A stretch of 64,000 bases of DNA from Rosettibacter firmus (GTDB taxonomy: Bacteria; Bacteroidota; Ignavibacteria; Ignavibacteriales; Melioribacteraceae). Both the position numbers and the translations under genes were made by a program. This document shows positions 1-64,000 of the stretch, one piece after another; the first letter of the stretch is position 1; each line of letters opens with the position of its first letter. The DNA is taken from positions 682,001-746,000 of the forward strand of contig NZ_JAYKGJ010000001.1 in NCBI RefSeq assembly GCF_036860695.1, read 5' to 3'. Under the pieces are notes generated by a model, which saw only the letters and a program-made list of their open reading frames with translations, was not told the DNA's origin and ran no database searches.

Positions 1-718
1 AATTATATCTTTCAAAGATGAATGGATTTCCAATTGCTCCACGTGCAATCATAGCAGAATCGCAATTTGTCTCATCAATCATTTTTTTAATATCATCGGG
101 ATAAAAAAGGGAACCATTGCCTACAACAGGTATTTTTACAGTTTCTTTGACTTTTTTTATCCACTGCCAGTGGGGTTCTGTATCATATTTTTCATCTCTT
201 GTTCTGGCATGAATAAAGATCAAAGAACCTCCATTATCTTCGACTGCTTTTGCAACATCAATAACATTTATATTTTTTTTATTTCTACCCAGCCGAATTT
301 TTACAGAGATTGGAATTCCATTTGATGATTTTACCATACTTAATACAAGTTTCCCAATTACATTTGGATCGTCCAGTAAAGCAGCACCCATAAAATTAGC
401 AGTAACCTTTTGAACAGGACAACCACAGTTTAAATCAATTAAATCAGGTTTAAAACTGGAAATTTCTTTTACAGCATCGCCAATTATTACAGGATCATTC
501 CCGAGCAATTGAACGCCAATTGGTTTTTCGGATTTATGGAAGGAAAGATTTCGAAGTGTAAAAAAGTTATTTTTAATAACTCCTGCAGCACTAACCATTT
601 GAGTAAAAGTAAAACCTGCACCATGCTCTTTACAAATTCTTCTGAAGGATGAATCTGTAATTTCTGCCATTGGTGCAAGAAAAAGTTTTTTGCCAATATC
701 AACATTTCCAATTTTCAT
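1..718 (-). CDS. dus: tRNA-dihydrouridine synthase (partial, 3' end beyond window)
   Basis: Flavoprotein of the Dus family, which reduces uridines in the tRNA D-loop using FMN and NAD(P)H. The frame opens with ATG at 718 and stays open to the window edge (239 codons), so the C-terminal part is missing here. The first residues, MKIGNVDIGKKLFLAPMAE, carry the family APMA motif of the FMN-binding barrel. The catalytic cysteine is in DLNCGCPVQKV, and an HARTR segment follows, as in DusB-type enzymes. It follows pnp, 80 bases after that stop codon, and is probably the last or a late gene of the translation operon. A 74-codon open frame at 487-711 on the same strand is only an overlapping frame of this gene. 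The family call is firm; the Dus subtype is not settled. Confidence 0.93.
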   Translation of the reverse strand, partial: MKIGNVDIGKKLFLAPMAEITDSSFRRICKEHGAGFTFTQMVSAAGVIKNNFFTLRNLSFHKSEKPIGVQLLGNDPVIIGDAVKEISSFKPDLIDLNCGCPVQKVTANFMGAALLDDPNVIGKLVLSMVKSSNGIPISVKIRLGRNKKNINVIDVAKAVEDNGGSLIFIHARTRDEKYDTEPHWQWIKKVKETVKIPVVGNGSLFYPDDIKKMIDETNCDSAMIARGAIGNPFIFERYN

Positions 719-798
719 CTAACAAATCAAAATAGTTCAATAATATTCAAAATCTTTCCTTCAAAAAACAAGGATGTGTTATGTTAATTATTTGTGAA

Positions 799-2901
799 TC
801 ATTTTTCTTCTGAATTTGAATCTTCTTTTTCTTTTAATAATGCTTTTCGTGATAAAGAATATTTATTTCCATCAATGCTAAGAAGTTTAACTCTGATTGT
901 ATCACCTTCCTTTAAAACATCCGATACTTTTTCAATTTTTTTATTATCGATTTGTGAAATGTGTAATAATCCTTGAACACCTGGTAAAATTTCTACAAAG
1001 GCACCAAAGTCTGCAACACGAACAACTTTACCATTATAATTTTTACCCACTTCAGGTTCAGCGGTTAACCATTTTATATATTCTTTTGCTTCTCTTGCCT
1101 GTTTAGCATCCTGACCAGAAATATTAACCGTTCCATCTTCATCAATAACAATTTCTACATTATAATCTTTTTGAATTTTTTGGATAATCTTTCCACCTGG
1201 ACCAATAACAGCACCAATTTTATCTGTAGGAATTTTTGTTGAAAGAAGTGTAGGTGCATAAATAGAAATATGAGGTCGTGGTTCCGAAATTGCTTGATTC
1301 ATAATTTTAAGAATATGCAATCTACCTTCTTTTGCCTGTTGTAATGCTTTTTCCATAATCTCATAAGAAATACCCTGAATTTTAATATCCATTTGAAATC
1401 CAGTAATTCCTTTTTCGGAACCTGCAACTTTAAAATCCATATCGCCTAAATGATCTTCGTTGCCTAAAATATCAGAAAGTATTGCATATTGATCACCTTC
1501 TTTTACAAGTCCCATTGCAATTCCAGCAATAGCAGTTTTAATAGGAACTCCACCATCCATAAGAGCTAAAGAACCAGCACAAACAGTAGCCATAGAAGAT
1601 GAACCATTTGATTCAAGGATATCGGAGTTAAGGCGAATCATGTATGGAAATTTATCTTCTGATGGAATAACATTTTTTAGAGAACGTTCTGCAAGATTAC
1701 CATGACCAACTTCCCTTCTTCCAACACCTGAATATTTACCAACTTCGCCAACGCTAAAAGAAGGAAAGTTATAATGAAGTATAAATCTTTTTCTAAATTC
1801 TGCTTGAAGACCATCAATAATTTGTTCGTCCTGTTTTGTACCTAGTGTTAATGTAGTTAAGCTTTGTGTTTCTCCGCGAGTAAACAAAGCAGAACCATGA
1901 GGACGAGGTAATAATCCAAGTTCAATTGATATAGGTCTTATCTCATTAGTTTTTCTTCCATCAAGTCGTATACCTTCTTGAAGAATTCTCTTACGCATCA
2001 ATTCTTTTTCGATATCATGAAGAATCTCTTTTATTACTTTTTCCTGTTCAGGATATTTTTCAGCAAGGGCATTTAATACTTCTTCTTCGATCTCTTTATT
2101 TTTATTCGAGCGTTCTTCTTTCGATAAAACAGTTGCAACTACAGCTTTTATTTTATCATATGCTAATTCTTTAACATCTTTAAGAAGATTTTCGTCAATT
2201 ACTTTTGGTGGAACTTCCAATTTAGGTTTGCCACAAAGTTCTCTCAATTCTTTTTGAGCCTGAACAATTTTTTTAATTTCGACATGAGCAAATTTTAGTG
2301 CATTAAGCATATCTTCTTCACTAATTTCCTTTGCTTCACCTTCTACCATCATAATCGAGCTTTCCGTACCAGCAACAACCAATTCGAGATCACTTTCTTC
2401 AATTTGTTGTAAAGTTGGGTTAATAATGAATTCACCATTAATTCTACCAACTCTCACTTCACCAATTGGTTCAAGAAATGGAATATCAGAAATCACCAAT
2501 GCAGCCGAAGCACCGCAAGCAGCAATTACATCAGCATCATTTTCATTGTCGAATGAATAAACAAAGGCAACAATTTGAGTATCGTTAAAAAAGTTATCCG
2601 GGAACAATGGTCGAATAGGTCTATCAATTAATCTTGCACTTAAAATTTCTTTTTCACTCGGTTTCCCTTCGCGTTTTATAAAACCTCCGGGAATTTTTCC
2701 GGCAGCAAATGATTTTTCGCGATATTCAACATTAAGAGGGAAAAAGTCTATATCATCTCTAACATCACCCATTACTGCAGTTACAAGCACCATTGTATCG
2801 CCATAGCGAACCATGACGGCACCATTAGCCTGTTTGGCTAATTTACCTGTTTCAAATATCAATTTGTGCTTGCCAATTTGTACTTCTTTTGTATATACCA
2901 T
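799..2901 (-). CDS. pnp: Polyribonucleotide nucleotidyltransferase (PNPase)
   Basis: Phosphorolytic 3'-5' exoribonuclease of mRNA decay, acting as a trimer in the cytoplasm. At 700 aa it has the family's usual length and full domain order: a first RNase PH domain, an all-helical linker, a second RNase PH domain (from about residue 310, with RPHGSALFTRGETQ), a KH domain (IGPGGKIIQKI near residue 567) and a C-terminal S1 domain (from about residue 617, GKVVRVADFGAFVEI). The C-terminus is short and acidic. It starts 13 bases after rpsO, the classic rpsO-pnp pairing. Nothing suggests disruption. Confidence 0.98.
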   Translation of the reverse strand: MVYTKEVQIGKHKLIFETGKLAKQANGAVMVRYGDTMVLVTAVMGDVRDDIDFFPLNVEYREKSFAAGKIPGGFIKREGKPSEKEILSARLIDRPIRPLFPDNFFNDTQIVAFVYSFDNENDADVIAACGASAALVISDIPFLEPIGEVRVGRINGEFIINPTLQQIEESDLELVVAGTESSIMMVEGEAKEISEEDMLNALKFAHVEIKKIVQAQKELRELCGKPKLEVPPKVIDENLLKDVKELAYDKIKAVVATVLSKEERSNKNKEIEEEVLNALAEKYPEQEKVIKEILHDIEKELMRKRILQEGIRLDGRKTNEIRPISIELGLLPRPHGSALFTRGETQSLTTLTLGTKQDEQIIDGLQAEFRKRFILHYNFPSFSVGEVGKYSGVGRREVGHGNLAERSLKNVIPSEDKFPYMIRLNSDILESNGSSSMATVCAGSLALMDGGVPIKTAIAGIAMGLVKEGDQYAILSDILGNEDHLGDMDFKVAGSEKGITGFQMDIKIQGISYEIMEKALQQAKEGRLHILKIMNQAISEPRPHISIYAPTLLSTKIPTDKIGAVIGPGGKIIQKIQKDYNVEIVIDEDGTVNISGQDAKQAREAKEYIKWLTAEPEVGKNYNGKVVRVADFGAFVEILPGVQGLLHISQIDNKKIEKVSDVLKEGDTIRVKLLSIDGNKYSLSRKALLKEKEDSNSEEK

Positions 2902-2914
2902 GGTTTTAAAACCT

Positions 2915-3184
2915 CTATTTTCTGATGTTTAGTTCTTTAATTATATTACGATATCTTTCAATATCTTTCTTCATTAGATAATCAAGTAATCTTCTTCTTT
3001 TTCCCACCATTTGCATTAATCCTCTTCGGGATGCATGATCTTTCTTGTGAGCTTCGAAGTGAGCTGTAAGATTATTGATTCGTTCAGTTAAAATTGCTAT
3101 CTGAACTTCTGGTGTACCACTATCTTTTTCGTTCTTACCATATTTTTTAATTAGTTCAAGTTTCCTTTCTTTTGAAATTGACAT
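2915..3184 (-). CDS. rpsO: 30S ribosomal protein S15
   Basis: Small-subunit ribosomal protein that binds the central domain of 16S rRNA. The 89-residue product is the standard length and has the conserved [16 protein letters not shown] and the basic segment [21 protein letters not shown]. It lies between ribF and pnp in an order found in many bacteria. An AGGAGT Shine-Dalgarno sequence lies just before the ATG. Confidence 0.98.
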
Positions 3185-3234
3185 GTTTTACTCCTTTATT
3201 TTGTTTAATAATATAATCCCAGAATTAACCAGGA

Positions 3235-4164
3235 TTAATTAGTTAAGATTTCTTTTGCTTTTTGTATATCATATTTAATTTGATTTATCAATTCATCTTT
3301 TGATTCAAATTTTTTCTCATCACGAATTCTTTTAATAAAATCAACCTGAATTATTTCATTGTAAATATTATCATTAAAATCAAAAAGATTTACTTCGAGT
3401 ACTGTATGATTATTACTTTCAAAAGTTGGTCTTTTTCCAATGTTCATTATTCCAGAATAATTTTGATCTCTTAGCTTTACATTAACAGCATAAACTCCTC
3501 CTGCAGGTATAGCTTTATTAGAATCATTTAGTTGTATGTTTGCAGTTGGAAAACCAAGCATTTTTCCACGTTTAGCTCCTTCAACAACTTTACCAATAAT
3601 AGAGTAATTTCTTCCCAGAAACAAATTAACTTTTTCTATATCACCTTCCATTAAAGCTTTTCGAATTTTTGTACTACTTACAATCTGTCCATCTATAATT
3701 TCAGCTTCAACAGATGTTACATTAAAATTATAAATGTCGCCTAATTCTTTTAATTTCTTTTCGTCTCCCAATCTATCTTTACCAAATTTATGATCATGTC
3801 CAATTATTATATGAGATATACCAATTTTGTCAACCAGAATTTTTTTAATAAAATCATCTGATGATATATTCGAAAACTCTTTTGTAAAATTCTGTATAAT
3901 AAGATTTTCGATGCCATATTTTTCAAGTAAAGATATTTTCTCTTCAAGAGTTGTTAGAATTTTAAAATCAAAATTTTTTGAAATTACCATTCTTGGATGC
4001 GGATCAAAAGTTAAAAGAACACTTGTTCCATTAATTTGATTGGTAATTTCTAATAACTTTTTTAAAATTTTTTGATGTCCAATATGTAATCCATCAAAAC
4101 TTCCAACAGTAATTGCTGTTATTTTATCTTTTTTAAATTCTGATATATCTTTATAAACTTTCAT
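3235..4164 (-). CDS. ribF: Bifunctional riboflavin kinase / FAD synthetase
   Basis: Makes FMN and then FAD from riboflavin with ATP. The 309-residue protein has the N-terminal nucleotidyltransferase domain, with GSFDGLHIGHQKIL (HIGH-type motif, residues about 22-35) and IIGHDHKFGKDR. The C-terminal riboflavin kinase domain contains GFPTANI (about residue 200) and the GGVYAV strand. It lies between truB (12-base gap) and rpsO, its usual place in this operon. Length and motifs are ordinary. Confidence 0.97.
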   Translation of the reverse strand: MKVYKDISEFKKDKITAITVGSFDGLHIGHQKILKKLLEITNQINGTSVLLTFDPHPRMVISKNFDFKILTTLEEKISLLEKYGIENLIIQNFTKEFSNISSDDFIKKILVDKIGISHIIIGHDHKFGKDRLGDEKKLKELGDIYNFNVTSVEAEIIDGQIVSSTKIRKALMEGDIEKVNLFLGRNYSIIGKVVEGAKRGKMLGFPTANIQLNDSNKAIPAGGVYAVNVKLRDQNYSGIMNIGKRPTFESNNHTVLEVNLFDFNDNIYNEIIQVDFIKRIRDEKKFESKDELINQIKYDIQKAKEILTN

Positions 4165-4176
4165 TTAATACATCTT

Positions 4177-4896
4177 TCAATTTACAGAAAAAGAAAGTGA
4201 TTTTAAGTAATCAAAGAATTCATTTATTTCGAATGCATCTTCGATGCAATAATCACCAATCTGAGTTCTTCGTAAAGCTTTCAAATAAGCACCACAACCA
4301 AGTTTATCACCAAAGTCTTTTGCTATAACTCGAATATAAGTACCCGAAGAACATGTAATTTCAAAATAAATATCGGGTAAATCAATTTTATTAATATCAA
4401 ATTTATATATAAAAATTTTTCTTGGTTCTCTTTCTACTTCAATACCTTTGCGTGCTAATTTATAAAGTGCTTTTCCATTTTTTTTAATTGCAGAATACAT
4501 TGGTGGAATTTGTTCTATTAAACCCAGAAAAGTATCACGCACTTTATAGATCATATCTTCAGTTACATAATCAAAATCTTTTTCGGAATCAAAATCTGTT
4601 TCCAGGTCAAAAGATGGTGTTGTTTTACCTAATGAGATTATTCCAGAATAAGTTTTATTTAATTTTGATAAAGTTGTAATCTCCTTGGTTTTCTTTCCCG
4701 TACATACAATTAACAATCCTGTTGCCATTGGGTCGAGTGTTCCAGCATGTCCCACTTTTTTTACATTAACTGCTTTTCTAATTTTATGAACAACATCAAA
4801 AGAAGTCTTTTTTAATGGTTTATTAATAAGAATAATTTCTCCTTCCTGAAAGTTAGGGACATAATCATTCGATATTTTTTTTGTTATCACTTTCAT
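4177..4896 (-). CDS. truB: tRNA pseudouridine(55) synthase TruB
   Basis: Forms pseudouridine 55 in the T-loop of tRNAs. The catalytic aspartate is in GHAGTLDPMATGLL (about residues 50-63), and KTSFDVVHKIRK is the conserved N-terminal segment. At 239 aa it is near the short end of the family and ends soon after the catalytic fold, so a C-terminal PUA-type domain appears to be absent. The start overlaps the 3' end of rbfA by 32 bases, which suggests translational coupling. Confidence 0.96.
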   Translation of the reverse strand: MKVITKKISNDYVPNFQEGEIILINKPLKKTSFDVVHKIRKAVNVKKVGHAGTLDPMATGLLIVCTGKKTKEITTLSKLNKTYSGIISLGKTTPSFDLETDFDSEKDFDYVTEDMIYKVRDTFLGLIEQIPPMYSAIKKNGKALYKLARKGIEVEREPRKIFIYKFDINKIDLPDIYFEITCSSGTYIRVIAKDFGDKLGCGAYLKALRRTQIGDYCIEDAFEINEFFDYLKSLSFSVN

Positions 4897-5227
4897 GAAT
4901 CTTTTTTATAATTCCTTCAATCTTTTCAACATAATCTAACGTATCATCAATATAGAAATCCAGTTCTGGTACAAATCTTATCTGAATTCTACCTGCAAGT
5001 TGTGTACGAATCCAGCCTTTTAATTCATTTACTTTTTCAAGAACTTCTTTACGTTTATTTTTATCGTAAACAGAAAGATAAACTTTTGTATGTCGTAAGT
5101 CGGGACTTACTTTAATATTGGTAACAGTAATAATACTGAGTTTAGGATCTTGAATTTTATGTAGAAAAATCAAACTCAGTTCTTCTTTAATTAAGCTTGC
5201 AACTCTTTCTATTCTGTACGATGGCAT
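4865..5227 (-). CDS. rbfA: Ribosome-binding factor A
   Basis: Small KH-fold protein that binds the immature 30S subunit and helps 16S rRNA 5'-end processing, important in the cold. The 120-residue product has the family N-terminus (YRIERVASLIKEELSLIF) and the typical VSPDLRHTKVYLSV and IRFVPELDFYIDDT segments. It overlaps the infB stop by one base and truB by 32 bases, so three genes are probably translated in a coupled way. Confidence 0.96.
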   Translation of the reverse strand: MPSYRIERVASLIKEELSLIFLHKIQDPKLSIITVTNIKVSPDLRHTKVYLSVYDKNKRKEVLEKVNELKGWIRTQLAGRIQIRFVPELDFYIDDTLDYVEKIEGIIKKIHESDNKKNIE

Positions 5228-7863
5228 TATTCTAACTTTTTCTTTGTTTCAACAATTTTATAAGATTCAATAATATCGCCTACTTTTATATCATTAAAGT
5301 TTGCTATACTCATACCACACTCAAAACCTTTTTCTACTTCGCGTACATCATCTTTAAATCTTTTCAGGGATTCGAGTTGACCTTCATAAATTACGATTCC
5401 ATCGCGAATGAGTCGAATTTTATTATTTCGAATAATTTTACCATCCTGAACATAGCATCCTGCTACTGTACCAACTTTTGGTACTTTAAAGATCTGGCGT
5501 ACTTCTGCAGTACCAACCAATTCTTCTGATATAACTGGTGAAAGCATTCCTTCTAAAGCAGATTTAACAGCATTGATAGCATCATAAATAATATTGTATA
5601 ATCTAATTTCAACTTTTTCTGTTTCTGCTAATTTTCTTGCATTAGAATTTGGTCTCACATGAAAACCTATGATAATAGCACGGGATGCAGCTGCTAAAAG
5701 AACATCCCCTTCTGAAATTGCACCAACTCCTTTATGAATTACTCGTACATTAACTTCATCATTAGATAATTTCATAAGAGCATCGGATAGAGCTTCTACC
5801 GAACCATCCACATCACCTTTAACAATAATGGGTAATTCTTTAACTCCACCTCGACTAATTTGATTGGCAATTTCATCAAGAGTAATTAGTCTAACCTGAC
5901 GTTGATCCTGTTCTCTTTTAAGTTGTTGACGTTTAATACTAATTTCGCGAGCCTCTCGTTCCGATTCAACAACAATAAAAATATCACCAGCTTGTGGTGC
6001 AGCTTCAAATCCTAATACTAAAACTGGAGTTGAAGGACCAGCACTCATAACTTTATTGCCTCTTTCATCAAACATTGCACGAACTCTTCCGTAAACAATA
6101 CCTGCAATAAAGGGGTCACCAATTTTTAATGTTCCTTTTTGAACCAATACTGTTGCAGTTATACCTCTTCCTTTATCTAATTGAGCTTCGATAATTGTAC
6201 CTCGAGCTAATCTATCTGGATTTGCTTTTAATTCAAGCATTTCAGCTTCGAGAATAATTTTTTCGAGAAGCAGGTCAACATTCTTTCCTAATTTAGCAGA
6301 TATTTCAACACATTGATATTTGCCTCCCCAATCTTCAACCAGAACATTTCTTTCTGCCAATTGTTGTTTTATTTTTTCAACGTTAGCATTAGGTTTATCA
6401 ATTTTATTAATGGCAACAATAATAGGTACATTTGCAGCTTGAGCATGATTTATAGCTTCAACAGTTTGTGGCATTACAGCATCGTCTGCTGCAACGACAA
6501 GTACAACAATATCTGTTACCTTAGCACCACGTGCTCGCATAGCCGTAAATGCTTCGTGACCTGGAGTATCAAGAAATGTAATTTCTTTACCATTATCGAG
6601 TACAACTTTATAAGCACCAATATGTTGTGTTATTCCACCAGCCTCGCCTGCTACTACATTTGTATTTCTAATAAAATCCAGTAATGAAGTTTTACCATGA
6701 TCAACATGTCCCATAATTGTTACAACAGGGGGACGAGGTTTTAATTTATCTTCTGGATCAGGAATATCTGCATCAATATCTGCTTTATATTCATCCTGCA
6801 ATTCTATTTCATAACCAAAGTCGGCTGCAATAAGTGTAATTGTTTCAACATCCAATCTTTGATTTATTGAAACCATCAATCCAAGATTAATACATTTTTG
6901 TATTACTTCACTAACTGGTACTCCCATCAAATTAGCAAGTTCGCCAACTGCAATAAATTCTGTAACTTTTATTTTCTTTTGTTCAAGTTGTTTTTGTTCA
7001 AGCAATCTTTCTTGCTGTTCCTGTTTTTCTTTTCTCTTTTTCTTTCTAATTAAAGCTCGCTCACTTAATGCAGATTCATCGAGACTAAGCATTGTTCTTT
7101 TGATTGCTTCTTCTACTTCGCGTTTATCAATTTCAAGTCTTTTTATTTTTCTCTTCTTTTTAGAAACAACCTCATCTACTCCTTCTTCTCCAACCTTTCC
7201 TTTCTTTTTAGCTTTTAGAATTTTTTTCTTTTTCTTCTTTTTCTTTTTAGTTTCTTCTTCTTCAGCAACTTCCTGAGTAACTGCTTCGGGTTGTTTTGTT
7301 ACTTCTGCTTTTTCTTTCTTTTCAAGATCGATTTTACCAACTATAGTTAAACCTTTTTTCTTTGCTTCTAATTCAAGTTCGGTTTCTGTTCTGAATGTTT
7401 CAGCTTCTTCGTCGCGATTTTTTTCTTCTACTGGTTGCTGTGTTTCTGTAACAAGTGTCTCTTCGGTTTGTTGTTTGATCTCTTCGGATACTTGTACGAT
7501 TTTAGCTTCTTCTTTATCAACTTCGACGGATTTTTCTTCTACTTTAGATTCTTCTTGCTTTTCTACAGACTTATCTTCAATTATTTTTTCTTCTGGTTTA
7601 GTTTCTATAGGATGTTCGGGTTCGACTTCAATTCTTTTTTTCTGGAATTCCGATATTTTTTTATAATGTTTTTCAGCTTTTTCAATATCTTTTTTAAAAT
7701 GAGCGCGTATATCATTTTCCATTTCTTCAGTTAAAAGGGTCATATGAGATTTAACCTCATAACCTTTTTTCTGAAGAAATTCTATAATAGTATCTGTCGA
7801 AAGATTATACTCTGCTGCAAACTTGTAAATTCGTATTTTTTTTTCTTTTACTATATCTGGCAT
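5227..7863 (-). CDS. infB: Translation initiation factor IF-2
   Basis: GTPase that brings initiator tRNA to the 30S subunit and drives subunit joining. The 878-residue protein has a short N-terminal IF2_N helix domain, then a long Lys/Glu/Val-rich low-complexity stretch (about residues 70-260, including a run of nine lysines near 210). A second IF2_N-like segment precedes the GTPase domain, whose motifs are GHVDHGKTS (about 385), DTPGHE (about 431) and NKID (about 488). Domains II to IV follow. The low-complexity part produces long spurious open frames on the plus strand. It starts about 50 bases after nusA. Confidence 0.98.
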
Positions 7864-7914
7864 TTGATTACCTAATTTTTTGTATAATTCAAAAGAAGCT
7901 AAAACCTATTTATT

Positions 7915-9162
7915 TTAATCTTCTTCTTCAAATTGGTTTTCAAGAATTTGAATTATTTCTTTTGCTTTTTCTTCTCCAATACCTTCCAGTTGTTTTAATT
8001 TGTCGACTCCAGCTTTCAATACTTCAACTGCAGTTTCAAATCGATGAGAAATTAAAATATCAACAATATCACTTCCAAGTTCTTCGCGTAATTCTGGTAA
8101 TTCAATATCTTCTTCATATTCATCAAGTTGTTTTTCGAGACGAATAACTTCAATATCATAACCAGTTAATTTCATTGCAAGGCGAATATTTACTCCTCCT
8201 CTTCCAACTATCATTGAAATCTGATCACTTTCAGCAGTTACAACACATTTTTTTGCATCTTCGTCAATTTCAATTTGTTTTAGTTTAGCTGGTGCAAGGC
8301 ATCTTTGAATAAACACAACAGGATCATCAGAATAATTTATAACATCAATATTTTCATTATTCAATTCACGGACTATAGCATGAATTCTTACGCCTTTCAT
8401 ACCAACGCAAGCACCAACAGCATCGATTCTGGCGTCTTGAGATTCTACAGCCACTTTTGCTCTTTCACCTGGCTCACGAGCTATACCTTTAATTTCAATT
8501 ATGCCATCATAAATTTCTGGTATTTCAATTTCGAATAGTCTCTTCAAAAACATATTATCAGCACGAGAAACAATTATAACTGGACCATTAGGAGTTTTCT
8601 TAACTTCTTTAACAACTGCCCTGATTGTTTCCCCTTTTTTATATTTTTCATGTGGAATTTGTTCTGAGCGAGGTAGTATTAATTCATTTTTATTATGATT
8701 TATAAGTACATCATTACGTCTCACCTGATAAATATCTCCAACAACAATTTCGCCTATCATATTACGATATTCATTATAAACAATTTCTTTTTCAATCTCA
8801 CGAATTTTTTGATTCAGGTTTTGACGTGCGAGATTAATTAATCTTCTTCCAAATTGAGAAAGTTCGATTTTTTCAACATAGTCTTCACCTACTTCCAGAC
8901 CCTCTTCATTTCCTCGAGCATTTACTTCTTCTATACTTATTTGAGTACTTGGGTCTGTAACTTTTTCTACTATTGTTCTTTCAAGAAAAATTTCTATATC
9001 TCCCTTATCCATATTAACAACAACATCATATCTTGCATCTGGTCCATATTTCTTTTTAACAAGCAGACCGAATATTTCTTCGATTATTCCTGCAAGAACA
9101 TCTTTATCGACACTTTTTTCACGCACCATTTGTGCGAATGATTCAACTATTTCAAGGTTCAT
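7915..9162 (-). CDS. nusA: Transcription termination/antitermination factor NusA
   Basis: RNA polymerase-binding factor for pausing, termination and antitermination. The 415-residue protein shows the N-terminal polymerase-binding domain, an S1 domain (from about residue 135, VVGDIYQVRRNDVLI), two KH domains (GACVGMKGVRI and IVGRGGVNIRLAM) and one short C-terminal helix-hairpin-helix region with LEGIGEEKAKEII. It lies between rimP and infB, the conserved order. In E. coli NusA affects expression of its own operon, which is relevant to the leader hairpin upstream of rimP here. Confidence 0.97.
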   Translation of the reverse strand: MNLEIVESFAQMVREKSVDKDVLAGIIEEIFGLLVKKKYGPDARYDVVVNMDKGDIEIFLERTIVEKVTDPSTQISIEEVNARGNEEGLEVGEDYVEKIELSQFGRRLINLARQNLNQKIREIEKEIVYNEYRNMIGEIVVGDIYQVRRNDVLINHNKNELILPRSEQIPHEKYKKGETIRAVVKEVKKTPNGPVIIVSRADNMFLKRLFEIEIPEIYDGIIEIKGIAREPGERAKVAVESQDARIDAVGACVGMKGVRIHAIVRELNNENIDVINYSDDPVVFIQRCLAPAKLKQIEIDEDAKKCVVTAESDQISMIVGRGGVNIRLAMKLTGYDIEVIRLEKQLDEYEEDIELPELREELGSDIVDILISHRFETAVEVLKAGVDKLKQLEGIGEEKAKEIIQILENQFEEED

Positions 9163-9177
9163 TTATTTACCTCCCCA

Positions 9178-9621
9178 TCAAAAACTAATTAATACTTTTG
9201 CTTTTGTTATATCTTCAAAATTTATTTTTATTTCATTATTCTTATTCTGAAAATACAATTGGTTCCCATCAATTCGAATTAATTTGCCTGTAATTTTTTT
9301 TACTGAATCTTTATCCTTGTAGTTAACTTCAAAATTCCTGTTAATATGTTTGCCATATTGAACAAGATATTTTAATGGTCTATCTACACCAGGAGAAGAA
9401 ACATCGAGGCGATAGTTTTTAAATAAATTACTTTCATCAATTGCTTTTTCAATCAATCTACTTATTCTCATACAATCGTCAGTCGTAACAGCCCTTTCGC
9501 CGTCTATAAATATTTCAATTATCCGAAGTTTATCGTCACCTCGAATTATTGTGTCAATTAGCAGAAATCCTTCGGATGCTATTATTTCTTCAAATTTTTC
9601 GATTAATTTAAGATTTTTCAT
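9178..9621 (-). CDS. rimP: Ribosome maturation factor RimP
   Basis: Cytoplasmic factor needed for 30S subunit maturation. I take the ATG at 9621, giving 147 aa beginning MKNLKLIEKFEEIIASEG. The frame extends 16 codons further upstream, but that extension runs through the leader hairpin and does not look like RimP. Supporting motifs are IDGERAVTTDDCMRISR and the conserved LDVSSPGVDRPLK. It is the first gene of the rimP-nusA-infB operon. No good Shine-Dalgarno sequence is visible before the start. Confidence 0.94.
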   Translation of the reverse strand: MKNLKLIEKFEEIIASEGFLLIDTIIRGDDKLRIIEIFIDGERAVTTDDCMRISRLIEKAIDESNLFKNYRLDVSSPGVDRPLKYLVQYGKHINRNFEVNYKDKDSVKKITGKLIRIDGNQLYFQNKNNEIKINFEDITKAKVLISF

Positions 9622-9637
9622 TTTATACAAACAAAAA

Positions 9638-9654
9638 TCGCCCACGAGGGGCGA
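9638..9654 (-). promoter_or_regulatory. Leader hairpin upstream of rimP (terminator-like)
   Basis: On the minus strand CGCCC and GGGCG pair around a 5-base loop, extended by one T-A pair, and ATTTTTG follows. The element ends about 16 bases before the rimP ATG and lies inside the transcript predicted from the promoter at 9667-9698. It could act as an attenuator or as a binding site for a regulator; terminator-like function is inference. It is by far the most GC-rich short stretch in the neighbourhood. Confidence 0.5.
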
Positions 9655-9666
9655 AATTAGACACCA

Positions 9667-9698
9667 CAAATCTATAAATAATTGTGTGAATTAGCAAA
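9667..9698 (-). promoter_or_regulatory. Promoter of the rimP-nusA-infB operon (Bacteroidota type)
   Basis: Read on the minus strand, a TTTG (-33 element) is followed after 20 bases by TAGATTTG, an exact match to the TAnnTTTG -7 element of Bacteroidota housekeeping promoters. Transcription would start near 9660 and give a leader of about 40 bases that includes the hairpin at 9638-9654. It lies just downstream of hemW's start region in a gap with no other gene. Confidence 0.6.
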
Positions 9699-9725
9699 TT
9701 TTTGACTAATAATCCATTGATGGTT

Positions 9726-10856
9726 TTATAATAAAATTTTAATTATTTCGTCACACAATGCATAACCTTTTTTTGTTAATTTAATTTTATCTTCTTCTCT
9801 GATTATAAAACCATCAAAAATTAATTTTTCAATTTTTAATTCTCTCTCTTTTAGCCAATTATTCCCGAATTTTTCATAAAAATTACTTATACTTAAACCC
9901 TGACTTCGGAGAGATAACATTACAAACTCATCAATCATCTGTTCTTTTGTAAGAATTTCTTCTCCAATTACTGCATTTCCTTTATCGTTTATAGATTTTA
10001 TATAAAAACTTAAACTTGAATAATTCCACCATCTTTTTCCATCAACAAATGAATGAGATGAAGTGCCAAATCCCAAATAATCTTTATAACTCCAGTAGGA
10101 ATTATTATGAATAGATTCAAAACCAGGTTTTGCAAAATTTGAAACTTCATATTGATTGAATCCATTTTGATTCAAAAAGTCAATTGTATATTCATAAAGG
10201 TCTGCATCATAATCTTCATCCTGAATTTCGATTTTTCCATCGAGAACCATTTTATTTAATATTGTTCCTTTTTCCAGAATCAAGCTATAAGCTGAAATGT
10301 GAGTAATTGGTAGATTTATTGCAATTTCTAAATTTCTCTGCCAGATTTCTTTAGTTTGTTTGGGCAAATTAAATATTAAATCTATACTAATATTCTTAAA
10401 ACCATTTTCATATGCATCAAGAACTGTTTTAATGGCAGTATGTGAATTATGAATTCTTGTAAGAAATTTTAATTCTTCGTCTTTAAATGATTGAACACCA
10501 ATGCTTAATCTATTTATTCCAATCTCTTTGAAAGTTTTTAATTTATCTTTGTTTACTGTTCCTGGATTGGTTTCTAATGTAATCTCAATATCGGAGGATA
10601 AGAAAAACCTTTTTGAAATTTTTTCAATAATTGTTCTAATTAAATCTGGTTCAATCAAAGAGGGGGTTCCACCGCCAAAATAAATTGAAATTATTTTTCT
10701 ATTATCAGAATATCTATCGGCAAAAAAATCTATCTCTTTTTTTAATGCATTTAAATATTCTTCTAAATTTTTTAGAGTTATAATTGAATAAAAATCACAA
10801 TAGATACATTTATGATCGCAGAATGGTATATGAATATAAATCGAAGTATCAATCAT
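9726..10856 (-). CDS. hemW: Radical SAM haem chaperone HemW (HemN-like)
   Basis: Member of the oxygen-independent coproporphyrinogen oxidase-like family. The cluster motif PFCDHKCIYCDF (CX3CX2C) lies at the very N-terminus and is followed by YFGGGTPSLIE. At 376 aa it matches HemW rather than true HemN, which is longer and has an N-terminal extension before the cluster. HemW proteins bind haem and are thought to deliver it to respiratory proteins, which fits a genome with multihaem cytochromes. It runs toward rimP on the same strand with a gap of about 100 bases that holds the rimP promoter. Confidence 0.88.
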   Translation of the reverse strand: MIDTSIYIHIPFCDHKCIYCDFYSIITLKNLEEYLNALKKEIDFFADRYSDNRKIISIYFGGGTPSLIEPDLIRTIIEKISKRFFLSSDIEITLETNPGTVNKDKLKTFKEIGINRLSIGVQSFKDEELKFLTRIHNSHTAIKTVLDAYENGFKNISIDLIFNLPKQTKEIWQRNLEIAINLPITHISAYSLILEKGTILNKMVLDGKIEIQDEDYDADLYEYTIDFLNQNGFNQYEVSNFAKPGFESIHNNSYWSYKDYLGFGTSSHSFVDGKRWWNYSSLSFYIKSINDKGNAVIGEEILTKEQMIDEFVMLSLRSQGLSISNFYEKFGNNWLKERELKIEKLIFDGFIIREEDKIKLTKKGYALCDEIIKILL

Positions 10857-10889
10857 AACTTAAAACACCAGATCTTAAAAAATTATTTA

Positions 10890-11963
10890 TCAAAATCCTA
10901 ATGACACACCTACACTTGCAGTTTTGGTTTTAGAAAATTTATAATCAGCATTAATATTAATGGCAACAAGTTTAATATTAAGTCCCACAGTAAAAGCAGA
11001 ATTATTATCTCCTTCTGCTTCAAATTTTACCTGGGTTGGAGGAACAGGTACTCCATTAACTGTTTCATTTGATTGATAATCATATTTTACTGTGGTTTTT
11101 GAATTTTCAAAAGTAAATCCTGCATAAGGAGAAATGGAAACAATAGAACCTATTGTTTTACCTGCATATACTCCATATTGTGTTGCTTCGCTTTCAAAAA
11201 TGTTTCCAACTTTTAATTTTTGAGTAAAAAATGCTAAAGCAATATCGAGTGGTAATGGATTCTTGAACCATATTCCAGGATTATGAATTAAGCCAGCACC
11301 CCAGAAACTAAATTTTCCCATATCTTCAACATTTACGCTTGGTAAATAACGAAAAGATACATATGTGCCAGCAATAGTTCCCACAGTCAATTGAACTGCA
11401 CCTGTCGGAAAAGCAGGAATTCCATCTAAAAAGCCATTAACTTCATTAAGTGTAATTTCATATGGATTTACTGTATATTGCTGGTCACCTGCCTGGATGG
11501 TTTTTCCAGGAAATCTTATTCTTAAATATTCATTTTTACTACCAACTATTGTAGGACCCGAAAAGTTTACATTGAATTTTGTTTTTACTATTTCGCTCTT
11601 TAAGTAATTATAATTTTGTAAACCAATAGTGGAAGGAGTTATATTTGAATGAGCAAGAATTTGCTCCACCTGATATTCAGAAAAATAAAAATCTCCTGCT
11701 GCATTGAATCGTTTTACATCACTTGAAAAAAATGAACCCATAGCAATTACTTTTAGATCAATGTGGAAACCCAGAAAATCCGCAGGTGGTAATTTTGAAA
11801 CCCACCCAGAATTAAGATTTGAACCGAATGCTGAAATAATTGGAGAGACATAAGCTTTTCCAACTGTGGATGATAAATTCGATAATGTTTCTTCGAGACT
11901 TTGTGCTTTAAGATTGAATTGAGTAAGCAATAAAAGTATGACAAATAATGTTACTTTCTTCAT
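10890..11963 (-). CDS. Outer-membrane beta-barrel protein, DUF6588-like
   Basis: The 357-residue protein starts with a signal peptide (MKKVTLFVILLLLTQFNLKAQ) cleaved near residue 20. The body is rich in alternating polar and hydrophobic strands and ends in an aromatic residue (VGVSLGF), as barrels recognised by the BAM machinery do. It resembles a Bacteroidota family I recall as DUF6588, but I am not certain of that assignment and no function can be given. A GGAG sequence precedes the ATG. It lies between recN and hemW on the same strand, with about 100 bases upstream. Confidence 0.7.
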   Translation of the reverse strand: MKKVTLFVILLLLTQFNLKAQSLEETLSNLSSTVGKAYVSPIISAFGSNLNSGWVSKLPPADFLGFHIDLKVIAMGSFFSSDVKRFNAAGDFYFSEYQVEQILAHSNITPSTIGLQNYNYLKSEIVKTKFNVNFSGPTIVGSKNEYLRIRFPGKTIQAGDQQYTVNPYEITLNEVNGFLDGIPAFPTGAVQLTVGTIAGTYVSFRYLPSVNVEDMGKFSFWGAGLIHNPGIWFKNPLPLDIALAFFTQKLKVGNIFESEATQYGVYAGKTIGSIVSISPYAGFTFENSKTTVKYDYQSNETVNGVPVPPTQVKFEAEGDNNSAFTVGLNIKLVAININADYKFSKTKTASVGVSLGF

Positions 11964-12063
11964 AAGAAGCTCCAGATTATTTATTGATGTTACGAAGTTA
12001 ATAATACATTTAATAGATAAAAAGAAAAAAACTGAAATTTTTCTCTCTGTGTGTTCAAAAGCA

Positions 12064-13770
12064 CTAATTTGATTTCTGGGACATTAATTCTCGAGCCCCT
12101 GCTAATGCTGCTTCTGTAATTTTTTCTCCGCTTATTAATTTTGCAATTTCACGAATTCTTTCCTGTTCATTCAATAACTTAATTGAACTTACTACACGGT
12201 CTCCAAACTTTTTCTTTTCGACAGCATAATGATAATCTGAAACGCTGGCAATTTGAGGAAGGTGTGTTATAGCAATAATTTGATGATACGCAGCTAAAGA
12301 TTTAAGAGCTTTACCAACCTTTTGTGCAATTCTACCACTTACTCCTGTATCAATTTCGTCAAAAATCAGAATGGGTAATTTATCTGACTTAGCCAGAACA
12401 GATTTTAATGCTAACATAATTCGAGATATTTCACCACCAGATGCAACTTTGACTAATGGTTTTGTATCTTCTCCTGCATTTGTTGAAATATAGAATTCAA
12501 CAAAATCAATGCCTCTTTCATTATATCGATATTTTTTATTATCGATTATAATATAATTTTCTAATTCAGTTATTTCGTTATTAATTTTGACTTCAAATCT
12601 GGGATCACTTATACCAAGAGTTTTTAATACATTTTCAACTTCTCTTTCAACTATTTTTGATACTTCTTTTCGTTTATGTGAAATATTCTTTGCAATATCA
12701 CCGCATACTTTTCTTAAATCATCTATTTCATTCTGAAGTTCTTGAATCCTTACTGTAAAATTTTCTGCAAGATCTACTTCTTTTCCAATCTTTTCACGGT
12801 GTTCTAAAACTGATTTTATAGTCCCTCCATATTTTTTCTTAAGCAAATTAAGCACTCCCATTCTTTCTCTAATACTCTCAAGATGAGCAGGATCTAAATC
12901 AATTCTATTCCTATAATTTCTAAGGTATTCTGATATTTCATTTAATATTACAACTGCAGATTCAAATTCTTGTAATTTTTCTAAAAAAGTCCTATCAATT
13001 TTTGATAGTTCAAGCAGCTTATTCTTTACTTTTGATAGCTGGTCATATATTGAATTTTCACTTTCATATAATTCGCCATAAATTTCATTCGATAATGATA
13101 AAAGTTTTTCTGAATTTTCGAGTACTTGAAGTTCATTTTCAAGTTCTTCCTCTTCATCTATTCTGGGTGAAACAGAATCAATTTCCTTAATTTGAAATTC
13201 ATATAAGTCTTTTTTCTCTCTCAATAATGCTTCCTTTTCAAGCAATTCATTTAATTCTTTTTGTAGCTGATAAAGTATCGATAAATTGTTTTTATACTCT
13301 TCAAGGTATTCATTTAAATTAGCAAACTCATCAAGCATTTCAATATGATATTCGGTTTTTAACAATGATTGATGATCATGTTGTCCATGCAAATCGACCA
13401 ATAAATCTCCAATTTCTTTTATAACATTTAATGTAACAGGTGTGTCGTTAAGAAAACATCGATTTGTTCCTTTTGCTGTAATTTCTCTTCTTACTATTAA
13501 ATCATCATTTGCTTCTATCTCATTTTCATCGAGTATTTTCTTAACTTTTTTATTATTAGAAATTTCAAAAATTCCTTCGACAATTGATTTATCTGCTCCT
13601 TTACGAATCACATCACTTGATGCTCTTTCGCCAAGCAATAAACTCATCGCATCTATTAAAATAGATTTACCCGCACCGGTTTCACCGGTTATTATATTGA
13701 GACCTTTTCCAAATTCGATCTCAATATTTTCGATTAAGGCATAGTCTTTTATGAGAAGCGATTTTAACAT
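12064..13770 (-). CDS. recN: DNA repair protein RecN
   Basis: SMC-like ATPase for recombinational repair of double-strand breaks. The 568-residue protein has Walker A GETGAGKSILIDAM near residue 30, a long central coiled coil (about 160-370), the ABC signature VASGGEISRIML near residue 443 and Walker B LPILIFDEIDTGVSG near residue 468. The HLPQIAS segment after Walker B is typical. Length and domain order are standard. About 200 bases separate its start from the upstream T9SS protease gene. Confidence 0.97.
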   Translation of the reverse strand: MLKSLLIKDYALIENIEIEFGKGLNIITGETGAGKSILIDAMSLLLGERASSDVIRKGADKSIVEGIFEISNNKKVKKILDENEIEANDDLIVRREITAKGTNRCFLNDTPVTLNVIKEIGDLLVDLHGQHDHQSLLKTEYHIEMLDEFANLNEYLEEYKNNLSILYQLQKELNELLEKEALLREKKDLYEFQIKEIDSVSPRIDEEEELENELQVLENSEKLLSLSNEIYGELYESENSIYDQLSKVKNKLLELSKIDRTFLEKLQEFESAVVILNEISEYLRNYRNRIDLDPAHLESIRERMGVLNLLKKKYGGTIKSVLEHREKIGKEVDLAENFTVRIQELQNEIDDLRKVCGDIAKNISHKRKEVSKIVEREVENVLKTLGISDPRFEVKINNEITELENYIIIDNKKYRYNERGIDFVEFYISTNAGEDTKPLVKVASGGEISRIMLALKSVLAKSDKLPILIFDEIDTGVSGRIAQKVGKALKSLAAYHQIIAITHLPQIASVSDYHYAVEKKKFGDRVVSSIKLLNEQERIREIAKLISGEKITEAALAGARELMSQKSN

Positions 13771-13920
13771 TGAAGTGAAAATATTTTTATACGAATATGA
13801 AGAAGTATTAAGTAAGTATCAAGTATAACACAAACTTTGAATTTACTAACTAAATTAAAAAATAAATTTTATAAACTAACAATTAAATAGAATACCCCTC
13901 TTTGTGTTCTAAAAGTATTA

Positions 13921-13954
13921 TTAAAAAGCACAAAGCTAAAGTAACCTTGTGCTT
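13921..13954 (-). terminator. Rho-independent terminator after the T9SS metalloprotease gene
   Basis: AAGCACAA (13926-13933) and TTGTGCTT (13947-13954) pair across a 13-base loop. On the minus strand the hairpin is followed by TTTTTAA. It begins about 28 bases after the stop of the 13983-16262 gene and separates it from recN. The remaining bases between recN and this hairpin show nothing else I can name. Confidence 0.75.
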
Positions 13955-13982
13955 CTCAATTTAGTGAAAGTAATTATTTTCG

Positions 13983-16262
13983 TTACTTTATCAATATCAT
14001 TTTTTTGGTTTGAACAAAATTCCCTGCAATAATTTTATAGAAGTAAACACCACTTGAAACTCTATTACCAGAATTATCTTTCCCATCCCATGTAATCTGG
14101 TATTTGCCAGCTGGTTTTATTTCATCTACTAATTTTCTTACTTCTTTTCCAATTGCATCATAAATAATTAATTGCACTTTACTCATCTCTGGAATTTGAT
14201 AAGATATAATAGTTGAAGGGTTGAAAGGATTGGGATAATTTTGTTCAAGTGCAAACGAAGCTGGAACTAACTCAACAACTTCTTTATTATCTGAGATTAT
14301 ATAACTAACGTATGCACGAATTAGATATAACGAAATTGTTGTTCCATCACCAATATAATACCATCCTGGTTCTTTACCACCTGATGGTTCATTTAAATAT
14401 GTATAACTATGGTAAGGTGAAGAACCGGGTATATTCGTATGCATTACCCTATTAGTTGGTGAACTAGAACTTTCATAAACACCATCTATAACAAATGCAA
14501 TTGCGAAATTTGAACTTGTTTCAATATTATATGACCTTAGATCTACAGTAACCCAGTTTGGATAAGGTTGTTCATAGGGATAAGTTGCATTTCCATTGAT
14601 TACAGCTGGAGTAGTTTTACCTGCTACCGTAACTCCTAATAATTTAGTTGCCAGTATTTTCTGATTAGTTGAAGTCCATATACCACCTTGCATAGGTACC
14701 ATATTTCTTAGAGCAACTCTAAAAGAATCCAGTTTTGTTCCTTGAATTCCATTAAAAACAACAGCAACTGTATCTCCAACTGATAATTTATATACTCCTA
14801 CTGGTTCTGTGTAATCATAAGCAATTTCGATAGGTCTATTTTCAAATATTCCAGTAGCTTCGTAAGTAAAATTAAATGGACCTGTCTTTGATTCACTCTC
14901 ATCAATCATATAAATAGCAAATGTAATTTCATCGTATGTTGTTCCAAAATCCGAGAAGAAATAATCAGTATTGAAATCTATGTTCTCAACCTTGGCAGAA
15001 TTTTTACCAATCTTAATTGCCTTTGCTTTCAGATTATTTCCTAAATTTTTAAAAGTTATATTGAGTTCTTTACCGTTAACAAAAGTAATATATTGAACAC
15101 CATATTTGAAGACATTCTTTGTAGCACTCACATTAGGGTTATAATTAATTATAGATTTCATTTTGGGTAAATCGGGATAACTATAACCCCAGGAAGGATT
15201 CACGTTTTTATTGTTAAGATAATTTGCTATGTACCAATCTTCTAAAACATCAACAAATTTTTTATTATATCCTAATTGAGTTAAAGCATATTGCAATCCA
15301 TTTGCTGCTTTTATTTTACCTTCAAGATATTTTTTAAATATTTGTGTACCAAACATTTCTTTTAAATAAAGTGCAAACCTTGCAGCACGAGAATAATCTG
15401 CTAATACAGCAGTTTGATCATCACGTCTCCATCCATAAAGATAGTTATACGGTTCATTAGCATAATAACTCTGGTTATATAATGGATAGCCATTTATAAC
15501 CTCTGCAATTAAAGACCATGCTTCGTCAAAAAATGTTTCGTCACCTTGAATATAATTCCAGTGTATCATGTGTTGAAATTCGTGAGCAGTTGTACTGAGT
15601 GCAGTTTCAACTCCATCATTAGTTTCAAAATTGTTCTGAACTCCATCAAGGAAATAAATCTCCGCTTTGTTACTATTTGGATATTGAGTTGTTGTATATT
15701 CATGATAAGCATGAAAATAACCAGCTACATAACCTCCACTTCCTGAGTAACCATCTTTTATATCAAGCACTAGAATTATGATTTTGGAGTCACCATCAAC
15801 ATTTGGAGGATTCCCAAATGTTTCTACATTTGTTTGATATATTCCTTTAGAAGAATTAGCTGGAGTTTTTTGCTCAAATGCCTCCAAAATCTTTTGAACG
15901 GATTCAGCATCAATATTTTTATTCCACAGAGCATCTTCTACAAAAATATAACTAAAATTCCCCACAGCACGACAGGTTGATGAAACTTGATAAAACTGAT
16001 TTGATGAAAAATCTGATGCATACCATTTTTTTGTATCGCCAACTTTAAAATTCCAAGCAGTAGTTTTTCTTAAAACATTTTCTTCTTGAACAGGTTGATT
16101 TAAATCTATTCCATTTATTCTATTAAAATTTTCAAGCAGTGGTCTTGGATCAATAGGATAACTTTTAGAATTATCTTTGTTTACTGGTTTTTGCAAAATT
16201 AGTTCTTGTGGATAGACAACCATTCCACAAAAAATTATCCATAGAATAATGATTTTTTTCAT
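13983..16262 (-). CDS. Secreted zinc metalloprotease with T9SS type A sorting domain
   Basis: A signal peptide (about residues 1-19) leads into a metallopeptidase domain with TTAHEFQHMIHWNY near residue 227 (HExxH) and FFDEAWSLIAEVI about 25 residues later, a spacing like that of M30 (hyicolysin-type) and related gluzincin peptidases. Residues about 300-660 look like beta-rich accessory domains. The last 90 residues are a T9SS sorting domain: it begins with FALEQNYPNPFNPST, contains GKEVRKLVDE and GVYFYKI, and ends KKMILIK. The product should be exported by Sec, carried by T9SS and attached to or released from the cell surface. It overlaps the upstream small lipoprotein gene by 4 bases (ATGA). 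The protease call is from motif only. Confidence 0.85.
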   Translation of the reverse strand: MKKIIILWIIFCGMVVYPQELILQKPVNKDNSKSYPIDPRPLLENFNRINGIDLNQPVQEENVLRKTTAWNFKVGDTKKWYASDFSSNQFYQVSSTCRAVGNFSYIFVEDALWNKNIDAESVQKILEAFEQKTPANSSKGIYQTNVETFGNPPNVDGDSKIIILVLDIKDGYSGSGGYVAGYFHAYHEYTTTQYPNSNKAEIYFLDGVQNNFETNDGVETALSTTAHEFQHMIHWNYIQGDETFFDEAWSLIAEVINGYPLYNQSYYANEPYNYLYGWRRDDQTAVLADYSRAARFALYLKEMFGTQIFKKYLEGKIKAANGLQYALTQLGYNKKFVDVLEDWYIANYLNNKNVNPSWGYSYPDLPKMKSIINYNPNVSATKNVFKYGVQYITFVNGKELNITFKNLGNNLKAKAIKIGKNSAKVENIDFNTDYFFSDFGTTYDEITFAIYMIDESESKTGPFNFTYEATGIFENRPIEIAYDYTEPVGVYKLSVGDTVAVVFNGIQGTKLDSFRVALRNMVPMQGGIWTSTNQKILATKLLGVTVAGKTTPAVINGNATYPYEQPYPNWVTVDLRSYNIETSSNFAIAFVIDGVYESSSSPTNRVMHTNIPGSSPYHSYTYLNEPSGGKEPGWYYIGDGTTISLYLIRAYVSYIISDNKEVVELVPASFALEQNYPNPFNPSTIISYQIPEMSKVQLIIYDAIGKEVRKLVDEIKPAGKYQITWDGKDNSGNRVSSGVYFYKIIAGNFVQTKKMILIK

Positions 16263-16600
16263 TTACTTTCATCCTTCTTTTCTCTTTCGATTTGAATGGC
16301 ACTTATAACTTTTAAAACAGGGATATCCATTTCTATTTTACTTTCGCTGAATTTAATTGAATAATAATTTCCCTGTTGCTTTAATAGCTCTTTTTCGAGT
16401 TCTTCATCACACTCTAAAATAAATATTTTATCTTCAATGGTTTTGATTGCTAATTTAGCAAATGGTTCGTTACCAACAACAGTAATATATCCATTTACCA
16501 CATTATCTTCTCCACCAATTTTTTTACATGAGCAACAGGATGACACAATTAGAGCAACTGTTGCAATAGTTACAGCCCCCAATATTTTTTTTGATATCAT
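16259..16600 (-). CDS. Small lipoprotein, unknown function
   Basis: The 113-residue product has a hydrophobic N-terminal segment and a lipobox ending in VSSC near residue 22, with further cysteines directly after (SCCSCKK), so it should be an anchored lipoprotein. The mature part has short strands (NGYITVVGNEPFAKLAIKT, IFILECDEELEKELLK) but I recognise no family. It overlaps the start of the T9SS metalloprotease by 4 bases, so the two are probably made together. A role linked to that protease is inference only. Confidence 0.75.
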   Translation of the reverse strand: MISKKILGAVTIATVALIVSSCCSCKKIGGEDNVVNGYITVVGNEPFAKLAIKTIEDKIFILECDEELEKELLKQQGNYYSIKFSESKIEMDIPVLKVISAIQIEREKKDESK

Positions 16601-16706
16601 CTTTTGTTTCCTAATTTTGTTAACAATTATTTAAATCAAATAATTCAATAGTAATTACATTCCAATTACATATAATTTGATAACAAATTATTTTAATATT
16701 TTATAC

Positions 16707-19700
16707 TTAATTGCTACTGGAAATTGAAATTTCTTTTAAGCTATCAATAAAGGTCATTAATTTATAACCAGAATCATCAGAAAGTTTTTTAATTTTTTGA
16801 TACTTCTGATACGCATGTTTTATCAATTCAACAATTTCGGGATACAATTTTTCAAAATCATCTTTTGTTTGTGGATTTTTTTCAAGTAAAATTAAAATTA
16901 AATTTTCAAGAATAGAAAGCGTTAATAACCAATCAAGAAGTTCTTCAAAATTTTCTTTGCTGTAATAAATTATATTTTCGTATTCATTTACGCCAATAAA
17001 TAATTTTACATTCTCATTTTGTAATAATTTCTCGATACAACCGAGTTCAATTCTTGTAGAATAACTTTCTTCATAATCGGTTTTTCTTATACAAAATAGT
17101 TCAATTACTCCTGAATAAATTTCCTGTAAGATATTAATCAAGAGCATGGAACGATAAATATCATATTCACCACGACCTAATTTTTTCAAAACATTTCTGA
17201 TCGGAGTATCGAGTAAAATTTTATTAATATAATTCTTTTTATTAACATCACCTTCATCTTCAAATAGTAAGCTAATATTTGATACTATCAGCCACAAAAC
17301 AAAAATTATTGAATCTTCTCTGTAGTTTCTTTCTTTATTTGTAATAATTGCTTTATGCAACTCTAAATTAACAGGAATTTCTTCAACAGGGAAAAATAAG
17401 TCCAATATTTGATTTAGCTTTTGTAACGCAAATATTTCTTTATCAAAATTTTTAAGTATCGGTTTAATATCCTGATTTAGATTCAGATGAGAATTAATAA
17501 TATTTAATAGTCTATAATATTTTTTATCAATAAACTTTATTCTTATTGATTCTTGAAGTTTTTCGTTATCGCCTGAAACGCATGCTTTAATAAAGTTATT
17601 CAAGATTTCATCGTCGAACATATTTTCGAAAGCAATATGAATTGGTTCAAGTTTCATTTCAATTAAAGCTCGAGCAACATTTGGAACTCCCACACCTTTC
17701 AATCTTCTGTATAATTTTTCCCAATCACCATATTCATCATAAACTTCTCTGAAATCAAGATAAACAGCATATTTAAATGCACCAAGTTCAACATATAAAC
17801 CTTCTATTTCAAAATCGAATCCAGAACGCAGATATTCGAGATTGGTAACATGATCTCTGTAGATATAATAATATTCTTTTGATCGTTTTAAGTTAAGTGC
17901 CGATGCTAAAGTTTTCGTATATATTTCTTTTTTATTATTTACAGAAATTAATTTAGGTGTCGAGCGAAAGATCTTACCAGCAGTATTTTCAAACTTATTA
18001 TTGTAAATAACAATAACTCTTTCTTCATTCACATAATTTGAAAAAGCAAAAACATTTTCGTTGATATGACCGAAGTTGTCAATAAAATCGTAGAACCAGA
18101 AATTTTCTATATTACTAAACAAGTAACGCTTTTTCATCAGCGGGAAAATTTCTTTCTGATGTCGTTCGATTAAGTACTGATTTGGAGTTTCGTGATAATA
18201 AGCTTTTTGATATTCCATACCATATTTTTCAATAAAACCTTCAATCTGACCATGAGCAAACAATGGCAATCCAGGTAAAGTAACCATAAGAGTACAAACG
18301 CCAAAATATTTATCATCTGTACCAAATTGTTTTATTGCAGTTTCTTCGTCTGGATTACTCATAAAATTAACATATCGTTTAAGGATTTCTGGTTCGAATT
18401 CAAGAGTATTAGTAATTAAATCTCTAAACTTTTCATTTTCTTCTCGCATTAGCATATTCATGAAAGCAGAATTATAAACACGATGCATACCAAGTGAACG
18501 AACAAAATATCCTTCGAGAAGCCAGAAAGCTTCTGCAAGTAAAAGAGTATCTGGAAGTTCTGCATTTATACGGTCAACAACTTCACGCCAGAATTCAACA
18601 GGAAATAATTTATCAAATTCTTCTTTTGTCATCGAAAAATCTGTACGTGAAGGGATATCGCCACCAGTTCCAGGTTCAGGATACCAGAGACGAGAAAAAT
18701 GTCTTTTTGTTAAAGTCATTGCAGCATCAAATCTAATAATTGGAAACTTTCGTGCTACATCAAAAATTTTTTGTATTACTGCTTCACGTACTTCTGGTAA
18801 TAACATATTTAATTGAGCAGTATCGTTCCATGGCATTTTTGTACCATCATTACCATGATAAATATAAATTCGTTCTCCTGTTCGATTATCAATTCTTTCA
18901 AAAACTACTGCTGCATCGGTTCGAGTCCAATATCCATCTTCTATTCTTATTTGAATTGAAGGATCATCAGATAAATCAGGACCAGAAAAAGTGTAATTAG
19001 GAAAGGGAGGTTGTTTTGTCTGGATAAAATATTCAGGATGTTCAACAATCCATTTTGAAAAAATTCCAGTATGATTTGGTACCATATCGCTTGCAAGTCG
19101 AATACCAAATTTTTTAGCACGGCTGCTCAAATTTTGAAATGCTTCTTCTCCACCTAAATCATTAGCTATTTGATAGTCATAAATAGAATATGCAGAAGCA
19201 GTTGCATCAATATTTCCCATTAAATGTTTTATTTTTCTGGAAGCACTGCTTCTTTCCCAGATACCAATAAGCCATAATGCATTGAATCCCCAGCGAGAAA
19301 GTTGTTCAAGTTCTTCATCTGGAATTTGATCCAATCTTCTAATTTCTCGTTGATACTTTTTCGATAATTGATCAAGCCATACATATGTATTCTTAGCAAT
19401 CATAATAACATTAGGCATCCAGTCAGTATCCAGAGTAAATTGCTCTGGTTCTTCATAATCTTTTGTAATATCATAAGCATATTTATAAGCAGATTTACCA
19501 AGTGTTAACAAATCTGCATCACTAATTTTACTTTTATATTGAGGAGGAATTAATGGTGGAGGTCCACCACCAATTACAGGACCATATTCTTCTTTTATAA
19601 AATCTTTACTTCTTAATATTTTCTGGATGAATTTTTCATCAAGAAGAACTCCCCATTTTTCTCTTATAAAGTCAAGTTGAGCTTCAACATTATCTGGGGC

Positions 19701-20393
19701 AACAAGAATTGGAGTTTTAAAAAATGTAAATAGATCCTGATTATCTATACCAAACTTTTTTTCATTAACAAAGAAAGATTCAAGTGCAGAAATGATTTTT
19801 TTGTATAAATGTCTGTTCGAGAAATAATTTTCATCAAATAATTCAATAATATTTTTATTAGCTGGATTAAGATTAGCAAAGTAGAGAAGAATTAATTCTT
19901 CGAGAGTAATTTCCAGATTCGATTTACCTTCAGTGTAAGAATTCAGATAATCAATTACATTTATTTCGTTTTTGAAAACATTTAATGGTGGGAATAAATC
20001 CACAAATTCAAACAAAATCTTATTGAGTTCTTTTTCTCCTAATTCATTCTGGAGATAATCTAATGCTCTTTGATAGACACCTGGATTTACATGAAATTCA
20101 TATTGTCTGCATAAATAATGATAAATCTCATCAATTAAAGCAGATGCATTTAATTTCCCTGCCTGTATATGATCTTCTAATTTTCTTTTTGAATTTATTT
20201 TGTGAACAAATAATCTAACTGATTGAAAATCAACAAATATTACATTTCCTGTTATAGAAAATATTTCATCACTAAATTCATACTTTTTTCTAATTTCCTT
20301 CGCAATATGAAATTCATATTTTGGAAAAACTCTTTGTGAAAAAAATTCATCAGAGTAGTATTTGCATTTAATTTGAGTTAATTCTTTCTTCAT
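16707..20393 (-). CDS. Large alpha-amylase family (GH13) protein
   Basis: I start at the ATG at 20393 (1228 aa); two further codons upstream begin with TTG. The central third is a GH13 barrel: region I DMVPNHTG near residue 437, region II with the nucleophile, IIRFDAAM near 554, region III with the acid/base glutamate, LLAEAFW near 621, and region IV as FMSNPDEETA near 680. In region IV the usual NHD is NPD. The flanks are unusual: about 350 N-terminal residues and more than 400 C-terminal residues, mostly helical, with no domain I can name. No signal peptide is seen, so it is probably cytoplasmic and acts on storage glucan or maltodextrin, but substrate and reaction are unknown. Confidence 0.88.
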   Translation of the reverse strand: MKKELTQIKCKYYSDEFFSQRVFPKYEFHIAKEIRKKYEFSDEIFSITGNVIFVDFQSVRLFVHKINSKRKLEDHIQAGKLNASALIDEIYHYLCRQYEFHVNPGVYQRALDYLQNELGEKELNKILFEFVDLFPPLNVFKNEINVIDYLNSYTEGKSNLEITLEELILLYFANLNPANKNIIELFDENYFSNRHLYKKIISALESFFVNEKKFGIDNQDLFTFFKTPILVAPDNVEAQLDFIREKWGVLLDEKFIQKILRSKDFIKEEYGPVIGGGPPPLIPPQYKSKISDADLLTLGKSAYKYAYDITKDYEEPEQFTLDTDWMPNVIMIAKNTYVWLDQLSKKYQREIRRLDQIPDEELEQLSRWGFNALWLIGIWERSSASRKIKHLMGNIDATASAYSIYDYQIANDLGGEEAFQNLSSRAKKFGIRLASDMVPNHTGIFSKWIVEHPEYFIQTKQPPFPNYTFSGPDLSDDPSIQIRIEDGYWTRTDAAVVFERIDNRTGERIYIYHGNDGTKMPWNDTAQLNMLLPEVREAVIQKIFDVARKFPIIRFDAAMTLTKRHFSRLWYPEPGTGGDIPSRTDFSMTKEEFDKLFPVEFWREVVDRINAELPDTLLLAEAFWLLEGYFVRSLGMHRVYNSAFMNMLMREENEKFRDLITNTLEFEPEILKRYVNFMSNPDEETAIKQFGTDDKYFGVCTLMVTLPGLPLFAHGQIEGFIEKYGMEYQKAYYHETPNQYLIERHQKEIFPLMKKRYLFSNIENFWFYDFIDNFGHINENVFAFSNYVNEERVIVIYNNKFENTAGKIFRSTPKLISVNNKKEIYTKTLASALNLKRSKEYYYIYRDHVTNLEYLRSGFDFEIEGLYVELGAFKYAVYLDFREVYDEYGDWEKLYRRLKGVGVPNVARALIEMKLEPIHIAFENMFDDEILNNFIKACVSGDNEKLQESIRIKFIDKKYYRLLNIINSHLNLNQDIKPILKNFDKEIFALQKLNQILDLFFPVEEIPVNLELHKAIITNKERNYREDSIIFVLWLIVSNISLLFEDEGDVNKKNYINKILLDTPIRNVLKKLGRGEYDIYRSMLLINILQEIYSGVIELFCIRKTDYEESYSTRIELGCIEKLLQNENVKLFIGVNEYENIIYYSKENFEELLDWLLTLSILENLILILLEKNPQTKDDFEKLYPEIVELIKHAYQKYQKIKKLSDDSGYKLMTFIDSLKEISISSSN

Positions 20394-20543
20394 TATCAAA
20401 ATAATTACTTTTCTTTTTACAATATAACTAATTAAGTAATCTCATTAAAGAATATTTGAGCACGTTATCTTTTCCATATTTTATTTATTATCGTAAAAAT
20501 GTGATTATATTTAAATTCAACAGGATTAAGAAACCTGTACAAA

Positions 20544-20574
20544 TTGTGATTAGTTATACATTATAGTATATTTT
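20544..20574 (+). promoter_or_regulatory. Possible mutS promoter
   Basis: TTG is followed after 20 bases by TATATTTT, one mismatch from the TAnnTTTG -7 element. Transcription would begin near 20581, about 18 bases before the mutS ATG. The 200-base region between the divergent GH13 and mutS genes otherwise shows only AT-rich sequence. Confidence 0.35.
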
Positions 20575-20598
20575 TTTTAAAAAAAATTTACTTTTTCT

Positions 20599-23214
20599 AT
20601 GTCTATTACGCCATTAATGACACAGTATACAAGGATTAAAGAAAAGTATCCAGATACAATTTTGCTTTTCAGAGTAGGAGATTTCTTCGAAACATTTGAA
20701 GAAGATGCAAAAATTGCTTCGAAAGTTTTAGGAATTACACTAACAAAACGATCAAATGGAGCTGCAGAAAATGTGCCGCTTGCTGGATTTCCCCACCACG
20801 CTTTAGATACATACTTACCAAAACTGGTCCGTGCAGGTTATCGTGTTGCAGTTTGTGAACAACTGGAAGATCCAAAATTTGCTAAAGGCATTGTAAAACG
20901 AGATGTAATAGAAGTTGTAACTCCAGGTGTTGCTTTTTCAGATAAATTACTTGATCATAAAAAAAATAATTATCTTCTTTCAATTTATATTGAACATGAT
21001 ATTTGTGGACTGGCATTTTGTGATATCTCTACTGGAGAATTTCAAACATACGAAGTAAAAAAATCTGAATTGAGTAATCAATTTGGACTTATCAATCCAT
21101 CTGAAATTTTAATTTCAAAAAAATCCAAACAAGAATTAGAACCATTAATCAATAAATTTGCTCCAGGTGCAAGAATAACAAAATTGGATGACTGGATTTT
21201 TGATCATGATTATTGTTCCGAACTTTTAATGAATCACTTCAATATAAAAACATTGAAAGGTTTTGGCATTGAAAATATGACTGCAGCCATTTCAGCATCG
21301 GGAGCAGCTCTGAATTATTTAAGAGAAACTCAGAAAGCAAATCTTCCCCATATAAGTAAAATAAAACGTTACAATCCATCTGATTACATGATTCTCGATT
21401 ATTCAACTAAACGCAATCTTGAAATTTTGTTTACAATGCAAGAAGGAGAAAGAGAAGGTTCACTAATTTCTATACTCGATAGAACACAAACTGCTATGGG
21501 GGGAAGATTGCTAAAGAAATGGATTACTGCTCCTCTGCTTAAACTTGAGCCAATTCTTAAACGTCAGGAATGTGTTGAAGAATTTTTTAATAACAAAGTA
21601 CTTAGAAAAAATCTTCAAGAAGAATTAAAGGAAATTGGTGATTTAGAAAGATTGATTTCGAAGGTTTGCACAGGGAGAATTAATCCAAGAGAGATGATAA
21701 ATCTTAAAACATCACTAAAAAAAATTCCTTTAATAAAACAACTATTAGATCAAACAAAAGCAGAAACCTTAAGAACAATTAACAATAGATTGAACAGTCT
21801 TGAATGGTTGGTTGAAAAGATTGAAAAAGCAATTGTTGATGATCCACCAGCAACAATATCAGAAGGTGGAATTATTCGAAATGGATACAATCCCGAGCTT
21901 GATGAATTAAGACAAATATCAACTAATGCAAAAGATTGGATTTCAAACTTACAGAAAACCGAAAGAGAAAGAACAAAAATTCCATCACTTAAAGTAAGTT
22001 ACAATAAAGTATTTGGATACTACATTGAAATTAGTCACGCAAATAAAGATAAAGTCCCAGATAATTATATACGTAAACAAACACTTGTTAATTGTGAAAG
22101 ATATATTACTCCCGAACTTAAAGAGTATGAAGAAAAAGTTTTGCATGCACAGGAAAACATCTCAAAACTTGAATATGAATTGTTTGAGCAGATAAGACAG
22201 GCAGCTGCTTCTGCAGTAGAAGAAATTCAGGAAAATGCACAATTAATTGCCATGCTCGATTGTTTTCAGTCGTTAGCAGATTGTGCTGATGATTATAATT
22301 ATGTTAAACCAATAATTGATGAATCTGATGTAATTGAAATTATAGATGGTAGACATCCTGTAGTTGAAAGAATTTTACCACCAGGAGAAAAATTCACACC
22401 AAATAGCTGTAAACTTTCTACTTCGGAAAATCAAATTATAATTTTAACTGGACCAAACATGTCTGGTAAATCAGTTTATCTTCGTCAGATTGGATTAATA
22501 GTATTGCTTGCACAAATTGGTTCTTTTGTTCCTGCTAAAGAAGCAAGAATTGGTCTTGTAGATAGAATCTTCACACGCGTAGGTGCAAGTGATAATATTG
22601 CTTCTGGCGAAAGTACATTCCTTGTAGAAATGCAAGAAGCAGCAAACATACTGAACAATGCTACCAGCAAAAGTTTAATTTTACTTGATGAAATTGGAAG
22701 AGGTACAAGCACATTCGATGGAATTTCAATAGCCTGGGCAATTACAGAATATCTTCACGATCATCCTGATATTAATGCAAAAACACTTTTTGCTACTCAT
22801 TATCATGAACTAAATGAAATGGCTCAATTGTTTCCAAGAATAAAAAACTATAAAGTTGAAGTTCGCGAATATGGAGACAAAGTTATATTTCTACACAAAG
22901 TAACTCCAGGAAGTGCTGATCACAGTTATGGAATTCAGGTTGCACAGATGGCAGGATTACCTGAGTTTGTAACAAAAAGAGCAAAACAAATTTTAGAAAA
23001 TCTTGAAAGCAAAGAATTAACTCCATACGAAGTTAAAAAAGCCAAGCTTGCCAAAATGAAATATCAGGATAGTTATCAAATAAATTTATTTGAAATGAAA
23101 GATGAAGAATTAAGAAAGGAGCTTTCTGATATTCAAATAGAAAAAATAACTCCTCTCGAAGCACTTAATAAATTAAACGAACTAAAAAAGAAAATAGATG
23201 AGAAAAAAGATTAA
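20599..23214 (+). CDS. mutS: DNA mismatch repair protein MutS
   Basis: Recognises mismatches and small loops and signals to MutL. The 871-residue protein has the N-terminal mismatch-reading motif GDFFETF (Phe-x-Glu) near residue 30, the connector, core and clamp domains, Walker A LTGPNMSGKSVYLRQ near residue 617 and ILLDEIGRGTSTFDG as Walker B with signature. The C-terminal helix-turn-helix region is present and ends in ALNKLNELKKKI. Length is normal. Its last codons overlap the next gene by 17 bases. Confidence 0.98.
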   Translation: MSITPLMTQYTRIKEKYPDTILLFRVGDFFETFEEDAKIASKVLGITLTKRSNGAAENVPLAGFPHHALDTYLPKLVRAGYRVAVCEQLEDPKFAKGIVKRDVIEVVTPGVAFSDKLLDHKKNNYLLSIYIEHDICGLAFCDISTGEFQTYEVKKSELSNQFGLINPSEILISKKSKQELEPLINKFAPGARITKLDDWIFDHDYCSELLMNHFNIKTLKGFGIENMTAAISASGAALNYLRETQKANLPHISKIKRYNPSDYMILDYSTKRNLEILFTMQEGEREGSLISILDRTQTAMGGRLLKKWITAPLLKLEPILKRQECVEEFFNNKVLRKNLQEELKEIGDLERLISKVCTGRINPREMINLKTSLKKIPLIKQLLDQTKAETLRTINNRLNSLEWLVEKIEKAIVDDPPATISEGGIIRNGYNPELDELRQISTNAKDWISNLQKTERERTKIPSLKVSYNKVFGYYIEISHANKDKVPDNYIRKQTLVNCERYITPELKEYEEKVLHAQENISKLEYELFEQIRQAAASAVEEIQENAQLIAMLDCFQSLADCADDYNYVKPIIDESDVIEIIDGRHPVVERILPPGEKFTPNSCKLSTSENQIIILTGPNMSGKSVYLRQIGLIVLLAQIGSFVPAKEARIGLVDRIFTRVGASDNIASGESTFLVEMQEAANILNNATSKSLILLDEIGRGTSTFDGISIAWAITEYLHDHPDINAKTLFATHYHELNEMAQLFPRIKNYKVEVREYGDKVIFLHKVTPGSADHSYGIQVAQMAGLPEFVTKRAKQILENLESKELTPYEVKKAKLAKMKYQDSYQINLFEMKDEELRKELSDIQIEKITPLEALNKLNELKKKIDEKKD

Positions 23215-23827
23215 TACGAAAAAAATGTTGCATTCAGTATTAATAGTTTTAGCTCTGGTTTCATGTGAAAGAAAATATACACAGGCAGAATTAGATTATA
23301 TAAAAGAAATTGAAAAAATTCGCAAAGAAAAAAATATTTTTATGAGAGATGATCCTTCATCGCCTTTTAATTATAAAGGGAAAATAGAATTCCATGAGTT
23401 GAATTATTTTGATGTTAATCCAGATTTTGTTTTCAAAAGTAAATTGTATGAATATTCAACCAAAGATACAATCACGATATTTGGAACAAAAGGTGAACCA
23501 AGAAAAGCTGTAAGATATGGATATGTAATTATCAATTATAAAAGTAATAATTATAAAATAAATGTTTATGAAAGTTATTCTAAAAACGGCGATAAATATT
23601 ACACAATCTGGTTTACAGATAAAACCACAAACAAAGAATCTTATGGCGTAGGAAGATATCTTGATTTTGAGAAACAAGAAAATCCAGATTATATTTATAC
23701 TGTTGATTTTAATTTAGCTTATAATCCATATTGTGCATATAATTCAAATTATTCATGTGCAATTCCAACAAAAGAAGATTTTATACCAATTGAAATAAAA
23801 GCAGGTGAAAAAAAATTTCATAATTAG
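23198..23827 (+). CDS. DUF1684 lipoprotein
   Basis: The 209-residue protein begins with a lipoprotein signal: basic MRKKINTKK, a hydrophobic stretch, then a lipobox ending ALVSC near residue 23. The body has the DUF1684 hallmarks: DDPSSPF near the N-terminus, DTITIFGTKGEPR, and the C-terminal signature FNLAYNPYCAYNSNYSC with AIPTKEDFIPIEIKAGEK. The function of this family is unknown. It overlaps mutS by 17 bases; a later in-frame ATG exists nine codons in, but the first start gives the better signal peptide. Confidence 0.88.
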   Translation: MRKKINTKKMLHSVLIVLALVSCERKYTQAELDYIKEIEKIRKEKNIFMRDDPSSPFNYKGKIEFHELNYFDVNPDFVFKSKLYEYSTKDTITIFGTKGEPRKAVRYGYVIINYKSNNYKINVYESYSKNGDKYYTIWFTDKTTNKESYGVGRYLDFEKQENPDYIYTVDFNLAYNPYCAYNSNYSCAIPTKEDFIPIEIKAGEKKFHN

Positions 23828-23841
23828 AAAGGAGTTAAAAA

Positions 23842-24855
23842 GTGGTAGTAATTCTCGAAAAACATGCAACACCAGAACAAATTGAAAATGTTATAAAACA
23901 TCTTGAAGCATATGGCTTTCAGGTACACAAATCGGTTGGAGCCGAAAGAACAATTTTAGGTGCAATCGGTGTCAAACCAAATTTTGATATTAGAAACATC
24001 AGTATACTTGATGGTGTGGAAGAAGTATATCGAATAACCACACCATATAAATTAGCAAGTAGAAGTTTTAAAGAAGAAAATACAATCATAAAAATAAAAG
24101 ATATTGAGATTGGTGGTAATAAAGTTGTGATGATGGCTGGTCCCTGTTCAGTTGAAAGTGAAGATCAAATATTTAGACTTGCAAAAATAGTAGCAGAATC
24201 TGGTGCAAAAATACTTAGAGGAGGTGCATTTAAACCAAGAACTTCCCCATACTCTTTTCAAGGTCTGGGCGAAGAGGGACTCAAATTAATGAGAGCAGCA
24301 GCTGATGAATACAATCTTCTTGTAATTACCGAAGTAATGCAAATCAGTCACATCGAATTGATTGAACCTTATACTGATATATTTCAGGTTGGTGCAAGAA
24401 ATATGCAGAACTTCCCATTACTAAAAGAATTAGGAAATGTAAATAAACCTGTTATGTTAAAAAGAGGAATTGCAGCTACAATAGAAGAATGGTTAATGTC
24501 TGCAGAATACATTTTGAGTGGTGGAAATAATAATGTAATGTTATGCGAAAGAGGCATCAGAACATTTGAAAATTATACAAGAAATACATTTGATTTATCT
24601 GCAATACCTGTTGTTCATAAAAAAAGTCATTTACCTGTTATAGCCGATCCATCTCATGCAACAGGAATGAGAGATCAGGTACCTCCAATGGCTCGAGCTG
24701 CCGTAGCTGCAGGTGCCGATGGATTAATGATTGAAATTCATGATGATCCGGAAAATGCATTATCTGATGGTCCACAGGCATTGTATCCAGAAACTTTTTT
24801 AAATCTTATGAAAGAATTAAAATTAATTGCACAAGCAATAGGCAGGGATCTATAA
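23842..24855 (+). CDS. aroF: 3-deoxy-7-phosphoheptulonate synthase (DAHP synthase)
   Basis: First enzyme of the shikimate pathway, joining phosphoenolpyruvate and erythrose 4-phosphate. It starts at GTG behind a strong AAAGGAGT Shine-Dalgarno. Residues 1-70 form the ferredoxin-like/ACT-like regulatory domain typical of type I-beta enzymes. The catalytic barrel follows with [33 protein letters not shown] and [10 protein letters not shown]. At 337 aa no chorismate mutase domain is fused. The stop is directly followed by the start codon of the prephenate dehydrogenase gene, so the two form a pair for aromatic amino acid synthesis. Confidence 0.95.
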
Positions 24856-25938
24856 TTGGAAATAAAAAAAATATCAATACTTGGTTTAGGATTAATTGGT
24901 GGTTCTCTAGCAAAAGCTCTTAAAAGAGTAAATCCCGGTTTTTATATTTCGGCTTATGATCGACCAAATATTCTTCGACTTGCTACAGAAGACCAGGTTA
25001 TTGATAGCCAATTAAATTCCATTAACGAAGCCCTTGATTCAGATTTGATATTCCTGTGCTTTCCGGTTGAAACATCAATTGAAACTTTTAAGCAACTATT
25101 ACCAAAATTAAAAGAGAATCAAATTATAACAGATGTGTGTGGAGTAAAAGAAATATTTCATCAGATATGGCAGGAAAATAACTCAAAAGGATTTTATATC
25201 GGTGGTCATCCAATGACTGGAAAAGAAAAAAGTGGTTATGAAAATTCCGAATCCACACTCTTTGAAAATTGTATTTATATTTTAAGTGATAATGCACAAG
25301 ACTTTTTATTTATCCAGAAGTTTACAGATATAATTCATCAAATTGGTGCAAGAATAACTTTTCTAAATCCCAAAATACACGATATTATTGTGGCTGCTGT
25401 AAGTCATCTACCTCAATTAGTAGCTGTCTCGTTAATTAATTCTGCTGCATTAAAAGATGGTGATATAAATTTCTTTGACTATGCAGCAGGTGGCTTTAGA
25501 GATATGACAAGAATTGCTTCGAGTGATTTTACAATATGGGAATCTATAATTAAACTCAACAATAAAAACATTCTTCAAGCAATTGATAATTTTATATTTG
25601 ACTTAGAAGAAATTAAAAAATCAATTATTAAAAACGACCTTAAAAAGATTGCTCAAAAATTTGAAAGTGCAAGAAATAAACGAGATGAAATTCCCAAAAA
25701 CACAAAAGGATTTTTATCCCCTCTTCATGATATATTTGTATTCGTTAAAGATGAACCTGGTGTTTTAAGCAAAATTACTACTGCATTATTTCATGCTGGA
25801 ATTAATATTAAAGACATAGAATTGCTTAAAATTCGTGAAGGTACTGGTGGAACTTTTAGAATATCATTTGAAACAAAAGATGCTGCAGATAAAGCAAAAG
25901 AAATTATGGAAACGCTGGGATTTACAACAAGAATATGA
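24856..25938 (+). CDS. tyrA: Prephenate dehydrogenase with C-terminal ACT domain
   Basis: Oxidises prephenate to 4-hydroxyphenylpyruvate with NAD, toward tyrosine. It begins with TTG immediately after the DAHP synthase stop, with no spacer. The NAD-binding motif ILGLGLIGGSLAKAL is at residues 8-22. GGHPMTGKEKSGYENS and AAVSHLPQLVAVSL are the conserved substrate-domain segments. An ACT domain fills the end (from about residue 292, FVKDEPGVLSKITTALFHAG), which suggests feedback control by an amino acid. Motifs and 360-aa length are standard. Confidence 0.94.
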   Translation: MEIKKISILGLGLIGGSLAKALKRVNPGFYISAYDRPNILRLATEDQVIDSQLNSINEALDSDLIFLCFPVETSIETFKQLLPKLKENQIITDVCGVKEIFHQIWQENNSKGFYIGGHPMTGKEKSGYENSESTLFENCIYILSDNAQDFLFIQKFTDIIHQIGARITFLNPKIHDIIVAAVSHLPQLVAVSLINSAALKDGDINFFDYAAGGFRDMTRIASSDFTIWESIIKLNNKNILQAIDNFIFDLEEIKKSIIKNDLKKIAQKFESARNKRDEIPKNTKGFLSPLHDIFVFVKDEPGVLSKITTALFHAGINIKDIELLKIREGTGGTFRISFETKDAADKAKEIMETLGFTTRI

Positions 25939-25968
25939 ATTAATAATGAAAATAATTTTCTAATTAAC

Positions 25969-25976
25969 TATTTTTG
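25969..25976 (+). promoter_or_regulatory. Possible -7 element upstream of efp
   Basis: TATTTTTG matches TAnnTTTG exactly and lies 30 bases before the efp start codon, in the gap after tyrA. No convincing -33 TTTG is seen at the right distance, so this is a weak call. Confidence 0.3.
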
Positions 25977-26006
25977 TGCCGCATTTTTAAGTATAAGGAG
26001 AAACTA

Positions 26007-26570
26007 ATGGCAACAACATCAGACTTCAGACCAGGAATGGTTATTAGATGGAATAACGAATTATGGACAATTGTAGAATTTCAACACGTTAACCCTGGTA
26101 ACTGGCGTGCATTTGTACGAACAAAACTCAAAAATATGAAGACAGGTCGTGTTCTTGAAAATAGATTTCGTGCTGGTGAATCTGTTGACGAAGTAAGAGT
26201 TGAAAGAAGACAATTTCAATACCTTTATAGAGATGGTGCAGATTATGTTGTTATGGATAATGAAACTTTTGAACAAATGAATATTTCACCAGACTTAATT
26301 GGTGAAGGACAAAAATTCTTAAAAGAAAATACTGTAATTGATATATTATTTGATGATACCCGTATTGTTGCTATAGAACTTCCAATATTTGTTACACTTG
26401 AAGTAACACAAACAGAACCAGGTGTTAAAGGTGATACAGTATCAAATGTACTCAAACCTGCAACACTTGAAACTGGAGCAGTTGTAAATGTACCGCTTTT
26501 TATTAATGAAGGTGATAAAATAAAAATTGATACTCGAACTGGTGAATATGTTGAAAGAGTAAAAGAGTAA
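26007..26570 (+). CDS. efp: Elongation factor P
   Basis: Helps ribosomes through polyproline stretches. I choose the ATG at 26007, preceded by AAGGAG seven bases upstream, giving 187 aa and the family N-terminus MATTSDFRPGMVIRWNNELW; the frame extends upstream to a TTG, which is not needed. All three beta-barrel domains are present. At the tip loop the sequence is VNPGNWRAFVRTKL. The residue aligned with the modified Lys34 of E. coli EF-P (PGKGQA) is Asn32, followed by Trp and Arg, so lysylation by EpmA or rhamnosylation as in EarP systems is not expected at that position. Confidence 0.95.
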   Translation: MATTSDFRPGMVIRWNNELWTIVEFQHVNPGNWRAFVRTKLKNMKTGRVLENRFRAGESVDEVRVERRQFQYLYRDGADYVVMDNETFEQMNISPDLIGEGQKFLKENTVIDILFDDTRIVAIELPIFVTLEVTQTEPGVKGDTVSNVLKPATLETGAVVNVPLFINEGDKIKIDTRTGEYVERVKE

Positions 26571-26576
26571 TTGACT

Positions 26577-27266
26577 TTATTTAGTAGCTATTACAACCTG
26601 TACCAATCGAAATGTGAGATAGTATTTTTCTATATTATTAAAACCACAATCTTTCAAAAGTTTTACTAAATCAATTTTATTTTCAAAATCACCAACGGAT
26701 TCTGGTAAATACCTGTAAGCTTCTTTGTCTTTAGAAATAATTTTACCGATAAATGGAAGAAGATTATTAAAATAAAAAAGATAAATTTTTTTGATAACAG
26801 GATTAGAAGGAAGACTAAATTCTAAAATTGTAAGACATCCATTTGATTTTAATGTTCTATAAAATGAAATAAAACTTTCTCTTATATCATAAAAATTACG
26901 CACACCAAAAGCTACAATTATATTAGTAAAAGTACCTTCCTTAAATGGTAAATTTTCAGCACTACATTGAACCAATCTTCCATGACTCCACTTAGCTTTT
27001 TCTTTAAAAAGTTTTAACATATTGATAGAAAAATCTGCTCCAAAGATATTTTTAACTCCAGATTCTTTAGCTTTAATTGCAAAATCGCCAGTACCACAAG
27101 CTACATCCAGAAGAATCGATTCTGAATTTAATCTGCTTAGCTTTATTGCTTTTTTACGCCAGTAGTAATCAACTCCAAAACTCAAAAGGTGATTTAAGAA
27201 ATCATATCGATGAGAAATTGCATCAAATATTCTTTTAACTTTATTTTTCTTTTGAAATGAATCCAT
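26577..27266 (-). CDS. ubiE: Demethylmenaquinone methyltransferase (MenG/UbiE)
   Basis: SAM-dependent methylation that finishes menaquinone synthesis. I choose the ATG at 27266 (229 aa, MDSFQKKNKVKRIFDAISHRYDFLN); the frame also opens at a TTG at 27293 that overlaps the upstream gene. Class I methyltransferase motif I is LLDVACGTGDFAI, and the family segments VAFGVRNFYD and LEFSLP are present. Length is normal. It converges with efp, 6 bases between stops, without an obvious terminator. The enzyme implies a menaquinone pool, which the cytochrome b and NrfD-type proteins elsewhere in the window could use. Confidence 0.93.
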   Translation of the reverse strand: MDSFQKKNKVKRIFDAISHRYDFLNHLLSFGVDYYWRKKAIKLSRLNSESILLDVACGTGDFAIKAKESGVKNIFGADFSINMLKLFKEKAKWSHGRLVQCSAENLPFKEGTFTNIIVAFGVRNFYDIRESFISFYRTLKSNGCLTILEFSLPSNPVIKKIYLFYFNNLLPFIGKIISKDKEAYRYLPESVGDFENKIDLVKLLKDCGFNNIEKYYLTFRLVQVVIATK

Positions 27267-27283
27267 CTTAATAATCTCGATTA

Positions 27284-28231
27284 TTAAAACCAACTATTCT
27301 CTCTAAAACCCTCACTTACACTAATCCACCAGTTATATATATATTTTCCGCTCCATAATGTAAGTAGCATAAAAATAAAACCACCAATTAAATCAACTAC
27401 ATAGTGATATCTCAAATAAACAGTTGCAAAGATTAATAGTATTCCATCAACAATAAAAAAATATTTCATTCTACTTTTGAATTTTATAGAAAGAATCATA
27501 ACAAGCAAAGTCATTTGTGTATGTCCACTTGGAAAAACATCTCTCTGTACGAATTTTGCAGGATCTATAGCCCCCTTTGGAATTGATTCTCCCAAGTTGA
27601 TTACTTCTCTTAAAAAGTTTGTTAGAAATATTCCTGGTAATTCAATTTCTTTACTATCAAAATTATGTAGTGTAAATCTTGGACCTATGGCTGGCACTAA
27701 AATATAACCTATGTATGAAAGTATAAAACCATAAACGATAATAAAAACAGAATAATCAAGCTCTTTAAATTTTCCTGTAAGTATAAAATCCACTCCAAGT
27801 ATAATTGGCAGAAAGAAAAAAGTGGAATATGCAATTTGAAGTAATTCGGTTAAATAAGGATTGGCAATCTTGTATAATTCATAAGTGGGATCTGTTTTGA
27901 AAATCATTCTATCTATTTTGATAAGAATATCATCATAAATAACTCCACGTATAGGATCGATGATATAATAAAGTTCTTTAAAGAAAATTAATATAAGCGG
28001 AACAAGATACCAGTAATGAAAATGTTTCCAGACAATGCTATTCCCTTTCCGATCTTTGTAAGAAATAAAAATAACATATGAAATGATCAAAATGTTGATA
28101 ACTAAATTTCCTTTCCAGTGATTTATTTTTCCGATGTAGATAATATTAAGAGCTGATAAGAATAAACAAAAAAGAACCACAATGAAATCTGTGGGCGTAA
28201 TATTCAGCTTAACTTTATGAGAGTCTTTCAT
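27284..28231 (-). CDS. PAP2-family membrane phosphatase/transferase
   Basis: Integral membrane protein with seven or so hydrophobic segments. I take the ATG at 28231 (315 aa); two more codons upstream begin at TTG. The phosphatase signature is split over FPSGHTQMTLLVMIL and RYHYVVDLIGGFIF, where the histidines of PSGHT and of the second motif form the active site. Layout resembles the inositolphosphorylceramide synthase/AUR1-like branch of PAP2 proteins more than soluble phosphatases, so a lipid phosphate substrate is likely. It lies between rsmA and ubiE on the same strand; no direct pathway link is evident. Confidence 0.82.
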   Translation of the reverse strand: MKDSHKVKLNITPTDFIVVLFCLFLSALNIIYIGKINHWKGNLVINILIISYVIFISYKDRKGNSIVWKHFHYWYLVPLILIFFKELYYIIDPIRGVIYDDILIKIDRMIFKTDPTYELYKIANPYLTELLQIAYSTFFFLPIILGVDFILTGKFKELDYSVFIIVYGFILSYIGYILVPAIGPRFTLHNFDSKEIELPGIFLTNFLREVINLGESIPKGAIDPAKFVQRDVFPSGHTQMTLLVMILSIKFKSRMKYFFIVDGILLIFATVYLRYHYVVDLIGGFIFMLLTLWSGKYIYNWWISVSEGFRENSWF

Positions 28232-28255
28232 GAACAATATTTTTAGTGAATTATT

Positions 28256-29050
28256 CTATAAATTTTTTTCTATATACTTATATAACTCAACAAAGTCTTT
28301 TATAGATAAATCTTCTGCTCGTTTAGAAAGCAGATGAGATATTGAATCAGATGAACTCCTTGAAATTATGGTGCGAAATATACTATTACTTAATGAATTT
28401 TTTAAAGTCTTTCTTCTATTTCCAAAAGCGGCTTTTACTACACTTATAAATAATTTCTCATCAACATCTTCCTGTAATGAGTCATAAAATCTAATTTTAA
28501 TTAATGCAGAATAAACTTTAGGTTTTGGATAAAACACATTTGGAGAAATTTTAAAACAAAATTCTGTTTGAGCAAAAAAATTCAAAAGCACACTTAATAA
28601 GCTGTAATCTTTTGTGCCTTCTTTAGCAATAATTCTTTTAGCCACTTCATATTGAACCATCAATAGTGCATCACTTACAAATTTTCTTTCGTCAATTAAC
28701 TTAAATAAAATTGGCGAAGTTATGTTATAGGGAATGTTACCAATAATTCTTAGTTTATTATTAGACTCAACAAAACTTTCCAGTTTAATTTTCAAAAAAT
28801 CTTCGTTGATAATTTCAAGCTCAGGAAATTTCTCTGCTAATTTTTTTACGATTCTTTTATCAATTTCTACAGCTATAAATTTTTTTGTTTTACCAATTAA
28901 TTCAGATGTTAAAGCACCCCTTCCAGGTCCAATTTCCAGAACTAAATCTTCACTTTGCGGATTAAATTCATCAATTATTTTTTGAATTATATTTTTATCA
29001 AATATATAATTTTGTCCAAATCTTTTTAATGGTTGAATTTTTTCATCCAT
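28256..29050 (-). CDS. rsmA: 16S rRNA dimethyladenosine transferase RsmA (KsgA)
   Basis: Dimethylates two adjacent adenines near the 3' end of 16S rRNA during 30S assembly. The 264-residue protein has QNYIFDKNIIQKII at the N-terminus, SAM motif LEIGPGRGALTSELI near residue 40 and the catalytic NIPYNITSPI near residue 106. The C-terminal helical domain contains AAFGNRRKTLKNSL. Length and motifs are standard. Its start faces the plus-strand glycosyltransferase gene across about 77 bases. Confidence 0.97.
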   Translation of the reverse strand: MDEKIQPLKRFGQNYIFDKNIIQKIIDEFNPQSEDLVLEIGPGRGALTSELIGKTKKFIAVEIDKRIVKKLAEKFPELEIINEDFLKIKLESFVESNNKLRIIGNIPYNITSPILFKLIDERKFVSDALLMVQYEVAKRIIAKEGTKDYSLLSVLLNFFAQTEFCFKISPNVFYPKPKVYSALIKIRFYDSLQEDVDEKLFISVVKAAFGNRRKTLKNSLSNSIFRTIISRSSSDSISHLLSKRAEDLSIKDFVELYKYIEKNL

Positions 29051-29095
29051 AGATTTCTTTTTATAAAATTCTTTAATTCATGATGTATAATTAAT

Positions 29096-29103
29096 TATAT
29101 TTG
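29096..29103 (+). promoter_or_regulatory. -7 element for the glycosyltransferase gene
   Basis: TATATTTG matches TAnnTTTG exactly, with TTTA (one mismatch from TTTG) 20 bases upstream at 29072-29075. Transcription would start near 29110, only 18 bases before the ATG at 29128. This argues against the TTG at 29101, which lies inside the promoter element. Confidence 0.45.
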
Positions 29104-29127
29104 ATAGTCAATGTAAATAAAATTTAT

Positions 29128-30219
29128 ATGTTTGAAATAATATTTCTTATAGCATTATCTCTATATTTTATTCAACTAATAATATTTACTATTGGTGTAG
29201 GGAAAAAATACCCTAAAATAAAAGATGAACTACTTCCCAATATAACTGTAGTTGTAGCAGCTCGTAACGAAGAAAATAATATTCTCGATTGTCTTAAATC
29301 TCTTGATAATCTAATCTATCCTTCAAATAAAATAGAAATTATAATAATCAATGATCACTCAACCGATAGAACAGGTGAAATCATTGAAAATTTTATTAAA
29401 GACAAACCCAAGTTTAAATTAATTGTTCCCAGCAAACAAATTGGTTCACTTAAAGGAAAAACCAATGCACTCGCCAATGCAATTAAAATAGCAAAAGGAG
29501 AAATTATTCTTACAACAGATGCAGATTGTATTGTATCCCCTACATGGGCAAAAACTCTTGTTTCATATTATCAAAAAGATGTTGGATTAGTTGGTGGTTT
29601 TACCACTCAACAAGATTATAATGCTTTTGCAGGTATGCAGGCTATTGATTTTATTTTTTTATTAACTGTTGCATCAGGTGCATTGAATCTTGGAAAACCA
29701 TTAAGCTGTATTGGCAATAATATGTCCTACAGAAAAAGTGCTTACGACGAAGTAGGTGGATACGAAAGTTTACCATTTTCTGTAACAGAAGATTTTAATT
29801 TGCTAATGGCAATTAATAGATTAAAAAAATATAAAATAATTTATCCACTTGATGCTGGAGCACTTGTAACATCAAAACCATGTCCAGATTTAAAAACTCT
29901 TTACTGGCAGAAAAAAAGATGGGGCGTTGGTGGAATTGAAAGTGATATAATTGGTTATCTGATAATGTTATGGGGATATATTACTCATGTTTCAATGATA
30001 CTTACACCATTTCTTTTTTCTTTCACTGCATTATATTTATGCTTTTTCAAAATTTTTATTGATTACTTTTTTATTTACCCTGTTTATAAGAAATTAAATC
30101 TAAAATTAAAATTTAAGCACTTCTTAGCATTTGAAATTTATTTTATTATCTATGTTATCATTCTTCCCTTTATAGTATTTATTAACCCCAAAGTAAAATG
30201 GAAAGGGAGAGAATATTAA
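29128..30219 (+). CDS. Membrane glycosyltransferase, family 2
   Basis: Likely a processive or single-step GT2 enzyme of envelope polysaccharide or glycolipid synthesis. I use the ATG at 29128 (363 aa). One N-terminal membrane segment is followed by a GT-A domain: ITVVVAARNEENNILDCLKS, a DxD-like TTDADCIVSP, SVTEDFNLL (ED motif) and QKKRWGVGG (Q/R-x-x-R-W type motif). Two or three hydrophobic segments close the protein. The donor and acceptor cannot be told. It is followed 29 bases later by an outer-membrane protein gene. Confidence 0.86.
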   Translation: MFEIIFLIALSLYFIQLIIFTIGVGKKYPKIKDELLPNITVVVAARNEENNILDCLKSLDNLIYPSNKIEIIIINDHSTDRTGEIIENFIKDKPKFKLIVPSKQIGSLKGKTNALANAIKIAKGEIILTTDADCIVSPTWAKTLVSYYQKDVGLVGGFTTQQDYNAFAGMQAIDFIFLLTVASGALNLGKPLSCIGNNMSYRKSAYDEVGGYESLPFSVTEDFNLLMAINRLKKYKIIYPLDAGALVTSKPCPDLKTLYWQKKRWGVGGIESDIIGYLIMLWGYITHVSMILTPFLFSFTALYLCFFKIFIDYFFIYPVYKKLNLKLKFKHFLAFEIYFIIYVIILPFIVFINPKVKWKGREY

Positions 30220-30248
30220 AACAATTACTTATCAACTTTTATAAGTAA

Positions 30249-31082
30249 ATGATTATGAAACTTAAAATTATAGTTCTGCTTTCATTAATATTTCCTTTAC
30301 AACTTTTATCTCAAAAAACAATTGAAATATTTCCAGACAAGCTAAATATCCAGCCATTAACTGCGAATATTCTGGAACCAAAACTTGGTTTTCTTTTTCA
30401 ATTATCGAAAAACGAACTTAGATTGGATATTGGAAATTCAATGGATATTATTCAATTTCAGAATGGTGAAACAACTTATTCACTTGGTGCTGATTTATTT
30501 ACCTATTCACTCTTAAGGAGTGAAAAAAATTTTCATTTCCCTGTTGATGCTATTGATTATCTATTTGGTTTAAATTTTGGTTACACAAAAAAAATGAGAG
30601 AAGACAAATTTGGAGTAAGATTTAGATTAAGTCACATCAGTGCTCATTTTGTGGATGGACATTATGATGGTTCTAACAATAAATGGCGTGATAATTTAAA
30701 TCCTCGTGTTTATAGCAGAGAATTTATTGAAATTGTTCCTTTTTATTCTTTTAATTCGCTTAGAGTTTATGCTGGTTTTACATATATTTTTCATGTAGAC
30801 CCTGATTATATAAAAAAAGATAATTATCAACTTGGATTCGATTACTTTATAAAAAAAATTTCATGGAATAATTTAAATCCCTTTATCGCTTATGATCTTA
30901 AAATTATTCATATAAATAATTATTCAACAAATCATTCTTTTTCGGCAGGAATTAAATTTGGTAAACCATTTGAAAAAGGTTTAAGTGCTTATTTAAATTT
31001 CTATTCAGGTAAAAATGTACATGGCGAATACTTTGATATTAATAAAAAATATTTTGCATTAGGAATAAATCTGGACTTATAA
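30249..31082 (+). CDS. Outer-membrane protein, DUF1207-like
   Basis: The 277-residue protein has a signal peptide (to about residue 22, ending LLSQ) and a beta-barrel-like body with segments such as KFGVRFRLSHISAHFVDGHY and RVYAGFTYIFHVDPDY, which recall the DUF1207 family of barrel proteins. The end, FALGINLDL, fits an outer-membrane barrel. Function unknown. A second in-frame ATG two codons later is an equally good start. It is followed two bases later by a site-2 protease gene. Confidence 0.72.
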   Translation: MIMKLKIIVLLSLIFPLQLLSQKTIEIFPDKLNIQPLTANILEPKLGFLFQLSKNELRLDIGNSMDIIQFQNGETTYSLGADLFTYSLLRSEKNFHFPVDAIDYLFGLNFGYTKKMREDKFGVRFRLSHISAHFVDGHYDGSNNKWRDNLNPRVYSREFIEIVPFYSFNSLRVYAGFTYIFHVDPDYIKKDNYQLGFDYFIKKISWNNLNPFIAYDLKIIHINNYSTNHSFSAGIKFGKPFEKGLSAYLNFYSGKNVHGEYFDINKKYFALGINLDL

Positions 31083-31084
31083 AA

Positions 31085-32080
31085 ATGGACGAAAACTTTT
31101 CAGCAGAAATTAGAGATTACTACACTCCTAAAGAAAATAAAAGTTCATATTTAATTCATCTTATTCTTTTAATCATCACTTTTTTAACAACGATTATTGC
31201 AGGTTTAGAATGGACAACAGGAAAAATTGGACCATATGAGATAACAGACTTCACAAAAGGTTTGCCTTATGCTATATCAATTATTTTTGTTCTCGCCTGT
31301 CACGAATTTGGTCACTATTTTGCTGCAAAGTATCACAGAGTTAAAGCAACACTTCCTTATTTCATTCCTTTTCCTCCAATACCAGGCTTCTTTAATTTTG
31401 GAACAATGGGAGCTGTAATAAGAACAAAATCTATTACACCAAATAATAAAGCAATGTTCGATATTGGTGTAGCTGGACCAATATCTGGATTTATTGCATG
31501 CATTATAGTTCTAATTTATGGATTTACTCATTTACCTCCTGTTGATTATATACTTACAATTCATCCAGATTATTTTTCACCTGAATATGGAAAAGACACA
31601 ATTAATCTTGAATTCGGAAGTACACTAATTTTTGAAATACTAAAATATTTATTTACTAAACCTGGAGATTTTATTCCTCCAATGTCAGAAGTTTATCACT
31701 ATCCTTATTTATGTGTTGGCTGGTTTGGATTATTTGTCACTGCAATGAATTTAATTCCAGTTGGTCAGCTCGATGGTGGTCATATAATTTATTCAATGTT
31801 TGGTGGAAAAATACACGAAGCTATAGCTGGAATATCAATGATTATATTAATGATATTAGGTGCAGGTGGTATAATAAGCAGTTTGTTTGGATTACCTTTT
31901 GAGTTTGGCTGGAGTGGATGGCTCTTCTGGGCATTGATCTTATTTTTTGTTATTAAAATTAAACATCCCCCCGTTCCCTATTTTGAAAAACTTGATAATA
32001 AAAGAATGATTCTTGGCTATATCGCAATTGCAATTTTTATTCTTTCATTTTCACCTACACCTTTTATTATTTCATTATAA
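31085..32080 (+). CDS. Site-2 protease family (M50) membrane metalloprotease
   Basis: The 331-residue protein has six or more membrane segments. The zinc motif HEFGHYFA is near residue 72 and the second half of the active site, NLIPVGQLDGGHI, near residue 228. Such proteases cut membrane-bound anti-sigma factors or signal-peptide remnants. The long loop between the two motifs (about residues 150-205) resembles that of plant-type EGY and cyanobacterial members rather than RseP, since no PDZ domain is seen. Substrate unknown. The start follows the previous stop by two bases. Confidence 0.87.
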   Translation: MDENFSAEIRDYYTPKENKSSYLIHLILLIITFLTTIIAGLEWTTGKIGPYEITDFTKGLPYAISIIFVLACHEFGHYFAAKYHRVKATLPYFIPFPPIPGFFNFGTMGAVIRTKSITPNNKAMFDIGVAGPISGFIACIIVLIYGFTHLPPVDYILTIHPDYFSPEYGKDTINLEFGSTLIFEILKYLFTKPGDFIPPMSEVYHYPYLCVGWFGLFVTAMNLIPVGQLDGGHIIYSMFGGKIHEAIAGISMIILMILGAGGIISSLFGLPFEFGWSGWLFWALILFFVIKIKHPPVPYFEKLDNKRMILGYIAIAIFILSFSPTPFIISL

Positions 32081-32086
32081 ATCAAC

Positions 32087-32118
32087 TTGACATTGTTATT
32101 AAGCTTTGTCTAAATTTG
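32087..32118 (+). promoter_or_regulatory. Promoter of the cell-surface/glycosyltransferase operon
   Basis: TTGACA at 32087-32092 is followed by TAAATTTG at 32111-32118, an exact TAnnTTTG with 21 bases between TTG and TA. Transcription would start near 32125. It lies just after the site-2 protease stop and reads into the run of seven plus-strand genes that ends at 39711. Confidence 0.6.
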
Positions 32119-32202
32119 TTTTAATAATAAAAGGAAAAATTATAGAAAAAATTGCTACTACTAAAATTAACGAAACTTTTAAATCATAAAGGCAAGTTTT
32201 CT

Positions 32203-33087
32203 ATGATTTTTCCTTTATTAAATCATTTCACAAAAACATTTCAATCATTGATAAAAGTCTTATACGTGAATAAAATAAAAATATCATTTGTTGTTCTATT
32301 AATTTCAATACTTGCCTGCGATGAAATACCAGATAATATCGTTGATCAAAAATTATCTAACACTTATGTAGAATATATCGAAGCTCCAGATGAATTTACT
32401 TATTTTAGTTCCGACTCTGCATTTGCTACATCAATCAAATTTAAAAACACAAATTCAGTTGACAATGTTTGGTTAAAAGTAACTTCCTTAGATGGTTCTT
32501 CAACTATTCACGAACAAATTTTTATGTCAGACGAAGGCGATTTATTTTTATCTGGCGATAAAGTAAAAGGTGATAATATTTTTACTGCACTCATTCCTAT
32601 GAGCAAAAATTTTCCCAGTGGTAAATATTTAATCGAATATTATCTACAAAACAAAACTTCATATTCACAGGATAAATCACTAAAAGTTGCTGTTCATAGT
32701 TTTAATTACTCTAACACGCAAATTAATTTACCACCAGTAATTAATGAAATTATTGTACCTTCTACTGCGACTTATGGACAGAGAATAACATTAATGATTA
32801 AAGTACAGGATTCCAATGGCTTAAACGATATTTCTTCTGTTTATTATGAACTTTATAAACCCGACGGTACAAAAATGGTAAACAGTCAAGGAATTTCTCA
32901 ATTTCCTTTATTTGATGATGGTAATACATCAATAAATGGAGATACTGTGGCTAAAGATGGCACTTATTCAGTATTTCTTACTTTCCCTTCTGGTCAACCT
33001 GCTGGTCAATGGAGATTTGAATTCTATGCTAAAGATAAAGGTGGATTAATCAGTAATAAAGCAATACACTATTTAATTCTGAATTAG
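32203..33087 (+). CDS. Lipoprotein with two Ig-like repeats
   Basis: The start is uncertain: ATG at 32203 gives a long N-terminal region, while GTG at 32266 gives a compact lipoprotein signal, VNKIKISFVVLLISILAC, with the lipobox ILAC; the frame is open to 32152. The mature protein has two related units of about 80 residues, each with a strand pattern, a turn containing GD and KDG or KGD before a Phe or Tyr, then FPSG followed by a beta strand (KYLIEYYLQNK and WRFEFYAKDK). I recognise no named family. It should be anchored by lipid and lies 15 bases upstream of a T9SS-exported protein, so a surface role is likely. Confidence 0.75.
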   Translation: MIFPLLNHFTKTFQSLIKVLYVNKIKISFVVLLISILACDEIPDNIVDQKLSNTYVEYIEAPDEFTYFSSDSAFATSIKFKNTNSVDNVWLKVTSLDGSSTIHEQIFMSDEGDLFLSGDKVKGDNIFTALIPMSKNFPSGKYLIEYYLQNKTSYSQDKSLKVAVHSFNYSNTQINLPPVINEIIVPSTATYGQRITLMIKVQDSNGLNDISSVYYELYKPDGTKMVNSQGISQFPLFDDGNTSINGDTVAKDGTYSVFLTFPSGQPAGQWRFEFYAKDKGGLISNKAIHYLILN

Positions 33088-33102
33088 AAAAAGAGATATT
33101 AA

Positions 33103-34683
33103 ATGAAAAGATTGTTAATTGTATTATTTTTTGGTAGTCTGACAATAAATCTTTTTTCACAAAACTTACCTAAAAGTTTTTCTTTTACAAGTGATTCAGA
33201 AACAATTAATGATTTTCCAGCAAGTAACTCAATTGAACGAATTTTATTTGTAGAAGATACAATCTGGATTGCAACATCAAAAGGTTTGAGTAAATCTACA
33301 GATTATGGAAATACCTGGATTAATTTTTATCGACATAAAGATTTTGGTGAAGATGGTGTTTCGGCTATAGGATATTATAATGGAACAGTATGGGCAGCTA
33401 CGTGGAAGATGGATAATATAGCAGGCTCAAGTGTTCCTACTGGAACAGGACTTCACTATTCAACAGATTTTGGTAAAACCTGGAACAACATTAAACAACC
33501 AGTTGATGATCCTAGCGATTCTATTATCACTTATGGAATCAATAAAATTCGTGCTCTTCCTGTTACTGTTCCACAACAAAATTTTGTTTATGATATTGCA
33601 TTCACAAAAAACACAATCTGGATTGTTTGCTTTGCAGGTGGATTGAGAAAATCAACTGATATGGGAAAAACCTGGCAACGAGTTGTTCTTCCACCAGATA
33701 ATCTGGATTCAATTAAACCAACTGATACTTTAAAATTTTCACTTCAACCTGTTGCAGGTAAATTTGGTAAAGAATCTTATTTGAATCATAGAGCATTCTC
33801 TTTATTAACAGTTGATGATACAACAATTTATGTTGGTACTGCTGGTGGTATTAATAAAAGTACTGATGGTGGTATAAGCTGGATTAAATTTAATCATACA
33901 AATCAAGAACAACCTATAAGTGGTAATTTTATTCTTTCAATTCAACACAATAAGTTTGATAATTCTATCTGGGCTGCTACGTGGAAAGCCGAAGGTTTAG
34001 ATGAATATTATGCATTAAGTTCTTCAAATGATGGTGGCAAAACCTGGAAAACTTTTCTTACAAACGAAAAGATTTTAGATATTGATTTTAAATACTACGG
34101 AGATGCAAACAATTATACACACGCTGATATTTTTGCTGCAACCGAAAATGGTTTGTTTCGATCTAACAATTCAGGCAAATCCTGGCTTGCTGTTCAAGAA
34201 ATAATTGATAGTAAAACTGGTCTTCCTATTAATATCAAAAATCAAAGATATAGAGCAGTAAAGGTTAAACAAAAAGAATCTGTTACAGATATCTGGATTG
34301 GTACACTTGATGGTCTGGTTAAATTTACAGATATCAACAATAACTGGGATGGTGAATGGAAAGTATTTCTTTCATCAAAAAAATTGAATACTTCAAATGA
34401 TTCTTATGCTTTCCCAAATCCATTTTCTCCTGATGAGGAAGTTGTTAGAATAAAATATAAAATTGAAAAAAGTGCTAATGTTACTATAAGAATTTTTGAT
34501 TTTGGAATGAATTTGGTAAGAACTCTAATTCAAAATGTAAACAAAACTTTAAAAGGTGAACAAATTGAGTTCTGGGATGGAAAAGACGAAAATGGAAAGA
34601 TTGTTCCAAATGGAGTTTATTTTTATAGAATTGATATCGATTCAAACGAACCATTATTTGGTAAAATAATTGTATTAATGTAA
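33103..34683 (+). CDS. T9SS-exported Asp-box (BNR/YCF48-like) repeat protein
   Basis: The 526-residue protein has a signal peptide (to about residue 20) and at least six repeats of a beta-propeller type, each with a strand such as TIWIATSKGLSKST and an Asp-box of form SxDxGxTW (for example STDYGNTW, STDFGKTW, STDMGKTW, STDGGISW, SNDGGKTW). The last 85 residues form a T9SS sorting domain: YAFPNPFSPDEE, VTIRIFDFGMN, FWDGKDENGKIVPNGVYFY. A surface or secreted propeller is expected; its binding partner is unknown. It is followed by two PorV-like genes. Confidence 0.88.
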   Translation: MKRLLIVLFFGSLTINLFSQNLPKSFSFTSDSETINDFPASNSIERILFVEDTIWIATSKGLSKSTDYGNTWINFYRHKDFGEDGVSAIGYYNGTVWAATWKMDNIAGSSVPTGTGLHYSTDFGKTWNNIKQPVDDPSDSIITYGINKIRALPVTVPQQNFVYDIAFTKNTIWIVCFAGGLRKSTDMGKTWQRVVLPPDNLDSIKPTDTLKFSLQPVAGKFGKESYLNHRAFSLLTVDDTTIYVGTAGGINKSTDGGISWIKFNHTNQEQPISGNFILSIQHNKFDNSIWAATWKAEGLDEYYALSSSNDGGKTWKTFLTNEKILDIDFKYYGDANNYTHADIFAATENGLFRSNNSGKSWLAVQEIIDSKTGLPINIKNQRYRAVKVKQKESVTDIWIGTLDGLVKFTDINNNWDGEWKVFLSSKKLNTSNDSYAFPNPFSPDEEVVRIKYKIEKSANVTIRIFDFGMNLVRTLIQNVNKTLKGEQIEFWDGKDENGKIVPNGVYFYRIDIDSNEPLFGKIIVLM

Positions 34684-34703
34684 TAACAAATCACGGTATT
34701 ATA

Positions 34704-35699
34704 TTGAAAAAAATATTTTTAATATCATTGATATTTACATCTATCATCATTTCACAAACTCAATACTCTCCTATCAATAGTATGCCAGGTGCATTTAGCA
34801 GAATGGGATTTGGTGCACGTGGAATGGGAATGGGAAATGCAATGTCAGCTGTTAAAACAGGTAATCTGGTTTCATATTATAATCCAGCTCTATCTGTATT
34901 CCAGGAAAATAATTCATTTCAAACATCATATTCTTTTCTTTCTCTGGATAGAACTCTGAGCTTCATCAACTTTACAAGAAAATTCGAATTCAAAAAAGAA
35001 TCATCAACCAATGAACATCAACAATCTAAATCTGTTGCAGGCATAAGCTCAGGCTTTATTATTGCTGGAGTATCGAATATAGATCTACGAGACAATGAAG
35101 GTGAAATCTTCGACAACATTTCAACTATGGAAACACAATTTTTTATTTCACTATCAAATAAGTTTTCAAAAAAGTTTGCTCTGGGAATTGCATTCAAATT
35201 TTATTACTATAGATTATATAAAGACATTATTTCAACTGCCTTAGGAGTGGATATAGGAGCATTATATTCAGTCAATGATAATTTAAATTTTTCAATTGTT
35301 GTTTCAGATTTAAATAGTGCTTATAAGTGGGATACTGGAAGCATTTATGGACAAAATGGAAATACAACTAAAAACAAATTTCCTTTACTAAAAAAATTTG
35401 GTGCTTCATATAAAATTCTTAAACCAGATATTATAGCAGCAATTGAACTTGAAAGTAGTAATGCTAATACAAATTACTTAAGAGGTGGAATTGAATATAA
35501 TATTATTCGTGATTTATACTTACGTTGTGGTTTAGATAGATTTAATTTATCAAATACTGAAACACCTATGCGACCTTCTTTTGGCTTTTCTTATTTTTAT
35601 GAAATAAAAGATATGAAATTTGGTATTGATTATGCTTTTGTAATCGAACCTTATTCTTCAAGTGATCAACACATAATTGGCATTAATATTAATTTCTGA
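34704..35699 (+). CDS. PorV/PorQ-family outer-membrane protein
   Basis: Starts at TTG (the only start giving a good signal peptide, cleaved near residue 18). The N-terminal mature segment GAFSRMGFGARGMGMGNAMSA followed by YYNPALSVF is the hallmark of the PorV/UPF0164 branch of FadL-like barrels. In T9SS, PorV carries cargo to the surface attachment complex. The rest is strand-rich and ends in INIF-like residues (GININF). It follows the T9SS cargo gene by 20 bases and overlaps the next PorV-like gene by one base. Whether it is a true PorV or a paralogue cannot be told. Confidence 0.85.
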   Translation: MKKIFLISLIFTSIIISQTQYSPINSMPGAFSRMGFGARGMGMGNAMSAVKTGNLVSYYNPALSVFQENNSFQTSYSFLSLDRTLSFINFTRKFEFKKESSTNEHQQSKSVAGISSGFIIAGVSNIDLRDNEGEIFDNISTMETQFFISLSNKFSKKFALGIAFKFYYYRLYKDIISTALGVDIGALYSVNDNLNFSIVVSDLNSAYKWDTGSIYGQNGNTTKNKFPLLKKFGASYKILKPDIIAAIELESSNANTNYLRGGIEYNIIRDLYLRCGLDRFNLSNTETPMRPSFGFSYFYEIKDMKFGIDYAFVIEPYSSSDQHIIGININF

Positions 35700-36595
35700 T
35701 GGTTATGAAAAAGACATTATTTATATTACTTATTAGTTCAATCATTTACGCACAGAATATTACTACGGGATTATCTTTCTTAAAAATTGGTTCTGGTGCA
35801 AGAAATATTTCAATGGGCGATTTTGGAATGATATCATCAAATGATTTGAATAATGGAATTTACAATCCTTCTGTAATTGCATTCGAACCAAAAAATAGAC
35901 TTTCTTTTACACACAATACTTTGTTCAATGATTTAAAATCTGAATTGTTTACAGGAAGCATTATATTATTTAAAATTCCACTTATGTTTGGAATAAATAC
36001 AACAAATATTTCTGATATCGAAATCAGAACTAAACCTGGCGAAGCAGACTCAAAATTTGATGCTCATTATTTTTATGGTAACTTAACAACTGGTTTTAAA
36101 ATTTATCAAAATATTTTTGCTGGCGTATCATTCAAATATATTTATGAAAGCCTTTTCTCTGACGATGCAACTGGATTTGGTTTCGATTTTGGATTAAGCT
36201 ATAAAGATTTAATTAAAAACTTAAATGCTGGAATATCATTTCGTAATATTGGCTCAATGAAACAATTGAGAACTGAACCAACAAAATTGCCTAAAGATTT
36301 GAGACTTGGTGCAACTTACAATATCAATTTAGTTGATTATAATTTAGACATTAATACTTTAGCTGGTTTTCAAAGCTATATTGATGATAATTCTTCTCAT
36401 TTCCATTTTGGAATTGAAATTAATTACTACGAAATTTTAGCTCTAAGAGGTGGATATATAACAGGGTATGATTCAAAAAATATAACTGCAGGGTTTGGAA
36501 TTTTATTCAAAGGAATTAATTTAGATTATGCATATGTTCCATATAAATATTCTCTGGGAGATTCACATATTATTACTTTCACATATACATTTTAA
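35699..36595 (+). CDS. PorV/PorQ-family outer-membrane protein (second copy)
   Basis: The 298-residue paralogue has a signal peptide ending near IIYAQ (residue 19), then GLSFLKIGSGARNISMGDFGMIS and IYNPSVIAF, the same N-terminal pattern as its neighbour. It is diverged, not a recent duplicate. The start overlaps the previous stop (TGATG); an in-frame ATG two codons on is also possible. Two such proteins beside a T9SS cargo gene suggest a local secretion or surface-attachment module, which is inference. Confidence 0.83.
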   Translation: MVMKKTLFILLISSIIYAQNITTGLSFLKIGSGARNISMGDFGMISSNDLNNGIYNPSVIAFEPKNRLSFTHNTLFNDLKSELFTGSIILFKIPLMFGINTTNISDIEIRTKPGEADSKFDAHYFYGNLTTGFKIYQNIFAGVSFKYIYESLFSDDATGFGFDFGLSYKDLIKNLNAGISFRNIGSMKQLRTEPTKLPKDLRLGATYNINLVDYNLDINTLAGFQSYIDDNSSHFHFGIEINYYEILALRGGYITGYDSKNITAGFGILFKGINLDYAYVPYKYSLGDSHIITFTYTF

Positions 36596-36616
36596 TCATT
36601 AATAATATTAAACAAA

Positions 36617-37576
36617 ATGGAAATTATTAGATATACAGAAGAATGGAAAGAAAAGTGGGACAAATTTGTTCTTGAATCGAACAATGGAACAATGTTTCAT
36701 CTACAAAGATTTCTTGATTATCACACACCAGGAAAATTTAAATTTGACCACTTAATATTTCTTGACAAAGGAAATATTGTTGCTGTATTGCCAGGCTCTA
36801 TAATTGATGGAACATTTGAATCACCAGTAGGTGCAAGTTATGGTTCAATTGTTACTAAAGATATAACTTTTGCAAAAGCTATGGAAATTGTGTCAACACT
36901 TCTTGATTATGGAAGAAAAAATGGAATTAAAGAATTTGTATTAACTGCAGCACCTATGATTTATGAAAGGTATCCAAATCAAAGTCTCGATTTTGCAATG
37001 TTATGGCAGGGTTTCAAATACAAGATTCATTATATTTCAAGTGCAATAAAACTTGATAAGGATCGGGATATTCTGGAAAGATTTTCTCCTACAATTCGAA
37101 GAAATATTCGTAAAACATTCAGAGATTTCAAACTTCGTGTAGAAGTTAACGAACGATACGATGAATTCTATCCAATACTTCTAAAAAACAAAGCACGACA
37201 TAATGTTAAACCAACTCATAGTTATGAAGATCTTTTACGACTAAAAGAACTACTTCCAGATAGATTAAAACTCTTTATGGTTTATTATAATGATATACCA
37301 ATTGGTGGATCTTTAATGTTTTATCCAAATCAATATGTTGCATTATGTTTTTATAATATGTTATTGTATGAATATGCTGAATATAAACCAATTCAACGAG
37401 TAATGTATGAAGTTGTAAAAGATTCAACTGAACGAGGATTTCGTTATGTTGATATTGGAGTTTCTCAGGATACAAAAGCAGAAAATCCAATGACGCCAAG
37501 TATGAGCCTTATAGAATTCAAAGAAAAATTTGATGCTAAAACTATAATGCGTAATACTCTTTATATCAAATTATAA
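36617..37576 (+). CDS. FemAB/GNAT-like acyltransferase
   Basis: The 319-residue protein resembles the FemAB-related family found with exopolysaccharide loci, which transfer an amino acid or acyl group to a cell-wall or surface glycan. Visible pieces are SNNGTMFHLQRFLDYH near the N-terminus, the central IRRNIRKTFRDF region, YNDIPIGGSLMFYPNQYVAL, and FRYVDIGVSQDT near the end, the typical last GNAT strand. No membrane segment. It precedes two glycosyltransferases with very short gaps, so a role in surface glycan decoration is likely. Confidence 0.78.
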   Translation: MEIIRYTEEWKEKWDKFVLESNNGTMFHLQRFLDYHTPGKFKFDHLIFLDKGNIVAVLPGSIIDGTFESPVGASYGSIVTKDITFAKAMEIVSTLLDYGRKNGIKEFVLTAAPMIYERYPNQSLDFAMLWQGFKYKIHYISSAIKLDKDRDILERFSPTIRRNIRKTFRDFKLRVEVNERYDEFYPILLKNKARHNVKPTHSYEDLLRLKELLPDRLKLFMVYYNDIPIGGSLMFYPNQYVALCFYNMLLYEYAEYKPIQRVMYEVVKDSTERGFRYVDIGVSQDTKAENPMTPSMSLIEFKEKFDAKTIMRNTLYIKL

Positions 37577-37582
37577 TACTCA

Positions 37583-38701
37583 ATGCAAAATAAAAATATT
37601 TGCATCGCATTTCTTGGGAATGCTTTTAACGATTCTCGAATAGTTAATCTCAAAAATTCATTAACAGAAGATGGTTGTAAAGTTTCTGTTATATCGTTCG
37701 ATTGGTTTATTAAAAAACAAAATATCTTTACAGATGATATAAAAGTATTTAAGCTTCATAAAGGTAGAATCACTTTATTCTTTTATCTGCATTTTGCAAC
37801 AATCTTAATCCGTGAACTAATCAAAACTAAAGCAGAGATCTACTTTGCTGAAGATTTTTATACCTTACCATTTGTTGTATTAATTGGAAAATTTAAAAGA
37901 GCAAAAGTTTATTACAATAGTCGAGAATTATATGCATACATTGGAGGTTTACGTAATAAACCAATTTTACAATCAATCATAAGAATAATTGAAAAATTTT
38001 TTATTAAGAAAGTAGATCTGGTTCTTACTACTGGAGAGATGGATTCAAAATTTCTTGAAGATTTTTACAAAATCAATAATACACTGGTAATAAGAAACAT
38101 TCCCCTTTATCAACAACCCAAAGAGATATTTGACTTCAGAAAAAAATTTAATTTACCAGAAAATTCATTCTTACTTTTATATCAAGGAGTATTGCTTGAA
38201 GGACGAGGAATTCCAATTATAATAAATGCTCTCAAAGAATTAGATAATACATATCTAATCATTTTAGGAGAAGGTGAACAAAAAAATAAATTTATCAAAT
38301 TAGCTAATGAAATAGGTGTAAGTGAAAAAGTAATATTCGCTGGAGTTTATGAACAAAATGAATTGATAAAATATACAGCTGGTGCAGATGTAGGTTTAGC
38401 ATTAATTGAAAATATAAGTATAAGCTATTATCATGCTCTCCCAAATAAACTTTTTGAATACATTATGGCTGGCTTGCCTGTTATAGTAAGTAATTTACCA
38501 CAAATGAAAAAAATTGTTGAAGATTATAATGTGGGAAAAGTTGTTGATATCGAGAAGGGAGAATCAATAGTCCCGATTATTAAACACTGGCAGAATAATC
38601 GAGATATAATTAATACATTAAAAAATAATTGCATAATTGCTGCTAAAGAACTCAACTGGCAAGAAGAATATAAAAGAATTAAAGATAAATTTTTAATATG
38701 A
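37583..38701 (+). CDS. Glycosyltransferase, family 4 (GT-B fold)
   Basis: The 372-residue protein has a GT-B shape: NIFTDDIKVF and IYFAEDFYTLPFV in the N-terminal lobe, then LLYQGVLLEGRGIPIIINAL (start of the donor lobe) and ALIENISISYYHALPNKLFEYIMAGLPVIVSN, the family nucleotide-sugar site with its Glu. The donor and acceptor are unknown. It overlaps the next gene by 4 bases (ATGA), which indicates coupled translation. Confidence 0.86.
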   Translation: MQNKNICIAFLGNAFNDSRIVNLKNSLTEDGCKVSVISFDWFIKKQNIFTDDIKVFKLHKGRITLFFYLHFATILIRELIKTKAEIYFAEDFYTLPFVVLIGKFKRAKVYYNSRELYAYIGGLRNKPILQSIIRIIEKFFIKKVDLVLTTGEMDSKFLEDFYKINNTLVIRNIPLYQQPKEIFDFRKKFNLPENSFLLLYQGVLLEGRGIPIIINALKELDNTYLIILGEGEQKNKFIKLANEIGVSEKVIFAGVYEQNELIKYTAGADVGLALIENISISYYHALPNKLFEYIMAGLPVIVSNLPQMKKIVEDYNVGKVVDIEKGESIVPIIKHWQNNRDIINTLKNNCIIAAKELNWQEEYKRIKDKFLI

Positions 38702-39711
38702 ACAAACAAAAAAGAATCTTAATTGTTAGACCCGATCGAATAGGTGATGTTATTCTATCTACTCCCATACCCCGTGAACTAAAAAAATTTTATCCAGATA
38801 GTTTTATTGCTGTAATGCTTAGAAAATACACAAGTGATGTTTATCTTAATAATCCACATGTTGATAAAATAATTTTAATTGATGACTATGATGGTTCAGA
38901 AACTTTCTGGAGAAAAGTAGATGAAATTAGAAAATATAAATTCACTCATGCTTTAATGTTACTTCCCAATGAAAGAATAAATTATATGTTATTCTTTGCA
39001 GGCATTCCTTATAGAGTTGGTGTTGGTCACAAATTTTTTCAATTCATTACATTTACTCATTATGTTTCAAGAAATAAATATATACCATTACGACACGAAG
39101 CTGATTATTGCATGGACTTAGCAAGAAAGATTGGCATCGAAACCAAAAATCTTGAAACAGAAATATTCCTAACAGAAATTGAAAAGAAAAAAGTAGAAGA
39201 ATTAAGAAAAAACTATCTGAGTGGGAAAAAATTCTTAATTGGGATACACACTACAAATGGGAACTCTGCTCCCAACTGGACTCCACAAAGCTATAAAGAA
39301 TTAATCATGAAATTGTCACAAGACAATGATATTCAAATTGTTTTAACTGATAATAAACCACCTGTGGAGTTATTGAATATCGAATCTGTTTTATATCCTA
39401 ACATTAATAAAACTTTGAGAGAGTCAATACTTAATTTTGCAACATTGGATTTATTATTTTCATCAAGTACAGGACCAATGCATATATGTGCAGCATTAAA
39501 AGTAAAAACTGTATCGATGTTTTGTCCACTTACTGCATGTTCTCCACAATTATGGGGACCACTTGGCAATGAAAATAAAATAATTTTACCAGATAAAAAT
39601 TATTGCGATCTTCTTTGTCCTGGAAATCCAAAAATTTGTACATTCGAAGGAGAAGGTGGAATTAATATTGACTCAGCTTTTCAATCAATTATAGATATCA
39701 TCAAAAAATAA
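38698..39711 (+). CDS. Glycosyltransferase, family 9 (heptosyltransferase-like)
   Basis: The 337-residue protein begins with RILIVRPDRIGDVILSTPIP, the classic GT9 N-terminus. It also has GIHTTNGNSAPNWTPQSYKEL, LLFSSSTGPMHICAALKVKTVSMF and CPLTACSPQLWGPLG, which form the ADP-heptose-type donor site. The six cysteines near the end (CDLLCPGNPKIC and others) are common in this family. Together with the upstream family 4 enzyme it suggests lipopolysaccharide core or a related surface glycan. It ends the plus-strand operon, just before a bidirectional terminator. Confidence 0.9.
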   Translation: MNKQKRILIVRPDRIGDVILSTPIPRELKKFYPDSFIAVMLRKYTSDVYLNNPHVDKIILIDDYDGSETFWRKVDEIRKYKFTHALMLLPNERINYMLFFAGIPYRVGVGHKFFQFITFTHYVSRNKYIPLRHEADYCMDLARKIGIETKNLETEIFLTEIEKKKVEELRKNYLSGKKFLIGIHTTNGNSAPNWTPQSYKELIMKLSQDNDIQIVLTDNKPPVELLNIESVLYPNINKTLRESILNFATLDLLFSSSTGPMHICAALKVKTVSMFCPLTACSPQLWGPLGNENKIILPDKNYCDLLCPGNPKICTFEGEGGINIDSAFQSIIDIIKK

Positions 39712-39746
39712 TTAAATATTCCAAAGAATAACTTTTCAATTAATGA

Positions 39747-39779
39747 AAAAGCTGTCTTAAAATTTTTAAGACAGCTTTT
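39747..39779. terminator. Bidirectional Rho-independent terminator
   Basis: AAAAGCTGTCTTAA (39747-39760) and TTAAGACAGCTTTT (39766-39779) form a perfect 14-bp stem around a 5-base loop, with A-rich and T-rich arms at each side. It lies between the stops of the family 9 glycosyltransferase (plus) and the rhodanese-like gene (minus), 8 bases from the latter, and can serve both. Confidence 0.85.
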
Positions 39780-39787
39780 ATTATATA

Positions 39788-40450
39788 TTAGCATCCTTCC
39801 CTTTTTTTCTTAGGAACGTTTTTAAGATTACCAGCGGGAGGCTGCACTATCTTTGGTGCAGAAGGTGTTTGAACATTTTGAATTACATTAGTTGTTGTTC
39901 CACTAACAATTTGTGGTGTTCCACCAAAATGTAAACTTATTTGTTTTACTTTTTCAAAATTATTTTTCTCTTCTGCAGTTGCATTTTCTGAAAGTTTGGG
40001 ATACAGAATTTTATCTTTCCATTCATTCAATCCACCTTTTAGAATATACACATTTTTATAATTTGCACTCTTTAAAATAAACCATGCCTGTGCAGAAGTG
40101 ATATCGTCATCTCCAAACAAAAGAATTTTTTCATTTCTCATTAAATCCGAATCAAGAAGATTTTCAACTGGAATATTTACAGCACTTGGAATTGAATATT
40201 TATTAAATAATTTTTCGTTTCTTAAATCAACCAAAGTAAAATCTGATCTGCCTTCTATAATCCATTCAGCTAATTGTAAAACAGAAATTTTATCCTGATC
40301 TTTTATTGTTGATAATGCTAATTCTTTTGCATTAACTTTAATTGTATTTTTATTATTCGGATTTCCAATAAATAAAGCTATTATTCCTAAAAGGAGAGTA
40401 ATTAATGCTAATCTTTTATTCAATGATAATTTTTCGACTGGACATTTCAT
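39788..40450 (-). CDS. Membrane-anchored rhodanese-fold protein lacking the catalytic cysteine
   Basis: The 220-residue protein has one N-terminal membrane segment (about residues 12-29) and a rhodanese domain (about 56-155): FTLVDLRNEKLFNKYSIPSA and VYILKGGLNEWK are the family's strands and final loop. At the active loop, where CxxGxRS is expected, the sequence is LFGDDDITSAQAWF, with Gly113 about where the cysteine should be. Only two cysteines exist, Cys3 and the very last residue Cys220, after a Pro-rich tail ending KKKREGC. It overlaps the YeeE-type gene upstream by 4 bases and closes the island. It may bind rather than transfer sulfur; that is inference. Confidence 0.82.
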   Translation of the reverse strand: MKCPVEKLSLNKRLALITLLLGIIALFIGNPNNKNTIKVNAKELALSTIKDQDKISVLQLAEWIIEGRSDFTLVDLRNEKLFNKYSIPSAVNIPVENLLDSDLMRNEKILLFGDDDITSAQAWFILKSANYKNVYILKGGLNEWKDKILYPKLSENATAEEKNNFEKVKQISLHFGGTPQIVSGTTTNVIQNVQTPSAPKIVQPPAGNLKNVPKKKREGC

Positions 40451-41049
40451 TCTTTTTCTCTCCCCAATTTTTTAGTCATAACTTTCTCGCTCCATTCTGC
40501 TGCTGCAAAAGCACCTAAAGCCATCAGCACAACTAAAAAAACTATCATACCATGAGATAAACCAAGAAATTCTGGTAATGTAATTCTTCCCATTGGAGTA
40601 GAATTATAAAAACTTTCTATTAAAGGAAATATTTCACCAAAAACAAAAATTCCAAAAAACATTCCTGCTAAATACATCATACCATCATACCTGCCAGTAG
40701 AAGCAGAAACAACAGAAGTCCCTGGACAATATCCACCAATAACAAAACCAATTCCCAGTAATAATCCACCAATTATTTGAGGAAGAATATAAGTATCTGT
40801 TAAATAAATCAGAGATAAATCTAACCAGCCAATCCATGAAAAATAAAAAAGTCCAAGCATCGCAGTAATAATAGCTGTAAACATAACTTTAAGCACACGC
40901 ATATTGTAAAAATAAAATTGAGCTGCAAGAATTCTTGCGTTTCCAAATCCACCACGTTCTAATGCAAAGCCAAAACCAATTCCAATTATAAAAGCTACAA
41001 CTAAACTAAAATCGAAACTAAAGTAATCGAATTTATAATATGGCATCAT
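40447..41049 (-). CDS. YeeE/YedE-type sulfur transporter half (second)
   Basis: Membrane protein with about five hydrophobic segments. I prefer the ATG at 41049: it overlaps the previous stop as ATGA and lies eight bases after GGAGG, whereas the ATG at 41055 is too close to it. The family motifs are ERGGFGNARILAAQF and GGYCPGTSVVSASTGRYDG, whose cysteine is conserved in YeeE-type thiosulfate channels. E. coli YeeE is one chain with two such halves; here they are two genes, as in PmpA/PmpB pairs. The neighbours suggest import of a sulfur compound for the molybdoenzyme system or for assimilation. Confidence 0.85.
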   Translation of the reverse strand: MMPYYKFDYFSFDFSLVVAFIIGIGFGFALERGGFGNARILAAQFYFYNMRVLKVMFTAIITAMLGLFYFSWIGWLDLSLIYLTDTYILPQIIGGLLLGIGFVIGGYCPGTSVVSASTGRYDGMMYLAGMFFGIFVFGEIFPLIESFYNSTPMGRITLPEFLGLSHGMIVFLVVLMALGAFAAAEWSEKVMTKKLGREKE

Positions 41050-41627
41050 AACCATTGCCTCCTGAAAAAGTATGCAGTTAAATATCCACCAGCAAAAACA
41101 GCAAACATAAACGCCCAGCTTCCAAGATTAAGTAATGCACCACCTGTTAGGGCTTGACCACTTGTACAGCCTCTTGCAAGCTTGGCACCAAATCCCATAA
41201 TTGCTCCTCCTGTGAATGCATAAATAAGTCTCATACGATTAGAAATGTTAGGTCCTTTTTCAATTGTTCTTTTAATTCTATGTGCTAAAGTTCCAGACAA
41301 AAATCCACCCACAGCAACTCCGATAACTTCAAATACAAGCCAATCTTTCAATGGATTTGTAGTTCCATCAGTTAGATATTCCTTATAAAAATTATTTTTT
41401 GATGCATGTTCAGGAGCCACTTTTGAAACAGTGACTGCTACAACAGTAGATGCAGCACCAGAAGCTCCTAATCCACGACCCATGATAACAAAAGCTGCAA
41501 GCAGCACTAATCCCAACCCTACACCAACAAGATAAGGATTCGAATATGGTTCAGGTTGAAATACTTTTTCTTCTTTGACATTCTCTTTTGAAAATATACC
41601 TGATAACGAAGACATTTTATTCTCCAT
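41046..41627 (-). CDS. YeeE/YedE-type sulfur transporter half (first)
   Basis: The 193-residue membrane protein has segments near residues 32-50, 98-116, 133-150 and 165-187. The motif RGLGASGAAS and the later GFGAKLARGCTSGQALTGGA (Cys154) match the first half of YeeE-type transporters, where the cysteine of GCTSG lies on the sulfur path. A hydrophilic insert (about residues 70-95) faces one side of the membrane. It overlaps the partner gene by 4 bases and follows the NrfD-type gene by 5 bases, so all are one transcript. Confidence 0.86.
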   Translation of the reverse strand: MENKMSSLSGIFSKENVKEEKVFQPEPYSNPYLVGVGLGLVLLAAFVIMGRGLGASGAASTVVAVTVSKVAPEHASKNNFYKEYLTDGTTNPLKDWLVFEVIGVAVGGFLSGTLAHRIKRTIEKGPNISNRMRLIYAFTGGAIMGFGAKLARGCTSGQALTGGALLNLGSWAFMFAVFAGGYLTAYFFRRQWL

Positions 41628-41632
41628 AATTA

Positions 41633-42580
41633 TTAATTGAAATGAGCATTAAAGTAATGACTATACTGTCCAGCATAAACAATTATAAATCTGAGAATCA
41701 ATCCACCAAGAATTACAAGAATTGGAGCAACTGGAGTATGTTTAATTTTATGATTTACAGCAAGTAATTGAATTATTAATGGGATAATAATTCCTGTACC
41801 AATAACAAAAGTCCAGAATTGAGGTGCATACTCTCCACTAATTAAAAGTTTTGCAGCTGATATATGAACAGCAGATGAAGTTGACAAACCAACAAGTAAA
41901 AGCATTATCACAAAAAGTTCTATTATCAAAAATCCATTATCAGCTTTTGCAAGTAATTCACGTTCAAAAACATTTTTTGCAATCATATGAACAAAAGCAG
42001 CAGCTGTAGATAAACCAGATACTAAAAATAATATTGATAAAATCGAACTATTCCATAATGGACGAGATCCCATCGTACTCAATAAAATTCCTGTATAAAT
42101 TCCAAGAGATCCACCAAGCAACATATTTGCAATACCAATGTTTTGAATTAATCTTGGTCTTTCATTAATGAAAGTAGTAATTAAATTAATCTTCGGAAAT
42201 TTTCTTACAATAAAATCAGGTGGTCCCATTAAGAAATTTGCAATTATAACAGGATAAACAAGAATTAAAATCCATGCACCCCAGGACATTGGAGATTTAA
42301 TTCTGAAAGTAGTATACAATCTCCAGAAATAAAGTTTATGCTCTAAATCTAAAAACAACGAAAACATTCCAGCACTGAGCAGAATTAAACTTATTAATGG
42401 TAAAGTATAGCATGCACATGTAGTTTCTTTATATCTTTTACTGAATAAAAAGTAGCCCGAAATAATCATCATTCCTGCAACCATACCACCAAGAAACAAG
42501 TAAACTGGAATTTCCCATCCCCACACATGAGTGAAAGGATCAATTTGAGGATTATGTCGAGTTGTTGTTAATTCTTGCAT
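41633..42580 (-). CDS. NrfD/PsrC-type membrane subunit of a molybdoenzyme
   Basis: The 315-residue protein has about eight membrane segments and the family pattern, WGWEIPVYLFLGGMVAGMM at the N-terminus and repeated GSL/LGG turns. NrfD/PsrC proteins exchange electrons between the membrane menaquinone pool and the iron-sulfur subunit on the outside. An SD-like GAGGTAG precedes the ATG. The gene follows the ferredoxin subunit by 15 bases, the standard order of catalytic, FeS and membrane subunits. Confidence 0.92.
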   Translation of the reverse strand: MQELTTTRHNPQIDPFTHVWGWEIPVYLFLGGMVAGMMIISGYFLFSKRYKETTCACYTLPLISLILLSAGMFSLFLDLEHKLYFWRLYTTFRIKSPMSWGAWILILVYPVIIANFLMGPPDFIVRKFPKINLITTFINERPRLIQNIGIANMLLGGSLGIYTGILLSTMGSRPLWNSSILSILFLVSGLSTAAAFVHMIAKNVFERELLAKADNGFLIIELFVIMLLLVGLSTSSAVHISAAKLLISGEYAPQFWTFVIGTGIIIPLIIQLLAVNHKIKHTPVAPILVILGGLILRFIIVYAGQYSHYFNAHFN

Positions 42581-42595
42581 TGCTACCTCAATAGT

Positions 42596-43135
42596 TTATA
42601 TCAAATAAAAAATTCTTGGTGATGTTCCCGCTTCAGGCAATAAAGTATGATATTTTCGTGAAGCAAGTAATTGACTTACTTCACTATTTGGATCATCTAA
42701 ATCACCAAAATACATACAATGAGTTGGGCATACTGAAACACATGCAGGTAACTCACCTTTTTCGACTCGATGAATGCAAAAAGTACATTTATCAGCATAG
42801 CCATCGGGATGAATAAATCTTGCATCGTATGGACATGCAGCAAGACAGGCTTTGCATCCAATACACATATTATGATCCACAAGAACAACTTTACCTACAT
42901 CATGAACATGACTTGCACCTGTAGGACAGCAGGATACACATGGTGTATTATCACAATGATTGCATCTTTGTGACTGAATTTCCAGATGAACATCAGGAAA
43001 TTTCCCTTCTGTTACATATACAATCCAATCACGATTATATCCTTCTGGAACATTATTTTCTGTTTTACAAGCTACAACACAATCCATACAACCAACACAT
43101 TTTTTTGTATCGATAACCATTCCATAACGTGCCAT
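42596..43135 (-). CDS. Four-cluster ferredoxin subunit (PsrB/PhsB type)
   Basis: The 179-residue protein has four sets of cysteines for [4Fe-4S] clusters: CVGCMDCVVACK near the N-terminus, CNHCDNTPCVSCCP, CIGCKACLAACPYDA, and CTFCIHRVEKGELPACVSVC. This is the electron-transfer subunit that links the molybdopterin enzyme to the NrfD-type membrane protein. It has no signal peptide of its own and would be exported with the Tat-dependent catalytic subunit. It starts two bases after the catalytic gene's stop. Confidence 0.94.
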   Translation of the reverse strand: MARYGMVIDTKKCVGCMDCVVACKTENNVPEGYNRDWIVYVTEGKFPDVHLEIQSQRCNHCDNTPCVSCCPTGASHVHDVGKVVLVDHNMCIGCKACLAACPYDARFIHPDGYADKCTFCIHRVEKGELPACVSVCPTHCMYFGDLDDPNSEVSQLLASRKYHTLLPEAGTSPRIFYLI

Positions 43136-43137
43136 AA

Positions 43138-45336
43138 TTACACCTCAACTTCAAAAGTTACAAAATTAACATTCATACCAGTTCCTCCCATTAATGGATC
43201 TGTATTATATTTTGTTATTAACTGAGCATCGCTTGCCCCTTTTTGATAAGCTCTTTTCAACATTCTTGAATTATGACCAAATCCGTGTACCATATAAACA
43301 CAATCAGGTCGAATTCTTTCTGTTGCTTTTACTTTCACTTTATTGCTTAGAATTCCATCTTGATTTTTCAAACGAATATATTGACCAGATTTTAATCCCC
43401 ATCTTTGAGCAATATCAGAATTTATCCAGACTTCATTTTCTTCCATCATATCCATAAGAATTGGATTTGATTGTGTTCGAGAAAACGAATGAACCGGAGC
43501 TCTACCAAAAAGTAATCTATAATAACCAGCTGGTGGTTCTTCCGGTCTTCTATATTTTGGAACAGGATCGAATCCTGCTTGCAATAGTTGAAGCGAATAA
43601 AATTCTATCTTTCCAGATGGAGTTGCAAATTCTGGTTCTATCCCATCTTCAATATAAATAGGTTGTTTTGGACCGTTAATAATTCCTTCTTTTTTTAATT
43701 CTGCCAAACTTAAACCTGCTGCTTTAAGTCGATAATCAAAATATTCTTCTATATCATTCCATGGGAAATAATGTGATAGTCCAAGCTTGTCTGCTAATTT
43801 TTTTGCAATCCACCAATTTGGTTTTTGATCTGCAGGAGGTTCTACAACTGGTTGACGAATTCCAACAAAAGGTTCTTTAAATGCAGATGTATGAAGATCA
43901 TCATGTCTTTCTAAATAGACAGATTCAGGAAGTACAACATCTGCCCAGCCTGCAATCTCACTTGGTATTACATCAATAACAACAAGAAGATCTAAATTTT
44001 GTATTGCTTTTATTGTTTCTTCTTCATTTGGTAATGCATGAATTAAATTAGTAGCATAAACAAACCATCCTTTGATAGAATACGGTTTACCAGTAATTGT
44101 AGCCTCTCTAATTCCAGTTGTAATTTCTTCTGATGCGAATGGATATTTTTTATCTGGATTATCCAATTTATCTTTTGTTGGAGTTGGATAAGGTGGATAA
44201 GGATAAGGTGGTAAAGAGTAACTAACTGGAAAATAAAATCCTCCTTTTCTTCCCCAATTTCCCATTAATGCATTCAGCAATGCAATTGCACGACTTCTTT
44301 GAGTATCATCTCCATACCAGGTTGCATGTCTTCCAGGATGAATTAAAGTTGCAGGTTTATACATTGCCATAGTTCTGGCTGTAGTACGAATTAAATCTGG
44401 TTTAATTCCTGTTTCAGGATAAGCCCATTCAGGAGTATATTGAGAAATTTCAGAGACGAATTGTTCAAAACCAAATCCATATTTTTTTACATAATCTTCA
44501 TCATAAAGTTTTTCTGTAACAATCACATTCATCCATGCAAGTAAGAGTGCAATATCTGTCCCTGGTTTTATAGGTAGATAATATTTAGCTTTTGATGCTG
44601 CTACTGAAAATCTTGGATCAACTACAATTATAGTTGCATCATTTTGAACTGCAGTTGCAAATTCCTGAACCTGTGAATTATGCATGTTCTCACCAAGATG
44701 AGAACCAATCAATACAATACATTTTGAATTTTCGATATCTGTTCTCTCAGGTGAACCAATTGAATCTCCAAATGTTAATTCAAAACCTACATCTCTTGGT
44801 CCTCTACATTGAGCAAAAGAAGGAGCAGCAAAATTTATAGCACCAAATGCTTTGAGCATATGTTTAAGAAAATTACCTCCAATACCATGAGAAAAAGAAG
44901 CAATGGACTCTGCACCATAATTTTCTTTTATCTTTTTCATTTTATTTGCAATAAAATCGAGAGCTTCATCCCATGTTACTTCTTTCCAATGTTCCTGACC
45001 TCTACTTTTTGTTCTTATAAGTGGAGCTCTTAATCTATCTGGATCGAAATGAGCACCAATACCACCTGTACCACGAGGACATAATCTTCCTTTGCTGAGT
45101 GGATCTCTGGGATTCCCTTCTATTTTCCATAATTGACCATCTTTTACATAAGCTATAGCTCCACACTTCCAGAAGCATATATCACAGTAAGTAGGAATTT
45201 TTTGAATTCCTTTTGCTTTTTTATTATTAATTTCTTTTGCACCTTTTATTATGGGATTCAGTGCAGTTGATGCTGCTGCAGCTCCAACAGTGAAACCTGT
45301 GATCTTCAAGAATTTTCTTCTTGATATTGAATTCAT
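43138..45336 (-). CDS. Molybdopterin oxidoreductase, catalytic subunit (PsrA/PhsA-like)
   Basis: The 732-residue protein starts with a Tat signal, SRRKFLKITGFTVGAAAAST. An N-terminal [4Fe-4S] site uses Cys51, 54, 58 and 86 (CX2CX3CX27C). Cys177 in FAQCRGPRD is at the place of the metal-ligand cysteine of polysulfide/thiosulfate reductases. Motifs for the two pterins follow, including WADVVLPESVYLERHDDLH and the C-terminal VKVKATERIRPDCVYMVHG. The group includes reductases for polysulfide, thiosulfate, tetrathionate and arsenate, so substrate cannot be fixed. Sulfur transporters and a rhodanese fold downstream favour a sulfur compound. A GAGGT sequence precedes the start. Confidence 0.9.
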   Translation of the reverse strand: MNSISRRKFLKITGFTVGAAAASTALNPIIKGAKEINNKKAKGIQKIPTYCDICFWKCGAIAYVKDGQLWKIEGNPRDPLSKGRLCPRGTGGIGAHFDPDRLRAPLIRTKSRGQEHWKEVTWDEALDFIANKMKKIKENYGAESIASFSHGIGGNFLKHMLKAFGAINFAAPSFAQCRGPRDVGFELTFGDSIGSPERTDIENSKCIVLIGSHLGENMHNSQVQEFATAVQNDATIIVVDPRFSVAASKAKYYLPIKPGTDIALLLAWMNVIVTEKLYDEDYVKKYGFGFEQFVSEISQYTPEWAYPETGIKPDLIRTTARTMAMYKPATLIHPGRHATWYGDDTQRSRAIALLNALMGNWGRKGGFYFPVSYSLPPYPYPPYPTPTKDKLDNPDKKYPFASEEITTGIREATITGKPYSIKGWFVYATNLIHALPNEEETIKAIQNLDLLVVIDVIPSEIAGWADVVLPESVYLERHDDLHTSAFKEPFVGIRQPVVEPPADQKPNWWIAKKLADKLGLSHYFPWNDIEEYFDYRLKAAGLSLAELKKEGIINGPKQPIYIEDGIEPEFATPSGKIEFYSLQLLQAGFDPVPKYRRPEEPPAGYYRLLFGRAPVHSFSRTQSNPILMDMMEENEVWINSDIAQRWGLKSGQYIRLKNQDGILSNKVKVKATERIRPDCVYMVHGFGHNSRMLKRAYQKGASDAQLITKYNTDPLMGGTGMNVNFVTFEVEV

Positions 45337-45338
45337 TC

Positions 45339-45779
45339 TTACCTCGAAATAGACTTTATTAATTCTTTTATTTCACCACATTGATTGTACTTTTTATACA
45401 CATCACAATTACGACAATCTCTTTTTTCACATATGTTTTTCCTATGTTCATAATTCCAGCAAGGCTCACTATGATTATTATAAGCTTTACAATTTTTTCT
45501 ATCTTTTTGTGAACATTTTACAATTTCCCAGCAAGGTATTAATGAATACAAAGCTTTAATTCCATTAATACTTATCTTAAATTCATTAATTGCTTTGCGA
45601 ATACATTCAAGTCTCTCAATATCAGATTTTGAGTAAAGTCTTTGATTGGATTCTTTTTTATATGGAATAATAAGTCCCTCCCTTTCATACATTCTTAAAG
45701 TATGAATGGAAATATTTAATAACTTAGCAGCAGTACTTATTGGAAATATTGGTTCGTCGTTTTCTAATGTATTTAACAT
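45339..45779 (-). CDS. MerR-family regulator with cysteine-rich C-terminus
   Basis: The 146-residue protein has an N-terminal MerR winged helix (about residues 13-75): ISTAAKLLNISIHTLRMYER and NQRLYSKSDIERLECI. The usual long dimerisation helix is short. The C-terminal part holds eight cysteines (83, 89, 97, 107, 117, 122, 125, 134) in the pattern CWEIVKC, CKAY, CWNY, CEKRDCRNCDVY, which resembles the CW-type cysteine clusters of some bacterial signalling proteins. It may bind an iron-sulfur cluster or metal, or sense redox state or a sulfur compound; this is inference. It ends 2 bases before the molybdoenzyme gene and has a 30-bp palindrome just upstream. Confidence 0.86.
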   Translation of the reverse strand: MLNTLENDEPIFPISTAAKLLNISIHTLRMYEREGLIIPYKKESNQRLYSKSDIERLECIRKAINEFKISINGIKALYSLIPCWEIVKCSQKDRKNCKAYNNHSEPCWNYEHRKNICEKRDCRNCDVYKKYNQCGEIKELIKSISR

Positions 45780-45792
45780 TTATTATTCTTAT

Positions 45793-45822
45793 TAAAGTTG
45801 ATATTTATAAATATCAACTTTA
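45793..45822. promoter_or_regulatory. Perfect 30-bp palindrome, likely operator of the MerR-type regulator
   Basis: The sequence reads TAAAGTTGATATTTA followed by its exact inverse complement, with no central mismatch. It ends 14 bases before the regulator's start codon. On the minus strand TTGATA, 17 bases, then TAATAA gives a possible -35/-10 pair with the palindrome over the -35 box and spacer, the usual placement for MerR-type operators. Self-regulation and control of the downstream molybdoenzyme genes are inferred. No run of T follows, so a terminator is less likely. Confidence 0.6.
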
Positions 45823-45965
45823 TTGCCATTTATTAATATCGTTTTTTGCTTAATTTATTAAAGTTGCCCCGAGATAATTTTCGTTTTTAAGAAAACAACT
45901 AATTTTTATTTAATTGTTGGGAAAAAGAAGATTGATGGTCTATTGAAATGGAGTGTTTTTTAATC

Positions 45966-48668
45966 TTAATCTGGTATTATACATTTATCTGAAAGCCTTT
46001 TTTTAATACTTTCATAATTAACTAATGCTTGCTTCATAACTTCAGAATTTTCTGCGTGACACATTAAACAAGCTCCTACTTCCAGAATCTTTTTTTGTTC
46101 TTCTAAAGTAAAAGGTCTCATGTTGTTACGAGTAGTATTATTCCCTTTTGGTTCTTGCAAAAATCCTATCCATGCATCCATTGGTAATCCATCATATTTC
46201 GACAATGGATATTCAGGAGTAAAAATCCAGTTCCCTTTTTTTATTATCTTATATTCTAATTTTCCCCTACCATATCCTAAGGCTGATGGATTTAGATGAC
46301 ATGATTTACAACTTCTTGATTCTCTTCTTATAGTATGCGAAAATGCAGGTGCATAGAGTCTCTTAAATATTATTTTATCTTTTATATTCGATTTATCTTT
46401 ATCAATCGTTAAAATCATTCCAGGAACAAAGTTATCAATTACTTTTTTATCCTTATCAACTTTTACTCCCAGAGCTGGATAATCTGCAATAAAATTTTGT
46501 GCGTGTTCAATCCATTCACCTTTCATTTCTTCATTAGATAATAAATCAAATCGAAAACTATTTTTATTAAATTCTGTGTGACATCCAGTACATTGCGGAG
46601 ACCATGAAGTATGACATGTATTACAACTTAAATTTTTATGAGCATTATCTTTAAAACAAACCGATAAAGGTTTTTTAATTTTTTCTATTTCCAGAGTTCT
46701 CTTTTTAATTAAATAAGCTTCATTATTTTCAAGAAAAGTATTTATTAATGGCTCACCCGATTTATGAACAATTAAATAATCTCTCTCATCCAGAGCAAGT
46801 TTTCTAATTTCAGCAATCTTTTTCGATTCATAATCAAATTGTCTTAATGATTTTGTTACTGGTTTATCTTTAATGTGACAATCAATACACTGTATTTTCA
46901 CCTGTTGTTCTTTATGAGAATAAACATTTCCATCTCCCATAATTTCAGAAGAGATATGACAATCAATACACAACATGCCTTTTTTATAATGAATATCTGG
47001 AATTGTCTTTACGAAAATTCGTCCATCATCTAATTGTCTATAATTTTGATTTGTTGAATCAAAACTATTCAACTCAGTTTCATGCCAGCCTTCATAGTTT
47101 GTTGATATTCTGCCAGAGCGTGAATGACATCCGAAACAATAATTATTTGAATCAGGTAATTTTATATCAGGATGAAGCTTTGATAATTTATAGTCTTTAT
47201 TAAATTTTGCAACTTTATAATTTTGTAATGAACTCTCTGCCTCTTTTGAATAATAAAGATGACAGGCATTACATCCTCCACCTCTTGAAAGTTGATTTAT
47301 ACTACCTAACTCATTTTTTTCATTTGATAGATGACATGATGCACATAAATTTCTAAGATGAGTATCAGCTGGTGAATATTTCAATTCCTGTATTTTAAAT
47401 ATTTCATCCAGAGAATTAATTTCATCAAATACAAACTTATCCACACTCACAACACCACTCATCGTGTTCATTAATGATTTATTAACTCTTTCAACAATTT
47501 GAGAATGACATTGACTTCTACCACATGTAATTTTAGCATCAGACAAATTCCCTGGTATTAAAATCATATTTGAATGAGCTTGATTTTTATTAAGCGTAAA
47601 TGGATTTCCAAGATGACAGGAAACACAACCTATTGCTTCTGGATCATGTGAAGGTGATAATCCTTTTACATTTTCATGACAACTCAAGCATCCTTCGTAT
47701 CTGCCTGAAATTAATTTTATATTATGATTTGATTGAGTAAACAAATTCTTAACATCAAATACAGTACTAAATGCGTTTTTATATGGATTGAATTGCCATG
47801 GATAACAGAATTCCCAATTTTCATTTCTAAGATAAAAGCCTATAACAGTCATTATTGTATAAAGTACAAATAACACAAACAAAAACTTTTTTACTCTCTT
47901 TGCTCTGGATTTTTTGAAATGCCATAATAAATACAAAAGTATTAGTATAACTAAAAGTATAAGTAAAAAAATTGATGGATAAATCAACCAATGTAATATC
48001 TCCTGAACACCAACTAAATACCATGGTCCTTTAACAATAGAGAAATACTTATCATGTAAATTTGGGGATAAAAGAGAAGACACAAAAAGTATTAAAGGCA
48101 AAGTGATATAAAAAGCCTTATTTGAAGGAGTTATAATTTTAGCATGCTCGATAATGAAAAAGAGTAATAATATTGTAGCAGTAGCAATGTGATGTAAATA
48201 AATCGTCTGAAAATTTTCTGATGTGCCCAGAAGAAAAAATGAAATTGATTCACCAATTAAAGGAATAGTATTAATCAACTCTGAAAATATATTTTGAGCA
48301 AAGATACTTTCTTCATCTCCTTTCAATATGAATCCGCTCAGCATCAAGAAGATCACGATTAAGATTGAGAGAATTAACCTGATCCACATTCCAGATGTTA
48401 CATTTTTTTCAGTAGATAATCTTAAATGATCCCAAAAATGAAATAATGTAAAAACCAGAAAGAATTGTGCACTCCAGTAGTGAATGCTACGAATTAATTT
48501 TGCATTCTCATTAACTAATAAAAATTTTGATATTGATTCAAAAGGTTTTGAAACATCATAAGGTAAGGCAACAAAAATTCCAGATACAACACAAATTAAA
48601 AAGGAAGCATAAGCAATTTGACCAAATGAAACATTAAAAATTTTTATGTAATTGTTATCCTTATTCAT
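45966..48668 (-). CDS. Cytochrome b fused to a twelve-haem cytochrome c domain
   Basis: The 900-residue protein starts as a cytochrome b: His63/His77 and His160/His175 have the 14- and 15-residue spacing of b6-type haem ligands. Membrane segments lie near 13-36, 62-83, 97-116, 155-178, 186-203, 225-250 and 262-281. Seven segments with the N-terminus inside put the rest outside. The quinol-site PEWY motif is GPWY (214-217). Eleven CxxCH sites start at 327, 348, 442, 466, 511, 567, 594, 682, 693, 787 and 867, plus one CX4CH at 382-388. With the overlapping Rieske gene it should oxidise menaquinol and pass electrons to periplasmic haems. I know no named family with this exact layout. Confidence 0.9.
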
Positions 48669-49050
48669 AAACTACTAATTGTTGCTTTGATTTATCAAAA
48701 TTAATTTTCAGTTCCACTAAATCTTTTCTCGCAGGTCCTTCAATTACTTTACCATCTTCATTAAATTTTGAACCATGACATTTACAAACAAATTTACCTG
48801 ATTCAATGTTAGTAATTTTACATCCAAGATGAGTACATTTTGAAGAAAATACTTTTATAGTTTCATTTCTTTTAATAATTATGATATCATCATAAAAATT
48901 AACCCCATCATTTATAATTGAAGGTAAGATTCTACTTTTTTTACCAATCATATTTCTTTGTTTTTCAATAGAAAGGTATGTTATCAAGAAGATTGGGAGT
49001 AAAAGAATTTTATAAAAATATTTTAGGAATTTTTTTCTGGTTAATTTCAC
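48661..49050 (-). CDS. Rieske iron-sulfur protein
   Basis: The 129-residue protein has an N-terminal membrane anchor (about residues 13-27, after basic [11 protein letters not shown], weakly Tat-like) and a Rieske domain. Cluster ligands are Cys72 and His74 in CTHLGC and Cys89 and His92 in CKCHGSKF, with Cys77 and Cys91 placed for the usual disulfide. It overlaps the cytochrome b fusion gene by 8 bases, so the two are almost certainly partners in one quinol-oxidising complex. It is small for a bc-type Rieske protein. Confidence 0.92.
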
Positions 49051-49052
49051 AA

Positions 49053-49673
49053 TCAGAACAATTTTTCTTTTACATATTCGTAATCTTCGGGAGTATTCAT
49101 ATTGAAAAACAAATCGTGAAAATAAAATTTTTCTTTTTCTACATCTACAATTTCAGCTCCAGCTCTTTCAATAAAATTTCTCATGCTAAAATAGAATGGC
49201 TTTTTCTCTTCATATATCTTTTTAGCAACATAATTAGCACTCAAAATCTTTTCTGCAAGTGGTAATATTTCTTTAGAATAAATTCCAATTGAATGATGAA
49301 CAACTCCTTCAGCCTTTGGAACAATTATAAACTCATCGGTTTTTACATTAAGCAGGTGATTAATTAAACTGGTTGTAATAAAAGGTGTATCGCAAGACAT
49401 TATAAAAACTCTATCGGATTCAACCTGTGAAAGCGATGAATGAACACCAGACAAAGGTCCTAAGTTAGGATAGATATCTTTAATCTTATCTAAAGATAAA
49501 AACTCAAAATCTTCGGGATTATTTGTACTTATAACAATTTTATCAAATATAGATTTTATTCTTTCATAAATTATTTCAATCAATGTTTTGTCATCAAATT
49601 TGAGCAAAGCTTTCTTCGAGCCCATTCGCTCACTTTGTCCACCAGATAAAATTACACCTACAATTGAATACAT
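49053..49673 (-). CDS. mobA: Molybdenum cofactor guanylyltransferase MobA
   Basis: Attaches GMP to molybdopterin to give the bis-MGD form used by the DMSO-reductase family. The 206-residue protein has the nucleotide site [19 protein letters not shown] near the N-terminus, [10 protein letters not shown] and IMSCDTPFI, and NMNTPEDYE near the end. It leads the minus-strand run that continues through the Rieske and cytochrome b genes (2-base gap) toward the molybdoenzyme itself, so cofactor supply and enzyme are probably expressed together. Confidence 0.92.
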
Positions 49674-49724
49674 ATATTTTCATTAATTTTTCAAATACAA
49701 CTTTAATTTAATTTTTTGAAATAG

Positions 49725-49751
49725 AAAAGGGTGCATTAGATGCACCCTTTT
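49725..49751. terminator. Rho-independent terminator after the small membrane protein gene
   Basis: AAAAGGGTGCA (49725-49735) and TGCACCCTTTT (49741-49751) form an 11-bp stem with a 5-base loop. It lies three bases after the stop of the 49755-50195 gene and separates it from mobA. The bases between it and mobA must hold the mobA promoter; TGTATTTG is a near match to the -7 element there. Confidence 0.85.
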
Positions 49752-49754
49752 AAT

Positions 49755-50195
49755 TCATGCAGTTGTTGCTTCGGCAGGTTTCTCTTTGCTCTTATAAATT
49801 AATGCTGTTATAATTCCAAGAATAACATATTGAATAAATCCATAAATAAACCACTGGAATGTTAAATAGTAAGGGAGTGGATAAACCATATATTGATAAT
49901 ATGCAGCTGGAAGACTCATAAACAGACCTATATAAATACCATATCTTAAGCCTTCAAGCCAACCTTTATTTTCGTAACCCTTAACAAATATGAATACAAA
50001 AAAGAACGACCAGATTAAATCTACTACTAATCCAATCCATATTTTTGCCTGAATTTCTGATTCTGGACGAAATACTTTTGAAATCTCTTCCTTTGCATAT
50101 GTTGAGGCTAATATTACATTGTGAATTAATAAATTAGTGAGTTCAAGTACAATAAATACAACAACAAAAGCAATAATTAACTTTTTAACATTCAT
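49755..50195 (-). CDS. Small four-segment membrane protein, unknown
   Basis: The 146-residue protein has membrane segments near residues 5-27, 53-72, 84-105 and 114-136, with a polar loop (about 30-52) after the first. I recognise no family with certainty. AGGAGGG lies six bases before the ATG. It is the second gene after the RsbRD-like reading frame on the same strand, with about 60 bases between them, and ends at a strong terminator. Function unknown. Confidence 0.75.
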   Translation of the reverse strand: MNVKKLIIAFVVVFIVLELTNLLIHNVILASTYAKEEISKVFRPESEIQAKIWIGLVVDLIWSFFFVFIFVKGYENKGWLEGLRYGIYIGLFMSLPAAYYQYMVYPLPYYLTFQWFIYGFIQYVILGIITALIYKSKEKPAEATTA

Positions 50196-50254
50196 ACATC
50201 CCTCCTATTTTATTTGTTTGTGATATTGCAGAAAGGATAGGATAATTTAAAGAA

Positions 50255-50748
50255 CTATTTGACCAGGAATTTTTTAATTTCTTCTTTAGAATATTTTGAT
50301 GATTCATCTATTTTGTTAATTAATTCATTAACATATCCTTTGATTATATAAAAGCTCCCAAGATCAAAGAAATTATTTAATAATGTTATATGTTCAATGG
50401 TTTTAAAAAAATCCATTTCTTCAAATAAGTCTTCTTTCCAGGCAACAAAGCTCCAGAATACTTTTTTTGTAGTAAGAGTGCATAATTTACTTCTGTAAGA
50501 GGAAATCCTTCTCTAAATCTTTCTGCACCTATTTGTTCAAAATATTTTTCAGCTTCTATGTTCGATGAACCAGCTTTCAACCAATCTATAAGATGTAAAA
50601 AAACTTTTTCTGCTCTCTTAATAACCTCATTTTTATCGAACTGTTTATATGTTTGCATATATTCAGATTGTTTAACTTGTTCATAGAAGGCATTGGACAG
50701 GGAGGAAATATTTTGCTCGAGGAAATGGATTATTTTTGAAAAATCCAT
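50255..50748 (-). CDS. RsbRD-like N-terminal-domain protein with a -1 frame change
   Basis: The ATG at 50748 follows a strong AAGGAGGG. The first 96 residues match RsbRD N-terminal domains: a helical start, EKYFEQIGAERFREGFPLTEV and YALLLQKK. The zero frame then stops after 120 residues at 50386. The matching continuation is in the -1 frame, KVFWSFVAWKEDLFEEMDFF then a helical tail to TAG at 50255-50257, giving 164 residues in all. The switch is at AAAAAAG (50461-50467), in phase as A AAA AAG, the strongest known bacterial slippery heptamer. Programmed frameshifting, a sequence error in the A run, or a new mutation would all look like this. Such domains take part in stressosome-type signalling. 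Confidence 0.72.
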
Positions 50749-50870
50749 TTTCCCTCCTTAATGTGCAGTAAAAGTTAAAGGAAATATTCTATTATTTCAA
50801 TAAAAAAGTTTTATGCTTCACAGAAATTATTTATAAAAAATATATTTGAATCCAGTTTTAGTCGATGCTC

Positions 50871-51467
50871 TTAATTAAATTGATAGGTTTTTTCAATTCG
50901 ATATTCAATTTGTTTGTTGTTTTTTGTAAGTGGTTGCCATCGAGATTTTAACACTGCATCAATTACTTCAGAAATTTTATCTTTCGATTTTATTGTATTG
51001 CTTATTACTTTATATTCTTTAACCATCCCTTTTTCATCTATCAAGAGTTCTAATTTTATTGTGCCTTTTGTTTTTGAATCAATAGATGGTAATATTTCTA
51101 ATATTTGCTGAGGCATTATAATATCATTTTCAATATTTTCTGAATTATTAATAATCTGTTCATTATTGTATGTTAATTGATTTCCAGTTGTAATTTTATC
51201 TTCACTTACAATATCTGGTAAAAATTCAGGATCATCTACATTTAAATTTATCCCTGGCTCAATGGGTTTAGATTCAGATTTAGTTGAGATATTTGTTGGT
51301 GGTATTTCTATTAATTTTATTACTGGTTCTGAATATATCGGTATGCTTTTCTTTTTGATTAATTCTTTTGGTAAAATTAAAAAAGTAAGTATGACTACAA
51401 TTAAACTAAGTGTGAGACTGATTTTTAAATTTCTCAAATAAAAATATTTGTCGTAATTAAATTTCAT
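50871..51467 (-). CDS. TonB-family energy transducer
   Basis: The 198-residue protein has one membrane segment near residues 13-31 and a polar, rather Asn- and Ile-rich spacer where other TonB proteins have Pro-rich sequence. The TonB C-terminal domain runs from about residue 120: TKGTIKLELLIDEKGMVKEYKV, then VIDAVLKSRWQPLTKN and a YRIEKTYQF strand. It would link inner-membrane proton-motive energy to an outer-membrane transporter. It follows the exonuclease gene by 14 bases; its receptor and ExbBD are not in the window. Confidence 0.82.
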   Translation of the reverse strand: MKFNYDKYFYLRNLKISLTLSLIVVILTFLILPKELIKKKSIPIYSEPVIKLIEIPPTNISTKSESKPIEPGINLNVDDPEFLPDIVSEDKITTGNQLTYNNEQIINNSENIENDIIMPQQILEILPSIDSKTKGTIKLELLIDEKGMVKEYKVISNTIKSKDKISEVIDAVLKSRWQPLTKNNKQIEYRIEKTYQFN

Positions 51468-51481
51468 TTACTTAATAAAGT

Positions 51482-52171
51482 TTATGTAAAATTTAAAAAC
51501 TCATTCCATATTTTATAAAGTCCATAAGTAGCTCGAACATCATCACCACAATAAATAGCAATATCTTTTATTCTTCCTGCTTTATATAATTCTTTTACTT
51601 CCATTCCTGTAACACCTTTAGATTTAGGAGATTCAATTCCAAATGCGTGGCAGTAGAAATCAAGATTAAATTTTCTTGTTGAGCCAAAAAATGTTAGTTG
51701 CTCAAGTAAGTCTATGTGTTTAGAAGAATCATATTTATTTTTTAGTAAGTTTATAGAAGGTTTTATCTTTAGTATTGCAGATCTTATCATAACAAAAGGT
51801 ATATCAAAATTTTTTCCATTAAATGTAATAACCTTATCAACTTTTTTAACACATTCCCAAAAGTAATTTATCATTTCTTTTTCATTCATTGATTTATAAA
51901 TAGTCTTTTTTTCTTCTGATCGCCATTCTTCTTTCTCTTCGCTTTCATATAATACAAGAGTATTTTCTGTTTCAGTATTCAACATTCCAATAACGATAAT
52001 TTTTGCAGTATATGGATATAAACTTAAATATCTTATAGCATCTTCTATTTTTTCTTCTCTTTTAGAATCGTCCTTTTCACGCTCAGCATATCGCAGTATA
52101 TATTCTTGTTGCGATTCTGTAAGTGTATCAAAATCAAATGACGCAGTTTCAATATCAAATACAAGATTCAT
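51482..52171 (-). CDS. 3'-5' exonuclease-like protein (PolB exonuclease family)
   Basis: RNase H-fold nuclease of the DEDD type, 229 aa. Exo I is VFDIETASF near the N-terminus, Exo II is ITFNGKNFDIPFVM near residue 118, and Exo III is IAIYCGDDVRATYGLY near the C-terminus. The layout matches stand-alone predicted exonucleases related to family B polymerase proofreading domains. The in vivo substrate is unknown. It starts a two-gene unit with tonB and diverges from the plus-strand membrane protein across about 130 AT-rich bases. Confidence 0.86.
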   Translation of the reverse strand: MNLVFDIETASFDFDTLTESQQEYILRYAEREKDDSKREEKIEDAIRYLSLYPYTAKIIVIGMLNTETENTLVLYESEEKEEWRSEEKKTIYKSMNEKEMINYFWECVKKVDKVITFNGKNFDIPFVMIRSAILKIKPSINLLKNKYDSSKHIDLLEQLTFFGSTRKFNLDFYCHAFGIESPKSKGVTGMEVKELYKAGRIKDIAIYCGDDVRATYGLYKIWNEFLNFT

Positions 52172-52300
52172 AAAGACCTCATATAATCCAGTAAAAACTA
52201 ATAATTTTTTACAATTATAAAAACAATAATATTATACCTCATAAAGCATATTAATTTTAAAAATAATTATCTTTCTTATATTAAATTTTCTGGATTTATT

Positions 52301-53431
52301 TTGAGTCAATCGAACAGAGCACTATTTATTGATTTATTAAAAGGTATTGCACTGCTCGTTATGATCGAGGTGCATGTTGTCAATTCATTTTTAGTTCCAG
52401 AGATTAAATCATATCGCTGGTTTGAATTATTGAATTATATTAATGGTCTTGTTGCTCCTGCATTTACTTTCACTTCAGGAATGGTCTTTGTTCTTTCACT
52501 TCAAAAGGGGTTAGATGAACTAAGAAAATTTGGTAAAAAATTCTGGAAGAAGCTTGGTCGACTTATATTAATATTTATTGCTGGTTATTTACTGCATGCA
52601 TCCTATTTATCATTAAAAAAAATTTCTAATCCTTCTTATCCACACATGATCAAAGAATTATTACGTGTTGATATTCTCCAATGTATTGCTGTAGGTCTAA
52701 TTATATTATTATTACTGAGGATAATAATAAAATCAGATAAGGTTTATTATGTAACACTGATATTAATCGATTTATTCATTCTTGCTTATTCACCAATTGC
52801 CTGGAAGATAGATTTTACAAAAATTTTCCCGTTAGGTATAGCAAATTATTTTAATCGTCAACATGGTTCACTTTTTCCAATTTTCCCATGGTTTGCATTT
52901 ATTTTCACTGGAGCATTAACAGGTAAATATTATGTTGAAGCAAAAAATAAAATTGGAGAATTAAAGTTTGTTAATAATTTATCTGCGGCTGGCTTAATAT
53001 TTTTTATTACTGGTATAATGTTTTTAAATTATTTATTCCCACAATCATTAGTTAATGTTAAACCAAATTTCTTTTTCTTTTTGCAGAGACTCGGAATTAT
53101 TTTCATTTTACTTCGTTTATGCTGGCATTATTTAGAACAAGTTAAGGATAATCAAACATTCATACTTGAGGTAAGTAGAGAATCACTTCTTGTTTACTGG
53201 CTTCATTTAAAATTACTTTATATAAAAATCTTGGATGGAAAAAGTTTAATCGACTTATTCGAATCAAAACTTAACATTATTCAATGCTTAATAATAACAT
53301 TATTACTGGCAATTTTGATGGTCTTAATAGCTAAAGGCTGGGGTTATTTGAAAGTGAGATATCCAGCAGTAATTTCAAAATTAGTTTTTATTACAGTTAC
53401 ATTTGCAGTAATTATATTTTTTACTTTTTAG
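52301..53431 (+). CDS. Membrane acyltransferase-like protein (DUF1624/HGSNAT type)
   Basis: The 376-residue protein starts at TTG and has about ten membrane segments. RALFIDLLKGIALLVMIEVHV at the N-terminus, with its Asp and His, and FTSGMVFVLSL resemble the heparan-alpha-glucosaminide N-acetyltransferase-like family, which moves acetyl groups across the membrane. The C-terminal segment with SLLVYWLHLKLLYI is also typical. Substrate unknown. It stands alone between two minus-strand operons; its stop faces the threonine aldolase stop across 115 bases holding a 14-bp AT-rich palindrome. Confidence 0.78.
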   Translation: MSQSNRALFIDLLKGIALLVMIEVHVVNSFLVPEIKSYRWFELLNYINGLVAPAFTFTSGMVFVLSLQKGLDELRKFGKKFWKKLGRLILIFIAGYLLHASYLSLKKISNPSYPHMIKELLRVDILQCIAVGLIILLLLRIIIKSDKVYYVTLILIDLFILAYSPIAWKIDFTKIFPLGIANYFNRQHGSLFPIFPWFAFIFTGALTGKYYVEAKNKIGELKFVNNLSAAGLIFFITGIMFLNYLFPQSLVNVKPNFFFFLQRLGIIFILLRLCWHYLEQVKDNQTFILEVSRESLLVYWLHLKLLYIKILDGKSLIDLFESKLNIIQCLIITLLLAILMVLIAKGWGYLKVRYPAVISKLVFITVTFAVIIFFTF

Positions 53432-53546
53432 AAAAATGTAATATTACATAAAACAATTTCATATTATTAATGTTACTTATAAAGAACAATAAAAGAAAGT
53501 ATACTGTTACAATAAAATGAACGATTAAAAAATAATTTCAAATAAA

Positions 53547-54584
53547 TTATTCATTAAGAATTCTTTCTATTATTTTCGATGCCTGTTCAATATCTTCCAT
53601 TGTTACATCCATATGAGTAACTGCTCTTAACATACCAACTTTTCCTGTGCCCAATAATAAACTATGTTCCTTTGCTTTCAATAGAAAATTATCAACACTC
53701 ATATTTTTCAAAGAAAATATTACGATATTAGTTTCTACGAGTTCTAAATCGATATTAACATTTTTAATCTGTGATAAATTATATGCAAGTTGTTTTGCTT
53801 TTTGATGATCTTCTTTCAGTCTTTGAATATTATTTTTTAGAGCATATAAACCTGCTGCAGCAATTATACCAACTTGACGCATTCCCCCACCCCATGCCTT
53901 TCGAACACGAAAAGCTTCTTTAATAAATTCTTTAGAGCCAGCTATAATTGAACCGATAGGTGCACCTAAACCTTTTGATAAGCAACAAGAAACAGTATCG
54001 AAATAAGAAGAATATTCAGCAGGACTTATTCCTGTTTCGACCGAAGCATTCCAAATTCTTGCACCATCCAGATGCATGTATAAATTATATTTTTTGGCAA
54101 GCTCTGAAATGGATTTTATATTTTCAATTGGATTAATCGTTCCACCTGCTCTGTTGTGAGTATTTTCAATCTCAATTACTTTTGTTCTTGCCATATAATA
54201 TGCACTTGTCGGTCTAATAAGAGGTTCAACTTGTTCAGCTGTAAATATTCCTTTTTTATTTCCTTCGATTAAGCTTAATTGAATTCCACTTAATGCAGCT
54301 GGAGAACCAGATTCGTACTGAAATATGTGAGCATCTTTTTCGCAAATTACTTCGTCGCCTGGTTGTGTTAAAACATTCAAACAAATTTGATTTCCCATTA
54401 CACCACTTGGAACAAAAAGAGCAGCTTCTTTTCCCAATAACTCTGCTGCATATCTTTCCAGTTCATTTGCAGTTGGATCTTCTTTATAAACATCATCTCC
54501 CACTTCTGCATCATACATTGCTTTTCTCATTGCTTCAGAAGGTTTTGTAACTGTATCGCTTCGTAAATCAATAAATTTTTTCAT
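53547..54584 (-). CDS. ltaE: Low-specificity L-threonine aldolase
   Basis: PLP enzyme that splits threonine or allo-threonine to glycine and acetaldehyde. The 345-residue protein has FIDLRSDTVTKPSEAMRKAM at the N-terminus, ALFVPSGVMGNQI near residue 55, HLDGARIWNAS and the PLP lysine in SCCLSKGLGAPIGS near residue 200. Length is standard. It overlaps lnt by 4 bases (ATGA) and is the last gene of the cluster from the EamA transporter. The functional link with lnt is not obvious. Confidence 0.92.
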   Translation of the reverse strand: MKKFIDLRSDTVTKPSEAMRKAMYDAEVGDDVYKEDPTANELERYAAELLGKEAALFVPSGVMGNQICLNVLTQPGDEVICEKDAHIFQYESGSPAALSGIQLSLIEGNKKGIFTAEQVEPLIRPTSAYYMARTKVIEIENTHNRAGGTINPIENIKSISELAKKYNLYMHLDGARIWNASVETGISPAEYSSYFDTVSCCLSKGLGAPIGSIIAGSKEFIKEAFRVRKAWGGGMRQVGIIAAAGLYALKNNIQRLKEDHQKAKQLAYNLSQIKNVNIDLELVETNIVIFSLKNMSVDNFLLKAKEHSLLLGTGKVGMLRAVTHMDVTMEDIEQASKIIERILNE

Positions 54585-56215
54585 TTTGTTTTATTCCTGA
54601 TTATTTTTTTGAAACAAAATAACATAATATTAATAATTGATATTGAAGAAGAGAATATTGGTATTATCAATGGATATTGTGTAAAAAAAGTTTTCTCTTT
54701 TCTTAATTCTGCAAAACCTATTAAAACATCTTTTGTATAAAGTTTTGTTTCTGAAATTGTTCTACCTAATGGATCAATAATACAGCTTATTCCACCATTA
54801 GCTGCTCTAATAACAGTTCTTCTGTTTTCAATCGCTCTTAAAGCTGCAAATTCTTTATGTTGAAAAGGTCCACTTGAATATCCATACCAGCTATCATTTG
54901 TTACAACAACTAAAAGTTCAGCTCCCTTTTTTACAAAGTTTGCAACAAAATCTGAATAGATGGATTCAAAGCACACTACACCAGCTATTTTAGAATTCAG
55001 TAAATTAAAAATGGTTTGTTCTTTCCCTACATTCCAGCTCGAAATTCCTACCTGCCATTTTATTAAATCACCTAAAAATGGTAAGTATTCAACAAATGGA
55101 ACTTTTTCACCAAATGGGACTAATTTCATTTTGCCATATTTTTGAACATTACTTGAAAATGGTGAAAAAAGTAAAATTGAATTATATGAAGTATAAGCTA
55201 CATCTCCGCTTCTTGTTCTTTTAGCATCTTTAGGAGCTTTCGATAAATCAAAATAGAAATTTATATCTGGCATTCCAGTCATTAAAAAAACATTATTTGA
55301 ATCTATGAATTGATGAATTCTTTCAACTTCATGTGGATAATTACCCGATAGTAAATAAACTGGCAATGCAGATTCAGGCCATACAATTAATTTAGCTCCT
55401 TTATTAACTGCATTTTGAGAAAGTCTTAAATATAAATTTAATTGCTCTTCTAAATTTCCTTCTTCCCATTTATTCCATGGATTTAAATTCGGTTGAATTA
55501 GACCAACTTTAATTCTCTTTGAAGAATAAGTATAAGAAAAAGTTTTATACATTCCATAAACAATAGGTATTAAAAAAAGTAAAAAAGCTATAAATGCAAA
55601 TCTTAAACTTCTCTTTTTTTCTGTAGAAAAATTTTTTATAAACAAATAAAGAAAAATATTGATATAAAATATCAGCAAAGAAATTCCATATGCTCCAATT
55701 ATATCTGCAATCTGAATGTACCAGTTAAAATATGATAATGAATTTGCAAGTGTAAGCCAAGGAAAGCGTAACTCAGTTAAGCTATAAGCATATTCGAACG
55801 AAACCCAGAAAAATGGAAAAATAAATAAAGCAACTTTTTCATTAAATGCTTTTTTAGAAAAATAATATAAAGTTGATGGTATGATAAACAGAGCTGGATT
55901 TACAAAAATTAATAACACACCTGAAATCATTAAAAAAGGATCTGCTTCTTTTGTCCAGCTTCCTACCCAATAAAGAGTAATTAAAGAAAAGATAAAAATT
56001 GTGAAATATGTAAATCTATTAATTGAACTGAGTTCTTCTTTCTTTTCAATTACATATAAATATGGGATTAAGGCAAAAAAAATTAAAACTGGTAAAGGAA
56101 TTGGTGGAAATGAAATTCCAAGCAAAACACCACTAATAACACCCAGTAATAGTTCTTTTTTTTTAGCTCTCTTTTGTTCTGGAGTTAATGGAAGAAATAA
56201 TTTAGTTATTCTCAT
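54581..56215 (-). CDS. lnt: Apolipoprotein N-acyltransferase
   Basis: Adds the third acyl chain to lipoproteins in the inner membrane. The 544-residue protein has about seven N-terminal membrane segments, then a nitrilase-fold domain: LIVWPESALPVYL (catalytic Glu), KLVPFGEKVPFVE (catalytic Lys) and AGVVCFESIYSDF (catalytic Cys). A final membrane segment closes the protein. Many lipoproteins in this window would be substrates. It overlaps both neighbours by 4 bases. Confidence 0.94.
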   Translation of the reverse strand: MRITKLFLPLTPEQKRAKKKELLLGVISGVLLGISFPPIPLPVLIFFALIPYLYVIEKKEELSSINRFTYFTIFIFSLITLYWVGSWTKEADPFLMISGVLLIFVNPALFIIPSTLYYFSKKAFNEKVALFIFPFFWVSFEYAYSLTELRFPWLTLANSLSYFNWYIQIADIIGAYGISLLIFYINIFLYLFIKNFSTEKKRSLRFAFIAFLLFLIPIVYGMYKTFSYTYSSKRIKVGLIQPNLNPWNKWEEGNLEEQLNLYLRLSQNAVNKGAKLIVWPESALPVYLLSGNYPHEVERIHQFIDSNNVFLMTGMPDINFYFDLSKAPKDAKRTRSGDVAYTSYNSILLFSPFSSNVQKYGKMKLVPFGEKVPFVEYLPFLGDLIKWQVGISSWNVGKEQTIFNLLNSKIAGVVCFESIYSDFVANFVKKGAELLVVVTNDSWYGYSSGPFQHKEFAALRAIENRRTVIRAANGGISCIIDPLGRTISETKLYTKDVLIGFAELRKEKTFFTQYPLIIPIFSSSISIINIMLFCFKKIIRNKTK

Positions 56216-56820
56216 CCCTTCTTTTTCCTTTTAAAAAAATATCTAATCACAAAATAAGCTACTACAGCAAGAGTAATTAATAATGCTATATCTGAGTAAG
56301 TAGTCAAGTATTTATCAATTAGATCGATGTTATTACCCAAAAATATTCCAAGTATAATTAATAATGTATTCCATAAAAAAGAACTTACAATTGCATAGAT
56401 AAAAGTTCTTAATTTTTTTAATCTATGAAATCCAGAAAAGAAGCTAATTACAGCTCTTGTACCTGGTAAGAAACGATTTATTAAAATCAGATTATAACCA
56501 TATTTATGAAACCACAAATCTGCTTTTTCAAGATATTCAGCTTTAATAAATTTGATTTTACCAGTTCGAATTAATTTATCGCCCAAATTTTTACCAATAA
56601 AATACATCACAATAAATCCAAGTCCACTTCCAACACTTGTAATTAAAAGAATTGGTAAAAAACTTAAAGTAGAATTAGCAACTAAAGTTGCCCCCAGCAC
56701 AACAACAAAATCACTCGGTAAAGGTGGAACAATATTTTCAATAAAGCCAAAAAAGAAGAGAGCTAAATAAATTAAAGATGGGTCAAGAGTGCTTATGTAA
56801 GAGATTATATCTTCGAGCAT
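56212..56820 (-). CDS. DedA-family membrane protein
   Basis: The 202-residue protein has about five hydrophobic segments and the DedA pattern: FFGFIENIVPPLPSDFVVVLGA near the N-terminus and LILINRFLPGTRAVISFFSGFHRL near residue 110, the conserved re-entrant and arginine-containing motifs. DedA proteins are implicated in recycling of lipid carriers and membrane homeostasis. The stop overlaps the lnt start by 4 bases and the ATG shares a base with the ispF stop. Confidence 0.92.
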   Translation of the reverse strand: MLEDIISYISTLDPSLIYLALFFFGFIENIVPPLPSDFVVVLGATLVANSTLSFLPILLITSVGSGLGFIVMYFIGKNLGDKLIRTGKIKFIKAEYLEKADLWFHKYGYNLILINRFLPGTRAVISFFSGFHRLKKLRTFIYAIVSSFLWNTLLIILGIFLGNNIDLIDKYLTTYSDIALLITLAVVAYFVIRYFFKRKKKG

Positions 56821-57311
56821 TAAATTTCTTTTTTCGTGAGTAAAACTACAGCAAAAGCAGCTGCCCCTTCTTCTCGACCAACGAAACCAAGTTTCTCTGA
56901 AGTTGTTGCTTTTATTGATATTTGACTTTCTTCAGCCTTCAATACAGAAGCAATTTCTTTTATCATTAATTTTATAAAGGGTGCAACTTTAGGTTTTTCA
57001 ATTACAAGTGTAGCATCTAAATTCCCAAGGATGTAACCATTTTTTTGTATTAAATCATAAGTTCTTTCAAGTAAAATTTTGCTATCAATATTTCTATACT
57101 CTTCGCTTGAATTTGGAAAATGTTTACCAATATCTCCAAGTGCAAGAGCACCAAGCATTGCATCACATATTGCATGAAGTAAAACATCTGCATCAGAATG
57201 ACCTTCTAAGCCTGTTTCATAAGGAATAACAATGCCACCCAGTACGAGAATTCGATCTCGTGAAAACGGGTGAACATCATAACCAAAACCAATTCTAAAT
57301 TGTTGATTCAA
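56820..57311 (-). CDS. ispF: 2-C-methyl-D-erythritol 2,4-cyclodiphosphate synthase
   Basis: Enzyme of the MEP isoprenoid pathway. The 163-residue protein has the zinc ligands in GYDVHPF (Asp and His) and GHSDADVLLHAICDAMLGAL, FPNSSEEYRNIDSKIL, and the C-terminal ATTSEKLGFVGREEGAAAFAV. It is the usual length. It overlaps the acylphosphatase gene by 4 bases. Isoprenoid supply for menaquinone fits the menaquinone enzyme in the window, though the gene order shows no direct link. Confidence 0.96.
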   Translation of the reverse strand: MNQQFRIGFGYDVHPFSRDRILVLGGIVIPYETGLEGHSDADVLLHAICDAMLGALALGDIGKHFPNSSEEYRNIDSKILLERTYDLIQKNGYILGNLDATLVIEKPKVAPFIKLMIKEIASVLKAEESQISIKATTSEKLGFVGREEGAAAFAVVLLTKKEI

Positions 57312-57589
57312 TATCGTATCTCAAAAGTTTTAAATTCGTTTTTTGCTTCGCTCCATTTAATCGAAGCGTTTTTAACATCTGCAGATATAGGTCCTACTTT
57401 AATTCTATTATATAATTCTTCAATTAAATGAGGCTCTCCTTCAACAACTGTATAAACTTCTCCTGTATAAAGATTTTTAGTATAACCCTTAAGTCCAAGA
57501 TTTTGTGCATGTCGATAAATAAAATATCTAAAACCAACACCCTGAACAAGTCCATTTACAATTATTTCTGCTCTCTTAATGTTTTCCAT
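57308..57589 (-). CDS. Acylphosphatase
   Basis: The 93-residue protein hydrolyses acyl phosphates such as carbamoyl phosphate. The active-site motif is GLVQGVGFRYFIYRHAQNLG, which includes the catalytic Arg, with the catalytic Asn in GYTKNL. It overlaps the EamA gene by 14 bases and ispF by 4 bases. Physiological role in the cell is uncertain for this whole family. Confidence 0.93.
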   Translation of the reverse strand: MENIKRAEIIVNGLVQGVGFRYFIYRHAQNLGLKGYTKNLYTGEVYTVVEGEPHLIEELYNRIKVGPISADVKNASIKWSEAKNEFKTFEIRY

Positions 57590-58532
57590 TCTTGTTATTG
57601 AAAAAGTTTAAATAGACAGAATCAAAAATTTCAGAAACAATCAATCCAGAAAAAATTAAAGCACTACCTAACAAAACAAAATTACTGAATTTTTCCTTCA
57701 GTAAAAAGAATGCAAATAATGCTGCAAATACAGGTTCAAATGAATATATAATACCTGCTTTTGTTGGACTAACCACTTTTTGAAATTTCGTTTGTAAACC
57801 AAAATTAACACACGTAGCAAGTAAAGAAGTATAAAGAATTCCAGTCCACAAATTTGGAGTTAATTTTATTGTTAACAATTCAAGAGAAGAAAAATGAAAA
57901 AAGATAGACATCATTAAAGCAAAAAATGATACTGTAATTAGTTGACTAAAAAATAAAATCCAGAAATCATGCTTCGGCGAAATTATATCCATGTAAACAA
58001 CATGAAGTGCAAAGAACAGAGCACAAATTAAAGTAAGAGCATCTCCAATATTAAATGAATTTCCAAATTCTGATATAAAATTGTTTATAGAACTCCCGCT
58101 ACTTGATAAGAATAATATTCCAGTAAAAACCAATATAGTTCCAATCATTGCACCTTTTGTTGGAATTTTTTTTTCAATTATTAATTGCAAGAAAGGAACC
58201 ATAACTACAAGAGAACCTGTAATGAATCCAGACTTTGTAGCAGTTGTATATTTAAGACCAATTGTTTGAAATAGAAAACCTAAAAAAAGAAAGAGACCAA
58301 GAAATATTCCTCCCATAAAAGCATTCTTATTAATCTCTCTCTTTTTGATTAACAATATTAGAAAAACAATCAATGAAGCAATACTAAAGCGGATAGTAAT
58401 AAAAAGCATTGTTGAAATATCACTTAGAGATTCTTTCACAATTACAAAAGTACCTCCCCAGATAACAGTCATTAATAAAAGTGCACCTTCTCCTAAAAAG
58501 TGTATGGATTTTTTTCTGCTTGAATCATTCAT
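57576..58532 (-). CDS. EamA-family (DMT) transporter
   Basis: The 318-residue inner-membrane protein has ten predicted segments in two EamA repeats. Repeat one has LLMTVIWGGTFVIVKESL and TTATKSGFITG; repeat two ends with TKAGIIYSFEPVFAALFAFF, the typical proline-glutamate motif of the drug/metabolite transporter superfamily. The substrate cannot be told. It leads a six-gene overlapping cluster and is followed by acylphosphatase with a 14-base overlap. Confidence 0.88.
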   Translation of the reverse strand: MNDSSRKKSIHFLGEGALLLMTVIWGGTFVIVKESLSDISTMLFITIRFSIASLIVFLILLIKKREINKNAFMGGIFLGLFLFLGFLFQTIGLKYTTATKSGFITGSLVVMVPFLQLIIEKKIPTKGAMIGTILVFTGILFLSSSGSSINNFISEFGNSFNIGDALTLICALFFALHVVYMDIISPKHDFWILFFSQLITVSFFALMMSIFFHFSSLELLTIKLTPNLWTGILYTSLLATCVNFGLQTKFQKVVSPTKAGIIYSFEPVFAALFAFFLLKEKFSNFVLLGSALIFSGLIVSEIFDSVYLNFFNNKNGKH

Positions 58533-58569
58533 TTTGTTTTTATGATTTTAATTGATGATATAACCACAA

Positions 58570-59478
58570 TTATTCTTCTGGTGGGACATATCCAAAAGCT
58601 TTAAGAAGATTAGGTTTCGAACGCCACTTTTCTCTAACTTTAACAAATAATTCCAGATAAACTTCTCTTTGCAAAAATCTCTCAATCGATTCACGTGATA
58701 GTTTTCCCAATTTCTTTATTAATTCACCATCTTTACCAATTATAATTGGTTTTTGAGAATCTTTTTCAACAATAATTACTGCTCGAATATAATCTTTCCC
58801 TTTACTTCTTTCTTTAAATTCTTCTACAACAACTTCAGTACTATAAGGAACTTCTTCATGATACATTTCAAATATTTTTTCACGAATTATTTCTGATACA
58901 AAAAATCTTTCATTTTCATCACTTAATTGATCATCTGGATAATACTTGGGATGTTCAGGTAAATATTCCACTATAGTATCAATAACATTTTGAAGATTAT
59001 AACCTTCTGTAGCAGAAATCGGAATGATTTTTTCAAAGAATTTTTTTTCGCTCAATGAATTAATTAAATTCTCTACGACTTGTTGACTAACTAAATCCAC
59101 TTTATTTATTAAAAGAATTTTCTTGATTTTTTTGTCTTTAAGAATTTCAAAAACTTTTTCGTCCGATAAAGTTTTTTCACCAGTTGGGTCATTATGCACA
59201 TCGATCATAAACAAAATCAAATCTGCATCTTTTGCTGCCGAAACTACATATTCAAGCATTCTTTCCTGTAACAAATATTCTGGATTTAATATACCAGGTG
59301 TATCCTGAAAAATTATCTGATAATTTTCTGTTGAAAGTATTCCAATAATTTTTTTTCTTGTTGTTTGTGGCTTACTTGTTGTAATTGATAATTTTTCTCC
59401 AATAAGTGCATTCATTAATGTAGATTTACCTACATTTGGCTTACCAATTATTGAAACAAATCCAGCTTTAACAGCCAT
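58570..59478 (-). CDS. era: GTPase Era
   Basis: Ribosome-assembly GTPase that binds the 3' end of 16S rRNA. I use the ATG at 59478, with GGAG nine bases upstream, giving 302 aa from MAVKAGFVSIIGKPNVGKST; the frame extends 13 codons upstream without merit. G1 is GKPNVGKS, G3 DTPG, G4 NKVD. The C-terminal KH domain contains PIIIGKDGELIKKLGKLSRE. This is Era, not HydF: it has no cysteine-rich C-terminal domain although hydE and hydG are nearby. Confidence 0.96.
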   Translation of the reverse strand: MAVKAGFVSIIGKPNVGKSTLMNALIGEKLSITTSKPQTTRKKIIGILSTENYQIIFQDTPGILNPEYLLQERMLEYVVSAAKDADLILFMIDVHNDPTGEKTLSDEKVFEILKDKKIKKILLINKVDLVSQQVVENLINSLSEKKFFEKIIPISATEGYNLQNVIDTIVEYLPEHPKYYPDDQLSDENERFFVSEIIREKIFEMYHEEVPYSTEVVVEEFKERSKGKDYIRAVIIVEKDSQKPIIIGKDGELIKKLGKLSRESIERFLQREVYLELFVKVREKWRSKPNLLKAFGYVPPEE

Positions 59479-59561
59479 AAATTTTTCTCCTAATTTATGG
59501 TTCAAATATAATATCAATAATTAGAACTTATTCTACAAAACACAAAAAGTATAAGAGAATA

Positions 59562-60503
59562 TTAAAATAATTTTGATCTTTTTGAAAAATAACTTAACAA
59601 TGCTTTATCGAATGGAGTTGTGGTTTCAAGAAGATTATATTCAATACCATAATTTAAACATTCTGTCTTAAATCGATTAATAAATTCTTGCATTGATTCC
59701 TGATATGCTTTTTGAATAAAATATGGTTGAGTAGTAATTTCTTCGCCTGTTTCGATATCAACAAAAATAGAATCTCTATCAAAATTAAAATTCTTTTCAA
59801 CTGGATCAAGAATTTGAAAAACAATAACTTCATTTTTTTTATAATGAATATGCTTAAGTGTTTTCATTATCGAATCAAACATGTCAGTCTTAATATTATC
59901 CTGCTGTGGTTGAGTAAAATCAAAAAAGTCCGAGATTATAATTGTCAAACCTCTTTTATTAATTTTATTGACTAAAGGATCGATACATTTCGAAGTTAAT
60001 GTTTTACCAGAAGGATTTACTTTCAACAATTCAAGAAATAAAGTTTTTAAATAAACATTATTAGATTTTGGTGGAAGAAAAGAATGCACATGATCTGAAT
60101 AAGTTGCAAGTCCAACTGCATCTTGCTGATTAATCATTATATAACTCAATGCAGCAGCAAGAGTAATTGCATATTCAAGTTTAGTAACCTGTGCGTTGTA
60201 TTTAAAATTCATAGAATTACTTGCATCAAGAAAAATATGGCAAATTAAGTTTGTTTCTTCTTCATACTGTTTAATAAAAAATTTTTCTCTTTTAGCATAT
60301 ACTTTCCAGTCAAGATTTTTAAGTGAATCTCCCTGCATATAAGGTCTATGCTCGCTAAATTCAACACTAAATCCATGATATGGACTTCTATGTAAACCTA
60401 TCATAAAACCTTCAACTATCATTCGAGCTCTTAATTCAAGATTTTCTATTTTGGCAATAATAGAAGGATCAAGAAATGATTTAATATCAGTTTTTTTTAG
60501 CAT
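59562..60503 (-). CDS. DUF58 (von Willebrand A-like) protein
   Basis: The 313-residue protein matches DUF58 proteins: FSVEFSEHRPYMQGDSLKNLDWKVYAKRE (split motif with conserved Arg and Trp) at about residues 45-73, then a MIDAS-like HIFLDASNSM near residue 90. These proteins usually work with MoxR-type ATPases in stress or envelope functions; no such ATPase gene is in this window. It overlaps the TPR lipoprotein gene by 17 bases. C-terminal half resembles the A-domain fold. Confidence 0.86.
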   Translation of the reverse strand: MLKKTDIKSFLDPSIIAKIENLELRARMIVEGFMIGLHRSPYHGFSVEFSEHRPYMQGDSLKNLDWKVYAKREKFFIKQYEEETNLICHIFLDASNSMNFKYNAQVTKLEYAITLAAALSYIMINQQDAVGLATYSDHVHSFLPPKSNNVYLKTLFLELLKVNPSGKTLTSKCIDPLVNKINKRGLTIIISDFFDFTQPQQDNIKTDMFDSIMKTLKHIHYKKNEVIVFQILDPVEKNFNFDRDSIFVDIETGEEITTQPYFIQKAYQESMQEFINRFKTECLNYGIEYNLLETTTPFDKALLSYFSKRSKLF

Positions 60504-61002
60504 TTGAATTCATCTTTTTTGTTAAAATTTCTTCGGGAGATTTACCTAAATTTTCAAGTTCAAGTTTAACAGAGTTTGTTAGTTCACTATTATTGAAATT
60601 TTTCAGAAACAATTCATAATAATATTTTGCTGAATCAAGTTTATTCAACTCATTGGCAAAAATAAAACCAGTAACAAACAAAGCTCTTTCTGCTTCAGGA
60701 AAATTTTTATAATTACTGAATATTTTTTTATAGCAATCAATAGCTTTTCTTAATGATTCTTCTTTACCTAAATTGGGAATTAAATTCGAGTGATACAATT
60801 TCGCTATTTCATAAATTGCCTGTGGAGATAATTTACTTTCAGGATATTTTTCTAATAACTTTTCCATTTCACTTAAAGCTTCGGTATATTTTTTTTCTTT
60901 TATACTTAACATTATTTTATCAAAATATTCTTTATCACTTTTTTGTGTACAGTTAATTAAAAATAATAATGCCAATACTGGTAGATATAACTTCACTTTC
61001 AT
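60487..61002 (-). CDS. TPR lipoprotein (BamD/YfiO-like)
   Basis: I choose the ATG at 61002 with GAGG upstream; two codons further up lies a GTG. The 171-residue product has a lipoprotein signal with lipobox FLINC near residue 18 and tetratricopeptide helices, such as EMEKLLEKYPESKLSPQAIY and DCYKKIFSNYKNFPEAERAL. It is shorter than typical BamD (about 245 aa), so it may be a related TPR lipoprotein rather than BamD itself. It overlaps the DUF58 gene by 17 bases. Role unknown. Confidence 0.8.
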   Translation of the reverse strand: MKVKLYLPVLALLFLINCTQKSDKEYFDKIMLSIKEKKYTEALSEMEKLLEKYPESKLSPQAIYEIAKLYHSNLIPNLGKEESLRKAIDCYKKIFSNYKNFPEAERALFVTGFIFANELNKLDSAKYYYELFLKNFNNSELTNSVKLELENLGKSPEEILTKKMNSNAKKN

Positions 61003-61108
61003 AAACACCTCATAAATATTATAAATTCTTAAGATAAATATACAATCAAAATTTATAGGTTAAAAACATCTTTATGAAGGAGATAATGCAATTAAATTAT
61101 CGAGAGCA

Positions 61109-62149
61109 TTAGCTATTTAAATGCATTTTTAATGAATCGCCTCTGGATGTGGATATTTTTCTACCTATTGATTCAATTTGAAGTTGTAAACAAGAGCGAC
61201 AGGATTTAGGATCATCCGACATGCACTTTCTATTAGCATAAATTTGATATTGTTCTCTATAAGGAAATGGTGTAAAATCTGGCATTACAACATTGGCACC
61301 TGCTTTTAATCCTTTAATTCTTCCATCTTCATCAATTGTAGCAAGAGCTGTAGTAGCTGGTATATGGACTGATTTTAAAACTATTCTTGCCACTGCCATT
61401 GTTTTTAATGTTAATTCAACACTTGCTGGTTTTTTATTACGATAAGGAGTGAATGGAGAAGGAATAAAAGGACCAAAAGCAGCCATATCCAGATCAAGTT
61501 CTTTACACAATAAAATATCATCTGCAATATCTTCTATTGTTTGCATTGGCAGACCAATCATATTTCCAGAACCAACCTGATAACCAAGTTTCTTGAGAAA
61601 CTTCAAATGGGCAATTCTTTCATTCAATTGTTGATGCAAATGATAGATTGAATAAAGTTTTGGATTTGCAGTTTCATGTTTCAATAAATATCGATCGGCA
61701 CCTGCTATTCTCCAGGTTTGATATTCATCAAAACCTCTTTCTCCCAGACTTAAAGTAATAGCCACATCTGCTATTTGTTTAATAGAATAAATTATATATG
61801 CAATTAAATCAGTGTCGTAATAATTATCTTCTCCAGATTGTAAAACGATTGTAAAAATTCCGGAATTAATAATTTGTTTAGCAGTTTCAATAATTTCTTC
61901 TGGAGACATTCGATAACGCTGGAGTTTAGTATTGTCTGCTCTTAATCCACAATAAAGGCAATTTTGTTCACAATAATTTGAAAAATCTATAATGCCTCGA
62001 AGATGAACCTCGTCGCCACAATATTTTGCTCTTACCTCATCAGCTCTATTAAAGAGTTTTTGTAAATCTCTTTCATCTGATAGATTAAGAAGAAAAATAA
62101 TTTCCTCTTTAGACAATTCATCTTTATATAAAATTTTCTCAAGATTCAT
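61109..62149 (-). CDS. hydE: [FeFe] hydrogenase maturase HydE (radical SAM)
   Basis: Helps make the azadithiolate-bridged diiron subcluster of [FeFe] hydrogenases. The 346-residue protein has the radical SAM cluster motif at Cys60, 64, 67 (CEQNCLYCG, CX3CX2C) and a second site at Cys309, 317, 320 (CX7CX2C) near the C-terminus, as many HydE proteins do. Other family segments are LQSGEDNYYD, ADRYLLKHETANPKLY and GSGNMIGLPMQT. It follows hydG by 26 bases. Confidence 0.95.
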   Translation of the reverse strand: MNLEKILYKDELSKEEIIFLLNLSDERDLQKLFNRADEVRAKYCGDEVHLRGIIDFSNYCEQNCLYCGLRADNTKLQRYRMSPEEIIETAKQIINSGIFTIVLQSGEDNYYDTDLIAYIIYSIKQIADVAITLSLGERGFDEYQTWRIAGADRYLLKHETANPKLYSIYHLHQQLNERIAHLKFLKKLGYQVGSGNMIGLPMQTIEDIADDILLCKELDLDMAAFGPFIPSPFTPYRNKKPASVELTLKTMAVARIVLKSVHIPATTALATIDEDGRIKGLKAGANVVMPDFTPFPYREQYQIYANRKCMSDDPKSCRSCLQLQIESIGRKISTSRGDSLKMHLNS

Positions 62150-62175
62150 TTTTATTAGCTTAATTGTAAAATATT

Positions 62176-63567
62176 TTAGAAGTAAACATCTCTCTCGCCA
62201 GCATCAACTCTTTCGATCATTTTAATGGCTTTTGTTTTCGTAGGTCCATCTAATTTTTCTATTTCTTTTTGAATGAAATCATTAGCAATTTTTTTTGTTT
62301 CTTCAGATGCATAATCAATAATATATTCTTTAAAAGTCGAAAGAGCATTAGGTGAACACATAAAATGAATTGTTCCAGATTTAGCAAATTCCATAAATCT
62401 ATCGCCTGTTCTTTGAGAACGATAGCAAGCAGTACAAAAGCTTGGCAAAAATCCAAGCTGGCAACAATCTCTTACAACTTCATCAAGCGAACGATGATCA
62501 CCAAGCTGGAACTGTTGCATTTCATATTCATTTAAACTTTCCTGAGATTCCCGGTAAGCCCCCGGTGATGTTCTACTTCCAGCACTAATTTGTGAAACAC
62601 CTAAACTAAATAATTCGCGTCTAAGTTCAGGTCTTTCTCTTGTAGATAGAATAATTCCAGTATAGGGAACTGCAAGTCTTAAAACTGCAACTATTTTTTT
62701 AAATGATAAATCATCAACAGCAAAAGGTGGTTTATGAGAAACTGGTGCATTCAGAGCTGGTTCGAGTCGTGGGACAGAAATTGTATGTGGACCAATTCCA
62801 TATTTTTCATCAAGATTAAAAGCATGACTTAACATAGCGAGAGTTTCAAATTTATAATCCGTTAGACCAAACAATGCTCCAATTCCTACATCATCAATAC
62901 CTGCTTGTAGAGCTCTATCCATTGCATAAAGTCTCCATGCAAAATCTTTTTTAGGTCCATCAGGATGCATTTTTACATAAGTTTCGTAATGATAAGTTTC
63001 TTGAAAACACTGATAAGTACCAATACCAAAACTTTTTAGTGTTTTGAAACCATCAATTGATAAAGGTGCAACATTAACATTAATTCTTCTAATATTACCT
63101 CCATTAATATGAACCTCGTACATAGTTCTAATAGCTTCACCAATGTAATCAAGAGAAGAATTTTTCAAACTTTCACCTGCAACAAGCAAAATTCTTTTAT
63201 GACCCTGTTTAACCAAGAATTCCGTTTCACCTTTTATTTCTTCAATTGATAATGTTTTTCTTTTAAGCTCTTTATTATCTCTTCGAAAAGCACAGTATAA
63301 ACAATTATTTACACATGCATTTGTTACATATAATGGTGCAAAAAGGACAAGGCGACTTCCATAGATTTTTTCTTTAACTTCTTTTGCTGTATAGAATAAT
63401 TCTTCAAGAAGTTCTTTATCTTCAATATTCAGTAGTGCGGCACTTTCTCTGAGTGTTAATCCCTTAGCTTCTTTTGCCTTTTGAATAATATCTTTCTGTA
63501 ATTCTTTTTCTTTTAGACTTTCATCTTTTAATAAAGAGAAAATATAATCTTCATTTATAAATTCCAT
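62176..63567 (-). CDS. hydG: [FeFe] hydrogenase maturase HydG (tyrosine lyase)
   Basis: Splits tyrosine to provide the CO and CN ligands of the hydrogenase active site. The 463-residue protein has Cys85, 89, 92 (CVNNCLYCAF) for the radical SAM cluster and Cys378, 381, 404 (CX2CX22C) for the C-terminal auxiliary cluster, which separates HydG from ThiH. GIGALFGLTDYKFE and ISAGSRTSPGAYRE are family segments. AAAGGTGG lies seven bases before the ATG. It starts the hydG-hydE unit; no hydrogenase or hydF is within the window, so they should be elsewhere in the genome. Confidence 0.95.
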   Translation of the reverse strand: MEFINEDYIFSLLKDESLKEKELQKDIIQKAKEAKGLTLRESAALLNIEDKELLEELFYTAKEVKEKIYGSRLVLFAPLYVTNACVNNCLYCAFRRDNKELKRKTLSIEEIKGETEFLVKQGHKRILLVAGESLKNSSLDYIGEAIRTMYEVHINGGNIRRINVNVAPLSIDGFKTLKSFGIGTYQCFQETYHYETYVKMHPDGPKKDFAWRLYAMDRALQAGIDDVGIGALFGLTDYKFETLAMLSHAFNLDEKYGIGPHTISVPRLEPALNAPVSHKPPFAVDDLSFKKIVAVLRLAVPYTGIILSTRERPELRRELFSLGVSQISAGSRTSPGAYRESQESLNEYEMQQFQLGDHRSLDEVVRDCCQLGFLPSFCTACYRSQRTGDRFMEFAKSGTIHFMCSPNALSTFKEYIIDYASEETKKIANDFIQKEIEKLDGPTKTKAIKMIERVDAGERDVYF

Positions 63568-63722
63568 ATGCCCACCTTTTTATTAATGTCTTTGAACAAT
63601 AAATATACCAGTTACAAATAATCAAAAAATGTAATAAAATTTAGCTTTATTGAATATTTTTCTTAAAAAAGAGAAAGGGATTTAATGCTTATTCTAAATT
63701 CTAAGCAAAGTTTTATGAGGTT

Positions 63723-64000
63723 TTATTTAACAGCACTATCAAGAATTTCAATAGAACTATTAGAAGAATTAAGTGAGCATTTAACTCCAAATGGGAAAGT
63801 TATTTTTTCTTTTACATGACCATACCTGACATTGTATAAAACAGGCATTTTCATCTTACCAAAATAATCCAGAATCACTTCGTTAAGAGTTAAAGTTTTC
63901 TTATCTGGATCATGTTCATAACAGTTAATGAAATCACCTAATATGACACCACTAATTTGTTCAAAAACTTTAGCAAGTTTTAGTTGATTTAACATCCTAT
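63723..64000 (-). CDS. LD-carboxypeptidase (peptidase S66), C-terminal part
   Basis: The frame is open to the window edge and its start lies beyond 64000. The visible 92 or so residues match the end of S66 peptidases, which remove D-Ala from peptidoglycan tetrapeptides: RMLNQLKLAKVFEQISGVILGDF corresponds to the family RMLTQLKLAG segment, and MPVLYNVRYGHVKEKITFPFG holds the last catalytic region with a His in the expected GH. An ATG at 63995 is only an internal methionine. It reads toward hydG with a 155-base gap that shows no clear promoter or terminator. Confidence 0.82.
   Translation of the reverse strand, partial: RMLNQLKLAKVFEQISGVILGDFINCYEHDPDKKTLTLNEVILDYFGKMKMPVLYNVRYGHVKEKITFPFGVKCSLNSSNSSIEILDSAVK

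Follow-up and report, generated by a model that had tools for sequence, protein, structure and literature searches.

The question raised by this locus is whether one polypeptide really joins a cytochrome b core of the b6 type to a chain of twelve c-type haems and, if it does, where such a protein would deliver its electrons. The window, by which we mean the whole 64-kb stretch of DNA analysed, carries the reading frame on the minus strand at exactly the coordinates originally predicted. Its features, numbered by position in the window, are the following.

45966..48668, minus strand: cytochrome b (b6 + subunit IV-like)–dodecahaem cytochrome c fusion, a 900-aa ORF with full-length relatives
47799..48668, minus strand: seven-helix cytochrome b core, residues 1-290 (ExtP-like 10-175, ExtQ-like 210-290)
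48480..48482, minus strand: His63, presumed p-side haem b ligand, pairs with His160 (sequence, conservation)
48438..48440, minus strand: His77, presumed n-side haem b ligand, pairs with His175 (sequence, conservation)
48189..48191, minus strand: His160, haem b ligand (sequence, conservation)
48144..48146, minus strand: His175, haem b ligand (sequence, conservation)
48018..48029, minus strand: GPWY (residues 214-217), equivalent of the PEWY quinol-site motif (conservation)
46056..47690, minus strand: ExtM-like region, residues 327-871, with 12 haem-c motifs (motif count, NCBIfam, conservation)
47505..47525, minus strand: third haem site, an unusual CxxxxCH (CGRSQCH) (motif, conservation)
46416..46418, minus strand: Met751; Desulfobacterota homologues have Cys or Sec (UGA) at this site (alignment)

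The membrane core is as the original prediction described it, with two haem b ligand pairs at b6 spacing, seven membrane segments, an outside C-terminus and a quinol-site motif without the usual acidic residue. His63 and His77 lie 14 residues apart and His160 and His175 15 apart, which matches cytochrome b6, and all four ligands are invariant in seven split cytochromes b and in 18 of the 19 fused relatives compared, the exception being that of genome G611. The assignment of the His63 pair to the p side and the His77 pair to the n side is one that we presume from bc1 and b6f. Residues 1-290 match Pfam Cytochrome_B (PF00033, E 5e-13), and the best solved-structure matches of the core are cytochrome b6 chains (1e-8). 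Seven helices are predicted from hydropathy and from the helix pattern of a structure model that is itself poor (pLDDT 38, pTM 0.25, 12-row alignment), and the C-terminus is predicted to be periplasmic because the F-G loop is strongly basic. GPWY occupies the position expected of a p-side PEWY-type motif with the Glu missing. Since GPW(Y/F) is conserved across the fused relatives and the split cytochromes b, with the single decayed exception of G611, it is, as far as these alignments reach, a family trait and no local oddity; we found no mention of the motif in the literature searched. In b6f a Cys where helix A begins binds haem cn covalently; the N-terminal segment of the relatives has no conserved Cys of this kind.

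The count of twelve haem-c sites was also borne out: residues 327-871 contain 11 CxxCH motifs and one CxxxxCH, far above what shuffled versions of the protein give (mean 0.03, maximum 2 CxxCH), and none of the 12 motifs varies among the fused, lone and Desulfobacterota homologues. The first c haem lies about 40 residues past the last membrane helix. Among solved structures, a sequence search with the c arm gave no match, and the ExtM family was found in none of 14 control genomes. Two non-haem cysteines, Cys671 and Cys896, do not vary within the fused/lone clade but are hardly ever present in Desulfobacterota; they perhaps form a disulfide. A separate family of dodecahaem cytochromes of about 800 residues, which is distantly related to the ExtM-like arm and also has a PGCQ site, occurs in Campylobacterota and Bacteroidales (L013-L023).

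A frame or assembly error that merges two genes was named at the outset as one way in which the single polypeptide could prove false, and separately encoded b and c parts in homologues as another. The parts are indeed separate genes in Desulfobacterota and in Geobacter (PMC5877670), as a merging error might lead one to expect, and the fusion is real nonetheless. Full-length single frames are present in seven near-relative genomes, the source genome included, and in at least 15 of the 391 genomes of the class, in several families (six counting G031), with a further full-length fusion in a Bacteroidales MAG (L097). The full-length relatives are 44-66% identical, and a segment F-RGE-W is conserved at the b/c junction of the fused proteins. 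Because full-length single frames recur in independent genomes, an assembly or frame error is excluded for all practical purposes. The fusion unites parts that were already known, and it stays genuine despite the separate homologues. In the literature searched, coverage of which was partial, we came across no account of a twelve-haem chain fused to a b6-type core.

The closest known parts are those of the Geobacter extHIJKLMNOPQS cluster, in which the 12-haem protein is ExtM, the Rieske protein ExtO and the cytochrome b ExtP (PMC5877670). NCBIfam assigns residues 321-892 of the fusion to ExtM, 10-175 to ExtP and 210-290 to ExtQ. All of these matches fall below the curated equivalog cut-offs (266 of 800 bits for ExtM, 58 of 290 for ExtP), so the relation is one of homology and not of equivalog membership. 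Both systems have a Rieske protein and homologous b6-type cytochrome b, subunit IV-like and 12-haem cytochrome c parts; however, in Geobacter these are separate genes, and the fused locus is without the ExtI porin, ExtKL, ExtN and ExtS and has a linkage to PsrABC and YedE that belongs to it and not to the ext cluster. Compared with cytochrome bc1 and b6f, the b ligands, the Rieske protein and the position of the Qp motif are alike, whereas cytochrome c1 or f is replaced by a covalent 12-haem arm and PEWY by GPWY.

Multihaem domains were said to be usually separate from cytochrome b. This holds for Desulfobacterota and Geobacter (PMC5877670), but other fusions are known, such as CbcL, and one of them is in the source genome itself. 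CbcL joins a multihaem c part to a different type of cytochrome b (PMC6295460). CbcL, MtrH and MtoC resemble the fused protein in being single-polypeptide quinol oxidases with multihaem c and dihaem b membrane domains, and differ from it in having a six-helix b domain of the HydC/FdnI type (PF01292), an N-terminal c part and no Rieske protein (PMC6295460); the b domain of the fused protein is N-terminal and belongs to PF00033. In Kuenenia, b6-like cytochromes are paired with hexa- or octahaem c, and one cytochrome b is fused to a dihaem c (PMC12954380). The Kuenenia Rieske/cytochrome b complexes thus also use multihaem c in place of cytochrome f, and Kuste3096-3097 is a fusion of cytochrome b with a c domain; in contrast to our protein, that fused c is dihaem, the hexa- and octahaem c are separate subunits, NAD(P) oxidoreductase subunits are present, and there is a haem cN, for which no conserved Cys was seen in the fused family (PMC12954380).

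Matches occur in 56 of the 297 Desulfobacterota genomes sampled, and none of these matches was confirmed as a fusion. One 881-aa frame that looked like one (L089) was rejected as a spurious overlapping frame in GC-rich DNA. Four loci (L109, L110, L113 and L114) have the gene order Rieske, cytochrome b (seven helices in one chain) and dodecahaem c, with the cytochrome b and dodecahaem genes overlapping by ATGA in L109 and L113. Order and domain content are those of our locus, and the quinol-site motif, GPWF, is likewise of the GPW(Y/F) type, but there are three genes instead of two, and the dodecahaem protein has Sec (UGA) at the Met751 site. The split cytochrome b stops just past helix G (IGWR, VGFSR, VGELR), where the fused protein runs on with F-RGE-W. 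Since Desulfobacterota carry the same three parts as consecutive genes, the fusion appears to unite collinear Rieske, cytochrome b and dodecahaem c genes, and loss of a stop codon between them would be its simplest origin. Two other Desulfobacterota loci (L098, L099) have a gene for a PhsA/QrcB-like molybdoprotein and, directly behind it, genes for a Rieske protein and a cytochrome b, with PsrB and NrfD absent; here too a Rieske/b module is paired with a periplasmic molybdoenzyme.

The b half has also been lost. In the tree of the dodecahaem part, lone forms without a b core are scattered among fused forms, and the well-supported branches force at least three changes. As the junction is common to the fused forms, there was probably one fusion followed by repeated losses of the b half, with part of the tree backbone unresolved. 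A Rieske gene lies directly upstream in 12 of the 12 loci examined with an intact b core and in none of the 11 without, and in close relatives the two are absent together while the dodecahaem protein is kept. G611 (L104, ORF 7693-10281) has a decaying fusion that keeps its 12 c haems but has lost the Rieske gene, GPWY and both n-side ligands of haem b. The joint presence and loss of the Rieske and b parts, G611 included, argues that they behave as one functional unit.

Met751 lies at a position that varies in the wider family. Twelve Desulfobacterota ExtM-like genes (L077, L078, L079, L081, L082, L084, L086, L089, L109, L110, L113, L114) have an in-frame UGA at PG-U-QD (LVPG-UGA-QD), and others have Cys. 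A SECIS-like hairpin with a G-bearing loop stands about 20 nt past the UGA in most of the UGA genes and is mostly missing from the Cys genes. Nearly all genomes with UGA genes have a tRNA-Sec that scores far above cut-off, but so do genomes with Cys versions, so its presence shows selenocysteine capacity only. These ExtM-like cytochromes are apparently selenoproteins, in which Sec may sit at a haem. ExtM is not named in a 2026 review whose selenoproteins include ExtKL and an octahaem cytochrome (PMC13188914).

For the acceptor, the genes around the fusion have to be considered.

49053..49673, minus strand: MobA-like molybdopterin guanylyltransferase, a conserved upstream neighbour
48661..49050, minus strand: Rieske [2Fe-2S] protein, GTG start, overlapping the start of the cytochrome; ExtO equivalent by position
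45339..45779, minus strand: MerR-family regulator
43138..45336, minus strand: PsrA/PhsA-type molybdoenzyme with a twin-arginine leader; closest solved structure 2vpw (743 bits)
42596..43135, minus strand: PsrB-type Fe-S subunit
41633..42580, minus strand: PsrC/NrfD membrane subunit
40447..41627, minus strand: two half-size YeeE/YedE (Sulf_transp) sulfur-compound transporters
39788..40450, minus strand: membrane-anchored rhodanese

The Rieske partner that had been proposed is present, with CTHLGC and CxCHGS cluster motifs. Many relatives conserve the order MobA, (Rieske, b)-dodecahaem c, MerR, PsrA, PsrB, NrfD, YedE, YedE, rhodanese. The next three genes after MerR have the features of PsrABC/PhsABC, namely a Tat-exported Mo subunit with a Mo-ligand Cys, a subunit with four [4Fe-4S] clusters and an NrfD membrane subunit. 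PsrA aligns over its full length with 2vpw, Cys falling on Cys at the Mo-ligand position, and scores 533 bits against the 694 of the PhsA equivalog cut-off. The 2vpw entry is the Thermus thermophilus polysulfide reductase, although it was deposited as a thiosulfate reductase. Across 391 genomes of the class, PsrA accompanies the dodecahaem protein in 28 of 31 genomes and occurs in 41 of the 360 without it (p 1e-20, a statistic that ignores kinship). In G646 a lone dodecahaem gene stands in a row with an octahaem cytochrome of the tetrathionate-reductase family, a PhsC-like cytochrome b and YedE genes (L105, 174-6228). The conserved Psr neighbourhood, the co-occurrence among genomes and the tetrathionate-reductase-family neighbour in L105 favour a sulfur-linked periplasmic role, which is our best guess for the fused complex.

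Our reading is that the protein is probably an electrogenic menaquinol:dodecahaem-cytochrome-c oxidoreductase, fused from collinear genes, whose periplasmic acceptor is tied to the neighbouring sulfur system. The fused architecture, the ligands, the Rieske linkage and the conserved gene neighbourhood can be read from the DNA directly; from them we infer Q-cycle turnover, menaquinol as donor and the direction of flow, and the gene neighbourhood suggests the acceptor. The conserved b ligands together with the Rieske linkage support quinol oxidation by a Q cycle. Menaquinol would be oxidised at the GPWY-lined Qp site. One electron would go by way of the Rieske protein, a separate polypeptide, to the first c haem, which would replace cytochrome f/c1, and the other would reach a second quinone site across haem bp (H63/H160) and haem bn (H77/H175). 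Electrons would then run along the 12-haem arm to the periplasmic acceptor, where the chemistry may be redox of a sulfur compound or sulfur oxyanion, for example tetrathionate. Polysulfide has too low a potential to be the acceptor of a menaquinol Q cycle. On published potentials, a menaquinol-fed Qcr can electrogenically drive tetrathionate reduction, as the Q cycle needs an acceptor well above -75 mV and tetrathionate (+198 mV) suffices (PMC6195509). The source genome has a separate alternative complex III and haem-copper oxidase operon, and therefore the fused complex would be an additional one and not the main aerobic complex. Against our reading count two observations: PsrABC can do without the dodecahaem protein, PsrA being present in 41 genomes that lack it, and the dodecahaem protein, which persists in lone form without any b core, must by this distribution work with another partner too.

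The same neighbourhood could also be read in the opposite direction. PsrABC running in reverse would oxidise sulfide to polysulfide and reduce menaquinone, and the fusion would re-oxidise the menaquinol toward a high-potential acceptor with the dodecahaem arm as periplasmic hub. Such a scheme agrees with the co-location of the fusion with PsrABC, YedE and rhodanese, with the strong co-occurrence of the arm and PsrA, and with the need of a bc-type complex for an acceptor above menaquinol. However, the NrfD quinone site would feed the same pool without a linked complex, and lone dodecahaem loci carry PsrABC with no bc core; we consider sulfide oxidation possible but doubtful. A different proposal makes the arm itself a catalytic reductase of sulfur (or chalcogen) oxyanions and the fusion a self-contained quinol:acceptor reductase. 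His/Cys haems are typical of thiosulfate and tetrathionate enzymes, one site of the arm is Cys or Sec in homologues, and the neighbour in G646 is of the tetrathionate-reductase family, but the Met found at that site in the source clade suggests an electron-transfer haem, which leaves catalysis by the arm rather unlikely. Less likely again is the fuller version, in which the arm would be a sulfur-compound reductase with Met, Cys or selenocysteine at a haem site across the family, and the polypeptide with its Rieske protein a complete electrogenic quinol:sulfur-compound enzyme.

The original prediction saw in the fusion a wire to the periplasm and possibly to an extracellular acceptor. The first part stands, in that a multihaem periplasmic arm is predicted, while an extracellular acceptor finds no support at the locus, where the neighbourhood points to periplasmic sulfur-compound metabolism. 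In principle, electrons could cross the outer membrane to a metal oxide, an electrode or a partner cell, which is what has been proposed for the conduits of Geobacter; the homologous ext cluster includes a porin and is more strongly expressed with Fe(III) (PMC5877670), and multihaem clusters exist elsewhere in the source genome. Yet no other CxxCH-bearing ORF lies within the window, and the cluster is conserved without a multihaem conduit. The separate locus L117 (contig C3 of the source genome) has a CbcL-type gene (4938-7382), whose product carries 16 CxxCH ahead of a cytochrome b561 domain, and next to it genes for a barrel-like protein and for proteins with 4, 14, 8 and 13 haems; this locus is a candidate extracellular conduit and a better one than the fusion. 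Because the genome has this CbcL-type locus, an extracellular role for the fused protein is less likely, and we regard it as improbable.

The fusion puts a probable Q-cycle core in covalent linkage with a long chain of haems, and it matters because this arrangement matches the proposal that multihaem cytochromes were early Rieske acceptors (Dibrova 2013, as cited in PMC5317091). The ExtM family, although widely conserved, is poorly understood, and PsrABC, YedE and rhodanese offer it a partner system. Since close relatives naturally have one protein in fused, split and b-less form, what the bc core contributes to anaerobic respiration in the periplasm can be put to the test.
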